Below, in pieces: positions 1 to 64,000 of a stretch of 64,000 bases of DNA. The number at the start of each line of letters is the position of its first letter. Position 1 is the first letter of the stretch. The position numbers were made by a program, and so were the translations under genes. This stretch comes from Granulicella rosea (GTDB lineage: Bacteria; Acidobacteriota; Terriglobia; Terriglobales; Acidobacteriaceae), in NCBI RefSeq assembly GCF_900188085.1, contig NZ_FZOU01000003.1, forward strand, positions 62,001 through 126,000. Direction: 5' to 3'. Below the pieces are notes generated by a model. That model had not been told where the DNA came from. It was given only the letters and a program-made list of their open reading frames with translations, and did not search any database.

Positions 1-2536
1 CCACCTCGCTGCAGGTCGCGGAGCTTGCGGCGTATCCCGACGCGGGAACGTAGGCAGCGGTGATGGGGTGCGTGCCGATGGGTAGAAGCGCAGCATAGCT
101 GGCCGCTCCGTTCGCCAGGGTCAGCGTGGCGAGCAGGCTGGCGCCGTCGCTGATCGTCACTGTACCGGAGGGTGTGCCGGATGCGCTGCCTGCCATCGCG
201 ACCGCGGCCGCAAAGGCGACGGACTGGTCGGGATACGCTGGGTTTGGTGCGCAGGCGAGAGCCGTGGTGGTGGCGAGGCCAGAGAGTACGGTTTGGTTGA
301 GAGTTGCTGACGAACTGGCATACGTATTTGCCGGGACGTAGGTAGCCGAGATGGGATGGGATCCAACCGAGAGAGAGCTGGTTGTGTATGTGGCGGTCCC
401 CTTGCCTGTTCCTGGGATCAAGTTGACCGAACCCAGTGCGGTTGCCCCGTCTGAGAAGAGAATGCTGCCGCCGGGGGTACCGCTATTGCTCGAAACCGTC
501 GCAGTGAATGTGATGGACTGCCCAGTCACCGAGGGATTCAGGCTGGAGACGAGCGTGGTATTGGAGGCGAGGCCTGTCACTACCTGCTGTGAGACACTGG
601 CCGCGACGCCATCATGCAACGCATCGCCGGCGTAGCTGACCTGTACATAATGGTAGCCGACCGTCAACGTGCTGGAGGTGAAGGTGGCGACGCCGGCGGA
701 GTTTGGAGTCAGCGTCGCGAGAACGGTATTGGTGCTGGTATCGGTGAGGGTGAGTGGTGAGAGTACGGCGTTATCCGCCAGGGACGTGATCGTCGCGGTG
801 AAGGTGACGGGGCTTCCGAGAATCGAAGGGTTCGGGGCTGAACTCAGCTTGATGGACGGCGTATATTTCGGCACCAACAGATAAAACTTGACGGAAACAG
901 CCGGTGGAAATGAAGCCATACCCGGATAGGTCGCGAGGTAGGCGTGCAGACCCGGAACGATTCCTGAGCCGGTATAGGTTGCAATGCCCGACGGGCCGAC
1001 CATGACGACACCAAGAGGAACGTTGTCCTGAAGAATGGTCACGGGTCCGGTCGGGGCGCCGGCTGCGGAGGTCAGGGCGACGGTAAATGTCAAGGGCTGC
1101 GTCGAGGAAGGATAGTAGGTGGATGGCGTAAGCGTCAGGATCGTCGGCGTGGCATCGAGCACGCCGGCGTACTCATAGGCTCCCATATCCACCTGGGGAT
1201 AACCCTTGCCTGTGGCGTCCTGGATGCGAGCAGCACCCGACAGATCGGTCGCCGTCATCTGCGGCGCGCTGTTATTTCCTGTATCGATTGCGGGCGAACC
1301 GGAACGAAGCTGAAAGTTAGCCTGGGATGGATCGATAAATTGAGGATCGGCGGAGATATTGCCGTATGTGCCTGTCTGATCGGGGCAAACGCCGCCGTAG
1401 GCCGCACCGGCGGGATTATAGAGGTCGTTATGGTCGAAGACGAGTGGGGTATAGCTGAGGTAGTTGTAGATGGAGCCGCACGAGACAGCAACTCCTCCGG
1501 CTGAACCAACCACGATGTTGTTCACCAGAACATACTGCCCCAGATTTCCTTCCAGATAGACCTGAGAGGGAGGCGCGTCACCGAAGGCTCCTCCCTCCGT
1601 CGAAGTCTGCTTGTTGCCGTAGACGGTATTGGAGGCCAGGATTCCAATGAACGGCCCTGCCGACTCATCGGGCGGCCTGAGGGAGATTGCGCCATCTGTC
1701 GCTGCCTGATTTCCGTAGATCAGGTTGCCGATGATGACGACTTCATCCGTGTTGAAGGCAATGATGGCGCCGCCGTCGCCGAGCGTCAAATTATTGCGGA
1801 TCGTATTCCCTACGATCGAAGCGTCTGCTCCCCAGACGGCGACTCCCGGTCCGCCATTACCGCCTGCATCCTCACGCCCAGACTGGACATTATTCTGAAT
1901 GATATTGCCAACGACGCGCGCGTAAGGAGTATTGGCCGCTGTACCCCCATTGTAATAAGCGAGGGAGCCTGAAAGCCAGATGGCGGCTCCGCCCGCAAAG
2001 GAGCATAGGCCCTTGGCATCCAGGGTATTGTCGATCTCGTTGCCGACGATAAGCGGCGAACTGCCATCGGATTCAATCGAATAGCAGTGGTTATGAGTGA
2101 TGACATTGTTAGAGATCGTCGGCGTACCGACAGAGATCCAGATGCCCGCCACGTTGTAGGTGGTGCTCGGCGTCGGATAGCCTTCGAATCCGCCTCCCTG
2201 GATCGTAAGTCCATTCAAAATCGAGTTCGGACCTTCCTTCGTCCTGAAGGTCACGGCCGGGTTGTTGCCTAGACTGCCGTCTAGGATCGTGCTGGCTGGG
2301 CCAGCCGAGGAAGTGACCGTGATCGCCTTACCTTTAAAATCGATGTTTTCGTAGTAAGTGCCGGGCGCGATGAGGACGGTATCGCCGTTGTTCGCCGCAT
2401 TGATGCCCGCCTGGATCGTCGGCTGGTCCGCCGGGACATGGATCGTCTTCTGGGCCTGAGCTTGTGACGCCATGAATGCAAAAAGACAGACAAACAGCAG
2501 ACGGAAACCCTGGGGAAAGAGACGGGAAAGGCTCAT
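1..2536 (-). CDS. Secreted beta-helix protein with Ig-like repeats (partial)
   Basis: The frame is open from the ATG at 2536 to the left edge (845 codons), so the C-terminus lies outside the window. Residues 1-28 form a signal peptide ending in SQAQA. Residues 30 to about 430 are Asn/Gly-rich short repeats (for example VGNTIRNN, IIGNLIYGNQ) typical of a right-handed parallel beta-helix of the pectate-lyase/NosD type. A DLSGAARI and VDMGAYEY ending, common in such surface proteins, closes this part near residue 445. From there on are at least four Ig-like repeats of about 95 residues (PSVTGQSITFTATV type). It is probably exported or surface-anchored, perhaps carbohydrate-binding. The substrate is unknown and no catalytic motif is evident. 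Confidence 0.85.
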   Translation of the reverse strand, partial: MSLSRLFPQGFRLLFVCLFAFMASQAQAQKTIHVPADQPTIQAGINAANNGDTVLIAPGTYYENIDFKGKAITVTSSAGPASTILDGSLGNNPAVTFRTKEGPNSILNGLTIQGGGFEGYPTPSTTYNVAGIWISVGTPTISNNVITHNHCYSIESDGSSPLIVGNEIDNTLDAKGLCSFAGGAAIWLSGSLAYYNGGTAANTPYARVVGNIIQNNVQSGREDAGGNGGPGVAVWGADASIVGNTIRNNLTLGDGGAIIAFNTDEVVIIGNLIYGNQAATDGAISLRPPDESAGPFIGILASNTVYGNKQTSTEGGAFGDAPPSQVYLEGNLGQYVLVNNIVVGSAGGVAVSCGSIYNYLSYTPLVFDHNDLYNPAGAAYGGVCPDQTGTYGNISADPQFIDPSQANFQLRSGSPAIDTGNNSAPQMTATDLSGAARIQDATGKGYPQVDMGAYEYAGVLDATPTILTLTPSTYYPSSTQPLTFTVALTSAAGAPTGPVTILQDNVPLGVVMVGPSGIATYTGSGIVPGLHAYLATYPGMASFPPAVSVKFYLLVPKYTPSIKLSSAPNPSILGSPVTFTATITSLADNAVLSPLTLTDTSTNTVLATLTPNSAGVATFTSSTLTVGYHYVQVSYAGDALHDGVAASVSQQVVTGLASNTTLVSSLNPSVTGQSITFTATVSSNSGTPGGSILFSDGATALGSVNLIPGTGKGTATYTTSSLSVGSHPISATYVPANTYASSSATLNQTVLSGLATTTALACAPNPAYPDQSVAFAAAVAMAGSASGTPSGTVTISDGASLLATLTLANGAASYAALLPIGTHPITAAYVPASGYAASSATCSEV

Positions 2537-2602
2537 GAAGCTCAGCGGACCTCGGAAACTTGTTGGATAGCCCACAATACCATCCGCGGTGTGATCGGCA
2601 AG

Positions 2603-2642
2603 AAAAAAATCCCACCCGTCGCGGCTGTGCGATGGGTGGGAT
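2603..2642 (-). terminator. Intrinsic terminator after the decarboxylase gene
   Basis: On the minus strand a stem of ATCCCACCC and GGGTGGGAT (2609-2642, with further pairing TCGC/GCGA) is followed by seven T residues (2603-2609). It starts 22 bases after the decarboxylase stop. The stem sequence CCCACCCATCGC also occurs in the large inverted repeat at 15664-15773, so a repeat element may have supplied the terminator. Confidence 0.8.
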
Positions 2643-2663
2643 CGGTATTGATTCCAAAATGGG

Positions 2664-5090
2664 TTAGCGGGTGTATTCCTGCGGGATGATCGTGTCCGGC
2701 ACGGGCTTCTTGCGCTTCCGTTTCACCGGCGGGGCGGAGCTGGGCGGCTTGCGTTTGCCGTTGCTGCGCTTCTTTGCCAGCGTCGGTTCGACTACGGCGC
2801 GCATCCAGTAGTCGCCCTGCGCGTCGACCTCGATGCCGTGGACCTCGCGCTCGAAGCCGGGGAAGCGCTTGCCGAACTCCTCGTACGCCAGGATCAGTTT
2901 GACGACGGGCGAATCGATCGCGCCCAGCCGCTCGCCCGGCATCGACAGCGGAATGCCCGGTGGGTAGGGAACGAGCATGACGGCGGCGATGCGGCCGGCG
3001 ATGTCCGAGAACTTTACCTTCTCGGTCTCGTTGCGCAACAGCCTCTGGTAGGTCTGGGCGGGGGTCAGCACCTGTTCGGGGTCGACCTCGCAGGCATCCT
3101 CGACCAGGTCGACCAACTGCAGCTCGAGCATGGCGGCGTGCATCTCGTCCGACAGCTCCTTGAGCGTGACGTTGCGGTAGCGATGCGGGAAGCGCGCGAC
3201 CAGCTCGGGCAGCGCCTCGTCCAGAGTGGCTTCGGAGTCGTAGAGACGCTTGAACTCGAAGAGATTTTCAAGCAGACTGCCCCATTTACCCTTCGACGTG
3301 CCGACCGAGAAGAGCACCAGCACGGTGTAGTCGCCGGTGCGGGCGATCTCCACGCGGCGGGCGTCGAGGAACTCCGTCAGGATCGCCGCCGGAATGCCCC
3401 AGCCGGAGACATTGCCCTGCGCGTCCACGCCCGGCGTCAGAATGGTCACCTTGGTCGGGTCGAGCATGCAGTAGTCGTCCGCGACATCGTCGTCGTCGAA
3501 GCCGTGCCACTCCTCGCCCGGTTTCAGCGTCCAGCAGGAGGCGTTCTCGGCCAGCAGGTCGTCGGGCGCTTCTTCAAAGATATAGGTAAGCTCGGTCTTC
3601 GGATCGGTGACGATATCGGGCTGGAAGAGCCGGAAGAACCAGCCGTCGCCGTTGTGCTCGGCCGCGCGCAGGCGGTGCGCGATCGACGACATGGCCTTGC
3701 GGAAGCTGACTGCGTCCTGAATCGTCTCGTCCATCAGGGTCGGACCGGCGGGCTCGTCCATCATCGCGGCGGCGACGTCGAGCGACGCGATCAGCGGGTA
3801 GAAGGGCGAGGTCGTGCCATGCATCATGAAGGCTTCGTTGAACTGGTCGAAGTCGAGCGGCGCGCGCGGGCTCAGCTTCACATGCACCATCGAACCCATG
3901 GAGAACGCCGCCAGCATCTTGTGCGTGGACTGCACGGCGAAGAGCTGTGGACGGTCCGGCATGTCGTCCGGCACGTCCATCGCAAAGCGGCCCTTGTAGA
4001 TGTGGTGGAACTTCGCATAGGCGTACCAGGCCTCGTCGAAGTGGATGCGCGGTACGGACTTGGCCAGCTCGGTCGCGACCTTGTTCACGTCGTAACAGAG
4101 GCCGTCGTAGGTGGAGTTGGTGACTGCGGCGTAGGTCGGGGTCTGCGAGTGCGCGCCGGCCGAGAAGGGGCTGTTCTTGATGAGTTCCTTGATCGACTCC
4201 GGGCTGAACCGCTTCAGCGGCACCAGGCCGATCATGCCGTAGCCGTTGCGCGTGGGCGTCAGGTAGACGGGGCGGGCGCCGGTGACGGTCAGCGAGTGGC
4301 AGATCGACTTGTGGCAGTTCGCGTCGGCGAGGACGATGTCGTCCTGCCCAATCACGCCGTGGCCGACGATCTGGTTGGAGGTGCTCGATCCGCCGAGGAC
4401 GTAGAAGGTCCAGTCCGCGCCGAAGATGCGCGCCGCGTTGCGCTCGCTCTCGCCCGGAGGCCCGATGTGGTCGAGCCACGAGCCGAGCGGCGCGGTGGAG
4501 ATGCCGAGGTCCGAGCGCAGCAGGTTTTCGCCGAAGAAGCGGTGGAACTCCATGCCGACGGGGTGCTTCAGGTAGGCGACGCCGCCCATGTGGCCGGGCG
4601 CGTCCCAGGAGTACGCGCCCTGGTCGGTGTACTTCTTCAGCTCGCGGAAGTAGGGCGGCAGCAACTGCTCGTGATAGCGCTCGACGGCGAAGTCGACGCG
4701 GTTGGCGATGAAGGCCGGCGTGTCGCCGAAGAGGTGGATGTACTCGTGTACCTGCTTGACGACTTCGAGCGGCAGGTCGGAGACCAGCGTGCGGTCGGCG
4801 ATCAGGAAGATCGGAATCTTCTTGTTGCGGCTACGAATGGCGCGGATGATCTTCAGCGCGGCGCGTTCGTCGAACTGGTGATCGCCGGCGAGATCCCAGT
4901 CCAGCAGGATGGCCGAGTGCGATGGGTCGGACTTCACAAGCGATAGGCCGTCCTCAGGCGTTGACGTACGGACGACCTCGTAGCCTTCTTCGCCGATCGC
5001 GTCGACGAGACGCTCCATGGCGCGGTCCGACACGGAGTCGGTGCGCCCTACTTCGCTTGCAATCATCAATACCCAACGGCCTTCGTTCAT
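2664..5090 (-). CDS. Orn/Lys/Arg decarboxylase, PLP-dependent fold type I
   Basis: The 808-residue protein has the layout of inducible bacterial basic amino acid decarboxylases. A receiver-like wing domain (about 1-145) is followed by the PLP-binding core and a C-terminal domain. Visible motifs are the DAPGHMGG segment (163-170), GGSSTSNQ (233-240), FDEAW with the aspartate expected to contact the PLP nitrogen (D352), and QSTHKML with the Schiff-base lysine K391. Such enzymes convert lysine, arginine or ornithine to the polyamine plus CO2, for acid resistance or polyamine synthesis. Which substrate is used cannot be read from the sequence. A lysine/arginine/proline-rich tail (last 40 residues) is unusual. 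The gene is monocistronic and divergent from the VWFA gene at 5227. Confidence 0.93.
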   Translation of the reverse strand: MNEGRWVLMIASEVGRTDSVSDRAMERLVDAIGEEGYEVVRTSTPEDGLSLVKSDPSHSAILLDWDLAGDHQFDERAALKIIRAIRSRNKKIPIFLIADRTLVSDLPLEVVKQVHEYIHLFGDTPAFIANRVDFAVERYHEQLLPPYFRELKKYTDQGAYSWDAPGHMGGVAYLKHPVGMEFHRFFGENLLRSDLGISTAPLGSWLDHIGPPGESERNAARIFGADWTFYVLGGSSTSNQIVGHGVIGQDDIVLADANCHKSICHSLTVTGARPVYLTPTRNGYGMIGLVPLKRFSPESIKELIKNSPFSAGAHSQTPTYAAVTNSTYDGLCYDVNKVATELAKSVPRIHFDEAWYAYAKFHHIYKGRFAMDVPDDMPDRPQLFAVQSTHKMLAAFSMGSMVHVKLSPRAPLDFDQFNEAFMMHGTTSPFYPLIASLDVAAAMMDEPAGPTLMDETIQDAVSFRKAMSSIAHRLRAAEHNGDGWFFRLFQPDIVTDPKTELTYIFEEAPDDLLAENASCWTLKPGEEWHGFDDDDVADDYCMLDPTKVTILTPGVDAQGNVSGWGIPAAILTEFLDARRVEIARTGDYTVLVLFSVGTSKGKWGSLLENLFEFKRLYDSEATLDEALPELVARFPHRYRNVTLKELSDEMHAAMLELQLVDLVEDACEVDPEQVLTPAQTYQRLLRNETEKVKFSDIAGRIAAVMLVPYPPGIPLSMPGERLGAIDSPVVKLILAYEEFGKRFPGFEREVHGIEVDAQGDYWMRAVVEPTLAKKRSNGKRKPPSSAPPVKRKRKKPVPDTIIPQEYTR

Positions 5091-5226
5091 CTCACCTCGT
5101 GTTTGTTGCGACGTTTTAGTTTATCGCGGATGCGTTACGAAACTGTGCATAGGGCCAGAACGTCTGAAATTGCATGCCAGTTCGGTTTTCGCCGTGCTAG
5201 ATTGGCTGGGAATCGCCGGAGTCGCC

Positions 5227-6921
5227 ATGTTCGCGTCCAAACTTCGCTTTTTGCCTCTGCTCCTCGTCTGCGTTTCGACCTTCCTGACCGCACAGCAGCC
5301 TGCGCCCGCGCCCGCTCCGGACAAGATTCCCACACTGAAGATTACCTCCCGCGAGGTCGTGCTCGATGTGCTGGTGCTCGACAAGAAGGGGCATTCGATT
5401 CAGGGGCTGAAGGCGGGCGACTTCCAGGTGGTCGAGGATGGCGCGCCGCAGGTGGTCAGAGCCGTGAGCGAGCATCGCGCGCTGACCCCGGAAGAGGTCG
5501 CCAGACTTGCACCGGATCCGCTTGCGCCGAACGAGTTCACGAACTACGCGCCCGCCGGCAATACCAACTCGGTCTCCGTCATCCTCATCGACGCGCTCGA
5601 CAGCCCGACCACCGCGCAGATGTATCTGCGCCAGCAACTGATCGCGTTCATGAAGTCCATGCCGCCGGGGAACACCTTCGCCATCTTCCAGATGGACCGC
5701 CGGATGCATCTGGTGCAGGGCTTTACCTCGGACCCGCAGGTGCTGCTGAAGGCGGTCGAAGGCAAACGCGACGAGATCAGCCTGCCTGCCAATCTGAACA
5801 GCGCCACGCGCGAGGCGATGATGCACGTCGGGTTGAAGATGATGGGGCAGTATCTGGCCGGCTTCAGCGGGCGAAAGAACCTGATCTGGTTTACCGGGAG
5901 CGTTCCGCACGAGGTCTTCAGCCTGACCGGCAATCCCTTTCCCGATTCCGTCGACTTCGACAATATGCGCGCGCGATTTGCGAACGCGCTCTCGCTCAGC
6001 CGGGTCGCGGTCTATCCGGTCGACGACCGGGGTCTGGAGGTCTTTCGGGAGCACGAGTACAGCCATGCGGTGCTCGACGAGATCGCCGAGAGAACGGGCG
6101 GCCGATCCTTCCACGACACGAACGGCCTGAAGGAGGCGCTCGCGCAGATCACGGAGACCGGGTCGAACTACTACACGCTCGCGTTTTCGCCGACCAATCC
6201 CGTCTGGCTTGCGCATAAGCGGCATCTCACGATCACCGTCGCTGGCAGGGAGCACGCCACGCTGCTCTACCGGCATGTCTACTTTGCGCGCAGCGGCCGA
6301 AAGGCCTACTGGAAGAAGCACGCCCAGGACAACATCGCCGAGTTGAAACCCCCGCCGCCGCCCGCCGATATCGTCCAGACTGCGGGAGATGGTTTGGACG
6401 CGGCGCTCGAACTGGGCTCCATGATCTCCGGCGAGCTGCCGTTCCGGCTGAGTGCGATGCCCGCGCCCAGGCCGTTGAAGCTGGCGAAGGACGCGCCCTG
6501 GCCGAAGGATAACTACCTCGAACCTTCGCTTCGGACGAAGCCGTTTCGAGAGTTCGAGCTGCTGTATACGGTCGATCCGCACAACGTCGGCTTCACCCAG
6601 ACCGAGGACGGCGTCTCCCACGCGCAGTTGGAGTTTCTGGTCGCCGTCTACGACGCCCAGGGGGCGATGGTGAACTCTCTGAAGACGACGCGGGTGAGCG
6701 AAATCGGCGACGCAAACTATCGCCGGATGCTGGAAAGCGGGACGAAGCTGACTCTGCGCCAGACCATCGCCGTGCCGGAGAAGGGCAACTACTTCCTGCG
6801 TCTGGTCGTCCACAATCCCGACGCCGATCAGACCGGGTCGCTCGAAATTCCGGTCGACAACATACAGCGTGGCGTCGCGGGACCGGGGCAGCAGCTCATC
6901 TCGTCCAGCCAACTTCCCTGA
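5227..6921 (+). CDS. Secreted VWFA-related acidobacterial protein
   Basis: The 564-residue protein starts at an ATG preceded by GGAG six bases upstream. In-frame upstream codons lie antisense in the decarboxylase gene and were excluded. An N-terminal signal peptide (about 1-22, ending FLTAQ) and a proline/alanine linker lead to the family signature: a REVVLDVLVLDKKG strand with KAGDFQVVEDG, then a VWA-like domain. The metal site is degenerate (IDALDSP instead of DxSxS). The C-terminal third is a separate beta-rich region. The family is known as an acidobacterial expansion (TIGR03436) of unknown function. Export and a protein-binding role are inferred. A lipoprotein gene follows 53 bases later and may be co-transcribed. 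Confidence 0.88.
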   Translation: MFASKLRFLPLLLVCVSTFLTAQQPAPAPAPDKIPTLKITSREVVLDVLVLDKKGHSIQGLKAGDFQVVEDGAPQVVRAVSEHRALTPEEVARLAPDPLAPNEFTNYAPAGNTNSVSVILIDALDSPTTAQMYLRQQLIAFMKSMPPGNTFAIFQMDRRMHLVQGFTSDPQVLLKAVEGKRDEISLPANLNSATREAMMHVGLKMMGQYLAGFSGRKNLIWFTGSVPHEVFSLTGNPFPDSVDFDNMRARFANALSLSRVAVYPVDDRGLEVFREHEYSHAVLDEIAERTGGRSFHDTNGLKEALAQITETGSNYYTLAFSPTNPVWLAHKRHLTITVAGREHATLLYRHVYFARSGRKAYWKKHAQDNIAELKPPPPPADIVQTAGDGLDAALELGSMISGELPFRLSAMPAPRPLKLAKDAPWPKDNYLEPSLRTKPFREFELLYTVDPHNVGFTQTEDGVSHAQLEFLVAVYDAQGAMVNSLKTTRVSEIGDANYRRMLESGTKLTLRQTIAVPEKGNYFLRLVVHNPDADQTGSLEIPVDNIQRGVAGPGQQLISSSQLP

Positions 6922-6974
6922 TTCCCGCGCAACTGCTGAAAACAGGCGGGGTTGAAGCGAGTGGGAGAACCTGC

Positions 6975-8078
6975 ATGAGACAACCCTGCCGTATCCTGCT
7001 GCTGGCCGCCGCCGTGTGTCTCGCCGGCTGCGAACGTACCGAGCTGGCGCCGCCGCCGGGAGCTGCCTATGCGCCCCAGCCGGTTCCGCAGGGCGATCTG
7101 CATTCGCTTTGGGAGGGAACGCAAGTCGCCCTCACGGACCGTCCTTACGCCTGCGGCCCGGCCCGTTTCATCTCGCCGGATATCTCGGTCGCCACAACCA
7201 ACAGCCAGCGCGTCCCGCTCTCACCCGCGACCCGGCAGGCGGTCTACGCGGAGTCGGACGCAGCGCTGCGCGACCTGACGGCGCGGTCCGTGGCTGCGGC
7301 GAATCACTTCCGTTCCACAGGCAGCCGTGCCGCTGCGGGCTGCGTCTTCGCCCTGCTGGCGACCGCGGCGCGCACCCACGGCATGGCCGGCTATATGTCG
7401 AGCGACGCGGCCTTTCAGGAGCAGAATCGAGCCCTGCGATCGATCTCGATCGCCTACCTGAAGGTGCGGGACACCGGGATCGGCCGCGCCTACGACGAAG
7501 GGTTGATCGATGCCTGGCTGGACGACATCGCACGGCAGGAGCGCGATCACATCCTCGCCGAGAGCTGCGGCAAGACCTTCTGCGGCCAGCGCGGACATCT
7601 GGGGCTGGCGGTCGCGTCCGCCGCCGCCGCTGCGGCAGTGGCCTCGAACGACCGCGAGCTGTACGACTGGGCGATCGTCCAGTACAAGACCGCCGTCAAG
7701 AGCATCGACGAACGCGGCATGCTGCCGGACGACACCCGGGGTCCGAACGCGCTGCGGTTCAATCTGATTGCCGCCGCCGCTCTCGTCCAGATCGCGGAGT
7801 TCGGCGAGGCCAACAACGAGGGCATGTACGCCTTCGACAACGGCGGGATTCACCTGCTGATCCACGCCGTCTCACGCGGTCTGATCGATCCGGCGCCCTT
7901 CGCCAGCGCCACCGGCATGCAGCAGACGATGTCGCGGCGCATCGAACCGTGGCAGGTAAGCTGGGCCGCCGTCTACGATCGCCGCTTCCCGGACCCTGTG
8001 CTGAACGGCCTACTCGCGCAGGTCGGTGCACGCAACGCGGATATGTGGTCGGGCGAGCCTTGGGGTATGACCGAATAA
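6975..8078 (+). CDS. Lipoprotein of unknown function
   Basis: The protein has 367 residues. The N-terminus is a lipoprotein signal with lipobox LAGC (Cys19) followed by a Pro-rich linker, so it is probably anchored in the outer or cytoplasmic membrane facing the periplasm. The rest is mostly helical and Ala-rich, with several conserved-looking Cys residues (for example KTFCGQRGHLG), but no family is recognised. It lies 53 bases after the VWFA gene in the same orientation and ends 10 bases from the convergent toxin gene. Confidence 0.8.
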   Translation: MRQPCRILLLAAAVCLAGCERTELAPPPGAAYAPQPVPQGDLHSLWEGTQVALTDRPYACGPARFISPDISVATTNSQRVPLSPATRQAVYAESDAALRDLTARSVAAANHFRSTGSRAAAGCVFALLATAARTHGMAGYMSSDAAFQEQNRALRSISIAYLKVRDTGIGRAYDEGLIDAWLDDIARQERDHILAESCGKTFCGQRGHLGLAVASAAAAAAVASNDRELYDWAIVQYKTAVKSIDERGMLPDDTRGPNALRFNLIAAAALVQIAEFGEANNEGMYAFDNGGIHLLIHAVSRGLIDPAPFASATGMQQTMSRRIEPWQVSWAAVYDRRFPDPVLNGLLAQVGARNADMWSGEPWGMTE

Positions 8079-8088
8079 GCGGCTCGAT

Positions 8089-8382
8089 TTAGAGATCGTG
8101 AAACATGACGCCGAGTTCACGCGCGCCATGGACGACGCGTTCTATTCGTACCGCATCGGCCACCACATGGAACAGAATCACATAACGTCCATGAATTGCC
8201 ATCCGTGCGGTTGGTCCGATCTCGGGCCGCAGTCTGTACTGCAGGGGGCCGGCGCCAATCTGGCGGAATTTCTCGCGGATCTCTCGGATGAATGACAAGG
8301 CACGTGTAGGGTTGTCGAGCGCAATGTAGGACGCGATCTCCTCCAGGTCATCTTCGATAAAGCGTGAGACTACCACCTTCAT
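8089..8382 (-). CDS. RelE/ParE-family toxin
   Basis: This 97-residue protein has the RelE/ParE plasmid-stabilisation fold pattern: FIEDDLEEIASYIALDNPTRALSF at the N-terminus, then RLRPEIGPTARMAIHGRYVILFHV and RIERVVHGAREL. Members of this family either poison gyrase (ParE) or cleave mRNA on the ribosome (RelE). The long N-terminal hairpin and the RHH partner favour ParE. The start codon overlaps the antitoxin stop by four bases (ATGA, 8379-8382), so both are translated from one mRNA. Confidence 0.9.
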   Translation of the reverse strand: MKVVVSRFIEDDLEEIASYIALDNPTRALSFIREIREKFRQIGAGPLQYRLRPEIGPTARMAIHGRYVILFHVVADAVRIERVVHGARELGVMFHDL

Positions 8383-8669
8383 CCTTTGGCGCGCTCCCGA
8401 TTGGCGATCATTTCATACTTGCGCTCCAAGCGGTCGAAGACCTCGTCGGAGGGGATCCCAGGCGTCTCATCCAGCATCGCCTCCTGCCAGACCGCACGCA
8501 ACTCCTCTATCCCATGGCGGCGAAGGTTGCGTTTTAATGTCCAGTCACGGAGCGCGTCGCGAATGACCTCGCTGCTCGACGCGTACTCTCCCGTATCCAC
8601 GGCCTGTCGGACCGAGGCGACCATCTCTTGCGGGAGCGCGATGCTGATCTTCTCAATCGTAGCGGCCAA
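8379..8669 (-). CDS. Ribbon-helix-helix antitoxin, ParD-like
   Basis: The 96-residue protein opens with a beta strand and two helices of the CopG/ParD RHH fold (KISIALPQEMVASVRQAV, then YASSSEVIRDALRDW). This is the DNA-binding dimer that represses its own promoter. The C-terminal half would wrap the toxin. The start is a TTG at 8669 with a strong GGAGG six bases upstream, and no in-frame ATG fits better. It is the first gene of the pair and overlaps the toxin by four bases. Confidence 0.88.
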   Translation of the reverse strand: MAATIEKISIALPQEMVASVRQAVDTGEYASSSEVIRDALRDWTLKRNLRRHGIEELRAVWQEAMLDETPGIPSDEVFDRLERKYEMIANRERAKG

Positions 8670-8745
8670 TGGCGCCTCCGGTATGACTTCTTCCTACCAG
8701 CTTAGCGCACTTTCCGACCTTTACAAGCGGCGCTATGGGATCCGT

Positions 8746-9381
8746 TCACTGTCCGCTGCCGACCGGCGGATAGGTGAACTCGAACAGCTCTCCGGAGATG
8801 GGCAGCACCAGGCTCATCTCGGTCGCCTTGCCGGGATGCTGGAAGTAGACGCGGCCGCTCTCGCGCTCGCTCGGCCCCAGCGCCCGGGGCTTGAGAGGCG
8901 GCACGGGGATGGCGGCGGCCTCTTTTTGCTTGTCCTGCGTGTGCTTGTCCGAGGTGAAGTACGACGGCGGAGGGAGATCCTTGACCTTCTTCGATGTCTT
9001 CGACGTCTTCTCCACCCGCTTCGGATCGAGGTAGGAGAGTCGCCTGTACTTCGGCTGCACCACGTCGATGCGGAACTCCGCCGGGATCAACTGCAGCTTG
9101 TTCGGCGAGTTGTTGACGATCGTGACATCGGCGTGGCTGAAGCGCTGGTCCACCTGGAAGTCGGCCTCGACGATGTAGCCGTCCGCCTCGAGGATGTAGG
9201 TGTGGTGGCCGTCGGGTCCGGTCCGGTCGGTGCAACCCAGGTTCACCCGGCAGGGGATGACCTCACCCGAGCGGATCGCGACCTTTGGCTTGGCCGGAGC
9301 GGGCGCTGCGGGAACGGACTGCGCGGAGACGCTGTTGCAGACGGCGAAAAGCGTGATACAGGATAGTGCGCGGAAGAACAT
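8746..9381 (-). CDS. Secreted protein of unknown function
   Basis: The protein has 211 residues. The ATG at 9381 follows AGAGGGG seven bases upstream and opens a clear signal peptide (FFRALSCITLFAVCNSVSAQ). The longer in-frame extension to 9642 overlaps the neighbouring gene's end and lacks a signal sequence, so it was rejected. The mature part begins with an Ala/Pro linker and contains a lysine-rich stretch near the middle. No enzyme motif is recognised. The start is preceded by a conspicuous nested hairpin (9392-9451). Confidence 0.75.
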   Translation of the reverse strand: MFFRALSCITLFAVCNSVSAQSVPAAPAPAKPKVAIRSGEVIPCRVNLGCTDRTGPDGHHTYILEADGYIVEADFQVDQRFSHADVTIVNNSPNKLQLIPAEFRIDVVQPKYRRLSYLDPKRVEKTSKTSKKVKDLPPPSYFTSDKHTQDKQKEAAAIPVPPLKPRALGPSERESGRVYFQHPGKATEMSLVLPISGELFEFTYPPVGSGQ

Positions 9382-9391
9382 GAGGGCCCCT

Positions 9392-9451
9392 CTTGCTGGA
9401 AACACGCCGACAGTAAAAATCGGCACAGTGTGTTCTATCACTTCCAGCAAG
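9392..9451 (-). promoter_or_regulatory. Nested stem-loop in the 5' leader of the 9381 gene
   Basis: Read on the minus strand, three complementary pairs are stacked: CTTGCTGGAA with TTCCAGCAAG, ACAC with GTGT, and GCCGA with TCGGC around a T-rich loop. Bulges lie on the 5' side. The outer stem ends just before the AGAGGGG ribosome-binding site of the secreted-protein gene. It could control translation or mRNA stability. There is no T-tract after the stem, so a terminator is unlikely. Confidence 0.4.
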
Positions 9452-9548
9452 CCGCAGTCATTGACCCATTTCGGGCAGTTGCCGGCGGCGTGGGGGATAT
9501 CCGCGTCGCGCCGCAGGTCTTCGGCGTGATCGAAACCTCCCACCTTCC

Positions 9549-10784
9549 TTAGTTCACCGTCTTCATACGCCGGTTCATGAAGTCCATCAGCAGGTAGCTG
9601 CCCAGCTTCTCGGGCGTGGTGAAGTAGGCCTTGCCCCGGCACATCGCGCTCACCTGCTGGACGAACTGCATCAGCGCGAAGTCCTGCGCGAGCATGAAGG
9701 TGTTGATCATGATGTTCGAACGCTTGCAGCGGCTCACCTCTTCGAGCGTCTCGGAGATGACGAGCGGGTCCAGGCCGAAGGCGTTCTTATAGATGCGTCC
9801 GTCGGGCAGCGTCAGCGCGCTGGGCTTGCCGTCGGTGATCATCACGATCTGCTTCATGTCTTTGTTCGACCGCTGCAGAATGCGCTGGGCCACACGCAGG
9901 CCTTCGCGGGTGTTGGTGTAGTGCGGGCCGACCTTCACGCGGGGAAGCTGGCCGATGGGAATCTCCTCGGCCGAGTCGTGGAAGAGCACCAGCGAGATGG
10001 TGTCGCCGGGGAACTGCGTGCGGATGAGGTGCGAGAGCGCCATGGCGACGCGCTTGGCCGGCGTGAACCGGTCTTCTCCGTAGAGGATCATCGAGTGCGA
10101 GCAGTCGAGCAGCACGACCGTCGCGCAGCTCGACTGGTAATCCGACTGCTGCACCTGCAGGTCGGAGTACTGAATATTCTTGAGGCCGTTGATGCCGCCG
10201 TTCTCGATCCCCTCGCGGGCGAAGACGTTCGACAGCGTCGCCGTGATGTCGAGGTTCAGCGTGTCGCCGAACTCGTACTGCTTCGAACTGCCGTTGGTCT
10301 CGACGCCCGCGGCCTCGTGGCGCGTATCGTGCTTGCCGAGCGACGAGCGCCCAAGCGGCCCAAGCAGCTCGCGCAGCGCCTTGTAGCCGAGGAAGTCCAT
10401 GCCCTTGTCGGTGACCTCGAACTTGGCCTGACCGTCGCCGTCGCCTGCCTCGCCCTGACCCGCGCCGGGCTCCTCGGCGTTGATGAAGTTCTGCTCCTGC
10501 ATCTTCTGGATGATCTGGTCGACGAGCTCTTCGACCTGCTCCTCGTCGAGCTCATCGAACTTCTCTTGCGCCTCGTCGTCGAGCAGTTCGCCGCTTTCGA
10601 GCGCCTGCCGGATGGCCTCGCGCAGGTTCTCCATCGTCTGCTCGCCGTCGAAGTCCTGAAAGCGCGAGAGCGGGTCCTGGAAGCCGGAGTCGAGCAAAAA
10701 GTCCGACAGCGCCTGCATGAGGTCTTCGAGCCCGAAGGAGCTGGCCAGGTCGCCGGTGAACTTGGTATACCGAATCCGCTTCAT
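9549..10784 (-). CDS. VWA-domain protein, cytoplasmic CoxE/ChlD-like
   Basis: The 411-residue protein has no signal peptide. The N-terminal half is acidic and helical ([19 protein letters not shown] near 75-95). The C-terminal half is a VWA domain with an intact metal site, DCSHSMI, and later the expected Thr and Asp (MITDGKPSA). Cytoplasmic VWA proteins of this type commonly work with a MoxR-like AAA ATPase as a chaperone or metal-insertion pair. A suitable ATPase is encoded at 14061-15614, on the same strand but five genes away. The pairing is inference. Confidence 0.85.
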
Positions 10785-10827
10785 AGGTATCAGTTTAGAC
10801 GCTCGGGCGGCCGAAGCGATGCAAAGG

Positions 10828-11517
10828 CTACCGCGTGCCCGCCATCACGGCGAAGCGGTTGTCCTTATACCAGCAGTTGGCGTCGGCGAATCCCGCCTCG
10901 CGCATCCAGTCGAGCTGCGTTTGGACCGGCGCGCAGCGGTCCTCCTGCTGACGGAAAAGGGATGCTTCGATCTGCGGCTCGGTCGCGCCCAGCTCGCGCA
11001 CCTGCTTCAGCCACAAGGCTTTGTACCGCTCTTCGAGCTCCGGCGTCGGCCCGGAGATCTGGTCCGCATTGACGAAGACGCCGCGCGGCTTCAATGCCGC
11101 GTGGATGCGACTGAAGAGCGCGCGCTTGCCGGCGTCGTCGAGGTGGTGGATCGACAGCGACGAGGCCACGGCGCAGAGGCCTTCGGGAAGCGGGGTAGCG
11201 CTGTAGTCCACCTGGTGGAAGGTGATGTTTGCGTCTCCCGCCATGCGTTCGCGCGCCTTGTCGAGCATCGGCGCCGAGAAGTCGATCACATGAATGTGCG
11301 CCGTGGGGAAGCGGTCGCGGAGCAGACGCGTCAACAGGCCGGAGCCCGCGCCGAGGTCGACGATGGTCTTCGCGCGCACCGGAATCAGTTCGAGCGCCCA
11401 GCGGTAGAACGCATCGCAGCCCGGAATCAGTCGCGCGCGGTCGTTGTCGTACGTGGAGGCGGTGGCGTCGAAGACGGCCTGGGTCTTGTTTGGGGCTGCT
11501 GCGGTCGTTTGGCTCAT
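10828..11517 (-). CDS. Class I SAM-dependent methyltransferase
   Basis: The 229-residue protein carries the Rossmann-fold glycine loop VDLGAGSGLL, an acidic residue after strand 2 (VIDFSAPML) and a post-motif segment SLSIHHLDDAGK. These are typical of small-molecule methyltransferases of the UbiE/Methyltransf_25 type. The substrate cannot be assigned. The start is uncertain: ATGs at 11553, 11529 and 11517 are in frame and none has a good ribosome-binding site. 11517 was chosen because the AT-rich stretch at 11549-11575 looks like promoter DNA and the first alternative lies within it. Confidence 0.85.
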   Translation of the reverse strand: MSQTTAAAPNKTQAVFDATASTYDNDRARLIPGCDAFYRWALELIPVRAKTIVDLGAGSGLLTRLLRDRFPTAHIHVIDFSAPMLDKARERMAGDANITFHQVDYSATPLPEGLCAVASSLSIHHLDDAGKRALFSRIHAALKPRGVFVNADQISGPTPELEERYKALWLKQVRELGATEPQIEASLFRQQEDRCAPVQTQLDWMREAGFADANCWYKDNRFAVMAGTR

Positions 11518-11599
11518 GGGTTCAACCATAAGCTGTTGCGATGGAAAATTCATTTTATATAAATAAAATGCATGTTCTTATCGGCGACGGAACCGGATC

Positions 11600-12262
11600 T
11601 TAGAAATGCACCACCACACCCGTATTGAGGGTGAAGACGCCGATTCGGTTGCTGCTGCTGGAGAGTAGGCTGCCGCTCGAGCTGGGGTTGCCGACGCTGT
11701 ATCCATTGCCGCCGCCAACCTCGATCAGGCGCAGGTCGACGAAGGGCGCGAGGGCGTAGTCGACCCCGCCCAGCACCTCCCACGCCGCGTACTGGTTGCC
11801 GTAGGTGGGGTTGAAGCTCACTGTGCTCGTAGACGTCGAAGAGGATGTGACGATGTAGTTCGAGTTGTTGAAGGTGCGGGTGGCCACGTAGCCGCCGGCG
11901 ACTTCGGCATACGGTTTAAACCGGATGAAGGGCGCTTTGAAGGCGATTTTGAGGCCCGCCATGGCGGTGTCGGCGCCGACCGTTCGCGGCCGGGAGGAGC
12001 CGCGCAGATCGACGCCCAGCTTCACCGGCCCGACGGGGACGAAGTTGTAGGTGACGCCTCCGCCGAAGCCTGACGCCCAGAAGCTGGTGTACTGCGGGGC
12101 GACGGTATAGGCGGAGCTTGTGCCAGCCTGGTTGAGGAGGCTCCCGGTCAGGACGTTCGAGCCATGCAGCGGCGAAAATGTGCCGTAGACGGCGAACTGC
12201 GCATGAGCGGCGTTGGCTGCTGGCAGGAGGAAGAGAGCGGCGGTCAGGGTAAACAGGCGCAT
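11600..12262 (-). CDS. Outer-membrane beta-barrel protein
   Basis: The protein has 220 residues: signal peptide (LTAALFLLPAANAAHAQ), then alternating short amphipathic strands rich in Gly, Tyr, Val and Phe, ending in VVVHF. A terminal aromatic residue is the usual barrel-assembly signal. The size suits an eight-stranded OmpA/OmpW-type barrel. A Ser/Thr-rich loop lies in the middle. The mature start AQFAVYGTFS closely resembles AQYAVYGTAS in the protein at 12952-13542, so the two are probably paralogues. Confidence 0.8.
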   Translation of the reverse strand: MRLFTLTAALFLLPAANAAHAQFAVYGTFSPLHGSNVLTGSLLNQAGTSSAYTVAPQYTSFWASGFGGGVTYNFVPVGPVKLGVDLRGSSRPRTVGADTAMAGLKIAFKAPFIRFKPYAEVAGGYVATRTFNNSNYIVTSSSTSTSTVSFNPTYGNQYAAWEVLGGVDYALAPFVDLRLIEVGGGNGYSVGNPSSSGSLLSSSSNRIGVFTLNTGVVVHF

Positions 12263-12323
12263 GAGGGATGCCTCGAAGAACTCGGGAATGGAAGAAGCTT
12301 ACTGCGGAGCGGGTGCGGGAGCG

Positions 12324-12740
12324 TTACTGGTCGATATGGCGCATGTTCACGACGCCGAGGACCGGACAGCCGGTCTGCTTCATCAGCTCTGCCTGCGTGA
12401 AGGCGTGGCCGCCGGAGCTGCGGCGGATCTGCCGTTGCAGCGGCTGCATATTGGCGAACTGGAAGACCACGCAGCCATGCATGAAGTCCACGATATCGCC
12501 GCTGACCCGGTGGATGGAGTACATGCGTACGAGGTGGCGGTTCAGGTAGAGCCCGATGGAGTCGAAGCCGTCGTCGGCCGAGAGCGGGCGCATGGTGTCG
12601 AAGCTGTAACCGGGTTTCTCGATCGGGTAGCCCTCGTCGAGCGCGAGCGTGTGCGCCGCAACCAGCAGCGTCTTGAGGGAGAGCGGCGCGGGCTTGGGCG
12701 CAGGCTTCGGGGCAAGCAGCAAGAAGGCGGCCAGGATCAT
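12324..12740 (-). CDS. Small secreted protein of unknown function
   Basis: This is a 138-residue protein. A short hydrophobic N-terminus (ILAAFLLLA) leads to a KPAPKPAP linker, suggesting export or a lipid-free membrane anchor. The remainder is a compact domain with several His and two Cys residues (C99 region and near the C-terminus). No family is recognised. It sits between two related outer-membrane barrel genes on the same strand, 61 bases upstream of the first. Confidence 0.65.
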   Translation of the reverse strand: MILAAFLLLAPKPAPKPAPLSLKTLLVAAHTLALDEGYPIEKPGYSFDTMRPLSADDGFDSIGLYLNRHLVRMYSIHRVSGDIVDFMHGCVVFQFANMQPLQRQIRRSSGGHAFTQAELMKQTGCPVLGVVNMRHIDQ

Positions 12741-12805
12741 GAGTCTGATAGACGTCTCAGGTCTCTATTGGTTGCGGACAGGCTGCCACGTGTGGGTGTG
12801 AAGGG

Positions 12806-12849
12806 CAGCCCGCCGATCGGGAAAGGTACGAAGAGATGCCGGCGGGCTG
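12806..12849 (-). other. Hairpin downstream of the second barrel gene
   Basis: CAGCCCGCC (12806-12814) and GGCGGGCTG (12841-12849) form a perfect nine-base stem with a 26-base loop. It lies about 100 bases beyond the stop of the barrel gene at 12952. No T-tract follows, so any terminator role is doubtful. Confidence 0.35.
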
Positions 12850-12951
12850 TCTCCATGAGGACGAATGTAATGTATGCAACTGGTACTTTCGATACGACTT
12901 TGGTGTTGTCGAAGAACTAGGTGGGTAATGTTCGGCTAACAGGATGCCGAT

Positions 12952-13542
12952 CTACTTCCGGCCGCGCGAGGGAAAGTGGTAGACGACGCCCGTGTTGACG
13001 AAGGCCACGGAGGGCGAGTTGACCGACGAAGCTCCCGCCGCAGCGCCCCATTCGAGCGCGCGCAGGTCGAACGAATCGGTGAGGCGGACGTCCAGCCCGA
13101 AGAGGATCTCCGCCGCGCCGCTGGTATAGCGGGTGGATTGCAGGGTGTAGCCGGTGTAGGCGCCGGTCGGGGAGTAGTGGTAGACCGTCTGCTGCTCGGA
13201 CGAGCTCACCACGCCGCCGCCAATCTGAAAGTAGGGCCGCAGCCGGACCTTGTGCGGCACGAAGCCGATGCGGAGCCCGACCAGCTCCGCCGTGCCGCCG
13301 TTGTTTCCGGGGCTGTAGGTGGCGCGCGCATCGATTCCGGCGCTTAGCCTGCTCTGGATGGGAAAGTTGTAGAACACGCCGCCGGTGGGGCCGCCGCTGT
13401 CTTTCTTGAATGCGGTATTTCCGTTGCCGTCGTTGAAGCCATAGCCGGTAAGAGAGGCCGTCCCATAGACGGCATACTGGGCATGTGCGGCGGGAATCAG
13501 GAAGGCAGAGAAGGCGAGAAACAGGGCCGGGAGTGAACGCAC
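12952..13542 (-). CDS. Outer-membrane beta-barrel protein, GTG start
   Basis: The 196-residue protein starts at a GTG (13542) with CAGGAG eight bases upstream. This start gives a clean signal peptide (SLPALFLAFSAFLIPAAHAQ), whereas the longer open frame to 13701 does not. Repeated amphipathic strands and a final VVYHFPSRGRK fit a small barrel. The mature start AQYAVYGTAS and the strand pattern match the protein at 11600-12262, suggesting duplication. Confidence 0.8.
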   Translation of the reverse strand: MRSLPALFLAFSAFLIPAAHAQYAVYGTASLTGYGFNDGNGNTAFKKDSGGPTGGVFYNFPIQSRLSAGIDARATYSPGNNGGTAELVGLRIGFVPHKVRLRPYFQIGGGVVSSSEQQTVYHYSPTGAYTGYTLQSTRYTSGAAEILFGLDVRLTDSFDLRALEWGAAAGASSVNSPSVAFVNTGVVYHFPSRGRK

Positions 13543-13607
13543 AGAGATCTCCTGAAGGCAGCGGTGCTGGCTTCCATGGGAGGGGATTTGGTTTCCGATG
13601 AGATTTA

Positions 13608-13991
13608 CTATACCCGACGACTGCGGAGACGACGCCACATCCGCAAAACAAACGATGAGAGAACAGGTAGTGGAACATTCGCGGAATGGTCTTTCCGCCA
13701 ATCGGAGATCTGAACGAGAGTCTCCGGGTCGGAGCCGCGATAGCAGACCGCGCAGACGCAGCTTTGTTTCATCGCTAAGATCGCCTGCTCCACCTCTCCG
13801 GGCGTCTCCGGTTGCTTGTAAAAGTAGCAGCTCCCATCAGGCTCGGGACGTGCGCGTATCAGGTCTGGCGCCATGGCCGCAGGCACGCCACACTGGATGC
13901 ATTCGTGCTCTTCCACGTAGAAATCGCCGGGACCATACGGGCCATGAGTGCGCTCGTATAGCTCCGGCGAGTAGGTTGGCGTTGCGTCCAT
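13608..13991 (-). CDS. Ferredoxin-like protein
   Basis: The 127-residue protein is cysteine-rich. HECIQCGVPAAMAPDLI resembles the first Cys pair and the APDL segment of 4Fe-4S ferredoxins. Further Cys occur in GSCYFYK and in SCVCAVC. The spacing is not that of a classical CxxCxxCxxxCP ferredoxin, so cluster type and even cluster presence are uncertain. Redox partner and role are unknown. The C-terminus (VLRMWRRLRSRR) is basic. Confidence 0.65.
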   Translation of the reverse strand: MDATPTYSPELYERTHGPYGPGDFYVEEHECIQCGVPAAMAPDLIRARPEPDGSCYFYKQPETPGEVEQAILAMKQSCVCAVCYRGSDPETLVQISDWRKDHSANVPLPVLSSFVLRMWRRLRSRRV

Positions 13992-14028
13992 GGGCCGGCT
14001 CCGCTGTGTGCAAAGTGCAAAGGCGAGA

Positions 14029-14053
14029 AGCAGATTCCCTTCGGGAATGACAA
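14029..14053. repeat. Dispersed palindromic repeat, family A copy 1
   Basis: The core GATTCCCTTCGGGAATGA contains the palindrome ATTCCC-TTC-GGGAAT with a TTCG loop. It lies eight bases beyond the stop of the ATPase gene at 14061. Further copies are at 20109, 31861 (reverse), 34294 and 55726. Confidence 0.8.
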
Positions 14054-14060
14054 AAAGCGG

Positions 14061-15614
<1,554 letters not shown>

Positions 15615-15663
15615 GTGTAGCAGTATAGATGTTCAGACTCATGGAAGGATGCGACCGAGGTCT

Positions 15664-15773
15664 GGGTGCCCCATCCTTTCGATCTCATCGAAGGGGTGGG
15701 ACGTAAACTGCTCGGGGTCCGAGCATCTTACGTCCCACCCATCGCGATGATACTGCGATGGATGGGGCACCCC
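15664..15773. repeat. Large imperfect inverted repeat, 110 bases
   Basis: The arms begin and end with GGGTGCCCCATCC and GGATGGGGCACCC and continue inward with GGTGGGACGTAA opposite TTACGTCCCACC. The inner loop is short, around CTCGGGGTCCGAG. It lies six bases beyond the TPR gene's stop. Acidobacterial genomes are known to carry repeats with GGTGCCCCAT ends. It may act as a transcript-end hairpin. Confidence 0.85.
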
Positions 15774-15778
15774 AGCAT

Positions 15779-16102
15779 TTATGCGTTGTCGGCGGCGACC
15801 AACTCATCCCGCAGCGCGTCCATCTCGGCGAGCGCGTGCTGGTTGCCGGTGCGGTTGGCGGCGGCGATGCCGGCGTGCAGGCGGGCGATGGCGTCGGCCG
15901 GGCGGTCGAGTTTGGCCATCGTCTGCGCGGACATCTGGTAGGCGGGCACGTAGTCCGGGTTCAGCTCGATCAGCTTGTCGAACTCGGCGAGTCCGGCGTC
16001 GGTATTGCCCTGCGAGACATGCTCCATCGCCAGGCCGTAGCGGGCGAAGGCGTCGTTCGGGTTCATGCTGAGGATTTCGGTGAGCATTGCGAGCTTGTCC
16101 AT
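15779..16102 (-). CDS. Small TPR-repeat protein
   Basis: The 107-residue protein is built almost wholly of tetratricopeptide helices: NPNDAFARYGLAMEHVSQGNTDAGLAEFDKLIELNPDY is nearly two units, and PAYQMSAQTMAKLDRPADAIARLHAGI another. There is no signal peptide, so it is probably a cytoplasmic protein-binding module. ATG 16102 is preferred over 16123 because it gives the helix start directly. CGAGGG lies immediately before it, close for a ribosome-binding site, so the start remains uncertain. Confidence 0.8.
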   Translation of the reverse strand: MDKLAMLTEILSMNPNDAFARYGLAMEHVSQGNTDAGLAEFDKLIELNPDYVPAYQMSAQTMAKLDRPADAIARLHAGIAAANRTGNQHALAEMDALRDELVAADNA

Positions 16103-16130
16103 CCCTCGATTGTAGATCGCCAAGGCTTCA

Positions 16131-16212
16131 CACCGATCCGCACCGATTGGACCGATTTACAAAACAATCCAGTTTATTTTTAAGATCGGTGTACTCGGTG
16201 CAGATCGGTGTT
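16131..16212. repeat. Inverted repeat in a divergent promoter region
   Basis: ACACCGATCCGCACCGA and ACCGAT on the left match the reverse complement of the right side (ATCGGTGTACTCGGTGCAGATCGGTGT), with an AT-rich loop of about 20 bases. The element fills the gap between the divergent TPR and thioesterase genes. It looks like a mobile-type short repeat rather than an operator, but could affect both promoters. Confidence 0.65.
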
Positions 16213-16246
16213 AAGCCTTCTTCGGAGGCGGGTTAGACTGGTAGGG

Positions 16247-16768
16247 ATGAGCGACGACAGGAACATCCGGGCAGTGAGCGAGTCGCAGGCGGAGCGGAAC
16301 GAGATCATCTTTCCGGCCGATGCGAATCCTCTGGGCAATCTCTTTGGCGGCAAGCTGATGCAGTTCATCGACCTGGTGGGCGCGGTCGCGGCCGGGCGTC
16401 ATGCGCGGGCGTACACCGTGACGGCCAGCATGGATCACCTGGACTTCGTCGGCCCGGTGCGGGTGGGCGAGCTGCTGATCCTGCGCGCGAGCGTCAACCG
16501 CGCCTTCCGCACCTCGATGGAGGTGGGGGTGAAGGCGATGGTAGAGGATATTCTCTCGGGCCAGTATCGCCACGTAGCCTCGGCCTACCTGACCTACGTC
16601 GCCGTGGATATGACCGGCAAATCGGTCGAGGTTCCGCAGCTTGTGCCGGAGACCGAGCACCAGAAGCGCCGGTTCGAGGATGCGGGCAAGCGGCGGGAGT
16701 TGAACTCGGTCGAGGTGAAGCGCAAGAAGGAGCTGCGGGCTAGCCTTGCGCCGGATTGGTATGTGTAG
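16247..16768 (+). CDS. Acyl-CoA thioesterase, hotdog fold
   Basis: The 173-residue protein matches the YciA/cytosolic acyl-CoA hydrolase group: NEIIFPADANPLGNLFGGKLMQFIDL carries the conserved Asn/Gly loop and the catalytic acidic region, followed by TASMDHLDFVGPVRVGELL. It would hydrolyse acyl-CoA to free acid and CoA in the cytoplasm. ATG 16247 follows GTAGGG. An upstream in-frame extension (16208) lies within the inverted repeat and was rejected. The C-terminus is basic and helical. Confidence 0.9.
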   Translation: MSDDRNIRAVSESQAERNEIIFPADANPLGNLFGGKLMQFIDLVGAVAAGRHARAYTVTASMDHLDFVGPVRVGELLILRASVNRAFRTSMEVGVKAMVEDILSGQYRHVASAYLTYVAVDMTGKSVEVPQLVPETEHQKRRFEDAGKRRELNSVEVKRKKELRASLAPDWYV

Positions 16769-16837
16769 AAGCAGGGAATAGGAATTTTGAGGTGGGTGAG
16801 AATGACCGCTGATGCGGAGGTTGCGATGTTGCTTAAG

Positions 16838-16891
16838 GGCACGGCTTGAGCCGTGCCGCAAACGTAACGGCTGCAACGCGGCTTTAGCCGC
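16838..16891. repeat. Two short perfect palindromes
   Basis: GGCACGGCT-TG-AGCCGTGCC (16838-16857) and GCGGCT-TT-AGCCGC (16878-16891) are two closely spaced palindromes with two-base loops and a common xCGGCTTxAGCCGx core. They lie between the thioesterase and the membrane-protein gene. They are probably short dispersed repeats. Confidence 0.6.
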
Positions 16892-16940
16892 TGAGGTACG
16901 CTTTCGTTGGCTTTGCCGATGCTGCAACGAGGAGGCTGTG

Positions 16941-17306
16941 ATGGAAGGTGCAAGTTTGGATTCGATGGCCGCTCCGAAGCAATCGAGGTGGTTGCAGGAG
17001 TACGATCTGCGCTGGTCGAAAGGCATCTTCATCGTCGGAATCCTTCTGCCTGTCTTTATGCTCTGGAAGGCTTGTAGGCATGTTCCGGAGACGTCTGACA
17101 AAATTGGCCTGATGTTCCTCGTCGGCATTCCCCTCATGCTCGGCGTTGAGATATGGAAGCGCGAGAAGCGTGCCGAGATTGAGAGGAATTTTGCACGGTC
17201 TACGCTGTCGTCCATCGGCCTCATGGGAATCTTTCTGGCGCAGGCTCTGAAGTGGATCATTCACTACGCACAGGCTGCTGAATCGGCAACGCAATATTTG
17301 AAATAG
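16941..17306 (+). CDS. Small membrane protein of unknown function
   Basis: The 121-residue protein starts at an ATG with AGGAGG seven bases upstream. Three hydrophobic segments (GIFIVGILLPVFMLW, IGLMFLVGIPLMLGVEIW, and SSIGLMGIFLAQALKW) are separated by short charged stretches, giving about three transmembrane helices. No family is recognised. It ends 17 bases before the Mrp-type gene and may share its transcript. Confidence 0.7.
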   Translation: MEGASLDSMAAPKQSRWLQEYDLRWSKGIFIVGILLPVFMLWKACRHVPETSDKIGLMFLVGIPLMLGVEIWKREKRAEIERNFARSTLSSIGLMGIFLAQALKWIIHYAQAAESATQYLK

Positions 17307-17323
17307 AAGAAGGAAGAACGAAT

Positions 17324-18157
17324 ATGGCAGCTTCAGGACAGGGAATGCCGCAGGGGCCTCAGCCGCTGCCAGGTGTAGCGCATGTTGTAGCGGTGGGTTC
17401 GGGCAAGGGTGGCGTTGGCAAGACGACCATCGCGGTGAATCTGGCGATTTCGCTGGGTAAGCTGGGGTATAAGGTCGGGCTGATCGACGCGGACATCTAC
17501 GGCCCGAACGTGCCGATGATGCTGGGCGTGACGCGCCAGCCGAACATTGTGGGCGAGAACCGCATCGAGCCGATTCTGTCGCATGGGGTCAAGTTCATCT
17601 CGGTGGGTCTGATCTCGCCCGGCGACAAGCCGATGGTGATGCGCGGGCCGATGCTGCACCAGATCATCCGCCAGTTTCTCCAGCAGGTGGAGTGGGGCGA
17701 GCTCGACTTCCTCATCATCGATCTGCCGCCGGGAACCGGCGACGTCGTCATCTCTCTGGTGCAGACCGTCCCGCTGACCGGGGCCGTGGTCGTTTCGACT
17801 GGCTCCAGCGTCGCTCTGCAGGACGCGCGCAAGGCGCTCGAGATGTTCCACCAGGTAAAGGTGGAGGTCATCGGCATGGTAGAAAACATGTCGCAGATGA
17901 CGCTGCCCGACGGCACGGTGCTGGACGTCTTCGGCGCGGGCGGCACGGAGGCGACAGCGCGGCAGTTTGGGCTGGAGTTCCTGGGCTCGGTTGACCTGGA
18001 CCCGGCGATTCGTGCCGGCGGCGATCGCGGCATGCCCGTAACGCTGGCCGGGCCGGACTCGGAGCTGCGCAAGCCCTTCTACGACATCGCCCGCAAGATC
18101 GCGGCACGGGCGATCGAGCTGGAAGAGGGTGTGGAGGACGTGCTGGAGATCAGCTAG
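17324..18157 (+). CDS. apbC: Mrp/NBP35-type P-loop ATPase, Fe-S carrier
   Basis: The 277-residue protein has the deviant Walker A GKGGVGKTT (residues about 28-36), LIDADIYGPNVPMML and the LIIDLPPGTGD Walker B/switch segment of ApbC/Mrp proteins. These bind and transfer iron-sulfur clusters to target apoproteins, using ATP. The usual N-terminal MIP18/DUF59 domain is absent, giving the short form. The C-terminal CxxC found in many homologues is not visible, so cluster binding by this copy is less certain. A good GAAGGAAG ribosome-binding site lies upstream. Confidence 0.88.
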   Translation: MAASGQGMPQGPQPLPGVAHVVAVGSGKGGVGKTTIAVNLAISLGKLGYKVGLIDADIYGPNVPMMLGVTRQPNIVGENRIEPILSHGVKFISVGLISPGDKPMVMRGPMLHQIIRQFLQQVEWGELDFLIIDLPPGTGDVVISLVQTVPLTGAVVVSTGSSVALQDARKALEMFHQVKVEVIGMVENMSQMTLPDGTVLDVFGAGGTEATARQFGLEFLGSVDLDPAIRAGGDRGMPVTLAGPDSELRKPFYDIARKIAARAIELEEGVEDVLEIS

Positions 18158-18168
18158 GTAGACACAGT

Positions 18169-18264
18169 TGTCATCCTGAACGAAGTGAAGGATCCGCGTT
18201 TTGCCCGGGGCGCCATCGCTGCGGTGGAAGAGACGCAGGTCCTTCGCTACGCTCAGGATGACAG
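18169..18264. repeat. Paired dispersed repeat, family B
   Basis: The left end TGTCATCCTGAACGAAG and the right end, reverse complement of TGTCATCCTGAGCGTAG, face each other. Between them are GCCATCGC and GACGCAGGTCCTTCG, which recur in the copy at 43559-43682. It starts 12 bases after the apbC stop. This kind of element is very common in Acidobacteriota genomes. Confidence 0.8.
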
Positions 18265-18297
18265 CATTTGTGGTGTTGCAAATCGGAACCTGCGTGT

Positions 18298-18324
18298 CTT
18301 GCACTCACATTTCTGGCGTTCGAC
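18298..18324 (+). promoter_or_regulatory. Degenerate CIRCE-like site upstream of hrcA
   Basis: CTTGCACTC, a nine-base spacer, then GCGTTCGAC. The left half agrees with the CIRCE consensus TTAGCACTC at seven of nine positions, and the right half with GAGTGCTAA at five of nine, at the canonical spacing. It is 50 bases before the hrcA start and just before TTGACG (18325). The match is weak and may be chance. Confidence 0.2.
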
Positions 18325-18373
18325 TTGACGTCTGTCGTAGACTATTCCCGGGACCATAATCAGGGAGGGGACG

Positions 18374-19453
18374 ATGGCTGATGCGGAGCGTTGCACGGCG
18401 CGGCAGAGAGCGATTCTGACGGCCATTGTCGAGAGCTATATCGAGACCGGCGAACCGGTCGGCTCGGGCGCCATCGCGCGGCTGCAGGGATTGCAGCACG
18501 AAGGGCCGGGGATGAGTCCGGCGACGATTCGGAACGAGATGGCTGTGCTGTCGGACTACGGCCTGCTTGAACAGCCGCATACCTCGGCCGGCCGCATTCC
18601 CACGGCGCGGGCGTTTCGCATGTATGTGGAGCGGCTCGGCGTCAAAGTGGCGAACGGGCGTTCGCAGCGAGAGATGAACGCGCGTATCGATTCGCGCTTC
18701 CTCGACGTGAGCGGCACGCAAGCGGTGCTGGAGCGCACGTCGCATGTGCTGGCGACGCTTTCGAGCGGCGTCGGCGTGGCGATCGCCTCCGCGCCGGATG
18801 GCGACCTTCTGGAGCATGTGCATTTTTCGCGGCTGGCGGCGGCGCGTGTGCTGGCGGTGGTTGTGACGCGCGGCGGCATGGTGCGCGACCGGGTGCTGGC
18901 GCTCGACCGCGACCTGACGCTGGTGGAACTGGAGACGGCGGCAAACTTCCTGAACGAGAATTTTCGCGGTTGGAGCATGGAGCGGGTGCGTGCGGAGATT
19001 GCTCTGCGGGTCGAGCGGGAACGCAGCGAGTATCAGCGTATCTTGAACTCCGTGCAGCAGCTATGGACCAAAGCCGTGCCCGATCTGCCGTCGAGGGCGG
19101 TCTTCGTCGAGGGCGTGGCGAACCTGATCGGCAGCCACCCGATGGTGACGTCCGACGACCGGGAGCGGCTGCGCGAGATGCTCAGCGCGCTCGAAGCCAA
19201 GCAGCGACTGGTCGATCTGCTGAACGCGTATATCGATGCGCGGCAGGAGAGTGTGCGCGTGGTCTTCGACTTGGACGAGCACGCGCCGGAGATGGCCGGA
19301 CTGGTGCTGATTGCGGCGCCGGCGCGGATGGGCGGCGAGAGTCGCGGCATGGTCGGGGTGATTGGGCCGAAGCGGATGCAGTACGAACGGACGATGCATG
19401 CGGTGGGCTACATCGCGCAGGTCTTCGACCGGATGCTGGACGTAAGGGAATAA
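18374..19453 (+). CDS. hrcA: Heat-shock transcriptional repressor HrcA
   Basis: The 359-residue protein has the HrcA arrangement: a winged helix at 10-90 (RQRAILTAIVESYIETGEPVGS, then MSPATIRNEMAVLSDYGLLEQPHTSAGRIPT), a GAF-like middle and a C-terminal IGPKRMQYERTMHAVGYIAQ segment. HrcA represses chaperone operons by binding CIRCE and depends on GroE for activity. It is the first gene of hrcA-grpE-dnaJ, with GGGAGGGG before the ATG, and grpE starts 14 bases after its stop. No dnaK is present within the window. Only a weak CIRCE-like site is visible upstream. Confidence 0.95.
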   Translation: MADAERCTARQRAILTAIVESYIETGEPVGSGAIARLQGLQHEGPGMSPATIRNEMAVLSDYGLLEQPHTSAGRIPTARAFRMYVERLGVKVANGRSQREMNARIDSRFLDVSGTQAVLERTSHVLATLSSGVGVAIASAPDGDLLEHVHFSRLAAARVLAVVVTRGGMVRDRVLALDRDLTLVELETAANFLNENFRGWSMERVRAEIALRVERERSEYQRILNSVQQLWTKAVPDLPSRAVFVEGVANLIGSHPMVTSDDRERLREMLSALEAKQRLVDLLNAYIDARQESVRVVFDLDEHAPEMAGLVLIAAPARMGGESRGMVGVIGPKRMQYERTMHAVGYIAQVFDRMLDVRE

Positions 19454-19467
19454 GGACTGAGGCGGGA

Positions 19468-20100
19468 ATGGCTGAGTCGAAAACGTGGAACCGGGTCGCG
19501 CGTTGGGCCGGAATGGGCAACAATAGTAACGAGACAGTAACGGAAAGAAGCGAGGAAGAGATGGCGGAAGAGACGACCGGAGTGTACGAGCCGGAAGCAG
19601 TGGAGGCGGCAGTGGAAGAGACCCAGGTGAACCCGCTCGAGGCCGAGCTGGCGCAGTTGAAGACGGAGCGGGACCAGTTGTTCGACCGTCTGGCGCGGCT
19701 GCAGGCGGAGTTCGACAATGCACGCAAGCGCGCGGAGAAGGAGCGTCAGGATGCGCGGGAGTACGCGGTTGGCGGCGCGATCGAACCGTTCCTGGGCGTG
19801 ATGGACAACTTCCAGCTTGCGCTGAAGGCGCAGGGTTCGGCGGACCAGTTGCGTGCTGGCGTCGAACTGATTCTCAAGCAGATGGAAGGAGCGCTTGCAT
19901 CGCTGAACGTCGTCCCGGTCGAGACCGTCGGCGCGCAGTTCGACCCGCGCGTCCACGAGGCGCTGGGAAGTGTTGAGACTTTGGAGTTTCCCGATCATCA
20001 GGTATTGGAGGAGATTCGTCGCGGATACAAGCTGCGCGAGAAGCTGCTGCGTCCGGCGATGGTGAAGATTGCGTCGAATCCTTCGCAGGTTTCGGACTAG
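19468..20100 (+). CDS. grpE: Nucleotide exchange factor GrpE
   Basis: The 210-residue protein has an acidic N-terminal region, a long coiled coil (about 55-110: NPLEAELAQLKTERDQLFDRLARLQAEF and ARKRAEKERQ) and the C-terminal beta-wing with VVPVETVGAQFDPRVHEALG and GYKLREKLLRPAMVKIA. GrpE releases ADP from DnaK. The start at 19468 is preceded by GGCGGG. A second in-frame ATG at 19561, after GAGGAAGAG, would give a shorter protein lacking the poorly conserved N-terminus and is a real alternative. Confidence 0.95.
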   Translation: MAESKTWNRVARWAGMGNNSNETVTERSEEEMAEETTGVYEPEAVEAAVEETQVNPLEAELAQLKTERDQLFDRLARLQAEFDNARKRAEKERQDAREYAVGGAIEPFLGVMDNFQLALKAQGSADQLRAGVELILKQMEGALASLNVVPVETVGAQFDPRVHEALGSVETLEFPDHQVLEEIRRGYKLREKLLRPAMVKIASNPSQVSD

Positions 20101-20108
20101 GACGAGAG

Positions 20109-20130
20109 AGCAGATTCCCTTCGGGAATGA
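20109..20130. repeat. Dispersed palindromic repeat, family A copy 2
   Basis: GATTCCCTTCGGGAATGA in plus orientation begins eight bases after the grpE stop and inside the hrcA-grpE-dnaJ operon. The hairpin could lower expression of dnaJ relative to the upstream genes or stabilise the upstream mRNA. Confidence 0.75.
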
Positions 20131-20169
20131 AAACAAGAAAAGCGACACCGCTAGAGAGAATTTGAAGAG

Positions 20170-21318
20170 ATGAGTGCGACGGCCAACGTGAAGATCGACT
20201 ACTACGAGCTATTGATGGTTTCGAAGACCGCGAGCGATCAGGAGTTGAAGACTGCCTATCGCAAGCTCGCGATGCAGTACCATCCCGACCGCAACCCGGA
20301 CAATCCGGAGGCGGAGGAGAAGTTCAAGGCCTGCAGCGAGGCCTACCAGGTGCTTTCGGACCCGGAAAAGCGCGCGGCATACGACCGTTACGGTCATGCG
20401 GCGTTCAATGGGTCGAGTTCGGGCGGCGGAAATCCGTTCCAGGGCGGCGGCTTCGGCGGCAACGCCCAGGATCTGGGCGACATCTTCGGCGATCTCTTTG
20501 GCGAGATGTTCAACATGGGCGGGCAGCGGCAGGGCTCGCGCGTGCAGCGTGGGCGCGACCTGCGTTACGACCTGACGATCGAGTTCGAGGAAGCGGTCTT
20601 CGGCAAGGAGCGCGAGATCAACATCCGCCGGGCCGAAACCTGCACCGACTGCCGCGGAACGGGCGCGGCCAAGGGCAAGCAGCCGACCACCTGCCCGCAG
20701 TGCAAGGGCGCGGGGCAGATGCGTTTCCAGCAGGGCTTCTTCTCGGTCGCGCGCACCTGCACGCAGTGCAACGGGACGGGCACGATCATCACCGATCCGT
20801 GCAAGACCTGCTCGGGGCAGACGACGGTGCAGAAGGAGCACAGCATCCTGGTCAAGATTCCCGGCGGCGTGGAGCAGGATACGCGCATCCGCTATCAGGG
20901 CGAGGGCGAATCGGGCAAGTTTGGCGGACCGGCGGGCGATCTGTACGTCGTGTTGAACGTAAAGCCGCACTCGTTCTTCGAGCGCGATGGCGACGATCTG
21001 CACTGCGTGATGCCGATCTCATTCCCGCAGGCGACGCTCGGCACCGAGGTAAAGATCGAGACGCTGCACGGGCCGGAGACGATCAAGGTGCCCGAAGGCA
21101 CGCAGAGCGGACGCGAGTTCAAGCTGCGCGGCAAGGGCGTTCCGCACCTGAACGAGCATGGCAAGGGTGACCTGATCGTCGAGATCCGGGTGGCGACGCC
21201 GACCAAGCTGACCAAGACGCAGCGCGATCTGATGAAGCAGCTTGAGGAGACGATGACGGTCGAGAACGAGCCGCAGTCGCGCAGCATCTTCTCGAAGGTC
21301 AAGGACATGTTCAGCTAG
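20170..21318 (+). CDS. dnaJ: Chaperone DnaJ (Hsp40)
   Basis: The 382-residue type I DnaJ has a J domain (about 9-75) with the HPD motif at 38-40, which stimulates DnaK ATP hydrolysis. A Gly/Phe-rich linker (GSSSGGGNPFQGGGFGG) follows, then a zinc-binding domain with CTDCRGTG, CPQCKGAG, CTQCNGTG and CKTCSGQT, and two beta-barrel client-binding domains. In the fourth zinc motif the terminal Gly is replaced by Thr, although all eight Cys are kept. It is the third gene of the heat-shock operon. Confidence 0.96.
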   Translation: MSATANVKIDYYELLMVSKTASDQELKTAYRKLAMQYHPDRNPDNPEAEEKFKACSEAYQVLSDPEKRAAYDRYGHAAFNGSSSGGGNPFQGGGFGGNAQDLGDIFGDLFGEMFNMGGQRQGSRVQRGRDLRYDLTIEFEEAVFGKEREINIRRAETCTDCRGTGAAKGKQPTTCPQCKGAGQMRFQQGFFSVARTCTQCNGTGTIITDPCKTCSGQTTVQKEHSILVKIPGGVEQDTRIRYQGEGESGKFGGPAGDLYVVLNVKPHSFFERDGDDLHCVMPISFPQATLGTEVKIETLHGPETIKVPEGTQSGREFKLRGKGVPHLNEHGKGDLIVEIRVATPTKLTKTQRDLMKQLEETMTVENEPQSRSIFSKVKDMFS

Positions 21319-21331
21319 AGGTTTTTTCGGG

Positions 21332-21364
21332 AGCTGTAAGCTCAAGGCTGTTCAGCTTACAGCT
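21332..21364. other. Hairpin between convergent dnaJ and rsmE
   Basis: AGCTGTAAGCT and AGCTTACAGCT form a perfect 11-base stem around an 11-base loop in the 58-base gap between two convergent stops. No T-tract follows in either direction, but the position suggests a transcript-end structure. Confidence 0.5.
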
Positions 21365-21376
21365 TCCGATCATGCC

Positions 21377-22135
21377 CTAAGCAAAGTGAGTTCCCGCGAT
21401 GGCGATGGCTGCGATGGCCGCGGTTTCGGCGCGCAGGATGCGTGGCCCGAGCGTGACGTGCTGCCACTTGTGCTCGGCGAAGAGGGCCATCTCTTCGGGC
21501 GTCCAGCCTCCTTCGGGGCCGATGGCGAGGGCGATGGAGTCGTCTGTTGGAACCCACGTCTCGGACTCCTGGCCTGGATCGCGCAGCGACTTGGCGCGGT
21601 CGAGCGCGTAGGTGATGGTGGTCTCCTGCTCGGTCTCGCTCAACAGGATGCGGGTGGGGCTGGACTCCTGGGTGAGCGCGAGCTTCAGGGCAAGCGGGTC
21701 GGCGATGGCGGGGACGTCGGTCCGGCGGGACTGCTGCGCGGCCTCGTGCGCGATCTTTCGCCAGCGTTCCACCCGTTTTACGGCGGCCTGTGCGAGGTGC
21801 TTTTCCGTGCGGCGCGCGAGAATCGGCGTGATGCGGCCGACGCCCAGTTCGGTGGACTTTTCGATCGCCCACTCGAAGTGGTCGAACTTGAAGACGGCGA
21901 GGTAGAGGTGCAGAGGCAGCGCGGCTTCGGCCTCGAGCTCCTCGTGCAACGCGAACTCGACTGCCTCGGGTGAGACGGAGACGATCTCGGCCCGGTGCAG
22001 GAATCCGCCCGCGACGACGTCGAAGATCTGCCCTGTCTGGGCGCGGAGTACGCGTGCGAGGTGGTTGGCCTGCTCGCCGGTGAGGGTGGCGGTGGTGGGG
22101 CTCCAGTTGTCGGCGATCCAGCGGCGTCTTGTCAT
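21377..22135 (-). CDS. rsmE: 16S rRNA m3U1498 methyltransferase RsmE
   Basis: The 252-residue SPOUT-family protein has an N-terminal PUA-like domain (HLARVLRAQTGQIFDVVAG) and a C-terminal knot with the diagnostic LAIGPEGGWTPEE and LGPRILRAETAAIAAI. RsmE methylates N3 of U1498 in 16S rRNA using SAM. A stretch of about 25 residues before the GPEGG motif (TYALDRAKSLRDPGQESETW) looks longer than usual. The start overlaps the upstream gene's stop by four bases (ATGA). Confidence 0.95.
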   Translation of the reverse strand: MTRRRWIADNWSPTTATLTGEQANHLARVLRAQTGQIFDVVAGGFLHRAEIVSVSPEAVEFALHEELEAEAALPLHLYLAVFKFDHFEWAIEKSTELGVGRITPILARRTEKHLAQAAVKRVERWRKIAHEAAQQSRRTDVPAIADPLALKLALTQESSPTRILLSETEQETTITYALDRAKSLRDPGQESETWVPTDDSIALAIGPEGGWTPEEMALFAEHKWQHVTLGPRILRAETAAIAAIAIAGTHFA

Positions 22136-22740
22136 TTTTGGGGTGCGGCCTTTGGGGTTGCGTCGTTTTTCGTAGCGTCAGGGGGGATGTCGTAGAAGAA
22201 CGGCGGCTGGTGGTAGAAGTCGATCCGCACGGTGGCGGACTTGCGCGTGTCCCAGACGGCCTGAGAGATAGGGAAGGGCAGCAGGATCATGCCTTCGGCG
22301 TTGTGGCCGGGTTCGATGGTGAGCTCGCGCTCGAGCGCCGGGGTGATGAGCGGCTTGAGCGCGGGAAAGGTGAGCTGGACGGCTGCGATCTCTTTCTTGT
22401 CGAGACCCTTCGCGGTGATCTCGGAGCCGTCCTGTTCGACGATCGTGGCGTGGAAGCTGTCGAGGAAGATCGGCATGTGCAGGTTGTCGCTCACGCGGGC
22501 GCGCGTGAGCACATAGAGCATCGACTGCGTGTGGTCCACGCCGAGGACGGCGACGTTCGAGTCGGACTTGAACTCGGTCTTCGTCGCCAGGATGTCGGTG
22601 TGAAGGTGCTCCGCTTTGATGGAGGTGGCGGCGAAGAAGTGACGCGCGATGACCAGCGCGCCGACGATGGCGGCCAGCGCGAGGATCAGCGGGCCGGCGT
22701 AGCTGCGGCGCTCGGATTGGGCGAAGGCGAGATCGGCCAT
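22132..22740 (-). CDS. Single-span membrane protein of unknown function
   Basis: The protein has 202 residues. One N-terminal transmembrane helix (AGPLILALAAIVGALVIARHFFA) is followed by a predicted periplasmic domain with beta-strand character. No family is recognised. ATG 22740 gives the usual short cytoplasmic lead. A GTG seven codons upstream is an alternative. Its stop overlaps the rsmE start, so the two are translationally coupled. Confidence 0.75.
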   Translation of the reverse strand: MADLAFAQSERRSYAGPLILALAAIVGALVIARHFFAATSIKAEHLHTDILATKTEFKSDSNVAVLGVDHTQSMLYVLTRARVSDNLHMPIFLDSFHATIVEQDGSEITAKGLDKKEIAAVQLTFPALKPLITPALERELTIEPGHNAEGMILLPFPISQAVWDTRKSATVRIDFYHQPPFFYDIPPDATKNDATPKAAPQK

Positions 22741-22771
22741 GTGGGTAGGATAAACGGTCACGCGTTTTCGT

Positions 22772-23137
22772 TCAGCGCGCGCGCTTTGCGGCCCTCTTCG
22801 CAGGCTTAGACTTCGTCTTGCCGTTCAACTGGATGCGGCGATTCCATGCGGTGTGGAGAGCGCCGGCGAGCTGGTCTTCGTTTGCCTGGGCCAGCCGGAT
22901 ATGGGTCGCGCCCATGCGTCCCCAGCCGCCATGAACGGGCAGGAAGAGCTTCGGCTGGTCGGCGAGAAACGCCGCCTGCTGTTCGGGCGAGAGCATCAGG
23001 TTGCCGTAACCCTGCGCCTGCATGGCGAGCGTGGCGAAGATTCTGCCGCCGACCCGAAAGTCGGGCGAACCCATGTGCGAACTCTCCTCCACGCCTTCGA
23101 GGCTGAGCGCAATGCGGCGAAAGTCGGCGACGTTCAT
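22772..23137 (-). CDS. MmcQ/YjbR-family protein
   Basis: The 121-residue protein matches this small double-wing fold family: MNVADFRRIALSLEGVEESSHMGSPDFRVGGRIFATLA, then LMLSPEQQAAFL and VHGGWGRMGATHIRLA. The biochemical role of the family is not firmly known. DNA binding has been proposed from structure. A lysine/arginine tail (KTKSKPAKRAAKRAR) is an extra feature that would favour nucleic-acid binding. It lies 31 bases upstream of the membrane-protein gene on the minus strand. Confidence 0.88.
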   Translation of the reverse strand: MNVADFRRIALSLEGVEESSHMGSPDFRVGGRIFATLAMQAQGYGNLMLSPEQQAAFLADQPKLFLPVHGGWGRMGATHIRLAQANEDQLAGALHTAWNRRIQLNGKTKSKPAKRAAKRAR

Positions 23138-23148
23138 GCTGGGTATTT

Positions 23149-24213
23149 TTACTTGCGTACGGCGTATTCGTCCAGCAGCACGGTGATGAGCGCGGCGGTG
23201 GGTACGGCTACGAGCGCGCCGACGATGCCGGCCAGCGCGGTGCCGATGAGCAGCGAGACCAGCACGGTCAGACCCATCAGGTTGACCGACGAGCGCATGA
23301 TTCGCGGCGTCAGCACCGCGTTTTCGAGGTTCACATAGATGCCGTAGAAGATCAGCACGCCGGCCATCTTGGTCCAGCTATCGAGCGCCGCGACGCCCGC
23401 CGCGAGAATAATCGTAATCACGCCGCCGGCGATGGGGATGATGTTCAGCAGACCCATCAGCGCGCCCAGCAGGATGAAGTAGCGTACATGCAGCAGGCCG
23501 AAGACGGTCAGGCTGCAGACGCCGAGCGTCAGCATGAGCAGACCCTGGCCGATCAGCCACTTGCTCATCTTTACCTCGGCCTTCTTCAGCGTCAGGTCCA
23601 GCCGGATGCGGCTTTCGCGACCGAAGAGCGAGAGAAAGAAAGCATAGGCGTGCTCGCCTTCGAGCATGAAGTAGATACAGAGGAAGGCGCAGGTGAGGAT
23701 GTCGAAGACGTGCGAGAGCCAGTTGGGCAGCGATGAAAAGACGTACGAGCCGACCGCGGCGGCGGCGTTTTCGGCCTTGGCGGCGATGGTGTCGACGCCG
23801 ATCTGGTTCGCGATGGGCAGCTTCTTCAGCTTGCCGACGGCGGTGGGGATGCGCTTCGGCAGCTCGGTCATGAACTCGTGCAGATCGCGCATGACCGGCG
23901 GCAGACCGATGGTGAAGAAGAGCGTCAGGGCGGCGAGCACGCCGACGATCAGGATGACGATGGCGGCCGCGCGCGGAAGCTGCCGGCGGCCGAAGTGCAG
24001 ATGCCGGATCTTGTCCACGATGGGCATCAGCACGACGGCAAAGAGCGCGCTGACGTAGAGCATCTCCAGCTCTTTGGTCAGATGCCAGGCGAGAAAGAGC
24101 AGCAGGATGACGGTAAAGAAGAAGACGATGTTGGCCCGCGTGGCCTGCTCCCTGACCTTGAGGTCGGTTTCGGGGCTCCGGGTTGCGTTTTCGGCTTCGT
24201 TCGGCGTGGTCAA
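23149..24213 (-). CDS. AI-2E family transporter (YdiK/TqsA type)
   Basis: The 354-residue membrane protein has about seven to eight hydrophobic segments and family landmarks: IVFFFTVILLLFLAWHL, PNWLSHVFDILTCAFLCIYFMLEG, then LLGALMGLLNIIPIAGGVITIILA and NAVLTPRIMRSSVNLMGLTVLVSLLIGTALAGIVGALVAVP. Members export small molecules, in some cases autoinducer-2 or Na+. Substrate is unknown here. The start is a TTG at 24213 with CAGGAG seven bases upstream. The longer open frame to 24450 overlaps aroK in another frame and was rejected. Confidence 0.88.
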   Translation of the reverse strand: MTTPNEAENATRSPETDLKVREQATRANIVFFFTVILLLFLAWHLTKELEMLYVSALFAVVLMPIVDKIRHLHFGRRQLPRAAAIVILIVGVLAALTLFFTIGLPPVMRDLHEFMTELPKRIPTAVGKLKKLPIANQIGVDTIAAKAENAAAAVGSYVFSSLPNWLSHVFDILTCAFLCIYFMLEGEHAYAFFLSLFGRESRIRLDLTLKKAEVKMSKWLIGQGLLMLTLGVCSLTVFGLLHVRYFILLGALMGLLNIIPIAGGVITIILAAGVAALDSWTKMAGVLIFYGIYVNLENAVLTPRIMRSSVNLMGLTVLVSLLIGTALAGIVGALVAVPTAALITVLLDEYAVRK

Positions 24214-24272
24214 GTCGTTCTCCTGCAAGGGGCTTTCTCCGTTGGATGCAGAAAAATCCGCCGCGCCAAAGA

Positions 24273-24854
24273 CTATTTGCGAGTCTGCAATGAGTGTACG
24301 AGGAGGTCGACCGTCTCGCGCGGGGAAAGCGCGGCGGTGTCGACGATGAGTCGCGCGAGCCGCCGGTAGTGCGGCTGACGCTGGTGGAAGCGCGCCTCGG
24401 CGATGGCGGGGTCGGCCAGCACGGGGCGCGCGATGGCCTGCAGGACGCATCGGTCGAAGAGGACGGGGAACGGCGCGTCGAGGAAGATGGTGTGAGTGCC
24501 GGGCGTCTGCTCGATCAGCAGGCGGTTGGTCAACTGCTCCGGAGCGCCGCCGCCAAGGGACAGGACGACGTTCCTGCGGCCGAGCGCGTTGGCGAGTGCG
24601 GAGGACTCCAGCAGCCGGAAGTGCGGCTCGCCGTGATTGGCGAAGAGATCGCGGACGGAGGAGCCGGAGCGCGCCTCGATGTGCGCGTCGAGATCGAGAA
24701 ACTCCCAGCCCAGCCGCTCGGCCAGCAAGGCGCCGACGGTCGATTTGCCCGAGCCCATGAAGCCCGTGAGGACGATGCGACGGATGGTGGGCGGGATGGC
24801 GGGGTTCGTCTGGAGTTCGGGCTGGGTCTGGATGTCGGTTTGCGTGGCGGTCAT
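24273..24854 (-). CDS. aroK: Shikimate kinase
   Basis: The 193-residue protein has Walker A GFMGSGKST (31-39), FLDLDAHIEARSG with the shikimate-binding Asp, FRLLESSAL, and the LSLGGGAP loop. It phosphorylates shikimate with ATP in aromatic amino acid synthesis. The first 25 residues (Thr/Gln/Pro-rich) are an unconserved extension. The gene heads a minus-strand run with the AI-2E transporter, a YjbR protein and rsmE. Upstream on the same strand lie a small aromatic-rich frame (24962-25063) and a terminator (24899-24933), suggesting attenuation control. Confidence 0.93.
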   Translation of the reverse strand: MTATQTDIQTQPELQTNPAIPPTIRRIVLTGFMGSGKSTVGALLAERLGWEFLDLDAHIEARSGSSVRDLFANHGEPHFRLLESSALANALGRRNVVLSLGGGAPEQLTNRLLIEQTPGTHTIFLDAPFPVLFDRCVLQAIARPVLADPAIAEARFHQRQPHYRRLARLIVDTAALSPRETVDLLVHSLQTRK

Positions 24855-24898
24855 GTTGCGTCTCCGTTCAAGGTTACAACGCGGTTCTGGATTCGGCG

Positions 24899-24933
24899 CA
24901 AAGCAAAAGCCGCGACCTTGTGGGTCGCGGCTC
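24899..24933 (-). terminator. Intrinsic terminator between leader frame and aroK
   Basis: On the minus strand AGCCGCGACC and GGTCGCGGCT form a perfect ten-base stem with a five-base loop, followed by TTTTGCTTT. It lies 45 bases before the aroK ATG and 29 bases after the stop of the small leader frame. Its 5' arm GAGCCGCG is also complementary to CGCGGCTC in the leader frame, so an alternative fold is possible. Confidence 0.75.
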
Positions 24934-24961
24934 GGGTGGATGGGGTGAATGTTCTCGTGGA

Positions 24962-25063
24962 TCAGGAGACAGACACATTTCCAGCCGGAGCCGCGCTCCG
25001 CCAGTAGCTAAAGCAGCTAAAGGAGGCGTCGGCGAGGTGGAGACGTGCGTTCATTCTGTCCAT
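24962..25063 (-). CDS. Candidate aromatic leader peptide of aroK
   Basis: This 33-codon frame (30 codons if ATG 25054 is used) ends 107 bases before aroK. Residues 15-21 read FSCFSYW, giving four aromatic residues in seven: two Phe, Tyr and Trp. The codons just after Trp contain GGAGC-GCG-GCTCC, which can fold on itself, and CGCGGCTC, which can pair with the terminator's 5' arm. This is the classical layout of ribosome-mediated attenuation. No good ribosome-binding site is seen. TTGCAA and TGTACT upstream could be a promoter giving a nearly leaderless mRNA. Function is inferred only. Confidence 0.45.
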   Translation of the reverse strand: MDRMNARLHLADASFSCFSYWRSAAPAGNVSVS

Positions 25064-25133
25064 GAGAGTACATCGGCGGGTGCAAGGGTTGCAAATGGTT
25101 TTCGATCTAGAATGAGTGCGGAGTGATTTTGCC

Positions 25134-25442
25134 ATGGGTCTGAGCGACGAGACGTTTGAGGTGATGTGTCCGGATTGCGGGGGGATGCTGACGATCGACC
25201 CGGTGACGCGGTCAATCGTGGCGCACAAGTCCGCGCCGAAGAAGAAGATGTTCGAGGACTTCGGCGAGGCCGCGAAGGCGCTGCGCGAGGCCGACCAGCG
25301 GCGCGACTCGCTGTTTGCCCAGAGTGTGAACGCGCAGAAGAACTCGCAGGAGCTGCTGTCGAAGAAGTTCGCCGATGCGGTGAAGAAGGCGAAAGAGACG
25401 CCGATGACGGGCAAGCCGCTCAGGGATTTCGACCTGGATTAG
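25134..25442 (+). CDS. Small protein with zinc-ribbon-like start
   Basis: The 102-residue protein begins with EVMCPDCGGMLTIDP, a single CxxC knuckle, followed by a charged helical region (FEDFGEAAKALREADQRRDSLFAQ) rich in Lys and Glu that could form a coiled coil. No second CxxC is present, so metal binding would need dimerisation. No named family is recognised. It is divergent from the aroK leader region, with 70 bases between. Confidence 0.7.
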   Translation: MGLSDETFEVMCPDCGGMLTIDPVTRSIVAHKSAPKKKMFEDFGEAAKALREADQRRDSLFAQSVNAQKNSQELLSKKFADAVKKAKETPMTGKPLRDFDLD

Positions 25443-25467
25443 GGTTGTGTCGTCTTCAGGAGTTCGT

Positions 25468-25680
25468 ATGACAGCGCTTTTCCGATCCTTCATCGCGGTC
25501 TGCGCGGCTTTTGTCGCGACGGTGATCTGCATCGTCGAGCGGCATTTTTACGTGACGATCTCGCGGCCTTCGACGTGGGTCAATCCGTTTCAGCACAAGT
25601 GCGGCCTGCTGGCCGTAATGTGTCTGACGTGGATGACATTGGAACTGATTGGGCTTGGCCTGAAGGTGGAGGCACGATGA
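25468..25680 (+). CDS. Small membrane protein
   Basis: The 70-residue protein starts at an ATG with CAGGAG seven bases upstream. Hydrophobic segments SFIAVCAAFVATVICIV and GLLAVMCLTWMTLELIGLGL suggest two transmembrane helices. No family is recognised. The stop overlaps the start of the following membrane-protein gene by four bases (ATGA), implying coupled translation and perhaps a complex. Confidence 0.6.
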   Translation: MTALFRSFIAVCAAFVATVICIVERHFYVTISRPSTWVNPFQHKCGLLAVMCLTWMTLELIGLGLKVEAR

Positions 25681-26015
25681 GAAAGCTGCATCCCATCTTC
25701 GCGGCCGCTGGAGCAGCGTTTCTCTGCCCGCCTGGAGCAATCTTTCTTTTCATCTGGGCGGAAAATTCCGTGCCGATTTGGTTACGCTGTCTGATCAGTC
25801 CTGGGTACTACCCTGGGCTATGGTTTCCGGGCCATCCCAACCATTGGGATTTCCTGTACGTTCCGCCCGTCGCGCTCGCGATTGATATGGTGTATTGCGG
25901 GGTGCTCCTATACCTCGTACTGCGACAGGTCCTGCGCGTACCTAGACGGTGGGATCGTACGAGGACGGCGAAGGCCAGGTTAAGCAGTCATGATGCCTTT
26001 TGGACCCAATACTGA
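25677..26015 (+). CDS. Small membrane protein of unknown function
   Basis: The protein has 112 residues with two or three hydrophobic segments (FAAAGAAFLCPPGAIFLFIW and VPPVALAIDMVYCGVLLYLVL) and a basic C-terminus (RQVLRVPRRWDRTRT). No family is recognised. The start overlaps the preceding small membrane-protein gene. Downstream, a short direct repeat GAATTGGTAT occurs twice (about 26013-26040) before the rhomboid gene. Confidence 0.6.
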   Translation: MRKLHPIFAAAGAAFLCPPGAIFLFIWAENSVPIWLRCLISPGYYPGLWFPGHPNHWDFLYVPPVALAIDMVYCGVLLYLVLRQVLRVPRRWDRTRTAKARLSSHDAFWTQY

Positions 26016-26120
26016 ATTGGTATCCAATACCGAATTGGTATGTAGACCGGCAGTCGAGGAAAGCCGACAGCTCAACGCGTAAGTCTACGTCGACGAAAGT
26101 TTTAAGGTTCAGGTGGCGCT

Positions 26121-27569
26121 ATGCCCGATGCACAGAGTTATATGAGTCAACCAGATGGTCCGGCCTACTACGAAACACCCAGCGTGGAGCCGGTCGCGGT
26201 CTTCACTCCCGTTGTCACCTACGCGACGATTGCGCTCAACGTGGCGGTCTTCTTCGTCATGGTGGCTCGCGGCGTCGGCTTTGTCGATCCGACGGCGGAG
26301 CAGGTGCTGCCGTGGGGCGCGAACTTCGGGCCTCTGACGGCTTCGGGCCAGTGGTGGCGGCTGTTGACGGCCTGCTACCTGCACTTCGGCATCATCCACA
26401 TCGGCATGAATATGTACGTGCTGTGGCAGGTGGGGCCGTTTGCGGAGAAGCTCTACGGCCGTGCGCGGTATCTTCTGCTGTATCTGGCGGCTGGGGTCGG
26501 CGGCAATCTTGCCGGGTTGTACATCCATCCGCTGACGGTGGCGGCGGGCGCCTCAGGCGCGATCTTCGGCGTGTACGGCGGCGTGCTGGGCTTTCTGCTG
26601 GTGCGGCGCAACGTGATCGCGACGGAGCGGGCGTGGGCGATTGCGAAGTCGGCGGGCATCTTTCTGGCCTACAACCTGATCTATGGCGTCGCGAGCGTGA
26701 AGACGGACCTGACGGCGCACGTCGGCGGACTGATCGTCGGCTTCGTCGTCGGGTGCCTGCTGGCCTGGGCCGGGCCGGAGGAGCCGATGCGGCTGCTGGC
26801 AGCGGTCGCGGCCATCGCCCTTGCGCTGGCCGGCGCGGTGACGAAGGCCCCGAGGGTCACCAGCACCCAGGCGGAGGAGCTTATGGGCGTGGCGGACGGC
26901 GCCACGGTCACGGTGGGTCAGAACGATCGCGTCATCTATAGCGGCGACGCCACGAAGGCGGACGCCGAGTCGCTGGCGAAGGCGCTGGTGTTGACCAGGG
27001 TCTTTGCGAGTCCCAATGTGACGTTGCTGTTGAGCAAGGAGGAAGGCAAGACGACGATATCGCTCTCGCTGAAGGGTGACGAGACGCAATCGGGCGCGAA
27101 CGGCAAGCCGCTGCCGTGGAAGAGCCCGTCGTTCCTGCTGTATCTGCGTGAGATCGGGCCGGTGCTGGCCTCGGCCGCCGGCGGGCCGCCGCTCGACATC
27201 GAGCTCGACAACAAGAAAGGTGAGCGGCGGGGCGAGGTCGAGATCGACGCCGGCGCCGTGATGATCAACGCAAGCGACAGCGTCGGGTATGCCGGGATGG
27301 CGACGGCGGCCGAGGCCAAGGCGATGGGCGACGCGCTGGTCGCGGCGGGCTATATGAATGGGCAGGGGTCGAGACCGTTGCTGACGAAGGACGAGCACGG
27401 CACGGTGGTGACCTACTACTTCAAGGACGCGACGGTGCAGAATCCCGACCTGTGGAAGGACATGGAGATCGCCGGGCGCAAGATCGCGCCGGTGGTCGGC
27501 GGGCTGCCGTTGACGATGCATCTGCTTGGAACCTCCGGCACGGTGAGCAAGGACATTCTCGTTCAGTAA
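26121..27569 (+). CDS. Rhomboid intramembrane serine protease with extra C-terminal domain
   Basis: The 482-residue protein has a rhomboid core at about 30-218: GINMYV-type loop HIGMNMYVLWQVG with the oxyanion Asn97, nucleophile GASGAIFG with S145, and HVGG with the catalytic His200. Rhomboids cleave membrane proteins within the bilayer. After the core a hydrophobic segment (LLAAVAAIALALAGAV) leads to about 240 residues of soluble sequence made of two similar halves (VTVGQNDRVIYSGDATKADAES and VMINASDSVGYAGMATAAEAKA). This extension is not part of the standard rhomboid fold and could select substrates. Confidence 0.9.
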   Translation: MPDAQSYMSQPDGPAYYETPSVEPVAVFTPVVTYATIALNVAVFFVMVARGVGFVDPTAEQVLPWGANFGPLTASGQWWRLLTACYLHFGIIHIGMNMYVLWQVGPFAEKLYGRARYLLLYLAAGVGGNLAGLYIHPLTVAAGASGAIFGVYGGVLGFLLVRRNVIATERAWAIAKSAGIFLAYNLIYGVASVKTDLTAHVGGLIVGFVVGCLLAWAGPEEPMRLLAAVAAIALALAGAVTKAPRVTSTQAEELMGVADGATVTVGQNDRVIYSGDATKADAESLAKALVLTRVFASPNVTLLLSKEEGKTTISLSLKGDETQSGANGKPLPWKSPSFLLYLREIGPVLASAAGGPPLDIELDNKKGERRGEVEIDAGAVMINASDSVGYAGMATAAEAKAMGDALVAAGYMNGQGSRPLLTKDEHGTVVTYYFKDATVQNPDLWKDMEIAGRKIAPVVGGLPLTMHLLGTSGTVSKDILVQ

Positions 27570-27592
27570 GCCGGGCAGGGTAGACTGGAGAA

Positions 27593-29419
27593 ATGCCACC
27601 AATCCTCAACGCGCAGGGCATCACCAAGGCCTTTGGCGCGACGCCCCTGTTTCGCGATATCTCGTTTACCGTCTCCGATGGCGACCGGATCGGCCTGATT
27701 GGGCCGAACGGCGCGGGTAAGTCCACGCTGATGAAGGTTCTTGCCGGAGAAGAAGACGCCGACGAGGGCGATGTCGCCACGCGCAAGCGCGCACGCGTCG
27801 GTTATGTGCAGCAGGAGTCGACCTTTGCCGCGGGGCTGACGATTCGCGACGTGCTCGAAAAGGCGCTTGTCCGGGCCGGCGTGCCGGAGGGCGAACGCGA
27901 AGGGCGCCTGCGCGAGACCAGCGGGCGGACGGGCTTCCCCGACATGGCGGCCGAGGCCTGCCGTCTCTCGGGCGGCTGGCGCAAGCGGCTGGCGATTGCC
28001 GAGGCCATCGTGCGCGGGCCGGATGTGCTGATGCTCGACGAACCGACGAACCATCTCGACCTGGCCGGCATCGCGTGGCTGGAAGAGACGCTGAGCCAAG
28101 CCGAGTTCGCCTGCGTGATGGTCAGCCACGACCGGTACTTCCTCGAAAACGTCGCGACCGAAATGGTGGAGCTGAACCGGGTCTACGCCGACGGCCTGCT
28201 GCGGGTGAAGGGTTCGTACAACAAGTTTCTCGAAGGCAAGGAGCAGTACCTCGACGCGCAGTCGCGCCTGCAGGACGCGCTGAAGAATCGCGTGAAGATC
28301 GAGACCGAGTGGCTGCGCCGCGGCCCCAAGGCCCGGACGACTAAGTCCAAGGCCCGCATCGACAGCGCGCAGGAGCTGATCGGCCAGTTGAAGGATGTGA
28401 ACTCGCGCACGCAGGTCAACTCCGCCGGGATCGATTTTTCAGCCACCGAGCGCCAGACCAAGCGGCTGGTGGAGTTCGAAGGCGTCAGCGTGACGCTGGG
28501 CGAGGGCGCGAACCAGCGCAAGATCGTCGAGAATCTGGACTTCCTCATCACCTCGGGCATGCGCGTCGGCCTGGTCGGGCCGAACGGCTCGGGCAAGACG
28601 ACGCTGCTGCGCCTGCTGACGGGCGAACTGGAGCCGAGCGCGGGCACGATCAAGAAGGCGGCGATGTTGAAGATCGTCTACTTCTCGCAGACCCGCGAGC
28701 TGGACGAGGGGCTGACGCTGCGGCGTGCGCTCGCGCCGGATTCGGACTCGGTCGTCTACCAGGGACGGGTCGTCCACGTGGCCAGCTACGCGACGAAGTT
28801 TCTCTTTACGAGCGAGCAGCTCAATCAGCCGGTCGAACGGCTGAGCGGAGGCGAGCGCGCTCGCGTGCTGATCGCCAAACTGATGCTCGAACCGGCCGAC
28901 CTGCTGCTGCTGGACGAGCCGACGAACGACCTCGACATTCAGACGCTCGAGATTCTGGAAGAGAGCCTGCTCGAATACACCGGCGCGCTGGTTCTCGTCA
29001 CGCACGATCGCTACATGCTCGATCGCGTCTCGACGATTGTGCTCGGCCTGGACGGCAAGGGCGGCACGCAACGCTTTGCGGACTACACTCAGTGGGAGCA
29101 GTGGCGCGGCGAAAAGGTGGAGGAGTCGATCGTCCCGGGCGGCGCGGGGGTGGCGGTCAATCCTGCCGCGGCTGAGCCTGCTTCGGGCGGCAAGAAGAAG
29201 CTCTCGTACCTCGATGCGCGGGAGTTCGCGGGGATCGAGGCGAAGGTCGACGAGGCGGAGAATCGCCTGCAGGCCGCGCGCGAGGCGCTGGACGACAATG
29301 CCGTCGCGACCGATCCGGTGAAGCTGACCGCCGCGCTGAAGGAGATGGACGATGCTCAGGAGGCTGCCGATGCTCTCTACGCACGGTGGGCGGAGCTGAG
29401 CGAGAAGGCCGGGGTGTAG
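27593..29419 (+). CDS. uup: ABC-F family ATPase, Uup-like
   Basis: The 608-residue soluble protein has two ABC domains: Walker A GPNGAGKST (37-45) with signature LSGGWRKR and LMLDEPTNHLD, then GPNGSGKTT with LSGGERAR and LLLDEPTNDLD. A linker with many charged residues (LQDALKNRVKIETEWLRRG) joins them. The C-terminal coiled coil (FAGIEAKVDEAENRLQAAREAL) is the Uup DNA-binding type. ABC-F proteins act on the ribosome, and Uup also affects transposon excision and replication. The first signature W in place of E is a small deviation. Confidence 0.92.
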   Translation: MPPILNAQGITKAFGATPLFRDISFTVSDGDRIGLIGPNGAGKSTLMKVLAGEEDADEGDVATRKRARVGYVQQESTFAAGLTIRDVLEKALVRAGVPEGEREGRLRETSGRTGFPDMAAEACRLSGGWRKRLAIAEAIVRGPDVLMLDEPTNHLDLAGIAWLEETLSQAEFACVMVSHDRYFLENVATEMVELNRVYADGLLRVKGSYNKFLEGKEQYLDAQSRLQDALKNRVKIETEWLRRGPKARTTKSKARIDSAQELIGQLKDVNSRTQVNSAGIDFSATERQTKRLVEFEGVSVTLGEGANQRKIVENLDFLITSGMRVGLVGPNGSGKTTLLRLLTGELEPSAGTIKKAAMLKIVYFSQTRELDEGLTLRRALAPDSDSVVYQGRVVHVASYATKFLFTSEQLNQPVERLSGGERARVLIAKLMLEPADLLLLDEPTNDLDIQTLEILEESLLEYTGALVLVTHDRYMLDRVSTIVLGLDGKGGTQRFADYTQWEQWRGEKVEESIVPGGAGVAVNPAAAEPASGGKKKLSYLDAREFAGIEAKVDEAENRLQAAREALDDNAVATDPVKLTAALKEMDDAQEAADALYARWAELSEKAGV

Positions 29420-29426
29420 CGGGGGC

Positions 29427-29468
29427 GCCCAGTGATCGCGAGGGCAAAGTCCCCGGCGATCGCTGGGC
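29427..29468. terminator. Hairpin between convergent uup and DinB genes
   Basis: GCCCAGTGATCGC (29427-29439) and GCGATCGCTGGGC (29456-29468) pair over 13 bases with one wobble, and AGGG/CCCC extends the inner stem. It sits between the two convergent stops. It lacks a T-tract, so the terminator role is inferred from position and stability. Confidence 0.5.
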
Positions 29469-29475
29469 AACCTGA

Positions 29476-29976
29476 TTACTTCTCGTCGGCGGTGGGGCCG
29501 AAGGTGGCGGGAACGGGAATGTCCAGCAGTCGCAGGTAGACGCCAAGCTGGGCGCGGTGGTGGATCATGTGGTTCTGGTTCATCTGGCGGTACGCCGTGT
29601 AGCGCGTGCCGTTGAAGACGGGCGTGCCTTGCTTGCTCAGGAACCAGTGTTCGGCGAAGGCCTCGTCGGTGGTGGCTTTGAGAGCGGCGACGGCTTTGGC
29701 GGCCATCTCGTCGTACTCGGCCAGCAGCTCATCCTTTGTCGTCATGCGGATGATCTTGCGTGGATCCTGCGGCGTGCCCATGTCGATGCCGGGCGTGGTG
29801 AGGATGAGCGAGGTGAAGCCGACCAGCTCCGCCGTGTGTCCGGCGAGGCGGTTCAGCAGCATGGACTTCTCGTGCGGTTTGTAGTCGTTCTTGCCGTCCG
29901 GGACGTTGGCCAGGACCTTGCGGGTCTTGGCGAGTTCGGATTCGAGTTCGGGGAGGAGCAGGGCACTGAGGGACAT
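29476..29976 (-). CDS. DinB-family protein
   Basis: The 166-residue protein resembles the four-helix DinB/YfiT fold: LLPELESELAKTRKVLANVPDG, KSMLLNRLAGHTAELVGF and QMNQNHMIHHRAQLGVYLRLLDIPVP. Metal ligands H44-like, H near 135 and H139-like are visible in HTAEL and HMIHHRAQ. Members bind zinc or nickel and include thiol-dependent transferases. The substrate is unknown. The ATG at 29976 has AAGGAG upstream. A longer frame reaches into a repeat and was rejected. Confidence 0.87.
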   Translation of the reverse strand: MSLSALLLPELESELAKTRKVLANVPDGKNDYKPHEKSMLLNRLAGHTAELVGFTSLILTTPGIDMGTPQDPRKIIRMTTKDELLAEYDEMAAKAVAALKATTDEAFAEHWFLSKQGTPVFNGTRYTAYRQMNQNHMIHHRAQLGVYLRLLDIPVPATFGPTADEK

Positions 29977-30002
29977 GGGGCTCCTTGAAACAAAAGACAA
30001 CA

Positions 30003-30031
30003 GCAGATCCTCCGCTTTGCGAAGGATGACA
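30003..30031. repeat. Family B half-repeat downstream of fabI
   Basis: AGATCC, then GCGAAGGATGACA, corresponds to a family B end with a small palindromic core (GATCCTCCGCTTTGCGAAGGATG). It lies 14 bases beyond the fabI stop on the minus strand. Confidence 0.65.
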
Positions 30032-30044
30032 AACAAAAAGAGGG

Positions 30045-30812
30045 TTACAGGCCGGTGATGTTGTATCCGCAGTCGACGAAGGTCACTTCGCCGGTGATGC
30101 CGCTGGCGAGGTCGCTGGAGAGGAAGAGCGCGGTCTTGCCGACCTCGATGGCCTCGACGTTGCGGTGCAGCGGGCTGCGCTCTTCGACCGCGTTCAGGAT
30201 CTTCGAGAAGTCGCCGATGCCGCGCGCGGCCAGCGTCTTGATCGGCCCGGCGGAGATGGCGTTGACGCGGATGTTCTTCGGGCCGAGCGAGGCGGCGAGA
30301 TACCGGACCGAGGATTCAAGCCCGGCCTTCGCCACGCCCATGACGTTGTAGTTCGGGAAGACCTTGTCCGAGCCGAAGTAGGTGAGGGTGAGGATGGAGC
30401 CGCCCTCGGTCATCAGCGGGGCCGCGGCGCGCGCGACGGCGATCAGCGAGTAGACGCTGACGTCCATGGCGATGCGGAAGTCGTCGCGTTTGGTGAGCAG
30501 GAAGTCGTTCTTGATGGCGTCGGCCGGCGCGAAGGCCACGGCGTGGACGACGGTGTAGATGACCGGGAAGTCGGCGGCGATCTGGGCGAAGACGGCGTCG
30601 ATCTCCTCGTCGGAGGAGACGTCGCAGCGGTAGGTCTTCGCGGAGGGAAGCTCGGCGGCGAGGGTTTCGGCGTCGCGCTGCAGGCGCTCGGACTGGTAGC
30701 AGATGGCGAGGGTGGCGCCGGCTTCGGAGAGCTTCTGGCAGATGGCCCAGGCGATGCTGCGCTTGTTGGCGAGGCCGAAGACGACGGCGACTTTGCCCTT
30801 GAGATCGATCAT
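30045..30812 (-). CDS. fabI: Enoyl-[acyl-carrier-protein] reductase FabI
   Basis: The 255-residue short-chain dehydrogenase has FabI features: a divergent NAD-binding start GLANKRSIAWAI (13-24), the FabI catalytic set Y145, Y155 and K162 (TYFGSDKVFPNYNVMGVAKAG), and AISAGPIKTLAARGIGDF. It performs the last reduction of each fatty acid elongation cycle in the cytoplasm with NADH. The ATG at 30812 follows GAAGGAG. This start leaves the usual MIDLKGKVAVV opening. The target of triclosan-type inhibitors is the same enzyme class. Confidence 0.95.
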   Translation of the reverse strand: MIDLKGKVAVVFGLANKRSIAWAICQKLSEAGATLAICYQSERLQRDAETLAAELPSAKTYRCDVSSDEEIDAVFAQIAADFPVIYTVVHAVAFAPADAIKNDFLLTKRDDFRIAMDVSVYSLIAVARAAAPLMTEGGSILTLTYFGSDKVFPNYNVMGVAKAGLESSVRYLAASLGPKNIRVNAISAGPIKTLAARGIGDFSKILNAVEERSPLHRNVEAIEVGKTALFLSSDLASGITGEVTFVDCGYNITGL

Positions 30813-30886
30813 TTTGCTTGGAACTCCTTCGAAAACTGCAAGCCAAGGATAGCAGTTGGCGGGCTTACGGGGTATGCTTTGGGGCA

Positions 30887-31360
30887 ATGAGCCTTACTGC
30901 GAAGTCTGGAGCGGAGATGGTCGCCAATTCGCTCGTCGCCTATCGGGGGGACGAGCTGCCATGGCCACCACCTCCGGATTCGATTGTTCTCATCGCCGAA
31001 TACACTACGGATGCGGGGCCTTTTGCGGTGGATGACTATTTCCTGGTGATTCATAGCCTTGAAGCCGAAATGAGCTACAGGACGGTTCTCAGCAGCAATT
31101 TTGAGCCCCTGCTTCGTGACCTGAGTAAGAGCTGGGGAACAGAGCTCTCACTTGCTCTGACATCGTCGACGGAATGGCAATCTCGTGTGATCTGGCCGGT
31201 GGAGTTACAGAACCAGCGTTACTTCAAACTGACGCCTGTACCGAGTAGAAGTGCGTTGGAATGGCTGAAATCGAAGGTGTTCGGACCTGCGCTTGATCTG
31301 GCGCTGACCGATGAGGTGCGGGTGTATCTCGAGCAGGAGCGCTTACGGCGGAGTGAATAG
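30887..31360 (+). CDS. Protein of unknown function
   Basis: The 157-residue soluble protein has no signal peptide and a mixed alpha/beta pattern: NSLVAYRGDELPWPPPPDSIVLIAEY at the start and a helical C-terminus (ALDLALTDEVRVYLEQERLRR). No family is recognised. The ATG is chosen because upstream in-frame codons overlap the fabI leader. It is flanked by minus-strand genes on both sides and is probably transcribed alone. Confidence 0.65.
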   Translation: MSLTAKSGAEMVANSLVAYRGDELPWPPPPDSIVLIAEYTTDAGPFAVDDYFLVIHSLEAEMSYRTVLSSNFEPLLRDLSKSWGTELSLALTSSTEWQSRVIWPVELQNQRYFKLTPVPSRSALEWLKSKVFGPALDLALTDEVRVYLEQERLRRSE

Positions 31361-31410
31361 AATCCGCAATACTCCCTTGAAGTTACGGGGCCCCTCGAAA
31401 GCCAATGCAA

Positions 31411-31448
31411 GGGTCTCTCCACTTCGCTGCGCTTCGGTTGAGATGACG
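31411..31448. repeat. Dispersed repeat, family C
   Basis: GGGTCTCTCCACTTCGCTGC followed by GCTTCGGTTGAGATGAC matches an intergenic repeat type common in Acidobacteriota. A shorter relative, AGCTTCGGTCGAGATGAC, is at 38958-38976. It lies between two convergent stops (31360 and 31464). Confidence 0.65.
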
Positions 31449-31463
31449 GGCTTTCGAAGTGGG

Positions 31464-31841
31464 TTACGCGACCAGCCAGTCGTACTGCTCGTCCGTGATC
31501 GGCACGACCGAGAGGCGGAACTGGCGGAACATGATGGAGTCCGTGAAGACTGCGGCGGAGCGGATGGCGTCGAGGGGCTTTTCGGTCTTCAGGCGCTTTA
31601 CGGGGGCGATGACAACCTTGGGGTTCTTCGGGTCGCTGGCGTCTACGCTGACGACCTTCGCCGTGCCGATGGCGGCCTTGCCGATGTTCGAGTGGTAGAT
31701 GACGAGCTTTTCGCCCTTCTTCATGCCGCGCAGGTAGAGCAGCGCCTGGTTGTTGGCGATGCCGTCCCATACGGTTTCGCCGTCGCGGAGCAGGTCGTCG
31801 TAGCTGTACTTGTTGGGTTCGGTCTTAAGAAGATAAGGCAT
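31464..31841 (-). CDS. EVE-domain protein
   Basis: The 125-residue protein is a single EVE (PUA-like) domain: YLLKTEPNKYSYDDLL, then VWDGIANNQALLYLRGMKKGEKLVIYHS and FRLSVVPI. EVE domains recognise modified bases in DNA or RNA. Here there is no nuclease or other fused domain, so the protein would be a stand-alone reader, similar to bacterial relatives of THYN1. The ATG gives the canonical M-P-Y-L-L-K start. Confidence 0.92.
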   Translation of the reverse strand: MPYLLKTEPNKYSYDDLLRDGETVWDGIANNQALLYLRGMKKGEKLVIYHSNIGKAAIGTAKVVSVDASDPKNPKVVIAPVKRLKTEKPLDAIRSAAVFTDSIMFRQFRLSVVPITDEQYDWLVA

Positions 31842-31860
31842 AGGATTCAGTCTTTCTTGT

Positions 31861-31885
31861 CTGTCATTTCCGCAGGGAATCTGCT
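31861..31885. repeat. Dispersed palindromic repeat, family A copy 5 (reversed)
   Basis: The reverse-complement form reads TGTCATTTCCGCAGGGAATC and keeps the ATTCCC...GGAAT palindrome with one change. It lies 22 bases beyond the murI stop on the minus strand. Confidence 0.7.
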
Positions 31886-31906
31886 TCCGTTTTTGTCTCT
31901 TTCAGT

Positions 31907-32764
31907 CTAGCCGCCCAGGTCGATCAGTTCCACCTTTGGCAGGGTCTGGCCGAGGAACTGGCTTCCCAGCCGCTGGAACTTCTCGACCGAATCGGTCGCG
32001 TAGAACTCGCAGGTCGGCGCCTCCGTGCTCGCCGTGGCGGGTAGCACCAGCGACGCGGCTTGCGCGGTCGCGGTGGCGGAGTCGACGATGCGCAGCGGAT
32101 GGCCCAGCTCGGCGAGGGTGCGGCGGACGAGCGGTTCGATCAGCGGATAGTGCGTGCAGCCGAGCAGGAGGGTCGTCACGGTGGGCGCGGCTGCGAGCGC
32201 CTCTTTGAGGTAGATGCGGAGGACATCCGCCGTGACCGGGTGGTCGATCCAGCCCTCTTCGACCAGCGGAACGAGCAGCGGGCAGGCCTTTTCGTACGCC
32301 TTGAGGCCGAGCGCCTCGCAGGCCTGGGCGTAGGCGTGGGATTGGACGGTGGCTGCGGTGGCCAGGACGAGCACGGTCGGCTCGGTTGAATCCCACGTCG
32401 CAGAGGCGAGACGTGGGGCGCCCGCATGGTCGGCTGGCCCAGCGGCCTGGACGCCGGGTTCGATGACGCCTACGACCGGGATCGACAGGCCGGCCTTCAG
32501 CTCCGCCATTGCCAGCGCGGAGGCGGTATTGCATGCGACGACCAGCATTTCGGCGCCTTGCTGCTCGAGAAACTGCGCGCTCGAAAGCGTGTACCGCGCG
32601 ATGGTCTGCTGCGATTTGGCGCCGTAGGGCAGGCGGGCTGTGTCGCCGAGGTAGATGTAGTGCGCGCCGGGGATGAGCGGCAGCAGGCGCCGCAGGACGG
32701 TCAGGCCGCCGAAGCCGGAGTCGAAGACGCCGATCGTCGGACCGGCTTTGGAAGGATTGCTCAT
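31907..32764 (-). CDS. murI: Glutamate racemase MurI
   Basis: The 285-residue protein has the two catalytic cysteines C78 (VVACNTASA) and C203 (LLLGCTHYPLIE) and the VFDSGFGGLTVL loop with D15 and S16. It supplies D-glutamate for peptidoglycan. About 13 residues more than usual (around 108-130: AAGPADHAGAPRLASATWDS) are inserted between GVIEPGVQ and the LATAATV strand, and the DNA there contains a palindrome (32392-32417). The start overlaps the stop of the GerMN gene by four bases. Confidence 0.95.
   Translation of the reverse strand: MSNPSKAGPTIGVFDSGFGGLTVLRRLLPLIPGAHYIYLGDTARLPYGAKSQQTIARYTLSSAQFLEQQGAEMLVVACNTASALAMAELKAGLSIPVVGVIEPGVQAAGPADHAGAPRLASATWDSTEPTVLVLATAATVQSHAYAQACEALGLKAYEKACPLLVPLVEEGWIDHPVTADVLRIYLKEALAAAPTVTTLLLGCTHYPLIEPLVRRTLAELGHPLRIVDSATATAQAASLVLPATASTEAPTCEFYATDSVEKFQRLGSQFLGQTLPKVELIDLGG
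32392..32417. repeat. Palindrome inside the murI coding region
   Basis: CCCACGTC and GACGTGGG form a perfect eight-base stem with a ten-base loop, followed by GGCGCCCG. Intergenic acidobacterial repeats with a CCCACrTCTCG...GTGGGGCACCC layout look similar. The reading frame continues through it and it encodes part of the extra segment in MurI. Confidence 0.6.
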
Positions 32765-33411
32765 TGGCGTGTACCGTCTGGCGCGAGGTTGTGCAGCGGG
32801 TGGTCGACGGTGTCGACCGCCGGATAAGGCTGGCTGAGGTCGGCATGGCCGTTCAGCGTATCGCGCGGCTGGCCGTCGACGACGAAGCGAACCTGCTCGA
32901 CCATGGGGAAGTTGGTGTGTAAAGTGCCGATGATCGAGCGCAGCGTCAGTTCCTCGCTCTCGATGCCCGACGGGTGCGCGTCGGCGAAGCTGCCCTTCAG
33001 GTTCACCACGGCAAGCTGTGCGCCGGTGGGGTGGGCATAGGACGTGTGCGTGCCTGGGAGGTCGAGGAAGAAGACGTCGGCGACCGCCGAGCCGGCCGGC
33101 AGGGGATGGACGGAGCCGGGCAGGGCGTAGTCGGTCAGCAGGCGTTCGAGCAGCGCGCGGGCCCTCCCGCTGGGCTCGTGCGGCAGCGCGATCAGGCGTT
33201 GCTCCTGCGTAATGAAGCCGTTGGCGTCGTTGGCGAGTTCGAGCGTGGTCGGCTCTTCCGGGGCGTCGATGGGCGCGGCAATGGGACTATCGTCCTGGAT
33301 GGCGTTCAGCCGGGCATGCGCCTTCTCGCAGCCGCGCGCGAGCAGGCCGGCCATCAGCAGGATGGCGAAGGCCATGGTCCAGAAAAGGATGCGCTGGTAG
33401 CGGGGAATCAT
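32761..33411 (-). CDS. GerMN-domain membrane protein
   Basis: The 216-residue protein has an N-terminal transmembrane helix (ILFWTMAFAILLMAGLLA) and a GerMN domain (about 75-215): LTLRSIIGTLHTNFPMVEQVRFVVDGQPRDTLNGH is the typical end. GerMN domains are found in sporulation and envelope proteins. They probably bind cell-wall or protein partners. Four-base overlaps with both the amidase and murI place it in a tight three-gene cell-wall operon. Confidence 0.87.
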   Translation of the reverse strand: MIPRYQRILFWTMAFAILLMAGLLARGCEKAHARLNAIQDDSPIAAPIDAPEEPTTLELANDANGFITQEQRLIALPHEPSGRARALLERLLTDYALPGSVHPLPAGSAVADVFFLDLPGTHTSYAHPTGAQLAVVNLKGSFADAHPSGIESEELTLRSIIGTLHTNFPMVEQVRFVVDGQPRDTLNGHADLSQPYPAVDTVDHPLHNLAPDGTRQ

Positions 33412-34244
33412 GGCTTGTCCCCGTCTTCCTGCTTCGCCGGCGCGGCGGGTTTGGCGGGTGCGGGCTTCGGCGAGGCAGGCTTTGCCGGCTTTTCGGGCGT
33501 GACGGTCTTTTCGGCAGCCTCGGCCGGCGCGGCGTGGCTGCGCCAGGAGATCAGTCCGTTGGCGATGGCCTCGGCGACGTTCTGCTGATACGTCGCGTCG
33601 CTGACCGGCGTCTTCGCGCCCCCCTCGCCCTCAAGCGGCGCGACCTCGATCAGGATCGCCGGGCAGGTGAGCGAGTCGATCGGCCGGATGGAGGCTCGGC
33701 CCACGACCAGCGGCAGGCGCGCGCTGTTGAAGGAGGACGAAAGCTCGTTGACCAGGCGCAGGCTCTGCGGGATGGACCCGGCCTGCGCCGTCTCCCAGTT
33801 CAGCACGGCCTTTGGCTCGTCGATCATGGTCAGCGGTATCAGGGACGAGGTGAAGAGGTGTACGCCGTGTCCGCCGTTGGTGGCGTGCAGCAGCAGGCAG
33901 GCCAGCGGATGTGCGTGGTTGGCTGTCTCGGCGCGCTGGTCCGTGGTGACCGCGGGCGGGCGCGAGCCGTCGGCCTGTGCGGGTGGATCGTCCTCGCGGG
34001 TGAAGACGACGTTGAAGCCGCGTTCGGCGAGCAGGCTGCGAAGCCGCTGAGCGAGGGCGAGGTTCACGTCTTTCTCGACGAGATCGGCCGCCAGCCGTGC
34101 GCCGTTATCCGGCCCGCCGTGCGCCGGGTCGATCAGAATGGTGCTGCGTGGCGGATTCGGCGCCTGGGCATGCAACGCCGCGCACGAAAGCCCCAGCAGC
34201 AGGGCTGACTGGAACAGACGTGCGCGGCTTGGGTTTCGGGTCAC
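33408..34244 (-). CDS. N-acetylmuramoyl-L-alanine amidase (Amidase_3)
   Basis: The 278-residue exported protein has a signal peptide (LLLGLSCAALHAQ) and a zinc amidase domain: ILIDPAHGGPDNGA with the first His ligand, then VEKDVNLALAQRLRSLL with the second Glu ligand, and a Glu near ILIEVAPLEGE. It would cleave the bond between MurNAc and L-Ala in the periplasm. A long Ala/Pro/Lys tail (EKPAKPASPKPAPAKPAAPA) follows the catalytic part. It begins the amidase-GerMN-murI operon. Confidence 0.9.
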   Translation of the reverse strand: MTRNPSRARLFQSALLLGLSCAALHAQAPNPPRSTILIDPAHGGPDNGARLAADLVEKDVNLALAQRLRSLLAERGFNVVFTREDDPPAQADGSRPPAVTTDQRAETANHAHPLACLLLHATNGGHGVHLFTSSLIPLTMIDEPKAVLNWETAQAGSIPQSLRLVNELSSSFNSARLPLVVGRASIRPIDSLTCPAILIEVAPLEGEGGAKTPVSDATYQQNVAEAIANGLISWRSHAAPAEAAEKTVTPEKPAKPASPKPAPAKPAAPAKQEDGDKP

Positions 34245-34293
34245 TGGTTGAGTTTACTTGGCTACAGTCGTAATGCTTACGGCAAACCGCGAA

Positions 34294-34318
34294 AGCAGAT
34301 TCTCTTCGGGAATGACAA
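34294..34318. repeat. Dispersed palindromic repeat, family A copy 3
   Basis: GATTCTCTTCGGGAATGA with one change in the left arm (TTCTC for TTCCC, kept as a G-T pair). It lies ten bases beyond the DUF1015 stop. Confidence 0.75.
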
Positions 34319-34327
34319 CAAAGGGAA

Positions 34328-35731
34328 CTAGTCGAGCGCGTAGATGGCCAGCCCGCTCAGCAGCTTGGGGTAGAAATCGGTCGACTTCTGCGGCATCACG
34401 TCGCCCGAGAGCGAGATGTCTTTCAACTGCTGCAGGGTCACGGGCTTGATGAGGAAGGCCATGTTCGCCTTGCCGGACTGCACCTGCTCGATGGCCTCCT
34501 CCGCCGAGCGGATGTAGCGGATGTTCTCGAGGTTGGCGATCGACTCGTGCGTCAGGGCGAGCAGGTCTTCGAGCACGATGCGGTGAAGCTGAACGACGTC
34601 CAGCTCCGCCTGCCGGTCGGTGATCTCCGGGTGTAGCTCCTTCAGACGCGCCTTGACGACGTCGTGCCGGGCGCGGAAGAGGTCGAAGCCGTCCGGATGC
34701 GCGACGATGAAGGCGACGCCGTCGGTCCGCTTCAGCTCGACCATGTCGGCTGTCTCCAGCTTTTCCATGTCGAAGTAGGTGGCGGCGGCGTCGGTGAAGT
34801 CTTCGTAGTCGAAGTCGTCGTGGAGGCCGAAGACGACGCGGTGCGTGGGCAGAATGGTGATGCCCGGCGCGTCCATATTGACCAGCGTCATCATCATGGC
34901 GGCCTCGGGGAAGGCGGGCACGGGCAGCGGATTTTCCTCGGGCACGCTGCCGAGCGCGTCGTCGTCGGCCTCGGGCGAGATGGCGCGGCCCAGCTCGGCG
35001 GCGCGCTCCTTCATGTAGGTGACGGATGTCTCGTAGCGGTGGTGGCCGTCGGCGATGATGAGCTTCTTGTCCGCCATCGCGGTCACGATCAGGTTGATGA
35101 GCTTCGGGTCGGTCAGCTTCCAGACGCGATGCAGCACGTTGTACTCATCGGTGATGCGCAGGTCGGCGGGACGGGCATGCTCGCCTTCATCGCCGAAGAT
35201 GAGCTTTTCCGCCGTGAACGCCGGGTCGGAGTAGAGCATGTAGATCTGCTCGCAGTAGGCGCGGGTGGCCTTGAAGAGCGCGAGCCGGTCGGATTTGTGC
35301 TTGGGGAAGGTCTGCTCGTGCCGGTAGACGACCTTTTCGGCGTAGTCGTAGAGCTGGCCGAGGGCGATGAAGCCGCGGCGTTCCTGGATCTCTTCGGTGC
35401 CGGGAACCTGGTAGGTTTGCGAGTAGCCGTAGAGCGCGGGCTCGGCCTCGGGCTTCAGAATCGCCTTCTTGCGCCAGCTCGTCAGCGACTCGGCGGCGCG
35501 GGTGTAGACGTTCTGCGGGACCACGTCGGGGTCGGTCGGCGGGTTGAAGGCGTCGGTGTCCCCCGGCTCCTTCTTGCCCAGGATGACGCGGATGAGATTG
35601 TACTTCGACCGGTCGTAGTAGGCCTGCTGCATCTCGGGCGTGATCTTGTCGTAGGGCTGGGTGACGACATCTTCCATCTGAACTTTATCGGTGTCGTAGC
35701 GGAGGGCGCGGAAAGGGTAGATGCGTGCCAT
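34328..35731 (-). CDS. DUF1015 family protein
   Basis: The 467-residue cytoplasmic protein matches DUF1015 along its length: MARIYPFRALRYDTDKV, QPYDKITPEMQQAYYDRSKYNLIRVIL, ADGHHRYETSVTYMKE and the AHPDGFDLF region. The family is widespread; its biochemical role is not established. The conserved DGHHRYE motif suggests a metal or phosphate-binding active site. The gene is monocistronic and divergent from the VWFA triplet. Confidence 0.92.
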   Translation of the reverse strand: MARIYPFRALRYDTDKVQMEDVVTQPYDKITPEMQQAYYDRSKYNLIRVILGKKEPGDTDAFNPPTDPDVVPQNVYTRAAESLTSWRKKAILKPEAEPALYGYSQTYQVPGTEEIQERRGFIALGQLYDYAEKVVYRHEQTFPKHKSDRLALFKATRAYCEQIYMLYSDPAFTAEKLIFGDEGEHARPADLRITDEYNVLHRVWKLTDPKLINLIVTAMADKKLIIADGHHRYETSVTYMKERAAELGRAISPEADDDALGSVPEENPLPVPAFPEAAMMMTLVNMDAPGITILPTHRVVFGLHDDFDYEDFTDAAATYFDMEKLETADMVELKRTDGVAFIVAHPDGFDLFRARHDVVKARLKELHPEITDRQAELDVVQLHRIVLEDLLALTHESIANLENIRYIRSAEEAIEQVQSGKANMAFLIKPVTLQQLKDISLSGDVMPQKSTDFYPKLLSGLAIYALD

Positions 35732-35932
35732 GTGCGGGTGAAGTCTCCAGGGGGCGCCGTCGATCTGGACGTTATGTCGCCTCCGCCATTGTACGAGGTT
35801 CGGCGTGAAAGGGAGATGAGGCTAGGCACGACGCCGGGATTGGTGTAGTCTGCAGGCCAACCGGAAGCTGCATCCAACGTCACAACCCGAGCTGGGCAGC
35901 AGCGCGGATTCGAGATACTTCGCGAGGGCGGC

Positions 35933-36958
35933 ATGGAGACCGTGAGGCGAATGCGATGGACAAAAGTCCGGTGGGGCGGGTTGCTGGCGATGCTGTTGCT
36001 GGCCCTGGTCGCCGTGGCGCGGGCGCAGGAGAATCCGCTGAGCAACGTCCACACCGAGACGCCCGCGCCGAAGCCGGCGGCTCCGCCGACGCCTTTGGGT
36101 CTGTCGGGCAAGCCGGGCGGCATCTCCACCCTGCGCGTCGATGTAAACCTGGTGCTGGTCCCCATGACCGTCACCGACCCGCTGAACCGGCTGGTGACCG
36201 GCCTTGAAAAAGAAAACTTCGAGATCTTCGACAATAACAACGGCCAGGTGATCAAGACCTTCTCGACCCAGGATGCGCCGGTGACGATCGGCATCGTCTT
36301 CGACCTGAGCGGGTCGATGGAGTCGAAGTTCCTGCGCGCGCGCAAGGCGCTCAGCGAGTTCATGCGGACCTCGAACCCGGCGGACGAGTTCTTCGTCGTC
36401 GGCTTCAACGACCGGCCGGCGGTCATCGTCGATTACACCTCGGACGTCGACGACGTGGAGGCCAGGATGGTGATGTTGAAGCCGGAGAACCGGACAGCCC
36501 TGATCGACGCGGTCTATCTGGGGGTGAACAAGCTGAAGCAGGCCAAGTACGACCGCAAGGCGCTGCTCATTATCTCGGACGGCGGCGACAACCGCAGCCG
36601 CTACACCGAGGGCGAGTTGAAGCGCGCGGTGCGGGAGAGCGACGTGCAGATCTATTCGATCGGCATCTTCGACGCCTATGCGCCGACGACCGAGGAGCAG
36701 CTCGGGCCGATCCTGCTGACCGACATCTGCGAGCTCACCGGCGGGCGCATGTTCAAGGTGCTCGACCTCGGCGATATGGGCGACATCGCCACGCGCATCA
36801 GCGCGGAGCTGCGGAATGAGTATGTTGCAGGCTATCGTCCGTCCGAGGTGAACAAGGATGGCAACTGGCGTAAATTAAAGGTTCGACTCGTGCCGCCGCC
36901 GGGCCTGCCGCCACTGAATGTACATTTTCGACAGGGATACTATGCGCCTTCACAATAA
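35933..36958 (+). CDS. Secreted VWFA-related protein, first of a tandem triplet
   Basis: The 341-residue protein has a signal peptide (GGLLAMLLLALVAVARAQ), a Pro-rich linker, a strand region (LVLVPMTVTDPLNRLVTGL, FEIFDNNNGQ) and a VWA domain with an intact metal site FDLSGSM and ISDGGDNRSR. It ends FRQGYYAPSQ. The VWA fold binds protein ligands through a divalent metal. Role and partners are unknown. The last codons overlap the start of the next gene by 17 bases. Confidence 0.9.
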   Translation: METVRRMRWTKVRWGGLLAMLLLALVAVARAQENPLSNVHTETPAPKPAAPPTPLGLSGKPGGISTLRVDVNLVLVPMTVTDPLNRLVTGLEKENFEIFDNNNGQVIKTFSTQDAPVTIGIVFDLSGSMESKFLRARKALSEFMRTSNPADEFFVVGFNDRPAVIVDYTSDVDDVEARMVMLKPENRTALIDAVYLGVNKLKQAKYDRKALLIISDGGDNRSRYTEGELKRAVRESDVQIYSIGIFDAYAPTTEEQLGPILLTDICELTGGRMFKVLDLGDMGDIATRISAELRNEYVAGYRPSEVNKDGNWRKLKVRLVPPPGLPPLNVHFRQGYYAPSQ

Positions 36959-37868
36959 CTGGATCGGACGTTTGAGCCTTGGGCTTGCGCTGCTTTCGTG
37001 CGCGCTGCCCGCGATCGGTCAGGTGGATCTTTCGAGCTGGCCGCAGGTGAAGATGGAGGTGCTCGCGGTCGACGCGGACGGCCGGCCGCTGCCGCCGCCG
37101 GTGACTGCGGACTCGCTTGAGGCTTACATCGGCGGCAAGAAGACGCCGGTCGTCGAACTGACGCCGGTGGCCGAGCCGCAGAGCGTCTGCATCCTGATCG
37201 ACGGGTCGGACTCGGTGGGCGACGGGTTGACGCTGGTGCGGAACAAGGCGCGCCGCCTGCTCGCCAGGCTGCCGGCGGAGGACGAGGTCTGCGTGGCGGC
37301 GTTTTCGACCAGCCTGTGGGTCGTCCAGCCGTTGACCGGGGATCGGGCCGCGGACCAGCAGGCGCTGCCGCAGATCTATCCCGCGCGCGGGACGCAGTTG
37401 CGCGACGCGCTGCTCGACCTCTCCACCTATATGCGCGAGAAGTCTCAGCATCGCAGCCGGGTTATCATCTTGTTCAGCGATGGCATCGACGAACACTCGA
37501 AGTCCAGCCGCGAAGCATTCAAGCGCGGCATGGAGATGGCGGGAGGCCCGGTGGTGCATATGATCTGTCTGCCGGAGGCCTTCGGTCACGCGCTGAGAAA
37601 GCAGGGTAACCCGAGGTTGAACGCGGCCTTTACCATCACCGACTTTGGCGGCGGCATGACCTACGTGCCGCACACCATGGCCGATCTGAATGCGATCGTC
37701 GAGGCTCTGCCGCAGGCGATGCGCTCCCGCTACAGCCTGACCCTGACCGCGCGGAAGCCGGCCAGGGACGGTCACGAGGAACAGATACATATCGCGTTCG
37801 CCAAGGCGCATCGAAGTGAGGGGGCCGAGATTCGCGCTCCCGAGGGATACTATGCACCTTCGCAGTAA
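36942..37868 (+). CDS. Secreted VWFA-related protein, second of a tandem triplet
   Basis: The 308-residue protein starts at an ATG lying inside the YYAPSQ-stop codons of the gene before it, after ACAGGGATACT. It has a signal peptide (LSLGLALLSCALPAIGQ) and a VWA domain with LIDGSDSVG as metal site and FSDGIDEHSK. The N-terminal strand region is shorter than in its neighbours. It ends EGYYAPSQ, and the next gene again begins within those codons. A frame start 24 bases earlier is possible but would put codons into the neighbour's body. Confidence 0.85.
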   Translation: MRLHNNWIGRLSLGLALLSCALPAIGQVDLSSWPQVKMEVLAVDADGRPLPPPVTADSLEAYIGGKKTPVVELTPVAEPQSVCILIDGSDSVGDGLTLVRNKARRLLARLPAEDEVCVAAFSTSLWVVQPLTGDRAADQQALPQIYPARGTQLRDALLDLSTYMREKSQHRSRVIILFSDGIDEHSKSSREAFKRGMEMAGGPVVHMICLPEAFGHALRKQGNPRLNAAFTITDFGGGMTYVPHTMADLNAIVEALPQAMRSRYSLTLTARKPARDGHEEQIHIAFAKAHRSEGAEIRAPEGYYAPSQ

Positions 37869-38958
37869 AGGTCTTCTGGCCTGCATCGCCACGATCTTCC
37901 TGATGGCTCCTTTGGCTACGGCCCATGGTCAGGCGCCGGCCCAGCAGCCGTCGCTCACGGTCGACCGCGACCCCGTGCCATCGCCCGACCCTGAGCCGGT
38001 AGTGGCGCCGACGCTTGCCCCTGGGCAGCAGGGGACCGGAGCCATCGGCGGCGTCTCCAAGGGCGCGAACGGCACCTACACGCTGCGGTCGGACGCTTAC
38101 GAGGTGGCGCTGAACGCCACAGTGCTCGACGGCGGCGGCCACTCCATCCAGACGCTTGACAAGGACGCCTTCCACGTCTACGAAGATGGCGTGCCGCAGC
38201 AGATCGCGGCCTTCCGGCATGAGGACCTGCCGGTCTCGATCGGACTGCTGATCGACAGCTCGGGTTCGATGTACGACAAGCGCAGCGCGGTCGATCAGGC
38301 GGCGCTCGACCTGGTGAAGCTGTCCAATCCTGTCGACGAGGCGTTTCTGGTCGACTTCAGCTTCGAGGCCTTCATCGACCAGGATCTGACGAGCGATATC
38401 AACAAGTTGAAGCAGGGGCTGACCTACATCAAGAGCTCGGGGGGCACGGCGATCTACGATGCGCTGGTCGCCTCGGCCGACTACCTGACCAAGAACGCCA
38501 AGCATCCCAAGCAGGTGCTGGTGATCGTGACCGACGGCGAGGACAACGCGTCGAGCGCGACCATCGAACAGGCGATCCGCCGCATTCAGGATCTCGATGG
38601 CCCGGTGATCTATTCGATCGGCCTGCTCTTCGGCGAGGATACGGACAAGCGCGAGAGCCGCCACGCCCGCCGCGTGCTCGAACAGTTGAGCGAGCAGACC
38701 GGCGGACAGGCCTACTTTCCCAAGAGCCTGAAAGAGGTCGACTCCATCGCGGCGCTCGTCGCTCAGGATATCCGGACGCAGTACACCATCGCCTACCACT
38801 CGACCAACCCGCCGCAGAACGGCGGCTACCGCCAGGTGCATGTCGAGGCCAAGGCCAAGGGCTATGGCAGGCTGACGGTGCGGACGCGCAGCGGCTACTT
38901 TCCCAAGTCCAACAAGAGTGCGGCGGCGGCGCTGACGACGAACGCGAAGCGGCCATGA
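37852..38958 (+). CDS. Secreted VWFA-related protein, third of a tandem triplet
   Basis: The 368-residue protein starts inside the last codons of the second gene. It has a signal peptide (LLACIATIFLMAPLATAHG), a Pro-rich linker of about 40 residues, the family strand region (VALNATVLDGGGHSIQTLD, FHVYEDGVPQQIAAF) and a VWA domain with an intact metal site LIDSSGSMYD and VTDGEDNAS. It ends RTRSGYFPKS plus a short Ala/Thr tail, lacking YYAPSQ. A strong bidirectional terminator follows. Confidence 0.9.
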   Translation: MHLRSKGLLACIATIFLMAPLATAHGQAPAQQPSLTVDRDPVPSPDPEPVVAPTLAPGQQGTGAIGGVSKGANGTYTLRSDAYEVALNATVLDGGGHSIQTLDKDAFHVYEDGVPQQIAAFRHEDLPVSIGLLIDSSGSMYDKRSAVDQAALDLVKLSNPVDEAFLVDFSFEAFIDQDLTSDINKLKQGLTYIKSSGGTAIYDALVASADYLTKNAKHPKQVLVIVTDGEDNASSATIEQAIRRIQDLDGPVIYSIGLLFGEDTDKRESRHARRVLEQLSEQTGGQAYFPKSLKEVDSIAALVAQDIRTQYTIAYHSTNPPQNGGYRQVHVEAKAKGYGRLTVRTRSGYFPKSNKSAAAALTTNAKRP

Positions 38959-38990
38959 GCTTCGGTCGAGATGACGCGACTTGAGGCTCC

Positions 38991-39037
38991 GCAAACGACA
39001 AAGCCCCCGCAGTCCGCGCAGGGGCTTTGTCGTTTGC
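38991..39037. terminator. Bidirectional terminator between convergent genes
   Basis: GCAAACGACAAAGCCCC and its exact complement GGGGCTTTGTCGTTTGC form a 17-base perfect stem around a 13-base loop. The T-rich part of the arm (CTTTGTCGTTT) acts as a U-tract on either strand. It separates the VWFA triplet from the propeller lipoprotein. Confidence 0.85.
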
Positions 39038-39052
39038 AAGTGACTGCGAGGG

Positions 39053-41149
39053 TTACGGTTTTTCGCCCAGGGTTCCGGCGGCGAGGGCTGCGGAGAACGG
39101 CGTCACGGTCGGCACGCCCGCGCCAACGACCTCCGTTACGGTGTAGACGCTGCCTTGCGCGGTGGTGAAGATATTCGGGAAGCTGTTGTTGAACCAGACA
39201 TTGCCCGACGGATCGACCGCGACGTTGGACGAGGTTCCGAGGACGGTCTCATTCTGCACCAGCGTGCTGCTGAACTCGGTCGAGGTGGCTGGCTTGGTGA
39301 TGCCGTAGGGCGTGATGAGCGAGGTTCCGGCGCTATTGTCCACGATGGAGAAGCCGGAGTTGACGCCGTTGATGTTGTAGCTTCCTTCGTTGGCGGAGAA
39401 GAGGTTGACGGCTCCGTCGAAGGCGAGGCCGTTCTGCGCGAAGACGCCCGTGAAGTTGGTGAAGGTATAGGCGCCAGGTGTGCCCCTGACAACGCCGTAG
39501 TAGTAGTTCGGGCTGATGTAGTAAGGGAAGACGACGGCTCCGTCGATCCGCACGGCGGCCTGCGGCACGGTGAAGCCGTAGGTCGAGCCGGTTCCGGGAA
39601 CCAGCGCGGCGGCGTAACCGGCGGGTTTGTAGAGCTCGTAGAGTCCGGCGCCGCTGGCCGAGACCCAGATGTTGCCGGATTGATCGGCCACCAGGAAGTT
39701 GGGTGTGCCGCCTACGGTGGCGATCAGGGTAGAGCTGGATGTGGGTAGGCTGCCCACGGCAGAGGCGATCGAAGCGGCGGCGATCTCGTAGATACCGTTG
39801 TTCGTGGTCGAGGAGTAAAAGATGTTTCCGGCGCCGTCGGACGCGATCGCCCAGGGGCTGACGGGAGTGTTGATGAGCGTGAAGGCGGGCGCGTTCGTGA
39901 CAAGGATCTCGTTATAACCGCTGCTGATCGTGGTGAAGATATTCCCACTCGGGTCGACGGTCGCCTGATGGCCGTTATAGGCGGAAGAGCAGATGTAGCT
40001 GTAGCTGCCGAGGAGACCGCCGGGCCTCAGCACAACGGAGCCGCCATAGCCGTTCCCGTTGGCGGTGACGACGACGTTGCCGCTCTTGTCGATGGAGATG
40101 GCGGATTCGGAGTGGATGACCGGCAATCCGGTGCTGCACTCCAGATTTCCGGGCGTGCCGTAGTACGAGATGCCAACGGTCCAGTCGGTCGGCGTGGCGG
40201 TGATCGACGGCTGGAAGGGCGCGGCCGCGGAGCTGAGTCCGAAGAGCGTGGCAAGCCGTGCGCTGCTGCCGTCGGATGGATTGGTCAACATGTAGTACGC
40301 GGCCTGGAGGACGTCGGTCGCGGTGGCGAAGGTCGTCGACGGCTGGCTGGTGACTGCGGGCGAAGGCGGCGTGGCGTTCGCGAAGAGCGTGTTGCACGAG
40401 GTATTCGAAGCGCTCGCGTTGTTGATGCAGGCGGCCAGGATGTTGGCGATGGTATTGACCTTCGGCGCCTCGGCAATCGCGGTGAAGGCAGGATTCGTGG
40501 TGGTGGTCTGGGCGACGCCGGTGGAGAGCGTGGCGAGCAGCGGAATGGTCGTGAAGGCGTTCGCGAGTCCGGTCTGCGCCTGCGTGCTTGAGGGCGCGCC
40601 GACGCTCTCGGCGCCGGGGTTGAAGTACTGCTGCAGCGCGGCGAGCGAGGCGACGGTGGTGACCTCGTTCATGTCGTAGAAGCTGGCGCTGGTGATGGAG
40701 CTGCACGGACCCAGGCCGATCAGCGACACGGCGGCGGTGTTGGTGGTGGCGGAGTTGTGCGTGCCCTGCGTGTTGCCGCCGCGCGCGATGAGGTACATGA
40801 ACGGATTGCTGCTGGCGGGGCAGGCCCAGGTGTTGCCCGTGGGAGTGTAGGGCGTATCGGTGTTGGCTTGCTTGCTGAAGCTCCACGAACCTCTGCCGTC
40901 GTCGGCCGAGGTGGTGGTCGCGTAGAGCGTGCCGGCGGAGCCATAGCCCGTCGTTCCGGCGGCGTAGAGCTGGATGCTGGCGAAGGCGATCGGCTGGTTG
41001 CCGCCGTGGATATGTCCCTGGATCGCGCCCGCGACCGCGAAGGCATCGGTCGAAGGCGCGGTGGTCGTCATGTTGGCGCAGCCGGTGGCGAGGAAGAAGA
41101 GCGCAGACGCAGATGCAGCGAGACGCAGACGGGAGAGCAGAGATGGCAT
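39053..41149 (-). CDS. Lipoprotein with NHL/beta-propeller-like repeats
   Basis: The 698-residue protein has a lipoprotein signal with lipobox ATGC (about residue 24). An N-terminal domain with Ser/Thr/Ala-rich sequence (HIHGGNQPIAFASIQLYAAG) is followed by an Ala/Thr-rich helical part and, from about 370 on, repeats of 40-60 residues containing DxxGNxxV/W units (SGNVVVTANG, AGNIFYSSTT, SGNIWVSASG, SGNVWFNNSF). These are typical of Vgb/NHL propellers. It is probably surface-exposed. No catalytic motif is seen. Confidence 0.85.
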   Translation of the reverse strand: MPSLLSRLRLAASASALFFLATGCANMTTTAPSTDAFAVAGAIQGHIHGGNQPIAFASIQLYAAGTTGYGSAGTLYATTTSADDGRGSWSFSKQANTDTPYTPTGNTWACPASSNPFMYLIARGGNTQGTHNSATTNTAAVSLIGLGPCSSITSASFYDMNEVTTVASLAALQQYFNPGAESVGAPSSTQAQTGLANAFTTIPLLATLSTGVAQTTTTNPAFTAIAEAPKVNTIANILAACINNASASNTSCNTLFANATPPSPAVTSQPSTTFATATDVLQAAYYMLTNPSDGSSARLATLFGLSSAAAPFQPSITATPTDWTVGISYYGTPGNLECSTGLPVIHSESAISIDKSGNVVVTANGNGYGGSVVLRPGGLLGSYSYICSSAYNGHQATVDPSGNIFTTISSGYNEILVTNAPAFTLINTPVSPWAIASDGAGNIFYSSTTNNGIYEIAAASIASAVGSLPTSSSTLIATVGGTPNFLVADQSGNIWVSASGAGLYELYKPAGYAAALVPGTGSTYGFTVPQAAVRIDGAVVFPYYISPNYYYGVVRGTPGAYTFTNFTGVFAQNGLAFDGAVNLFSANEGSYNINGVNSGFSIVDNSAGTSLITPYGITKPATSTEFSSTLVQNETVLGTSSNVAVDPSGNVWFNNSFPNIFTTAQGSVYTVTEVVGAGVPTVTPFSAALAAGTLGEKP

Positions 41150-41237
41150 GGAGCCTCCGAGATGGCTGAGTGCAACGAGTAGATCTCAGCCTAAAGACAT
41201 TTCGGAAGTTCGAAACCACCCATCCGGGAGTTTTGAC

Positions 41238-43457
41238 TTACAGCGTCTCGTCGATCTCGACCGCCTCCAGCTTGTCCTGAAACTCCTGATCCTTTGCGGC
41301 GCGCTCGGCGCGCAGGCTGTCGAGTTCCTTGTGCAGCGTGGCGAGCGTGTCCTCCTGCGCGTTCATCTCGGTGGTGTAGCGTTTGGCGAGCGACCGCTCC
41401 TCGGCCGTTCCTTTCAGCGCCTTCAGGTTCTCGCGCAGCCGGTTCTGGTCCTCGGTGATGGTCTTCACCTTTGCCTCGCGATCGTTGATCTGGTCGTCGA
41501 ACGCGATCACCTGGTGGTGCAGGTCGAAGACCGGTTGGAGCGCGGCGAGCGTCGCCGGGCCGACGTTGGCTTCCTTGATGAGCAGGCGAATCTGGTCTTC
41601 GTTGCGGTCGACCAGGCGGATGTACTCGTAGTTGGTGTGGCGCTCGCCGATGTGCAGGCGCGCCGTCTGGCCCGGCGCGGCTTCGATGCGGAAGCGGTTG
41701 ACTGTGGCTGTCGTTTCTACCGGCTTCGGGTCGGAGTCGACGCTCCAGCCCTGCCGGACCGGATGCTCGATGACCACCGAGCGAGTCTCCGGCGCGGCGT
41801 TGTGGACGAGGTACTCCACCTCGTTCACGTCGAGCGAGGTCTCGCGGATGACGCCCTTGCTGATCTTGAACTGCTTGATCTTGCGCGAGTTGCTAAGATG
41901 ATCGGACGTGACCCGGATGGCCTGGTCGGCCGCGTAGGAGAGCAACCGCTTCTCCGCCGGATGGATGGGGTCGAGCAGGCCTTCGCCGCCGAAGCTGCCG
42001 TTCTCGACGATGGAGAACGAGCCGCGGTCGAGTGTGAGGTCGCTGGTGTTGGTGATCCAGAGCGCGCGCAATGGCGTGGGCTGGGCCTGCGACCAGAGCG
42101 TGACGCGCTCGGCGGTGATCTTCGTCTGGAGGATCGGGACGAGCGCGGACTCGTTCTTGCGGATGGTGATCGGGTCGGTGATCTTGTACTCGAAGAAGTC
42201 GTCGAAGGCGTTGGTGGTGGTGCTGGGAGCTATGGACTGGCTGGCGGCTTCTTCGTACTCGATGGGCGGGGCGGCGGTGAACCTGGCGTCGGCGCCCATG
42301 CCTTCGCCGAGGCGGGCTTTCATGCTTGCCTTGGGAGCTGCGAGCGCCATACCGTACCGGGCAATGCCGCCGCCCGCGTTACCGCCGCTGACTGCGCCTA
42401 TGCTGTTGCCGTGGCCTGAGCCTAATCCGCCACCTGAGCCGCCGCCTCCACTCGTCACTCCGACCATGGGGACGTTCGCATCGCCGGACTCGTGCGTCTG
42501 CGGCGTGAGCTGCGCCTCCTGCGGCAGGCCGATCTCCGGGCGGCGGCTGTAATAGGGAATCGACAGCGGCTGGATGAAGCTCTGCGGCGCGCCCGCGACC
42601 AGCGAGAGCTGCACGTTGTTCCAGTCCGTGCCGGTTGTGTTGTCGACGACCGACCAGCCCTGCAGCGTTGCCGTCTGCGTATTCGATTTGGTTTTGGGAT
42701 CGGTGAAGAGGATGCGGTAGGTCGACTTCCAGATTGGCACCTCGGAGATGTAGCTGACGCGCAGGTCGCGGGCGCCGGTGCCATTGTCCTGGAGCGTCAG
42801 GTGGCGCAGGCCGGAGTTGCGCGTGCTGGCCAGCAGTTCGAGGTAGCGCGTGACGTCGGTGTGCAGGCTGGTGTCGAGCAGCCGGACCTCGGTGGTCGGC
42901 AGCAGCTCCAGCGTGCGCACCGCGCCGGAGTCGCCGATGACGGTGACGAATCGCTTTTCTGGATTTCCAGCCGCGGGCGCTGTCGGCTCGCCCTCTTTCG
43001 GCGGAGATGTGCGCAGGTCGATCGAGAGCAGGCGTCCGGTGATGGTCGCGCCTGCCGCATGCACCTCGACCCGCGCGCCGCGGATGGCGTTGTAGAAGTC
43101 CACGTCCGAGGCGTCCGCCCCGAGCGCCAGCGGCAGCGACTTCAACTGCTGTTCAAGCGGCGTGGTGGAGTTGTAGCCCGCGCCCGAGATGCGTCCACCG
43201 TTCAGATCGATGGCGGTCAGCGATTGCAGCACATCGTTCAACTGCGCGGTGGTGAAGTCAATGGTGACGGCCTGGTTTCCGGTGACATGGCCGTCGTGCT
43301 CGAAGAAGCCGACGCCGTTCTTGTAGAGCGCGACGCGCGTGACGGGAAGCTGCGTGGCGGTGGATGCCTTCGCGGTTGCCGGATGAGGTTTGGTCTGGGC
43401 TGCTGCGGTGATACCGAATCCAACTCCGGCGACGAGGACGGCGTAATGAGGGCGCAT
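41238..43457 (-). CDS. DUF4139-domain secreted protein
   Basis: The 739-residue protein has a signal peptide ending AAAQ and the start VALYKNGVGFFEHDGHVTG typical of DUF4139/mucoidy-inhibitor-like proteins. A DLRVSYISEVPIWKSTYRI segment lies in the middle, followed by a Gly/Ser-rich low-complexity stretch (SGGGGSGGGLGSGHG, near 340). The C-terminal 120 residues are a long charged coiled coil (ITEDQNRLRENLKALKGTAEERS). The family role is unknown and envelope-related. Confidence 0.85.
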   Translation of the reverse strand: MRPHYAVLVAGVGFGITAAAQTKPHPATAKASTATQLPVTRVALYKNGVGFFEHDGHVTGNQAVTIDFTTAQLNDVLQSLTAIDLNGGRISGAGYNSTTPLEQQLKSLPLALGADASDVDFYNAIRGARVEVHAAGATITGRLLSIDLRTSPPKEGEPTAPAAGNPEKRFVTVIGDSGAVRTLELLPTTEVRLLDTSLHTDVTRYLELLASTRNSGLRHLTLQDNGTGARDLRVSYISEVPIWKSTYRILFTDPKTKSNTQTATLQGWSVVDNTTGTDWNNVQLSLVAGAPQSFIQPLSIPYYSRRPEIGLPQEAQLTPQTHESGDANVPMVGVTSGGGGSGGGLGSGHGNSIGAVSGGNAGGGIARYGMALAAPKASMKARLGEGMGADARFTAAPPIEYEEAASQSIAPSTTTNAFDDFFEYKITDPITIRKNESALVPILQTKITAERVTLWSQAQPTPLRALWITNTSDLTLDRGSFSIVENGSFGGEGLLDPIHPAEKRLLSYAADQAIRVTSDHLSNSRKIKQFKISKGVIRETSLDVNEVEYLVHNAAPETRSVVIEHPVRQGWSVDSDPKPVETTATVNRFRIEAAPGQTARLHIGERHTNYEYIRLVDRNEDQIRLLIKEANVGPATLAALQPVFDLHHQVIAFDDQINDREAKVKTITEDQNRLRENLKALKGTAEERSLAKRYTTEMNAQEDTLATLHKELDSLRAERAAKDQEFQDKLEAVEIDETL

Positions 43458-43558
43458 GGATCTCCTTATGCAGCGTTGTTATAGACCGCTTGCACGAGGA
43501 TTCCGTTCCCGGATTTCGAAGTTTATTTTTGGCCGCGCTTAGCCTTGCAACAATGCCT

Positions 43559-43682
43559 GTCATCCTGAGCGCAGCGAAGGATCTGCGTCCTGCTCGGGCA
43601 GCCATCGCGATCCAGGCAAGACGCAGGTCCTTCGGCTGCGGTCTTCGCGATGAGACTGTGAAGACCTTCGCTCAGGATGACA
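43559..43682. repeat. Paired dispersed repeat, family B copy 2
   Basis: TGTCATCCTGAGCGCAGCGA on the left and the inverted CTTCGCTCAGGATGACA on the right enclose GCCATCGCGAT and GACGCAGGTCCTTCGG, the same inner motifs as at 18169-18264. It lies 28 bases beyond the stop of the glycosylase gene. Confidence 0.85.
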
Positions 43683-43709
43683 AGTCATTTCAGGCAGCTT
43701 GAAGAAAGC

Positions 43710-44633
43710 TCAGCAGCCCACGCGGCGGCGTGGACCCTTCAGCTTCACGGTATTGCCGACCGGGGCCACGGTGCTCTGTCCGGCGACTGGAACCCAGGGT
43801 TGGCACGAGGGGCACCAGTAGGTGCTGCGCGCCTGCTCGCCCTGCTTGCGCATCTCGACGATTGCGCCGCAGCGCCTGCACTCCTGTCCCTGCCGTCCGT
43901 AGACCCACAGGCGGTCGCTGCGATCCATGGCATGCGTGGTGCGGCGGTTGCCCGCGTAGGTCACGATGCCGTCGCCCGCGCCGTCGACGACGTTGGCCTT
44001 CATCCAGCGCTGCGCGACGTCGGCCATCACCTCGAACTCGCGATCCTTGATCGTGCTCATGGCGCGGAAGGGATTCACGCCGGCGGCAAAGGCAACCTCG
44101 GATTTGTACACGTTGCCCAGCCCAGCCAGCACGCGCTGGTTCAGCAGCACGACGGCGATCTCGGCGGCCGGATGCTCGCGCGCATACTCCTTCAACCGCG
44201 CGATGCCTGCGCCGACGGTGTACTCGTTCGAGAGCAGATCCGGCCCGAGCTTCGGCACCTGCGTGCTGCGTTCGAGCGAACGCGCCGTGTGGAACTGCGC
44301 GATGGGCACGTTGAAGGCGACGGCCTGCCAGTCCGCCGTATGCAGCGCGACGCGCATGCTGCTGTGGCGCATGCGCCAGCGCTCGCCGGTGCGATAGAGA
44401 TGCCACGAACCGCTCATCAGCATGTGCGTGACGAGGATGAGGTCTCCCGAGAGGTAAAGGAGGCACCACTTGCCGCGCGCCTCCACCTTCTCGACCGTCC
44501 GGCCCACGATGGGCGTGTTGTCGTTCACGCTGGCGAGCGGCGCCAGGCCGGTCTCGAAGCTCGTGACGACCTTGCCCGCGAGCGCCTTGTGCAGGGCGCG
44601 CGCGGCTCGGTAGATGGTGTCGCCTTCAGGCAT
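43710..44633 (-). CDS. nei: Fpg/Nei family DNA glycosylase
   Basis: The 307-residue protein starts MPEGDTIYRAARAL, with catalytic P2 and E3 and the D5-T6-I7 of the Nei/endonuclease VIII subgroup rather than Fpg. The helix-two-turn-helix part includes LLNQRVLAGLGNVYKSE (about 160). The C-terminal zinc finger has CRRCGA and CPSC. Such enzymes remove oxidised bases and nick DNA at the abasic site. It overlaps no neighbour and is 24 bases from the antitoxin gene. Confidence 0.92.
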   Translation of the reverse strand: MPEGDTIYRAARALHKALAGKVVTSFETGLAPLASVNDNTPIVGRTVEKVEARGKWCLLYLSGDLILVTHMLMSGSWHLYRTGERWRMRHSSMRVALHTADWQAVAFNVPIAQFHTARSLERSTQVPKLGPDLLSNEYTVGAGIARLKEYAREHPAAEIAVVLLNQRVLAGLGNVYKSEVAFAAGVNPFRAMSTIKDREFEVMADVAQRWMKANVVDGAGDGIVTYAGNRRTTHAMDRSDRLWVYGRQGQECRRCGAIVEMRKQGEQARSTYWCPSCQPWVPVAGQSTVAPVGNTVKLKGPRRRVGC

Positions 44634-44657
44634 GTGGATTGGATGCGCGCGATGGCA

Positions 44658-44999
44658 TCAGGAGGCCTTGGCTGTATCTTCTTTCGGCCGGGCAAGGTCT
44701 TCGAACTGGTTGATCAGCACCTCGCCCTCGGGGAAGACAGCGCGAATCTGTACATCGCCGCCCATGGCGCGGACGTAGCTGCGCAGTGTGCTGATGTACA
44801 TATCCGCACGCCGTTCGACCTTCGAGACTGCGCCCTGCGAGATATTCAAGACCTGCGCGAGCTGCGTCTGGGTAAGCTCGCGGGCCTCGCGCAATTCTTC
44901 GAGAGGCATCGCCTCGAGTGCTTCCTTGACGCGCTGTGCGTTGCGCTCGCGTCGTTCGGGAGACATCTTTGTGCGAAGTTCATTGAAGTTACGGGCCAT
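44658..44999 (-). CDS. XRE-family antitoxin, HigA-like
   Basis: The 113-residue protein has an N-terminal charged helix (SPERRERNAQRVKEALEAM), an HTH_3 domain (REARELTQTQLAQVLNISQGAVSKVERRADMYISTLRSYVRAMGG) and a C-terminal beta strand for toxin contact. It would neutralise the toxin of the preceding gene and bind the operator upstream of both. The toxin-first order, with a 21-base gap, is the HigBA arrangement. Confidence 0.9.
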   Translation of the reverse strand: MARNFNELRTKMSPERRERNAQRVKEALEAMPLEELREARELTQTQLAQVLNISQGAVSKVERRADMYISTLRSYVRAMGGDVQIRAVFPEGEVLINQFEDLARPKEDTAKAS

Positions 45000-45020
45000 C
45001 GGTCTGTTCCTCCACGGGAT

Positions 45021-45389
45021 CTACCCGTTACGGACGTTCGGTTGAACGTCACTTTCTTTGAGATGCTGCTCGTAGATCTTTTCCGCTCGCGGGACAAACT
45101 CTTCATACCAGCGCGGATTGCCTGTCTTGTCTCCGCCGATGAGCAACATGGCGGTGCGCCTTGGGTCAAAGGCGTAGAGGACACGATAGGGTCGGCCCTC
45201 ATGCTGACAGCGAAGCTCCCGCATATTGCCGACCTTTGAGCCGTGAATCGTATCCGCGTGCGGGCGCTTCAGATTGACGCCGTGTTCCTCCAGCAAGCCG
45301 ACGGAATAGTCCACGCTGTCCTGCTCGTCTTCCGTCAGGCTATTCCACCACTGCTCAAATTCTTCAGTGAATTCGACCTCATACGGCAT
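45021..45389 (-). CDS. HigB/RelE-like toxin (phage Gp49-like)
   Basis: The 122-residue protein matches the Gp49/HigB branch of the RelE superfamily: EVEFTEEFEQWWNSLTEDEQDSVDYSVGLLEEHG, then GSKVGNMRELRCQHEGRPYRVLYAFDPRRTAMLLIGGDKTGN and EEFVPRAEKIYEQHL. Members cut mRNA at the ribosome. ATG 45389 is used; the frame to 45416 would read through the promoter elements. Confidence 0.9.
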   Translation of the reverse strand: MPYEVEFTEEFEQWWNSLTEDEQDSVDYSVGLLEEHGVNLKRPHADTIHGSKVGNMRELRCQHEGRPYRVLYAFDPRRTAMLLIGGDKTGNPRWYEEFVPRAEKIYEQHLKESDVQPNVRNG

Positions 45390-45394
45390 GGCTA

Positions 45395-45424
45395 ATATTC
45401 CATCAAAGGAATACATTCCGTCAA
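45395..45424 (-). promoter_or_regulatory. Promoter and operator of the toxin-antitoxin pair
   Basis: On the minus strand TTGACG (45419-45424) is followed after 18 bases by GAATAT (45395-45400), a plausible sigma-70-type promoter ending close to the toxin ATG. Between them GGAAT-GT-ATTCC and TTCC-N6-GGAA are inverted repeats suitable for the antitoxin dimer. Confidence 0.6.
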
Positions 45425-45492
45425 GGTTATATCAATTTCTCCTGCCAAATCCCCGCCCACGATGTAGTCTTACCCAAACACATGGAGGCAGC

Positions 45493-46413
45493 ATGACCCC
45501 GATCGTCGAGACCCAGCGGCTCTCGAAGCAGTATCGCGCGGAGACGGCTTTGCGCGAGGTGTCGCTCGCGATTCCACCCGGCGCGGTGTATGCGCTGGTG
45601 GGCGCGAACGGCGCGGGCAAGAGCACGTTCATCAAGCTGCTGATGAATATCGTGCAGCCGACCGCGGGTGCAGCGACGGTGCTGGGCTTCGCCTCGACCG
45701 AGGTGGCCGGCGCGGTCTTCGAGCGCATCGGCTATGTCTCCGAGAATCAGGAGATGCCGGAAGCCATGACGGTGGGGGACTTCCTGGCTTATGTGCGTGG
45801 CTTTTATCCCACGTGGGACCGCGCGCTGGAGGCGGACCTCGTCGAACGGCTCGACCTGCCGCTGAAGCGACGGCTGAAGAACCTTTCGCGCGGCATGAAG
45901 ATGAAGGCCGCGCTGGCGAGCGTGCTGGCTTATCGTCCGGCGTTCATCGTGCTGGACGAGCCCTTTTCCGGCCTCGACCCACTGGTTCGCGACGAGCTGA
46001 TCGAAAGCCTGCGCGAGCGCAAGGGCGAAAGCACCATCCTGCTCTCGTCGCACGACCTGGAAGAGGTGGAGAGCTTCGCCACGCATGTGGGGTATCTGCA
46101 GGATGGCCGGCTGCTCTTTTCGGAGGAGCTGTCGACGCTGGGCGATCGCTTCCGCGAGGTAACCGTCGTGGTCGGCGATGGCGCGACCCTGCCGCCCAAC
46201 CTGCCGGAGACCTGGCTGACGCCAAAGCTGGCGGATGGCGTGTTTCACTTTGTCGACTCCAGCTATGACGAGGCGGCCGGCTTGCGGACCGGAAGATTCT
46301 TTCCGCAGAGCGTCGATGCGTCCGTCGCGCCGATGAACCTGCGGTCCATCTTTGTGGCGATCGCACGCGCGGGCCGGGCCAGCGCGCGGGAGAAGGCGGA
46401 GGCAGCGCGATGA
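45493..46413 (+). CDS. ABC transporter ATP-binding protein
   Basis: The 306-residue protein has Walker A GANGAGKST (about 38-46), Q-loop, signature LSRGMKMK, IVLDEPFSGLDP and the switch His in SSHDLEEVE. This arrangement is typical of ABC-2 exporters, including the bacitracin/antibiotic and Cu-type sub-branch. The C-terminal 90 residues (FREVTVVVGDGATLPPNLPE) form an extra domain. The start ATG follows TGGAGG. The gene overlaps the permease gene by four bases (ATGA). Confidence 0.9.
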   Translation: MTPIVETQRLSKQYRAETALREVSLAIPPGAVYALVGANGAGKSTFIKLLMNIVQPTAGAATVLGFASTEVAGAVFERIGYVSENQEMPEAMTVGDFLAYVRGFYPTWDRALEADLVERLDLPLKRRLKNLSRGMKMKAALASVLAYRPAFIVLDEPFSGLDPLVRDELIESLRERKGESTILLSSHDLEEVESFATHVGYLQDGRLLFSEELSTLGDRFREVTVVVGDGATLPPNLPETWLTPKLADGVFHFVDSSYDEAAGLRTGRFFPQSVDASVAPMNLRSIFVAIARAGRASAREKAEAAR

Positions 46414-47927
46414 AGCAGATACTCCATATCTTCGCCAAGGATGTGCGCCGGCTGTGGCCAGAGATCTTGATTTCGTTGGCGACGCTTAGCGCGTTCGTCT
46501 GGATCTTTCCGTCGGAATGGGGTGTGCGGTCGGTCGTCCTGCCGCAGTTCCGGTGGCTGCCGGGCGCGACCGTCTTCCTTGTCATCTTTGGCTGGCTGCT
46601 GATGATCACGCGCGACATCCACGGCGAGACGCTGGTGGGCGAACGCCAGTTCTGGATCACGCGTCCCTATCGCTGGCCTCTGCTGCTAGGCGCGAAGGCG
46701 CTCTTTCTGTTCGTCTTTCTTCTGTTTCCGTTTTTCCTGGTGCAACTGATCTTGTTGCATATCGCCGGCTTTCCGGCGCTGCCGTCTCTTCCCGGCGTCG
46801 CTTGGAACATGCTGTTTCTCGTAGCGATCGCGGTGGTTCCGATGGCGGCCATCGCCACCATGACGAGCAACTTCGGCAGGATGCTGCTGGGGATTCTGTT
46901 CGTGATTCTCTATATCGGGCTTGTCGCCTATATCGATTCGCGGCTGCCGACCTCCGGCTTTGCCGACGATTACATGGGAACCCTCACCAGTCTGGTGCTG
47001 TTGGGCGTTCTGATCACGGTGATCGTGCTGCAGTATGCGCAGCGCCGCACTGGCTTGTCGCGCCTGCTGACGGCCGGAATGGCGCTGATCATCGGACTGC
47101 TTACACTCTTCGGGCCGGAGAACCTGCCGATGCGGTTGAGCTATCCGTCGCAGGCCGGCAGCGCGGCGGTGAGCGTGGATATCGCCTTCAAACCGGAGGC
47201 CAAGAAGAGCGAGGATCATCCGTTTGTCTTCGACGACAAGCGGGAGATCGCGCTGAACGTGCCGCTCAAGATCGGGGGCATCCAGTCGCGCACCGCGATC
47301 CGCGAAGACTACGCCAAGGTGGAGATCACGTCCGCATCGGGCGAGCGCTGGGTCTCGCACTGGCAGAGCATTCATTCGGACTGGGGTCCGGCGACGACGC
47401 AAGCCTCTCTTGGATTGAAGATCAGCAACGCCTTCTACGAGCGGGCCAAGGGCAAGCCGGTGACGGCCTCGATTACACTGGCGATGACCGCGCTCGAAGC
47501 CGGCAAGACCGCCTATACCACCATGCCGAGCGGCAAGCTCGCCCTTGCGGGAGGCGGCACCTGCTCCCTGAGCGAATGGGGAGGCTTGAGTTGCCTGGCG
47601 CCTTTGCGTCCGCCGGCGCTCATGCTGGCGGTTGTGCAGGCTTCGCAGTCGAAGTGTTTCCAAGGCGAGCCGCGCGACGACGAAGGCGGCTATGGCGAGA
47701 CCTGGGTGGGCATGCCCAATCCTTCGGTGGAGTTCGGATTGACGCCCATCTGGCGGTCGTATATCAACTTCCAGTTTCGGGCGCTGGATGAGAATCACCG
47801 CGCGTACATCTGCGCGGGCGCTCCACTCTCTTTCACTCCCTACTCCGTCGTTTGGAAGGGTCAGCGGAAGGTGCCCATCGGCGTCATCAACCTTCAGGAT
47901 TACGCCTACCGGAACACGCGCTACTAG
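46410..47927 (+). CDS. ABC transporter permease with large extracytoplasmic domain
   Basis: The 505-residue protein has six to seven transmembrane segments in the first 250 residues (LISLATLSAFVWIF, VFLVIFGWLLMI, ALFLFVFLLFPFFLVQLILL, MLFLVAIAVVPMAAIA, ILFVILYIGLVAYI, LVLLGVLITVIVL) and then a soluble domain of about 250 residues outside the membrane. It is the partner of the ATPase at 45493. The substrate is unknown. The terminal domain is atypical for an ABC-2 permease, which usually lacks it. Confidence 0.82.
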   Translation: MKQILHIFAKDVRRLWPEILISLATLSAFVWIFPSEWGVRSVVLPQFRWLPGATVFLVIFGWLLMITRDIHGETLVGERQFWITRPYRWPLLLGAKALFLFVFLLFPFFLVQLILLHIAGFPALPSLPGVAWNMLFLVAIAVVPMAAIATMTSNFGRMLLGILFVILYIGLVAYIDSRLPTSGFADDYMGTLTSLVLLGVLITVIVLQYAQRRTGLSRLLTAGMALIIGLLTLFGPENLPMRLSYPSQAGSAAVSVDIAFKPEAKKSEDHPFVFDDKREIALNVPLKIGGIQSRTAIREDYAKVEITSASGERWVSHWQSIHSDWGPATTQASLGLKISNAFYERAKGKPVTASITLAMTALEAGKTAYTTMPSGKLALAGGGTCSLSEWGGLSCLAPLRPPALMLAVVQASQSKCFQGEPRDDEGGYGETWVGMPNPSVEFGLTPIWRSYINFQFRALDENHRAYICAGAPLSFTPYSVVWKGQRKVPIGVINLQDYAYRNTRY

Positions 47928-47960
47928 GGCGGAAGGCGACAACAAGAACGAAATACAGGG

Positions 47961-47984
47961 GTCCTTCACCGCGCTCAGGATGAC
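47961..47984. repeat. Family B half-repeat
   Basis: GTCCTTCACCGCGCTCAGGA followed by TGAC is the right-hand end of a family B repeat without its partner. It lies 34 bases after the permease stop, between convergent genes. Confidence 0.65.
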
Positions 47985-48028
47985 GAGCGTTTGTGCCGCG
48001 ATACGCCAATAGCTTGACTGCAATCGAT

Positions 48029-50527
48029 TTACTGCTGGGGTGCATCTCCTTGCTGCTTGTCGCCGCCGGTGAAGAGCCGTTTGATGAAGTTCTTCTTCTT
48101 CGGCGGGCCGGGTTCGCTGGCCTCGTTCAGGTCGGCTGCGGCGGGTGGGACGCTCTGCTCCGGCTGCGGTGAGTTGCTGCCGTCGCCGGTCATGCGGTCG
48201 ATGAAGTTCTGCGTGCTGTCGCCCATGCGGCTGCAGGTACCGGCAGGGGCGGTGCCGTCAAGGAAGGCGACCGTGATGTCGTTCGGGCAGGTGGCGTCGG
48301 CGGGCAGGTTGGTGGCGCGGTCGATGCGGACGATGGAGACGCCGTCCGGCGGCGTGAACGGATGCACGTCGGAGTACTGCGGGAGCTGGATGGCGCGCTT
48401 CATGAACTCCGCCCAGAGCGGTGCGGCAGCCTGTGCGCCCTGTAGCTTCACGTCCGTGTAGTCGTCGTTGCCGATCCAGACGATGCAGATCAGGTTTGAG
48501 GTGTAGCCCGCGAACCAGGCGTCGTGCGAGGTGCCGGTCTTGCCGGCGGCGGGTGCGGTAAAGCCATGCGCGCGAACGGCCGCGGCGGTTCCGCGCTGCA
48601 TGACGCCCTCCATCAGCGACTGCGTCAGGAAGGCCACGCGCGGGTCGATGGTCTGCTTGGCGACGGGCGCGAAGTCGGCGACGATATCGCCAGCGTTGTT
48701 GCGCACGCTGGCGAGCATCCAAGGCGTCAGGTGGACGCCGCTGTTGGCGAAGGTGGTGTAGGCGCCGGCCATGTCGATGGGCGTGGCGCTGTAGGTGCCG
48801 ATGGCCATCGACGGCGTGGGACGGGCGGAGACGATACCCGCGGCGTGGGCCAGGGCGGCGACGTTCTCGAAGCCGACCTTCTGCGCGAGGGCGATGGTCG
48901 CGATGTTGAGCGAGTGAGCGAGCGCGTCCGCGGCGGTAACCATACCGGGGTACTCGCCCTTTTCGAAGTTGCCGGGAACGTAAGACTGTCCGTTGCGGCC
49001 GAAGTCCTGCGGGTCGTCGTTGATGCGGGTGATGGCGGTGAAGACGCCGTTGCCGTCGATCGCTGTGCCGCGCAGGGAGGAGTTGAAGGCGGTCGCGTAG
49101 ACGAAGGGCTTGAAGATCGAACCGGTGGGCCGCTCGGAGGTAGCGTGGTTCAACTGCGAGACGCCGTAGTTGCGTCCGCCGACCAGCGCGAGGATCTGTC
49201 CGGTGTGCGGATCGAGCGCGACGAGCGAGACCTGCGGGTAGGTGATCGGTTCGCCGGGCGCGTGCTTGCGCTTGCGGACGAGTTCGTCGACGTTCTTCAT
49301 GCCGATGGCGACTGCCTCGGCGGCGGCGCGCTGCAGTTCGGGGTCGAGCGAGGTGTAGATGCGCAGCGACTGCTTGTTGAGGTCGTCGCCCAGTCGCTGG
49401 ACGAGCTGCTCATGCACGAGGTCGACGAAGTAGGGGGCTTCGCTGGCGTCCACGTTCGGCGGCGCCAGGTTCAGCGGCTCAGCCTTGGCGCGGATGGCGT
49501 CGGAGTCGGAGATGGCGCCGGTCTCGACCATCGAGTCCAGCACGACGTTGCGGCGCTCCATGGCGCGCTCGGGGTGGCGATAGGGATTCAGGCGGTTCGG
49601 ACTCTGGATGGTGCCCGCGAGCAGCGCGTACTGCGCGGTGTCGAGCTGGCGAAGATCCTTGCCGAAGAAGGCCTGCGCGGCCTCGCCGAATCCGTTGATG
49701 GCGAAGCTGCCGCGCTGGCCCAAGTTGATCTGGTTGGCGTACATCTCGAAGATCTGCTGCTTGGTGAAGCGCGATTCGAGCTGAAAGGTGATCATGATCT
49801 CGCGCAGCTTGCGCACGATGTTCTTGTCGGGCGAAAGGAAGAAGCCGCGTGCGAGCTGCTGGGTCAGGGTCGAGCCGCCGCAGCTCATCTTGTGCGAGAC
49901 GATGTCCTCGAAGCCGCACTTCGCGGTGCGGACGTAGTTGATGCCGCCGTGCTCGAAGAAGCGGCGGTCCTCGATGGCGACCACGGCTTCGACCATGCGC
50001 TGCGGAATCTCGTTGTAGCTGACGAGCCGGCGCTTGGTGCGATTCTTGTCTTCGGAGAGCGCGGTGATGAGCTGCGGTTCGAGGTCGTAGGCCTTGAGCG
50101 CGACGCCGGTCTCGCCCGTGATGGCGGTGACGATGCCGTCGGAGGTGGAGATGGTCGCGCCGTCGGTGGAGTGATAGGACTGCGGGCCGGGCTTGATGAG
50201 GATCGACTCCGACCGCTGCTCGAAGGTGCCGAGCTGCGGGTTGGAGTTGTAGCCGGTGGCGCGCAGATCCTGCGCGATGAGCTCGACGGTTTGGTGTTGG
50301 CCCACGCGGACCTCGCGCGGCGCGGCGTAGATCTGCGCGATGGAGGCGAAGAGCGGGCCGTTGCGCAGGCGCTCGTCCACCACTTCCTGGAAGTGGAAGT
50401 AGAAATAGCCGAAGACGGCCACGCCCACGAGCAGGCAGAAGACGAACGCGACCACGCAGACGCGCAGCAGGCTCGTGAAGAAGCCGACCTTCGGGCGATT
50501 CGGACCGAGTTTCAGTTTGACGGGCAT
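48029..50527 (-). CDS. Class A penicillin-binding protein
   Basis: The 832-residue bifunctional PBP has an N-terminal transmembrane helix (about 17-44), a glycosyltransferase domain with E186 in [11 protein letters not shown] and [10 protein letters not shown] (218-227), QINLGQRG, and a transpeptidase with SIFK (S470, K473), a SLN motif and [10 protein letters not shown]. It polymerises and cross-links peptidoglycan. A region between residues 60 and 165 resembles the UB2H regulatory domain of PBP1b. The Pro/Ser-rich C-terminal tail ([15 protein letters not shown]) is unconserved. Confidence 0.94.
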
Positions 50528-50560
50528 AGAGGACCAGGGAATAGGGTTTAGGAAATAGGG

Positions 50561-50597
50561 AAAAACAGGCCCGGCGACTTGCGATGCTTCGCCGGGC
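50561..50597 (-). terminator. Intrinsic terminator after proS
   Basis: On the minus strand GCCCGGCGA and TCGCCGGGC form a perfect nine-base stem with an 11-base loop, followed by CTGTTTTT. It starts 10 bases after the proS stop and isolates proS from the PBP gene. Confidence 0.8.
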
Positions 50598-50606
50598 TCT
50601 GGTTGC

Positions 50607-52379
50607 TTAGACGCCTAGTTTGGTCTGCAGGGCATGGACTACATCGGGTACGGCTACGTCGGCGGTTTCGTTCTTGAGGCGGTCGAGCAGCTCCACCTGT
50701 CCTTCGGACAGCTTCTTGCCGACGGCGATGCGGTACGGCACTCCGGTCAGGTCGGCGTCCTTGAACTTCACGCCGGCGCGTTCGTCGCGGTCGTCCAGCA
50801 ACACGTCGACGCCCGCCTTCGTCAGGTCGGCGGCGAGCTTTTCGCCGGCTTCGAGCAGCGCTGGCTCCTTGATGTTCGTCACGGTCACGATCACCTGGAA
50901 GGGGGCGATGGTTGGGGGCAGAGCATAGGCCTCGCCCCCGTTCTTTGCGGCGGAGGTTTCGATCGCCGCCGTCAGGATGCGCTCGATGCCGATGCCGTAG
51001 CTGCCCATGATCGGCGTGACCTCCTTGCCGTTCTGGTCGAGCACGCGCGCGCCCATGCTCTCGGAGTATTTGTAGCCGAGTTTGAAGATGTGGCCGATCT
51101 CGACCGCTTTGCCCAGACGCAGGGGCGAGCCGTCGATGGGGTCGGCCTCGCCTTCGATCACGTTGCGGATGTCCGCCGCGAGCGAGGGCTTGAAGTCGCG
51201 CATCGGCGTGACGTTGCGCAGGTGATACTCCGCCTTGTTCGCGCCGGCGATGAGGTTTTTGCGGCCTTCGAGCGCCTTGTCGAGGATGACGATGACGCCG
51301 GGCTTCTTCGGATGCGGAGCCACGCCGGTCAGGCCGATGGGGCCAAGGTAGCCGGCGGGCGCGTGGAAGACATCGGCGATCTCCTCGGGCGTCATGGGAC
51401 GCAGCTCGCCGCCGGTGACGGCCGAGAGTTTGGCCTCGTTCACCGTGTGGTCTCCGCGCAGGAAGGCTACGACGGGGCGCAGCACGCCGAGCTTCTCGGC
51501 CTCCTTCGTGCCGGGCGTGTAGGCGGCCATGTAGGCCATGGTCTTCATCTGGTGGTGCGGCTGTGTGTTCAGGAATGCGCCGACCTCGTCGATGGTGCGG
51601 AAGCCGGGGGTGTGAATCTCCTCGGGCGCGTCTGAAGTTGCCTCCAGATCTTCGACCGGGGAAAGGATGCTGGTGGCCTTTTCGAGGTTCGCGGCATAGC
51701 CCGACGCCGAGCTGGCGATCAGGTCTTCGCCGGCCTCGGTGTAGACCATGAACTCCTGCGACTGCGAGCCGCCCATGGCGCCGGAGTCGGCCTCGACCGC
51801 GACGAACTCCAGGCCGCAGCGGTTGAAGATCTTCCGGTAGACGCGGTCGTGGGCATCGTAGCTGGCGTCCAGTCCCGCGGCGTCGATGTCGAAGGAGTAG
51901 GCGTCCTTCATGATGAACTGGCGCACGCGGAGCAGGCCGGACTTGGGCCGGGGCTCGTCGCGGAATTTGGTCTGGATCTGGTACCAGATCTGCGGCAACT
52001 GCTTGTAGCTGCGCAGCTCGTTGCGCGCGATGGAGGTCATGACCTCCTCGTGCGTCATGCCGAGGCAGAGTTCGGCGCCCTTGCGATCCTTCAGGCGAAA
52101 CATATTGTCGCCCATGCCGGTCCAGCGGCCGCTCTGCTCCCAGACCTCCTTCGGGTGGATGGTCGGCAGCAGGAACTCCTGGCCGATGGCGTCCATCTCC
52201 TCGCGGATGATCGCGACGATCTTGTTGATGCTGCGATTGCCGAGGAACAGGTAACTGTAGATGCCGGCGCCGAGCTGGCGCACGTAACCGGCGCGCAGCA
52301 GCAGCTTGTGGCTTGCGACCTCCGCGTCGGCGGGCGCCTCGCGAAGGGTGGGGATGAAGAGTTTGGACCAGCGCTGCAT
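50607..52379 (-). CDS. proS: Prolyl-tRNA synthetase
   Basis: The 590-residue class II synthetase begins [31 protein letters not shown]. Motif 2 ([25 protein letters not shown]), the editing insertion domain between about 220 and 400, motif 3 ([11 protein letters not shown]) and the C-terminal anticodon-binding domain are all present, as in bacterial-type ProRS. It charges tRNA-Pro and edits misacylated Ala-tRNA. The ATG at 52379 restores the canonical start. The longer frame to 52523 adds a non-conserved extension. A hairpin (52399-52419) precedes the start. Confidence 0.95.
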
Positions 52380-52398
52380 TGTTTTCTCGTGCCTTCCG

Positions 52399-52419
52399 GG
52401 TTCCGCTCGGTGCGGAACC
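52399..52419 (-). promoter_or_regulatory. Hairpin just upstream of proS
   Basis: GGTTCCGC-ACCGA-GCGGAACC is a perfect eight-base stem with a five-base loop, 20 bases before the proS ATG in the 5' leader. It is not followed by a T-tract. It may modulate translation. No tRNA-sensing T-box features were seen. Confidence 0.3.
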
Positions 52420-52647
52420 TGACCTTGAGCTTCCATTCTAACTTCCAGGCGCGACGGAGCGCTGGAGCGCGTGCGATGCACGAAAAAAAGATCTGAGGAT
52501 GCGCTGCACAGAAATAGTTGCACGCAAGAGAGATTGTGTTCGGTAACAGACAGACGCCTGAGCTACTAATCCATAAAGTTGGGGAATCGCCACGGTTGCC
52601 AGATTCATAAAGGCAAATAACTTGTGTACGAGGGAAGAACCCAATCC

Positions 52648-53397
52648 ATGTCCTACGAGCAAGTGACGATCGATGGCGCCGCTCGGAATGGGGTCTCCAC
52701 CAGGCCGAAAAATCTCATCCTGACCAAGATGCCCGAGGCGCAGTTCGCCTTCATCCAGAGATCTCTGGTCCCGTGCGAACTGCCTTTGGGAACCCGTCTT
52801 TCCGAACCCAATCAGCCGATCGAGTTCGTCTACTTTCTCACCAGCGGCCTGGTCTCGATCGACGCGCTGACGGCCAAGGGCGAGTCGGTGGAGGTGGGCG
52901 TGCTGGGCCGTGAAGGCTTTACAGGATTGCCGGCGCTCCTGGGTCATCCGCAGATGGCGCACGATGCCGTCATGCAGGGTTCGGGCGCGGGATTTCGAAT
53001 TCGCGCCTCCATCCTGCGCGAGGAGTTTCTCAAGGGTGGGGTCTTCGCTCAGCTCGTCTACGACTTTATCTATCTGCAGACCGTGCAGGCGGCGCAGTCG
53101 GTGCTTTGCAATCGTCTGCATACGGTCGAGGCGCGGATGGCGCGCTGGCTGCTGACCGCCAGCGACCGCCAGCAGACCGAGATACTGCAGTTGACGCAGG
53201 AGTATCTGGCCCAGATGCTCGGCACCAGGCGATCCACCGTGACCGTCGCCGCCGGCAAGCTGCAGCGCCGCAAGCTGATCGACTACACTCGGGGTAAGGT
53301 AAGAATTGCCGACCGTCCGGCGCTCGAGGGCGCGGCCTGCGAGTGCTACGGGATCGTGCGCGGAGCATACGACCGGATGATCGGCCGGAACTATTAG
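52648..53397 (+). CDS. Crp/Fnr-family transcriptional regulator
   Basis: The 249-residue protein has an N-terminal cyclic-nucleotide-binding-like domain (about 30-145, with PIEFVYFLTSGLVSIDAL and GREGFTGLPALLG) and a C-terminal HTH (about 185-230: TQEYLAQMLGTRRSTVTVAAGKLQRRKLI). The Fe-S cysteines of Fnr are absent, so it senses something else. The effector is unknown. ATG 52648 was preferred to a GTG 24 bases upstream. AGGGAAG lies a bit far upstream. It is divergent from proS. Confidence 0.9.
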   Translation: MSYEQVTIDGAARNGVSTRPKNLILTKMPEAQFAFIQRSLVPCELPLGTRLSEPNQPIEFVYFLTSGLVSIDALTAKGESVEVGVLGREGFTGLPALLGHPQMAHDAVMQGSGAGFRIRASILREEFLKGGVFAQLVYDFIYLQTVQAAQSVLCNRLHTVEARMARWLLTASDRQQTEILQLTQEYLAQMLGTRRSTVTVAAGKLQRRKLIDYTRGKVRIADRPALEGAACECYGIVRGAYDRMIGRNY

Positions 53398-53452
53398 CGC
53401 TGGGAACTGGGCTTTGCTCAGGACGACAAGGTTCTGGGCGGGTGCGGTCCTG

Positions 53453-54466
53453 CTAACCTGCCTTCGGATCGATGAGGTCGTGCAGGTGGACGACTCCTTC
53501 GACGCGCCCGTCCAGCGGGTTCACCACGATCAGCGACGTAATCTTCTTCTGCTCCATCAGCACGAGCGCGGTCTCGGCGAAGGTCTCGGGTGAGATGGTC
53601 TTCGGGTGCGGATTCATGATCTCGCCCGCGGTCTTTTCCATGGCGTGGGCGCCATCCCGTTCGAGCAGCCGCCGCAGGTCGCCGTCGCTGATGATGCCGG
53701 CCAGACGTCCGCTCTCGTCGAGCACGGTCGTCATGCCCAGGTGCTTGCGCGACATCTCGTAGATGACCTCGGGCATGGGCGTCTGCGGGCGCACGCCGGG
53801 TAGAGCCTCGCCTGCGTGCATCAGGTCGCGCACGCGCGCTAGCCGCCGACCGAGATTTCCCCCCGGATGCAGATCGGCGAAGTCCTCGGGCTGGAATCCG
53901 CGCCGGCGGCTCAGCTCCAGCGCCAGCGCATCGCCCAGCGCGAGCATGGCGGTGGTGGAGGCGGTCGGGGCGAGGTTGTTGCTGCAGGCCTCCTCCGAGA
54001 CGCCGACGTCGAGCGAGACGGCGCTTGCCGCGGCCAGCGTGCCGGTTGCGCAGCCGGTCAGCGAGATGACCTTCGCCCCGATGCGGGCGAAGGCCGGCAG
54101 CAGATGCAGCACCTCGGCCGTCTCCCCGGAGTAGGAGAGCGCGAGGACCAGGTCGCCCGGCGCCACCATGCCGAGGTCGCCGTGGAGCGCCTCCGCCGGA
54201 TGCAGAAAGTGAGCGGGCGTGCCGGTCGAACGCAGTGTCGCGGCGATCTTGCGCGCGACGATGCCGCTCTTGCCGATGCCGGTGACGACGACGCGATGGC
54301 CGCCGCTCGCGCAGCCTTCGAGCAGTTGCAGCGCGGCTTCGAGCGCCGCCCGCTGATCGTTCTCCAGCCGAGCCGCCAGCTCCAGCAGCGCCGCCGCCTC
54401 CACGCGGACGAAGCGCGCGGCGGAGTTGTCTTTGCCAGGGAGCGGAGTTGCGGATTCGTTCGCCAT
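53453..54466 (-). CDS. kdsD: Arabinose-5-phosphate isomerase (KpsF/GutQ family)
   Basis: The 337-residue protein has an N-terminal SIS domain (about 45-180: VVVTGIGKSGIVARKIAATL, PAEALHGDLG, LSYSGETAEVL, ISLTGCATGTLA) and two CBS domains (from about 205: ARVRDLMHAGEALPGV and ISDGDLRRLLERDGA). It interconverts ribulose-5-phosphate and arabinose-5-phosphate, the first step to Kdo for LPS. This fits the LptE gene further along. It is convergent with the Crp-type gene. Confidence 0.94.
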   Translation of the reverse strand: MANESATPLPGKDNSAARFVRVEAAALLELAARLENDQRAALEAALQLLEGCASGGHRVVVTGIGKSGIVARKIAATLRSTGTPAHFLHPAEALHGDLGMVAPGDLVLALSYSGETAEVLHLLPAFARIGAKVISLTGCATGTLAAASAVSLDVGVSEEACSNNLAPTASTTAMLALGDALALELSRRRGFQPEDFADLHPGGNLGRRLARVRDLMHAGEALPGVRPQTPMPEVIYEMSRKHLGMTTVLDESGRLAGIISDGDLRRLLERDGAHAMEKTAGEIMNPHPKTISPETFAETALVLMEQKKITSLIVVNPLDGRVEGVVHLHDLIDPKAG

Positions 54467-54589
54467 ACGGTCGCTGTCCGATGCTAGCAGAGACTCTGTA
54501 ACTTCTTCGCCTGTGGGCGCGTCTATGTCCTAGCTGCTTTGCAGATAGACTTGAAGATGCTGGAGAACCGCGCGCGAAGCGGCTCCCGA

Positions 54590-55225
54590 ATGAGGTTGAA
54601 CGTGAAGCGAAGTGCGGCGGTTGTGGCAGCGGTAGTGGTGTTGATTGCGCTTTTGATCTGGGCTGGCGTTCATAACCGGCGTGAGCGCATGCTCGCCGAG
54701 CAGAAGGCCGAGGCCGATCACATCGTATTGCAGAAGGCCGCGCCGGCAGGCGACGCCAGCACCAGCACGGACTCGCCCGTGCCCGCGCTGAGGGGCAAGG
54801 CGGCACCGGCGTTCACGCTCGTCAACCTCGAGGGCAAGAAGGTTTCGCTGGCCGACTACAAGGGCAAGCCGGTGCTGGTCAACTTCTGGGCGACATGGTG
54901 CGCGCCCTGCAAGCTGGAGATGCCGTGGTTCGAGGAGTTCCGTACGAAGTACGCCGCGCAGGGCTTTGAGATTCTCGGCGTCTCGATGGACGACGAGACG
55001 GTGGGCAAGGACGAGATCGGCAAGGTCGCCAAAAAGGCCGGCGTCACCTACCCGATCCTGCTGCAGGATGACAAGATCGGCAAGCAGTACGGCGGCGTGG
55101 ACTACCTGCCGATGTCGTTCTATGTCGGCAAGGACGGCGTGGTGGTCGAAGAGACTGCCGGACTTGCGGACAAGGATCAGGTCGAGGCGCACATCAAACG
55201 GCTGCTCGCGGCAGGTGGCCAGTGA
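54590..55225 (+). CDS. TlpA-family thioredoxin-like protein
   Basis: The 211-residue protein has an N-terminal membrane anchor (AAVVAAVVVLIALLIWAGV), a spacer with Ser/Thr, and a thioredoxin fold (about 75-205) with WCAPC (active-site pair) and the cis-Pro region YLPMSFYV. TlpA proteins reduce periplasmic disulfides or cytochrome-c cysteines. ATG 54590 was chosen as it gives a normal anchor; ATG 54557 or TTG 54539 are alternatives. The stop overlaps the start of the DsbD-alpha-like gene. Confidence 0.9.
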   Translation: MRLNVKRSAAVVAAVVVLIALLIWAGVHNRRERMLAEQKAEADHIVLQKAAPAGDASTSTDSPVPALRGKAAPAFTLVNLEGKKVSLADYKGKPVLVNFWATWCAPCKLEMPWFEEFRTKYAAQGFEILGVSMDDETVGKDEIGKVAKKAGVTYPILLQDDKIGKQYGGVDYLPMSFYVGKDGVVVEETAGLADKDQVEAHIKRLLAAGGQ

Positions 55226-55695
55226 TCGGGCGCGTGCTGCTGGCGGGTGCGCTGCTGCCAGGTCTTTTCCTGCCGGCCCAGAGCTTCGACGCTCCGGCGA
55301 AGAAGAGCTACGTGACGTACCAGGCGGAGTCGCAGGTCGTCCCGGCGGGTAAGAAGGCGGAGCTGGAGCTTCGCTTCCACGTGCAGCCGGGCTTCCACGT
55401 GAACTCGCACACGCCGAAGTCGGAGTTCCTGATCCCGACGCGGCTGGAGTTTCAGCCCGCGAACGGAGTCAAGGCTGGGCCGGTCGAGTATCCGGTGGGC
55501 AAGAGCTACAGCTTCAGCTTCTCGCCCGCCGAGAAGCTCGACGTGTATTCGGAGGTGTTCACGGTGAAGCTGCCGGTGACCGCCACGGCCGGGGAGCACC
55601 AGGTCGACGGAGTGCTGAAGTATCAGGCCTGCGACACGGCCGCGTGCTACCCGCCGAAGACGCTGCCGGTGCAGGTTCTGTTTACCGCGAAGTAG
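55222..55695 (+). CDS. Stand-alone DsbD alpha-like domain protein
   Basis: The 157-residue protein has a signal sequence (LLAGALLPGLFLPAQS) and an Ig-like domain resembling the N-terminal domain of DsbD: ELRFHVQPGFHVNSHTP, KSYSFSFSPAEKL, and KYQACDTAACYPP with the Cys pair. In DsbD this domain carries electrons to periplasmic substrates. Here the membrane and C-terminal domains are missing. A GTG start overlaps the TlpA stop (GTGA), so the TlpA protein is the probable electron partner. Confidence 0.85.
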   Translation: MIGRVLLAGALLPGLFLPAQSFDAPAKKSYVTYQAESQVVPAGKKAELELRFHVQPGFHVNSHTPKSEFLIPTRLEFQPANGVKAGPVEYPVGKSYSFSFSPAEKLDVYSEVFTVKLPVTATAGEHQVDGVLKYQACDTAACYPPKTLPVQVLFTAK

Positions 55696-55725
55696 GCCGG
55701 CTCCGTTTTGGGTTCAAAGCGCAAA

Positions 55726-55750
55726 AGCAGATTCCCTGCGGGAATGACAA
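55726..55750. repeat. Dispersed palindromic repeat, family A copy 4
   Basis: GATTCCCTGCGGGAATGA in plus orientation keeps the palindrome with CTGCGG at the loop. It starts 30 bases after the DsbD-alpha-like stop, before the terminator. Confidence 0.75.
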
Positions 55751-55759
55751 ACCAAAGCG

Positions 55760-55793
55760 ACAGCCGGTCAGCTCTCAACGAGTGACCGGCTGT
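55760..55793. terminator. Bidirectional terminator between convergent genes
   Basis: ACAGCCGGTCA and TGACCGGCTGT form a perfect 11-base stem with a 12-base loop, followed on the plus strand by TGTTCTTTGTTTG. It separates the TlpA/DsbD-alpha pair from gltX. Confidence 0.75.
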
Positions 55794-55810
55794 TGTTCTT
55801 TGTTTGTCTT

Positions 55811-57298
55811 CTACTTCCGCCCGTTCGCCAGCTTCTTCTGCCCATCCACAAATCGCCGCACGCGATCGAGCGACCGCGCCTTGCCGAAGACGATCAGGCT
55901 TTCGAGCAGCGGCGGGCTGGTCGTGCGGCCGGTGACGATGGCGCGCAGCAGCATGAAGTTCTCCTTCACCGACCACTCCTTCGCCGTGCCCAGCGCCTTC
56001 AGGGTGGTTTCCAGGGCTTCGAGGCTCCAGTCGCAGCCCTCGAGGACCGCGAGTTGTTCGCCGGCGAAGGCGACCGTTTCTTCCAGCGTCCGCTTCTTCG
56101 GCACGAAGACCTCGGCCGCGGGCGTGACGTCGTCGCGGAAGAAGAAGTCCGCGAGGTCGCCGAACTGGCCCAGCGTCTCGATGCGCGTCTGGACGAGCGG
56201 CGCGATCTGGCGCAGGTAGTCGTCCGAGAAGAGGACGTGGCGCAGTTGATGGAAGAAGGCCTCCGGCGTGAGCTTGCGCAGGTACTCGCCGTTCAGCCAC
56301 TTCAGCTTGACGAGGTCGAAGACCGGTCCGCCGAGCGAGATCTTGGCGAAATCGAAGCGCTCCAGCATGCCGGCGATGTCGAAGATCTCGGCGGTGTCGT
56401 TCTTCTCGGTGGGCGCGGGCATGCCGCCGCCCATCAGGCCCAGGAAGTTGATGACCGCCTCGGGCAGGAAGCCGGCCTGCCGGTAGAAGATGAGCGAGAC
56501 GGGGTTCTTGCGCTTCGAGATCTTGCCCTTGTCGGCGTTGCGCAGCAGAGGCATATGCCAGAAGCGCGGCAGATCCCAGCCGAACGCCTTGTAGAGCAGC
56601 ACGTGCTTGGGCGTGGACGAGATCCACTCCTCGGCGCGGATCACGTCGGTGATCCGCATCAGGTGGTCGTCGACGACGTTCGCCAGGTGGTACGTGGGGA
56701 AGCCGTCTGACTTCATCAGCACCTGGTCGTCCACCTGCTTGTGGGCAAAGGCGATGTTGCCGCGCAGCTCGTCGCGGAAGACGGTCTCGCCGTCGACCGG
56801 AACCTTGAGGCGGACGACATACGGCCGGCCCTCGGCCTCAAACGCGGCGATCTGCGCGGCGGTCAGCTCGCGGTGCGCGCCGTTGTAGCGCGAGGGCAGC
56901 TTGGCGGCCATCTGCGACTGGCGGACCGCCTCGAGCTCTTCGGCGGTCTCGAATGCTTTGTAGGCTGTGCCGTTGGCGAGCAGCAACTCGACATGCTCGC
57001 GGTAGATCTCGGTGCGCTCGGACTGGCGGTACGGGCCATAGGGGCCGCCAACGTCCGGGCCTTCGTCCCACTGCAGGCCCAGCCAGTGCAGGGAGTCGAA
57101 GATCTCCTGCTCGGAGGTGGCGACGAAGCGGGTGCGGTCCGTGTCCTCGATGCGCAGGACAAACTGCCCGCCGCGCTGTTTGGCGTAGATGTAGTTCAGA
57201 AGCCCGATATAGGCGGTGCCGACGTGCGGGTCGCCGGTGGGCGAAGGGGCGATGCGGACGCGGATGGGTGCGGCGGAGCTGGTGCTGTGGTCGGTCAT
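55811..57298 (-). CDS. gltX: Glutamyl-tRNA synthetase
   Basis: The 495-residue class I synthetase has the HIGH-type motif in APSPTGDPHVGTA, the glutamate-binding LRIEDTDRTR, VDDHLMRITDVIRAEEWISSTPKHVLLY, and the KMSKS counterpart GKISKRK. The alpha-helical anticodon cage follows. It charges tRNA-Glu. The ATG at 57298 is favoured for its position relative to the conserved start, although no clear ribosome-binding site is visible; ATG 57322 is possible. Confidence 0.95.
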   Translation of the reverse strand: MTDHSTSSAAPIRVRIAPSPTGDPHVGTAYIGLLNYIYAKQRGGQFVLRIEDTDRTRFVATSEQEIFDSLHWLGLQWDEGPDVGGPYGPYRQSERTEIYREHVELLLANGTAYKAFETAEELEAVRQSQMAAKLPSRYNGAHRELTAAQIAAFEAEGRPYVVRLKVPVDGETVFRDELRGNIAFAHKQVDDQVLMKSDGFPTYHLANVVDDHLMRITDVIRAEEWISSTPKHVLLYKAFGWDLPRFWHMPLLRNADKGKISKRKNPVSLIFYRQAGFLPEAVINFLGLMGGGMPAPTEKNDTAEIFDIAGMLERFDFAKISLGGPVFDLVKLKWLNGEYLRKLTPEAFFHQLRHVLFSDDYLRQIAPLVQTRIETLGQFGDLADFFFRDDVTPAAEVFVPKKRTLEETVAFAGEQLAVLEGCDWSLEALETTLKALGTAKEWSVKENFMLLRAIVTGRTTSPPLLESLIVFGKARSLDRVRRFVDGQKKLANGRK

Positions 57299-57455
57299 GA
57301 GTTCGTTAGGTCCAGAGATCATGGTATCAGGATGGGCCGGAGGGGGCGCGTGGCCCGATTTGGTTCCGATTCATCCTCCGTTCCAATCTTCTCCTGCGGA
57401 TTCCCTGGGCGAGGGTGTAATCTTTTCTCTGGCGCCCCACATCCAAGTAAGCTCT

Positions 57456-58676
57456 ATGCTGACCTACGCGATCGGCTTCATCCAGAACGTGCAACTGATC
57501 TGCTTTGCCGCCGTCTTCATTTTGATGGCGTGGGACGACCGCGAGAACCGCAGTCTGCGCTGGCTGGCATGCGCCTATGTGGCGGGTTTGGTCTATGGCG
57601 TCGCCGGACTCGCGGGCCACGCCTTGCCGCACTGGCTGCGCGTGACGGTGATGATGGAGGCGACGCCGATCGCGTACGCGTTCCACTATGCCGGGGTCGC
57701 GCACTTTCTCGGCCGGGGCAAGCGCCTGTTGTGGATCTCGGCGGCTATGGCGATCGTCTCTCTGCCGTTCTACCTCTATATGGGGCTGGCCGGGAATGGG
57801 TGGTCGGCTGAGCTTTCCACGCTGAACGACCTCATCCTCGCCCTGCAGACGACCTTGACGGCGTGGCTGCTCTTCACCACCAGCGACCACGTCACACGGT
57901 GGGCGCGCGCCACGATGGGCGGCTTCCTCTCCGTCTACGCGCTGGTCGAGTACCTTCGTGTGGCGGTCTATCTGCGCACCGGCCACATGCCCGGCGAGTT
58001 GCCCGGCGGGTTCGCCAACCGGGTGGAGATCGCAAGCGGCATCGTCTATGTCGTCGCCTGCTCGATCCTGCCGCTGGCCTTCATCTGGATGATGAATGTA
58101 CGGCTGCACGCAAACCTGAACCTGAAGATGCTCTCGGACCCGTTGACCGAGCTGCTGAACCGGCGCGGACTGCAGTTGGCGGGTGAAAGGGAGCTGGCCC
58201 GGTACGTGCGCTTCGGCATGGACTTCGCTCTCGTCGTCGCCGACCTCGACCACTTCAAGCGCATCAACGACACCTTCGGCCATGCCGCGGGAGATATGGT
58301 GCTCACCCGCACGGCTGGGCTCTTGCAGCATTATCTGCGCCAGACGGACGTGCTCGGACGGCTGGGCGGCGAGGAGTTTGTGCTGCTGCTGGCCGGCACC
58401 GAGCTGCCCGGCGCACGGTTGCTGGTCGAACGGCTGCGCATCGCGCTCGCCGAGACCGCCTTTCCCCTGGGCGAAGAGGGCCTGCAGGTCACGTCGAGCT
58501 TCGGCATCACCTTTACCGGAGGGCGCAAGGGGCTGACGTGGAGCGGTCTGCTGAACGAGGCGGATCTGGCGCTTTACGCCGCCAAACGAGCCGGGCGCAA
58601 CACCTGCCGGATCTATCCGGAAGGCCCCGAGAGCGCTTTGCTGGGCGTGGAGAAGAGACCCAGCCAGGTCGCGTAA
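57456..58676 (+). CDS. Membrane diguanylate cyclase (GGDEF)
   Basis: The 406-residue protein has six or more hydrophobic segments in the first 215 residues and a GGDEF domain (about 225-390): DPLTELLNRRGLQLAG, VVADLDHFKRINDTFGHAAGD, and LGGEEFVLLLAG, where the signature is GGEEF, which is active. It makes c-di-GMP, steering motility and biofilm lifestyle. An autoinhibitory RxxD site is not obvious. The ATG at 57456 is the start of the first transmembrane helix. Confidence 0.9.
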   Translation: MLTYAIGFIQNVQLICFAAVFILMAWDDRENRSLRWLACAYVAGLVYGVAGLAGHALPHWLRVTVMMEATPIAYAFHYAGVAHFLGRGKRLLWISAAMAIVSLPFYLYMGLAGNGWSAELSTLNDLILALQTTLTAWLLFTTSDHVTRWARATMGGFLSVYALVEYLRVAVYLRTGHMPGELPGGFANRVEIASGIVYVVACSILPLAFIWMMNVRLHANLNLKMLSDPLTELLNRRGLQLAGERELARYVRFGMDFALVVADLDHFKRINDTFGHAAGDMVLTRTAGLLQHYLRQTDVLGRLGGEEFVLLLAGTELPGARLLVERLRIALAETAFPLGEEGLQVTSSFGITFTGGRKGLTWSGLLNEADLALYAAKRAGRNTCRIYPEGPESALLGVEKRPSQVA

Positions 58677-58882
58677 CTGCCCTCCGCCGCGGGGTTTCGC
58701 ACGCGCCAGCTTTCGTTCGGCCCGCTCCCACCAAAGGGGGATGGAGAGGTACGAAGGTACCCATCTAATCTTGTGTTTGTTGAGGCCATACCACAACTCC
58801 CTTCAAGAGACGTCTTCTCCCTTACCGGCGACGACAACGTGGCCGTCATCGATTCGAACACGACACTTGAAAGGTGCAAACC

Positions 58883-59665
58883 ATGAGCGAAAGATTGAAC
58901 CCCAATACTGAGAATGAGGTCCGGGATCGTCGGGGACCGAAGGGAACAAGACGCTTCGCTCCACAGGATCCCACCGTTGCGCCAGCGCATCAGTTGGACC
59001 CCATCATGCCCGCGCGCTCGCCCTTCGCGAAGCCCAAGCTGGTCTCGATGGTCTCCGGCGGAGTGCTCTTCACGGCCTACGTCTTCAACTTCGGCGGGAC
59101 GCAGAACTTCTTCGACAACCTATTCAGCGGCTTTTACAGCAGCTCGCAGGCCCATACCGAACAGGTAGGCAAGGCGTATAACGCCGCGCTGCCCTTCGTG
59201 CTGATCGGCATGTTCGCGGTGGTCGGCTACGCCTTCTGGCTCAGCCGCAAGCAGGCTGCGTGGAGCAAGGAGAAGAATCGTCCGCTGACGTGGCGCGAGG
59301 CGGTGACGCTGAACGGCTTCGTCTCGTCGGCCGCCAAGCACGAGGTTCAGCCCGAGGTAGCGCGCGAGGCCTTCCGCCTGCTGCTGCCCTTCTGCCGCTA
59401 CGGCCTGCGCACGCGCATGGCGGACACGCTCCGCGGCGACCTGCGCATGCGCGACGCGGAGGTCGACGACCTCTTCTCCGACCTGATGGCGAAGACCGGC
59501 CGCAAGTACGACCAGAAGCTCGGCCAGCTCAGCATCGAAACCGTGCAGGACCTGCTCGTGACTGCTCAGAAATGCCCCAAGGCCTACAAGGCCGAGAACG
59601 AAGGCGCAGCCCTCTCCGAGCGCCGCGGGGAAGAGAACTGGGTCGTACGTCCGGTCCAGCAGTAA
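58883..59665 (+). CDS. Membrane protein of unknown function
   Basis: The 260-residue protein has a soluble N-terminal region of about 50 residues, two transmembrane helices (VSGGVLFTAYVFNFGG, AALPFVLIGMFAVVGYAFWLS) and a cytoplasmic helical domain (AREAFRLLLPFCRYGLRTRMADTLRG). No family is recognised. The ATG lies 9 bases after GAAAGG. It follows the diguanylate cyclase by about 200 bases of non-coding DNA with no clear feature. Confidence 0.7.
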   Translation: MSERLNPNTENEVRDRRGPKGTRRFAPQDPTVAPAHQLDPIMPARSPFAKPKLVSMVSGGVLFTAYVFNFGGTQNFFDNLFSGFYSSSQAHTEQVGKAYNAALPFVLIGMFAVVGYAFWLSRKQAAWSKEKNRPLTWREAVTLNGFVSSAAKHEVQPEVAREAFRLLLPFCRYGLRTRMADTLRGDLRMRDAEVDDLFSDLMAKTGRKYDQKLGQLSIETVQDLLVTAQKCPKAYKAENEGAALSERRGEENWVVRPVQQ

Positions 59666-59688
59666 ATAAGTTTTAGAACGCAGTACCC

Positions 59689-59718
59689 GCTCCGCACCTC
59701 ACAACCGAGGTGCGGAGC
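59689..59718. other. Hairpin between convergent genes
   Basis: GCTCCGCACCTC and GAGGTGCGGAGC form a perfect 12-base stem with a six-base loop in the gap between two convergent stops. A T-tract is weak, so it may be a terminator or a REP-type element. Confidence 0.5.
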
Positions 59719-59739
59719 TTATGGTTTATCAGCGTCTTT

Positions 59740-60765
59740 TTACGCGGTCGGCTGACCGCTTCGCGGCAGCGTCTGCACCCAGCTCCAGAACGCCTTGTCC
59801 TTCTTCAGCTTCAGGATGGAGTCATCCTTTACCGGGTCGGGCATCTGTTCGCCGGGCAGAACGTTGGCGCGCTGGTCGAAGGCCTGCTGCAGGTGGAGTC
59901 TCGCTTCGGCCGCTTTGCCTTCCTCGGCGTCGGCGCAGGCAAGGTTGTAGTAGTTGAGCGGGTAGTCCGGATCCTTTGCGACGGCCATCTCCGCCACCGC
60001 GCGGCTGTTCTTGAGATCGCCGCTCATGCCCAGCGAGATCACCAGTTGATCCGTCGCGACACGCCTTGGCGTGATGGATTCAGGTCCGTCGGACATTCTG
60101 TCCAGCGACTCCTTGTAGTAGGGCGCGGCTGAGCCCGGCTCGGTGGGGAAGAGGAGCGACGCGAGCGTGAAGTAGTCCATCGCGTTTGGCTGGTAGGCAA
60201 GTTCAGGCCTGAAGGCTGCAAGGGTCTCAGCCATGACAGTCTCATCCGCCGGATTGCTGGTGACATTCGAAAGATGGATCTCGAAGCAGGTCTTCGCCGT
60301 ACCGACAAAGCCGAAGAGATTGTGCTGCTTCTGCTTGACGCCCGGCGCAAGCTCCAGCAGATACGAGGTCGTGGCCATTGCGTTGCCGGCTGCGTCCTTG
60401 ACCTCGCCGTCCGCGCGCCCGGAGATTGTCTTTTTGAAGTGCTCCGCGAGCGGGTCGATCACGTCTCCCTGGCAGCCCTTGCCGGTCGGCTGGCCGGATA
60501 GATTCTCGAAGACAATATACGAGAGCGTGACGGAGTTGTCTTCGCGATGATAGGTAGCCACCGGCCGCTGGCCTTTGTCGTAGACCTTCACCCCTTCCAG
60601 CTTCCACGGCGTGCCTGCCGGCAACGGAATGGCGCCCACGCCAAACCAGGTGGAGAGCATAACCGGCCTGTCTGGCTTCGCCTGAGCAGGTGCGGTAAGA
60701 GACGTAGAGACAAGCAGCGATGCGACCGCTGCAACGGCGATGCGAGACCCGACAGATTTGCGCAT
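59740..60765 (-). CDS. Exported TPR-like protein
   Basis: The 341-residue protein has a signal peptide ending SLTAPAQA. The mature N-terminal half is beta-rich (MLSTWFGVGAIPLPAGTPWKLEGV). The C-terminal half has TPR-like helices (DYFTLASLLFPTEPGSAAPYYKESLDRM, NYYNLACADAEEGKAAEARLHLQQAFD). It probably works in protein contacts in the periplasm. No close named family is recognised. Confidence 0.7.
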   Translation of the reverse strand: MRKSVGSRIAVAAVASLLVSTSLTAPAQAKPDRPVMLSTWFGVGAIPLPAGTPWKLEGVKVYDKGQRPVATYHREDNSVTLSYIVFENLSGQPTGKGCQGDVIDPLAEHFKKTISGRADGEVKDAAGNAMATTSYLLELAPGVKQKQHNLFGFVGTAKTCFEIHLSNVTSNPADETVMAETLAAFRPELAYQPNAMDYFTLASLLFPTEPGSAAPYYKESLDRMSDGPESITPRRVATDQLVISLGMSGDLKNSRAVAEMAVAKDPDYPLNYYNLACADAEEGKAAEARLHLQQAFDQRANVLPGEQMPDPVKDDSILKLKKDKAFWSWVQTLPRSGQPTA

Positions 60766-60792
60766 GGCCGCTATCGTACAACGGAATGAAAG

Positions 60793-60826
60793 GTTTATCG
60801 ATCACTTTGGTCGATGTGGATATACT
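60793..60826 (+). promoter_or_regulatory. Promoter-operator region of the Phd/PIN pair
   Basis: TATACT (60821-60826) is a reasonable -10 box 23 bases before the antitoxin ATG. Upstream ATCGA and TCGAT form an inverted repeat (about 60797-60815) that could be the antitoxin's operator. The -35 is not convincing. Confidence 0.35.
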
Positions 60827-60848
60827 GAGGTCGAGCAGGAGGTTCGCG

Positions 60849-61097
60849 ATGGCCAGTGTCGTGGCTTTGCAGGAAGCGCAGGAGAAGCTGGCGGAGTTGC
60901 TCGACAGGGTCGAAAGCGGCGAAGAGATCGTCATCGAGCGCGCCGGTCGCGCTGCGACGAAGCTGGTGCTGATTCCTCGTCTCGAACTGCCTCCAGGCAG
61001 CCGCGTTGGCGGCCAGAATCTTTTAGGCATCACCTACATTGCCCCGGATTTCGATGAGCCGATGAGCGACGAAGAGCTGAAAGATTGGGGCTACTGA
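60849..61097 (+). CDS. Phd/YefM-type antitoxin
   Basis: The 82-residue protein matches the Phd/YefM antitoxin fold: VVALQEAQEKLAELLDRVESGEEIVIERAGRAATKLVLIP. The N-terminal domain binds DNA as a dimer and the C-terminal tail (FDEPMSDEELKDWGY) binds the toxin. The ATG is preceded by AGGAGG. The next gene starts four bases after the stop. It forms a toxin-antitoxin pair with the PIN gene. Confidence 0.9.
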   Translation: MASVVALQEAQEKLAELLDRVESGEEIVIERAGRAATKLVLIPRLELPPGSRVGGQNLLGITYIAPDFDEPMSDEELKDWGY

Positions 61098-61100
61098 CGC

Positions 61101-61475
61101 GTGCGTCTGCTATTGGACTCGCATATCGCCCTCTGGTGGGACTCGGACCTAAGGAGACTTTCCGAAGCTCAACGCGTCGCGATTGGTGACCGGGAGAATG
61201 AAGTTTTCGTCAGCGCCGCGAGTGAGTGGGAGCTCAGCATTAAGAAGGCGAGCGGGAAGCTAATACTCGTGGATTCGCTGCAGACTCTTTGCCGCCGCTT
61301 CGGATTTATCGAACTGCCGATCACCTTAAATCATGGACAGCGAGCTGCCGCTCTGCCCATGATTCATAAGGATCCCTTCGATAGAATGCTCGTGGCCCAA
61401 GCAATCGCAGAAGATCTGGTCTTTGCGACTGTAGATGGCCGCGTCGCGGAGTACGGAATTCAACTCCTGCTATAG
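61101..61475 (+). CDS. PIN-domain toxin, VapC-like
   Basis: The 124-residue protein has the PIN pattern of the DSHIALWW branch: LLLDSHIALWW with the first Asp, SAASEWELSIKKASGKL with the central Glu, and IHKDPFDRMLVAQAIAEDLVFATVD with the last acidic pair. PIN toxins of this group are magnesium-dependent RNases. The start is a GTG three bases after the antitoxin stop. The 3' end overlaps convergent holA by six bases. Confidence 0.9.
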   Translation: MRLLLDSHIALWWDSDLRRLSEAQRVAIGDRENEVFVSAASEWELSIKKASGKLILVDSLQTLCRRFGFIELPITLNHGQRAAALPMIHKDPFDRMLVAQAIAEDLVFATVDGRVAEYGIQLLL

Positions 61476-62639
61476 CTCCATCGCGAACTGATTCAGCAGC
61501 TCCGGCGTCTGCGGTCTGGGCTCGCTGGCCAGCGCGAGGATCAGCCGCTCCAGCACCAGCCGCTTATCCGGCGGGGAGCTGCGGATCTCGAGGTCGGCCT
61601 TGGCGATCAGGCGTAGCGCGCGCGTGAGGTCACTGCGGCTCTGGTAGCGGCGGGCCTGGCGGATGAGGTCTTCGGCGGCGAACGGCGGCATACGGAAGCC
61701 CTGCCACAGCACACCCCAGATCGCGCGCGAGTCGCGGACGTTCTTTTCGAGGATGATGAGCATCTGGCGGAAGGTCCGGGCCAGCATGTAGAGGTGACCG
61801 ATGGCCGAATCCTCGCCGCCGTCCGATGCGTTCAGCAGCCCGTGCAGCAGCGCCACGGCGCGCGGCCGGTCCTTCGAGCTGATGGCGTCGGTCAGCTCGT
61901 ACAGGCTGCGCTGTTTGGCCGCGAGCACCATCGTCTCGACGTCGCCGAGGGTGATGTTCTGGGGGATGTCCTCTTTGCTGACAAGCAGGTGCTTGCCCTG
62001 CACGTACAGGCAGAGTTTCTCGAACTCGCTCGAGATCAGCATCATGTCCGCGCCAAGGGCGTCGACCAGCTCGCGGGCGGCGTCGGAGTCGAAGCGGATG
62101 TTGCGTGCGAGCGCGGCCTCGGCGAGCCAGCGTACGGCGTCGCCCTCTTCCACGCGGGCGAGCTCGACCATGCCGCACCACTCGCCCAGCGTCTCGCGGA
62201 TGCGCTCGTAGCGCTCCTTGTCCTGCATATCCATGCGGCGCAGGTCGGTGGGGATGTGCAGGTGCTCGGCGACGAAGAGCAAGAGCGCCTGCGGGTTCGG
62301 GCGGCGGAAGTACGCGTCGATGGCGGCAAACTCTTCCTTCTTCGCGCCGCGGGTGTAGAGCGTCTTCAGGTTGCGGACGAAGATGACCTGGAACGGCGCC
62401 ATCAGCGACGGCGTCTGCGCGCGGTCGAGGATATCGAAGATGGTCGTCTCGGCGAGGTCGAGATCGTGCAGGCAGAAGTCGCGCTGGTCCGGCGGCGCGA
62501 GCGTTTCGAGCACGCCCGCGCGACAGCGCTGGTAGAGGAACGCCTCATCCCCGGCGAGCACGTAGCCGGGCCGGATCTGCGGCGTCTGAATCTCGGCAAG
62601 GAACCGGTCGGAGCTGGCAAACGACTTGATGGCGGCCAT
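61470..62639 (-). CDS. holA: DNA polymerase III subunit delta
   Basis: The 389-residue protein matches HolA: an N-terminal AAA-like domain without a working P-loop (YVLAGDEAFLYQR, LMAPFQVIFVRN), the EEGDAVRWLAEAALARNIRFDSDAARELVDALGADMMLISSEFEKLCLY region and a C-terminal collar domain with ALLHGLLNASDGGEDS and LRLIAKADLEIRSSPP. It opens the sliding clamp in the loader complex. The ATG overlaps the stop of lptE (TAATG), indicating coupled translation. The neighbouring placement of lptE and holA is common in bacteria. Confidence 0.93.
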   Translation of the reverse strand: MAAIKSFASSDRFLAEIQTPQIRPGYVLAGDEAFLYQRCRAGVLETLAPPDQRDFCLHDLDLAETTIFDILDRAQTPSLMAPFQVIFVRNLKTLYTRGAKKEEFAAIDAYFRRPNPQALLLFVAEHLHIPTDLRRMDMQDKERYERIRETLGEWCGMVELARVEEGDAVRWLAEAALARNIRFDSDAARELVDALGADMMLISSEFEKLCLYVQGKHLLVSKEDIPQNITLGDVETMVLAAKQRSLYELTDAISSKDRPRAVALLHGLLNASDGGEDSAIGHLYMLARTFRQMLIILEKNVRDSRAIWGVLWQGFRMPPFAAEDLIRQARRYQSRSDLTRALRLIAKADLEIRSSPPDKRLVLERLILALASEPRPQTPELLNQFAMEL

Positions 62640-63163
62640 TAGAAGGACTCCAGAATATCGGAGACGAGCGCCTGGGCGAAGTCGCGCGAGAGGCGCTGTA
62701 CCGCCGGCGCATCCTCCTGGATGAAGCCGCTGAGATCCTGCGTGGACTGGTACTGCTCGCGATAGGCCAGCGCATCGTTCTCGTAGAGTACACGGCCGTC
62801 GTGCGCCTTGAGCACCACCTTCGCCCTGATCGTGATGAGGTAGCTGGAGGTCTGGCCGGAGGATGAATCGTAGGTCAGGGGCGAGGCCGACTGCGAGAGG
62901 ATCGTCCCGGTCAGCGTCGCGTCGGCGTCGGGCATGTCTTTGTCGGACTGCAGCACGCGGTACTTCGTGCGCGTGTCCAGCTCGCGCACGACGGCTTTGG
63001 TGAAGGACATCTCGGTGTGGAAGGCCTGCGCCCTGGTCTGGAAGACGGGCACGGCGAGGGTCCGCACATTGGCGGGCAGATGCGTCGCCGAGCCGGCGGT
63101 GTGATAGTCGCAGCCGGTTAGCGCGGGGATGAGGAGGCAGAGAGTGAGAAGATTTCCACGCAT
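62639..63163 (-). CDS. lptE: LPS-assembly lipoprotein LptE
   Basis: The 174-residue lipoprotein has lipobox LTGC (Cys18) in MRGNLLTLCLLIPALTGCDYH, then GCDYHTAGSATHLPANVRTLAVPVFQ, VVRELDTRTKYRVL and DADATLTGTI, all typical of LptE. It plugs the LptD barrel in the outer membrane. ATG 63163 is used because upstream codons have no conserved sequence. It overlaps holA. Together with kdsD it supports a complete LPS pathway. Confidence 0.92.
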   Translation of the reverse strand: MRGNLLTLCLLIPALTGCDYHTAGSATHLPANVRTLAVPVFQTRAQAFHTEMSFTKAVVRELDTRTKYRVLQSDKDMPDADATLTGTILSQSASPLTYDSSSGQTSSYLITIRAKVVLKAHDGRVLYENDALAYREQYQSTQDLSGFIQEDAPAVQRLSRDFAQALVSDILESF

Positions 63164-63245
63164 GCTTGCTGGTCTATTGTCGCACCAGCAGGCTGTGGGG
63201 ATGCTGTGGGAAGGGGTAGTGGGGATGGTACGGGGCGATGGGCGG

Positions 63246-64000
63246 TTATGTTCTGGAAGACGACGATGAGAAACGCCTGCGTAGGCTGTCTTTGAAGGCA
63301 AGGCTGGGAGATTCGATGAAATGCCATGAAACGATCGCGGCGACGAGCGAGATCGGATAACTGATGGCAAACAGAGCGAGCGGCCGGTTGAAATGCGTCA
63401 GGAAGATTTGTTGGATCGGAAACGCGAAAATGTAGAGCCCGTAGGAGTAATCGCCGATCCGATGAAATTTCGCGTAGTGGACCTTCGGATGGAAGCCGAA
63501 GGTCAAGAGAGAGTAACCAAAGGTGATCATGAAAAAGACTAAGCGCAGGCCGCGAACGTGGTAGTGCAAGGCTGTCAGCGATAAGGTCGACCCGAGTAGC
63601 GCAAGTGGAATCGACAGGCGGATGTGCCTCCTGAATAGATAGCCGGTCGACCCCAGCGCGAACGCCTCTATCCATACTGTAGGAAAGGGCCATTGCAGAG
63701 GCATCATCTGCAGCGTAAGCAGGATGGCGAAAAGGACTGCCGCGCCGGTCGCCAGGCTGATCGATCGAGAGAGAACCTCCATTTATGCAGGAGACAGATC
63801 GTCATGACGGTCGTATACATCGTCCATTCGGTCGGCAGGGTCCAGAGCGGCGCGTTGACCTCCTGAAGACGTCGTCCGTCCTGAAAGACGCCAGGCAGCG
63901 CGAGGTGCACCTTGTGCAGGGTGGCTTGCCAAAAAAACTGCCGCGTAAGTGGGTTCAACACGTAATCCGGGATCGAAAGCTTCGTCGCGAAAGGTCCGAG
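63246..64000 (-). pseudogene. Acyltransferase 3 family gene, frameshifted and partial
   Basis: From the right edge one frame reads LPGVFQDGRRLQEVNAPLWTLPTEWTMY, the core motif of OafA-type acyltransferases, to about 63770. The following transmembrane helices (ATGAAVLFAILLTLQ, WIEAFALGSTGYLF, HRIGDYSYGLYIFAFPIQQ, ISLVAAIVSWHFIE) continue in the next frame, starting at 63782. A one-base gain or loss in the CTCTCTCGATCGATC stretch would restore a single protein. The family acylates sugars of envelope polymers. The N-terminus lies outside the window. A sequencing error is possible. Confidence 0.75.

Follow-up and report, generated by a model that had tools for sequence, protein, structure and literature searches.

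Ribosome-mediated attenuators are usually discussed as features of single operons, and those of Escherichia coli follow a scheme of 1:2, 2:3, and 3:4 pairings. In the E. coli pheA (pheL) and trp (trpL) systems, a leader peptide containing the regulatory amino acid places attenuation under the control of charged tRNA, and in Corynebacterium glutamicum the AroR leader, with the residues Phe-Tyr-Phe, precedes the DAHP synthase gene aroF, acts by ribosome stalling, and responds to limitation of Phe and not of Tyr (both from the available excerpt of PMC11802643). Computed trp attenuators combining Trp codons with GC-rich terminators have been reported for Corynebacterium and Streptomyces, including two in C. 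diphtheriae, one of which lies before trpB2A (excerpt of PMC1262725). Neither an aroK attenuator nor an acidobacterial attenuator of aromatic genes was found in one open-access library, a scope that leaves most subscription papers outside, and the excerpts of PMC4833913 and PMC2965389 name neither; a preliminary description of the present locus likewise knew of no aroK attenuator of such a kind.

The locus lies in a window, meaning the whole stretch of Granulicella rosea DNA that was analysed (64,000 nucleotides), where the element in front of aroK is very likely a ribosome-mediated transcription attenuator and a member of a family dispersed over the aromatic pathway of Acidobacteriota. The features of the locus are listed below.

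24273-24854, minus strand: aroK, the regulated gene, encoding shikimate kinase (Pfam PF01202 match, E = 2.3e-36)
24861-24866, minus strand: CGGAGA, a Shine-Dalgarno-like site of aroK, outside the switch; similar stretches were seen by eye in many aroK loci
24907-24933, minus strand: intrinsic terminator GAGCCGCGACC-CACAA-GGTCGCGGCTT, followed by TTGCTTTG, with the T-rich tail at 24906-24899
24933-24926, minus strand: arm 3, GAGCCGCG, overlapping the 5' side of the terminator
24988-24995, minus strand: arm 2, CGCGGCTC, whose partner is arm 3 (direct reading and covariation in relatives)
24987-24999, minus strand: 1:2 hairpin, GGAGC (24999-24995) with GCTCC (24991-24987), immediately 3' of the Trp codon
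25001-25021, minus strand: sense codons TTT AGC TGC TTT AGC TAC TGG (Phe, Phe, Tyr, and Trp), read directly
24962-25054, minus strand: leader peptide ORF MNARLHLADASFSCFSYWRSAAPAGNVSVS*, 30 codons and a stop, read directly and with a counterpart in relatives
25065-25094, minus strand: promoter-like pair TTGCAA (25094-25089) and TACTCT (25070-25065), spacer 18 nt, 7 of 12 consensus letters

The three mutually exclusive pairings and the terminator before aroK were each located where the preliminary description had placed them, its assignment of aroK to shikimate kinase agrees with the Pfam match, and the aromatic stretch FSCFSYW to which it drew attention is encoded at 25021-25001 on the minus strand. 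The 33-codon frame that it reported also exists, running from the ATG at 25063 to 24962 and ending 107 b upstream of aroK, whose ATG is at 24854; however, the start codon is likely to be the second ATG, at 25054, giving 30 codons, because the promoter-like pair ends 10 nt before it and the ATG at 25063 would lie upstream of the predicted transcript start. If the weak TTGCAA/TACTCT pair is a promoter, the transcript would begin near 25058; a stricter promoter scan of the region (9/12 threshold) gave no match. The upstream neighbour is a divergent gene at 25116-25442 on the plus strand, which leaves the 260-b gap to aroK on the minus strand. This small gene on the other side of the gap encodes a CxxC motif; by tblastn, only 4 of the 60 genus loci, that of the window among them, have a related gene close to aroK. 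Directly 3' of aroK is a gene for a membrane protein (23149-24369, minus strand) that is permease-like by eye and is possibly co-transcribed.

The RNA from 25063 to 24855 was computed at -75.5 kcal/mol, compared with -59.3 kcal/mol for shuffled sequences (z = -3.9), and 0 of 200 shuffles were as stable. One terminator-like site, the named one, occurs in positions 24700-25500; since shuffled sequences contain 0.5 such sites on average (sd 0.8), the terminator of the window is unremarkable by itself. What sets the leader apart from chance is its recurrence, since all 60 genus loci compared have it before aroK.

The proposed mechanism is as follows. RNA polymerase would start only a few bases upstream of the leader ATG, with a ribosome translating the peptide rich in Phe, Tyr, and Trp. 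With charged tRNA for Phe, Tyr, or Trp scarce, the ribosome would halt at these codons and cover arm 1; arm 2 (GCGGC) would then be free to pair with arm 3 (GCCGC), the terminator would not form, and aroK would be transcribed. With aromatic amino acids plentiful, the ribosome would reach the stop codon, 1:2 would re-form behind it, 3:4 would form, and transcription would presumably stop; the induction ratio likewise belongs to the presumed part of the mechanism. Leaders of this kind very probably turn acidobacterial aromatic genes on when aromatic amino acids are short. This is the logic of trp- and phe-type attenuators that the preliminary description had proposed, and the conservation, covariation, and codon tuning given below support it; gene set, codon tuning, and covariation are themselves established at the level of sequence. 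None of the findings that the preliminary description had named as refuting turned up in the sequence comparisons.

Conservation before aroK was assessed in relatives, in which the preliminary description had suggested looking for the small frame with its aromatic codons and for covariation in the three stems. The gene was located in 60 of 62 genomes of the same genus, and the leader ORF, with its aromatic codons, the arms, and the terminator precede it in all 60 loci (58 by script, plus L050 and L060, the latter by eye and with a GTG start). The script asked for F, then an aromatic-like residue, then W, C, or G. In other genera of the same family, the leader was present in 22 of 78 loci (L099 and L104-L180), which were picked by AroK score and genus spread from 223 matched genomes outside the genus. 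By genus, it was found in 12/12 loci of g32, 8/11 of g64 (3 lacking it), 1/1 of g52, and 1/1 of g67, and in 0/53 of the loci examined in other genera. On this distribution aroK is a lineage-limited target of the leader. In aroK loci lacking it, another gene often seems, by eye, to lie close up against aroK. The leader is also carried by public genomes, among them Edaphobacter aggregans DSM 19364 (L313) and the Acidobacteriaceae bacteria KBS 146, TAA 166, and dw_441, and it was present in the six nearest of 16 public relative loci (6/6). An acidobacterial aroK with the leader, its peptide identical to that of L059, also occurs on contig CAJCHN010000120.1 (L314), filed as a Rhodanobacteraceae bacterium, which is probably a mislabelled or mixed assembly. 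Four loci (L089, L093, L095, and L096) carry an extra GTCATTCTG-type stretch between the terminator and aroK that resembles a repeated element. Among leaders L039-L097, the ORF ends in differing frames in sister species (MHL* versus ACISE..*) while the letters CTCTGA are often unchanged; at the 3' end of the leader, RNA constraint seems to prevail over peptide constraint.

Related leaders before other genes were searched for with two covariance models, R1, built from aroK leaders alone, and R2, which includes the trpB leader of the same G. rosea genome. In 299 genomes of the family, R1 gave matches at E <= 0.01 in 176 genomes and 47 of 79 genera, some of them due to chance at that cut-off. Forty matches away from aroK, picked for genus spread among the matches listed and with representatives checked against Pfam, lay before trpB (11), DAHP synthase (20), or chorismate mutase (9), and none before any other gene. 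An aromatic-rich small ORF was present at the expected place in all 40, that of L239 being shortened by a stop, and in 6 of the 9 chorismate mutase loci a prephenate dehydratase or DAHP synthase gene follows in the same stretch. The second member in the genome of the window (E = 1.8e-10 with R1; 3.2e-13 with R2, in which it is included) encodes MNNSFSPSFTNRFWRAQYWAAMAASTV and stands before trpB-trpA-DAHP synthase. The genome thus has two switches, one over tryptophan synthase together with the enzyme that opens the pathway and one over shikimate kinase, and the control of a single pathway enzyme envisaged in the preliminary description has to be given up, the same element preceding these and other acidobacterial aromatic genes. 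In that second locus (L331, G000:C18:93500-101500, minus strand), the trpB leader is at about 5072-5245, and trpC and trpF lie upstream of it; trpA, trpC, and trpF of this genome were identified from reading of translations. A third model match in the genome (G000:C3:258411-258595, E = 2.8e-4) resembles, by eye, a plain terminator after another gene and was rejected. No such leader was seen by eye in about 500 b upstream of prephenate dehydratase in this genome, and a DNA similarity search of the genome with the locus returned itself and 23 matches, all with E of 0.6 or worse.

In 347 genomes of the phylum, R2 gave matches at E <= 0.001 in 46, of which 15 are outside the family. Twenty of these matches were fetched (14 outside the family and 6 inside), and 15 have an aromatic leader and an aromatic gene (10 outside and 5 inside; the leader of L296 is cut by the contig end). 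Leaders before chorismate mutase/prephenate dehydratase include FYFAFTYRFFF and FSFYFYF in family f21 and FYFYFYF in f17, and leaders before DAHP synthase occur outside the family in f14 and f23. Five matches with E from 2e-4 to 9e-4 (L301, L302, L303, L305, and L309) have neither an aromatic leader nor an aromatic gene and were rejected as chance-like. In L293 and L304, arms 2, 3, and 4 are jointly changed from the GCGGC/GCCGC/GCGGC of the family, so that the attenuator logic appears to be kept where the letters are not; leaders of the other families (f14, f17, f21, and f23) may be homologous to those of the family or convergent with them. A leader in L300 (positions 150-350), MNTGRQYFYFYYFYLK, stands before DAHP synthase in a distant acidobacterium (f14) and has two tandem terminator-like hairpins by eye; with its different arm layout, it is perhaps an independent invention.

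Covariation was counted in two alignments, in which kinship among leaders inflates every count. Alignment A1 comprised 60 non-redundant aroK leaders out of 81 found by script (81 including five duplicate loci of the genus). Alignment A2 comprised 56 leaders of four target classes out of 65 prepared, without nine aroK leaders (L039, L057, L059, L067, L072, L074, L090, L094, and L115), several of which come from groups where the pairing CCGCTAC:GTAGCGG is degenerate; L244, which is without a matched terminator end, was omitted. Six aroK leaders found by eye or by a second script (L050, L060, L106, L107, L114, and L122) are outside all alignments. In A1, 98.0% of terminator cells are paired, with 28 changes on both sides compared with 5.5 in shuffled alignments, and 6 of 11 pairs have such changes. 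The 2:3 antiterminator, exclusive with terminator 3:4 through the common arm 3, has 80.8% of its cells paired and 39 both-side changes compared with 21.0; the number of 2:3 pairs with a both-side change (9 versus 7.7) is not above that of shuffled alignments (122/500). Shifting the 2:3 arm by one column gave 35 both-side changes versus 39 and a score of 0.153 versus 0.168, with 45% of cells paired. When arms were swapped among 76 leaders, cognate 2:3 arms averaged -27.5 kcal/mol versus -24.4 for swapped ones, and cognate 1:2 arms -21.2 versus -19.3, each exceeded in 0 of 5000 permutations. Compensatory changes, kinship included, were thus seen in the terminator, in 2:3, and in 1:2.

The 1:2 hairpin of A2 consists of the seven pairs CCGCTAC:GTAGCGG, so that the Arg-Tyr codon pair CGC TAC itself serves as arm 1. 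The pair under the wobble base of the Tyr codon is C-G in 32 leaders, U-A in 8, and U-G in 1, and is unpaired in 15 (n = 56); in this alignment, synonymous change of the Tyr codon is matched in the opposite arm. Within the genus of the window, the main group has a degenerate form of this pairing and is predicted to use another 1:2, and the window has the short GGAGC:GCTCC at roughly the position of CCGCTAC:GTAGCGG in relatives. The preliminary description placed arm 1 just past the Trp codon, as it is in the window; many relatives have an arm 1 that runs over the Arg-Tyr codons themselves. The arm GCGG is conserved in reading frames that differ, namely phase 0 in 49/56 aroK leaders, phase 0 in 10 and phase 1 in 8 DAHP synthase leaders, and phase 1 in 6/9 chorismate mutase leaders, as expected of an RNA arm 3' of peptide-constrained codons. 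The codon-substitution ratio was set aside as proof of coding, being uninformative over 14 codons (dN/dS 0.76 in the leader frame and 1.14 and 0.77 in the alternative ones).

Sense codons were compared with the target genes. Counted over the distinct leader peptides of the family, Trp codons occur in 30/30 before trpB, 23/24 before DAHP synthase, and 0/11 before chorismate mutase/pheA (trpB versus chorismate mutase/pheA, Fisher 3e-10 with related leaders counted individually), and in all 60 non-redundant aroK leaders, a set found with a pattern favouring W. Outside the family, Trp is present before chorismate mutase/pheA in L293, L298, and L299. The aromatic codon nearest to arm 2, at a distance of 9 nt or more, is Phe in 9/9 leaders of chorismate mutase/pheA, Trp in 8/12 of trpB, and Phe in 14/18 of DAHP synthase, and in aroK leaders it is Trp in 33, Tyr in 20, and Phe in 6. 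The gap from this codon to arm 2 is 9-14 nt in 97 of 98 leaders under a rule that allowed 9-21 nt and so imposed the lower bound; 9-14 nt is about the reach of the leading edge of a ribosome, given the size of its footprint. Phe codons in the leaders are TTT in 207 cases and TTC in 102, compared with 24 and 55 in six genes of the window. Within the family, the codon counts indicate that sense codons follow the pathway branch of the target.

Switching was computed for 98 leaders with a stall model in which all RNA 5' of the stalled ribosome is hidden and the probability of 2:3 pairing, P(2:3), is taken before the 3' arm is made; each stall was placed at an aromatic codon lying 9-21 nt upstream of arm 2, and L067 and L239 were skipped. 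Mean P(2:3) was 0.32 for free RNA, 0.74 with a stalled ribosome, and 0.25 with the ribosome at the stop codon. The stall raised P(2:3) by more than 0.2 in 52 of the 98 leaders, and an equal fall occurred in none. For the leader of the window, P(2:3) was about 1 in the free, stalled, and stop states, and for the trpB leader of the same genome it was near 0 in all states (0.03 when stalled). Equilibrium folding is silent for G. rosea because P(2:3) of both leaders is the same in every state, and as proof of switching in this genome it was discarded, since it does not discriminate. In complete transcripts, the mean terminator probability was 0.93 free and 0.84 stalled (0.999 and 0.907 for the window). 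Because the terminator prevails in the complete RNA whether or not the ribosome is stalled, the outcome must depend on the order of folding, as it does in classical attenuators.

A sigma-70-like pair with at least 7/12 consensus letters occurs upstream of the ATG in 86/100 leaders, compared with 27 in mononucleotide shuffles, and in 62 of these 86 the -10 box ends 8-10 nt before the leader ATG (10 nt in the window). Transcription starts 6-7 nt after a -10 box, so the leader mRNA would be almost leaderless, and we regard it as probably leaderless.

Other readings of the locus were weighed against these data. The hairpin could be a plain terminator that ends a small RNA or an upstream transcript, with the aroK promoter downstream of it: a T-rich hairpin before a gene can be of that kind, about 50 b separate it from aroK, and the predicted promoter of the window is weak (7/12). 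Against this, the upstream gene at 25116-25442 is divergent, on the plus strand, most members have a promoter-like pair shortly before the leader ATG, and there is covariation between arms 2 and 3; we consider this reading highly improbable. A ligand-binding riboswitch or protein-binding leader in which the ORF is incidental would account for the strong conservation of RNA arms and terminator and is given the same very small probability. No Rfam family reached the cut-off: nothing was above the gathering score in 18 loci, and an E-value scan of the window region gave three matches with E from 1.1 to 4.8, far below cut-offs (the models in question bear the names T-box, riboswitch, Trp_leader, and Phe_leader). 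Against an incidental ORF, the +1 frame is closed over its span in 76 and the +2 frame in 60 of 100 leaders, the leader frame being open by selection, and aromatic codons account for 20-26% of the peptides and vary with the target gene.

Slightly less improbable, and still very unlikely, is nascent-chain arrest, in which the peptide F[ST]x(R/C)YW would itself arrest its ribosome when a free aromatic amino acid is present, as TnaC does, and not in response to uncharged tRNA. The peptide block is recognisable across targets and Arg-Tyr-Trp is frequent; the CCGCTAC:GTAGCGG pairing, however, accounts for the Arg-Tyr codons, the non-aromatic residues vary, and the C-terminus is unconserved, with differing end frames. 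The loss of Trp from the chorismate mutase/pheA leaders of the family fits codon sensing. 

For the attenuator itself, the best description is a set of leaders with common arms and target-fitted codons, placed at the beginning, midway, and on the branches of the aromatic pathway in the family. We somewhat favour its origin from one mobile attenuator cassette, copied before new genes with its arms kept and its codons rewritten according to the product of each target. If so, the cassette would stand over DAHP synthase, shikimate kinase, chorismate mutase, prephenate dehydratase, and tryptophan synthase in Acidobacteriota, a regulon of duplicated leader-peptide attenuators in place of a repressor. 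The series of leaders is natural material for following an attenuator as it is copied, refitted to new targets, and kept, and it provides a first regulatory hypothesis on amino-acid synthesis in a major soil phylum.

Compared with known systems, the acidobacterial leaders share with E. coli pheL and trpL a leader peptide containing the regulatory amino acid, a biosynthetic target, and, under the proposed mechanism, control by charged tRNA. They differ in that a sequence-related element occurs before aroK, trpB, DAHP synthase, and chorismate mutase/pheA, in that Phe, Tyr, and Trp codons occur together in the aroK leader, and in that the leader mRNA is probably leaderless and has no Rfam match. 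With C. glutamicum AroR, of which a study by Neshat (2014) is said to be the primary account, they have in common an aromatic leader peptide over DAHP synthase; unlike AroR, which belongs to another phylum, they also precede shikimate kinase, a target that the excerpt describing C. glutamicum does not mention. The trp attenuators of Corynebacterium and Streptomyces likewise combine Trp codons with terminators, but those in the excerpt of PMC1262725 concern Trp (and Leu) only and form no common element over shikimate-pathway genes. The mechanism in Acidobacteriota is classical, whereas the extent of the leader family is not.
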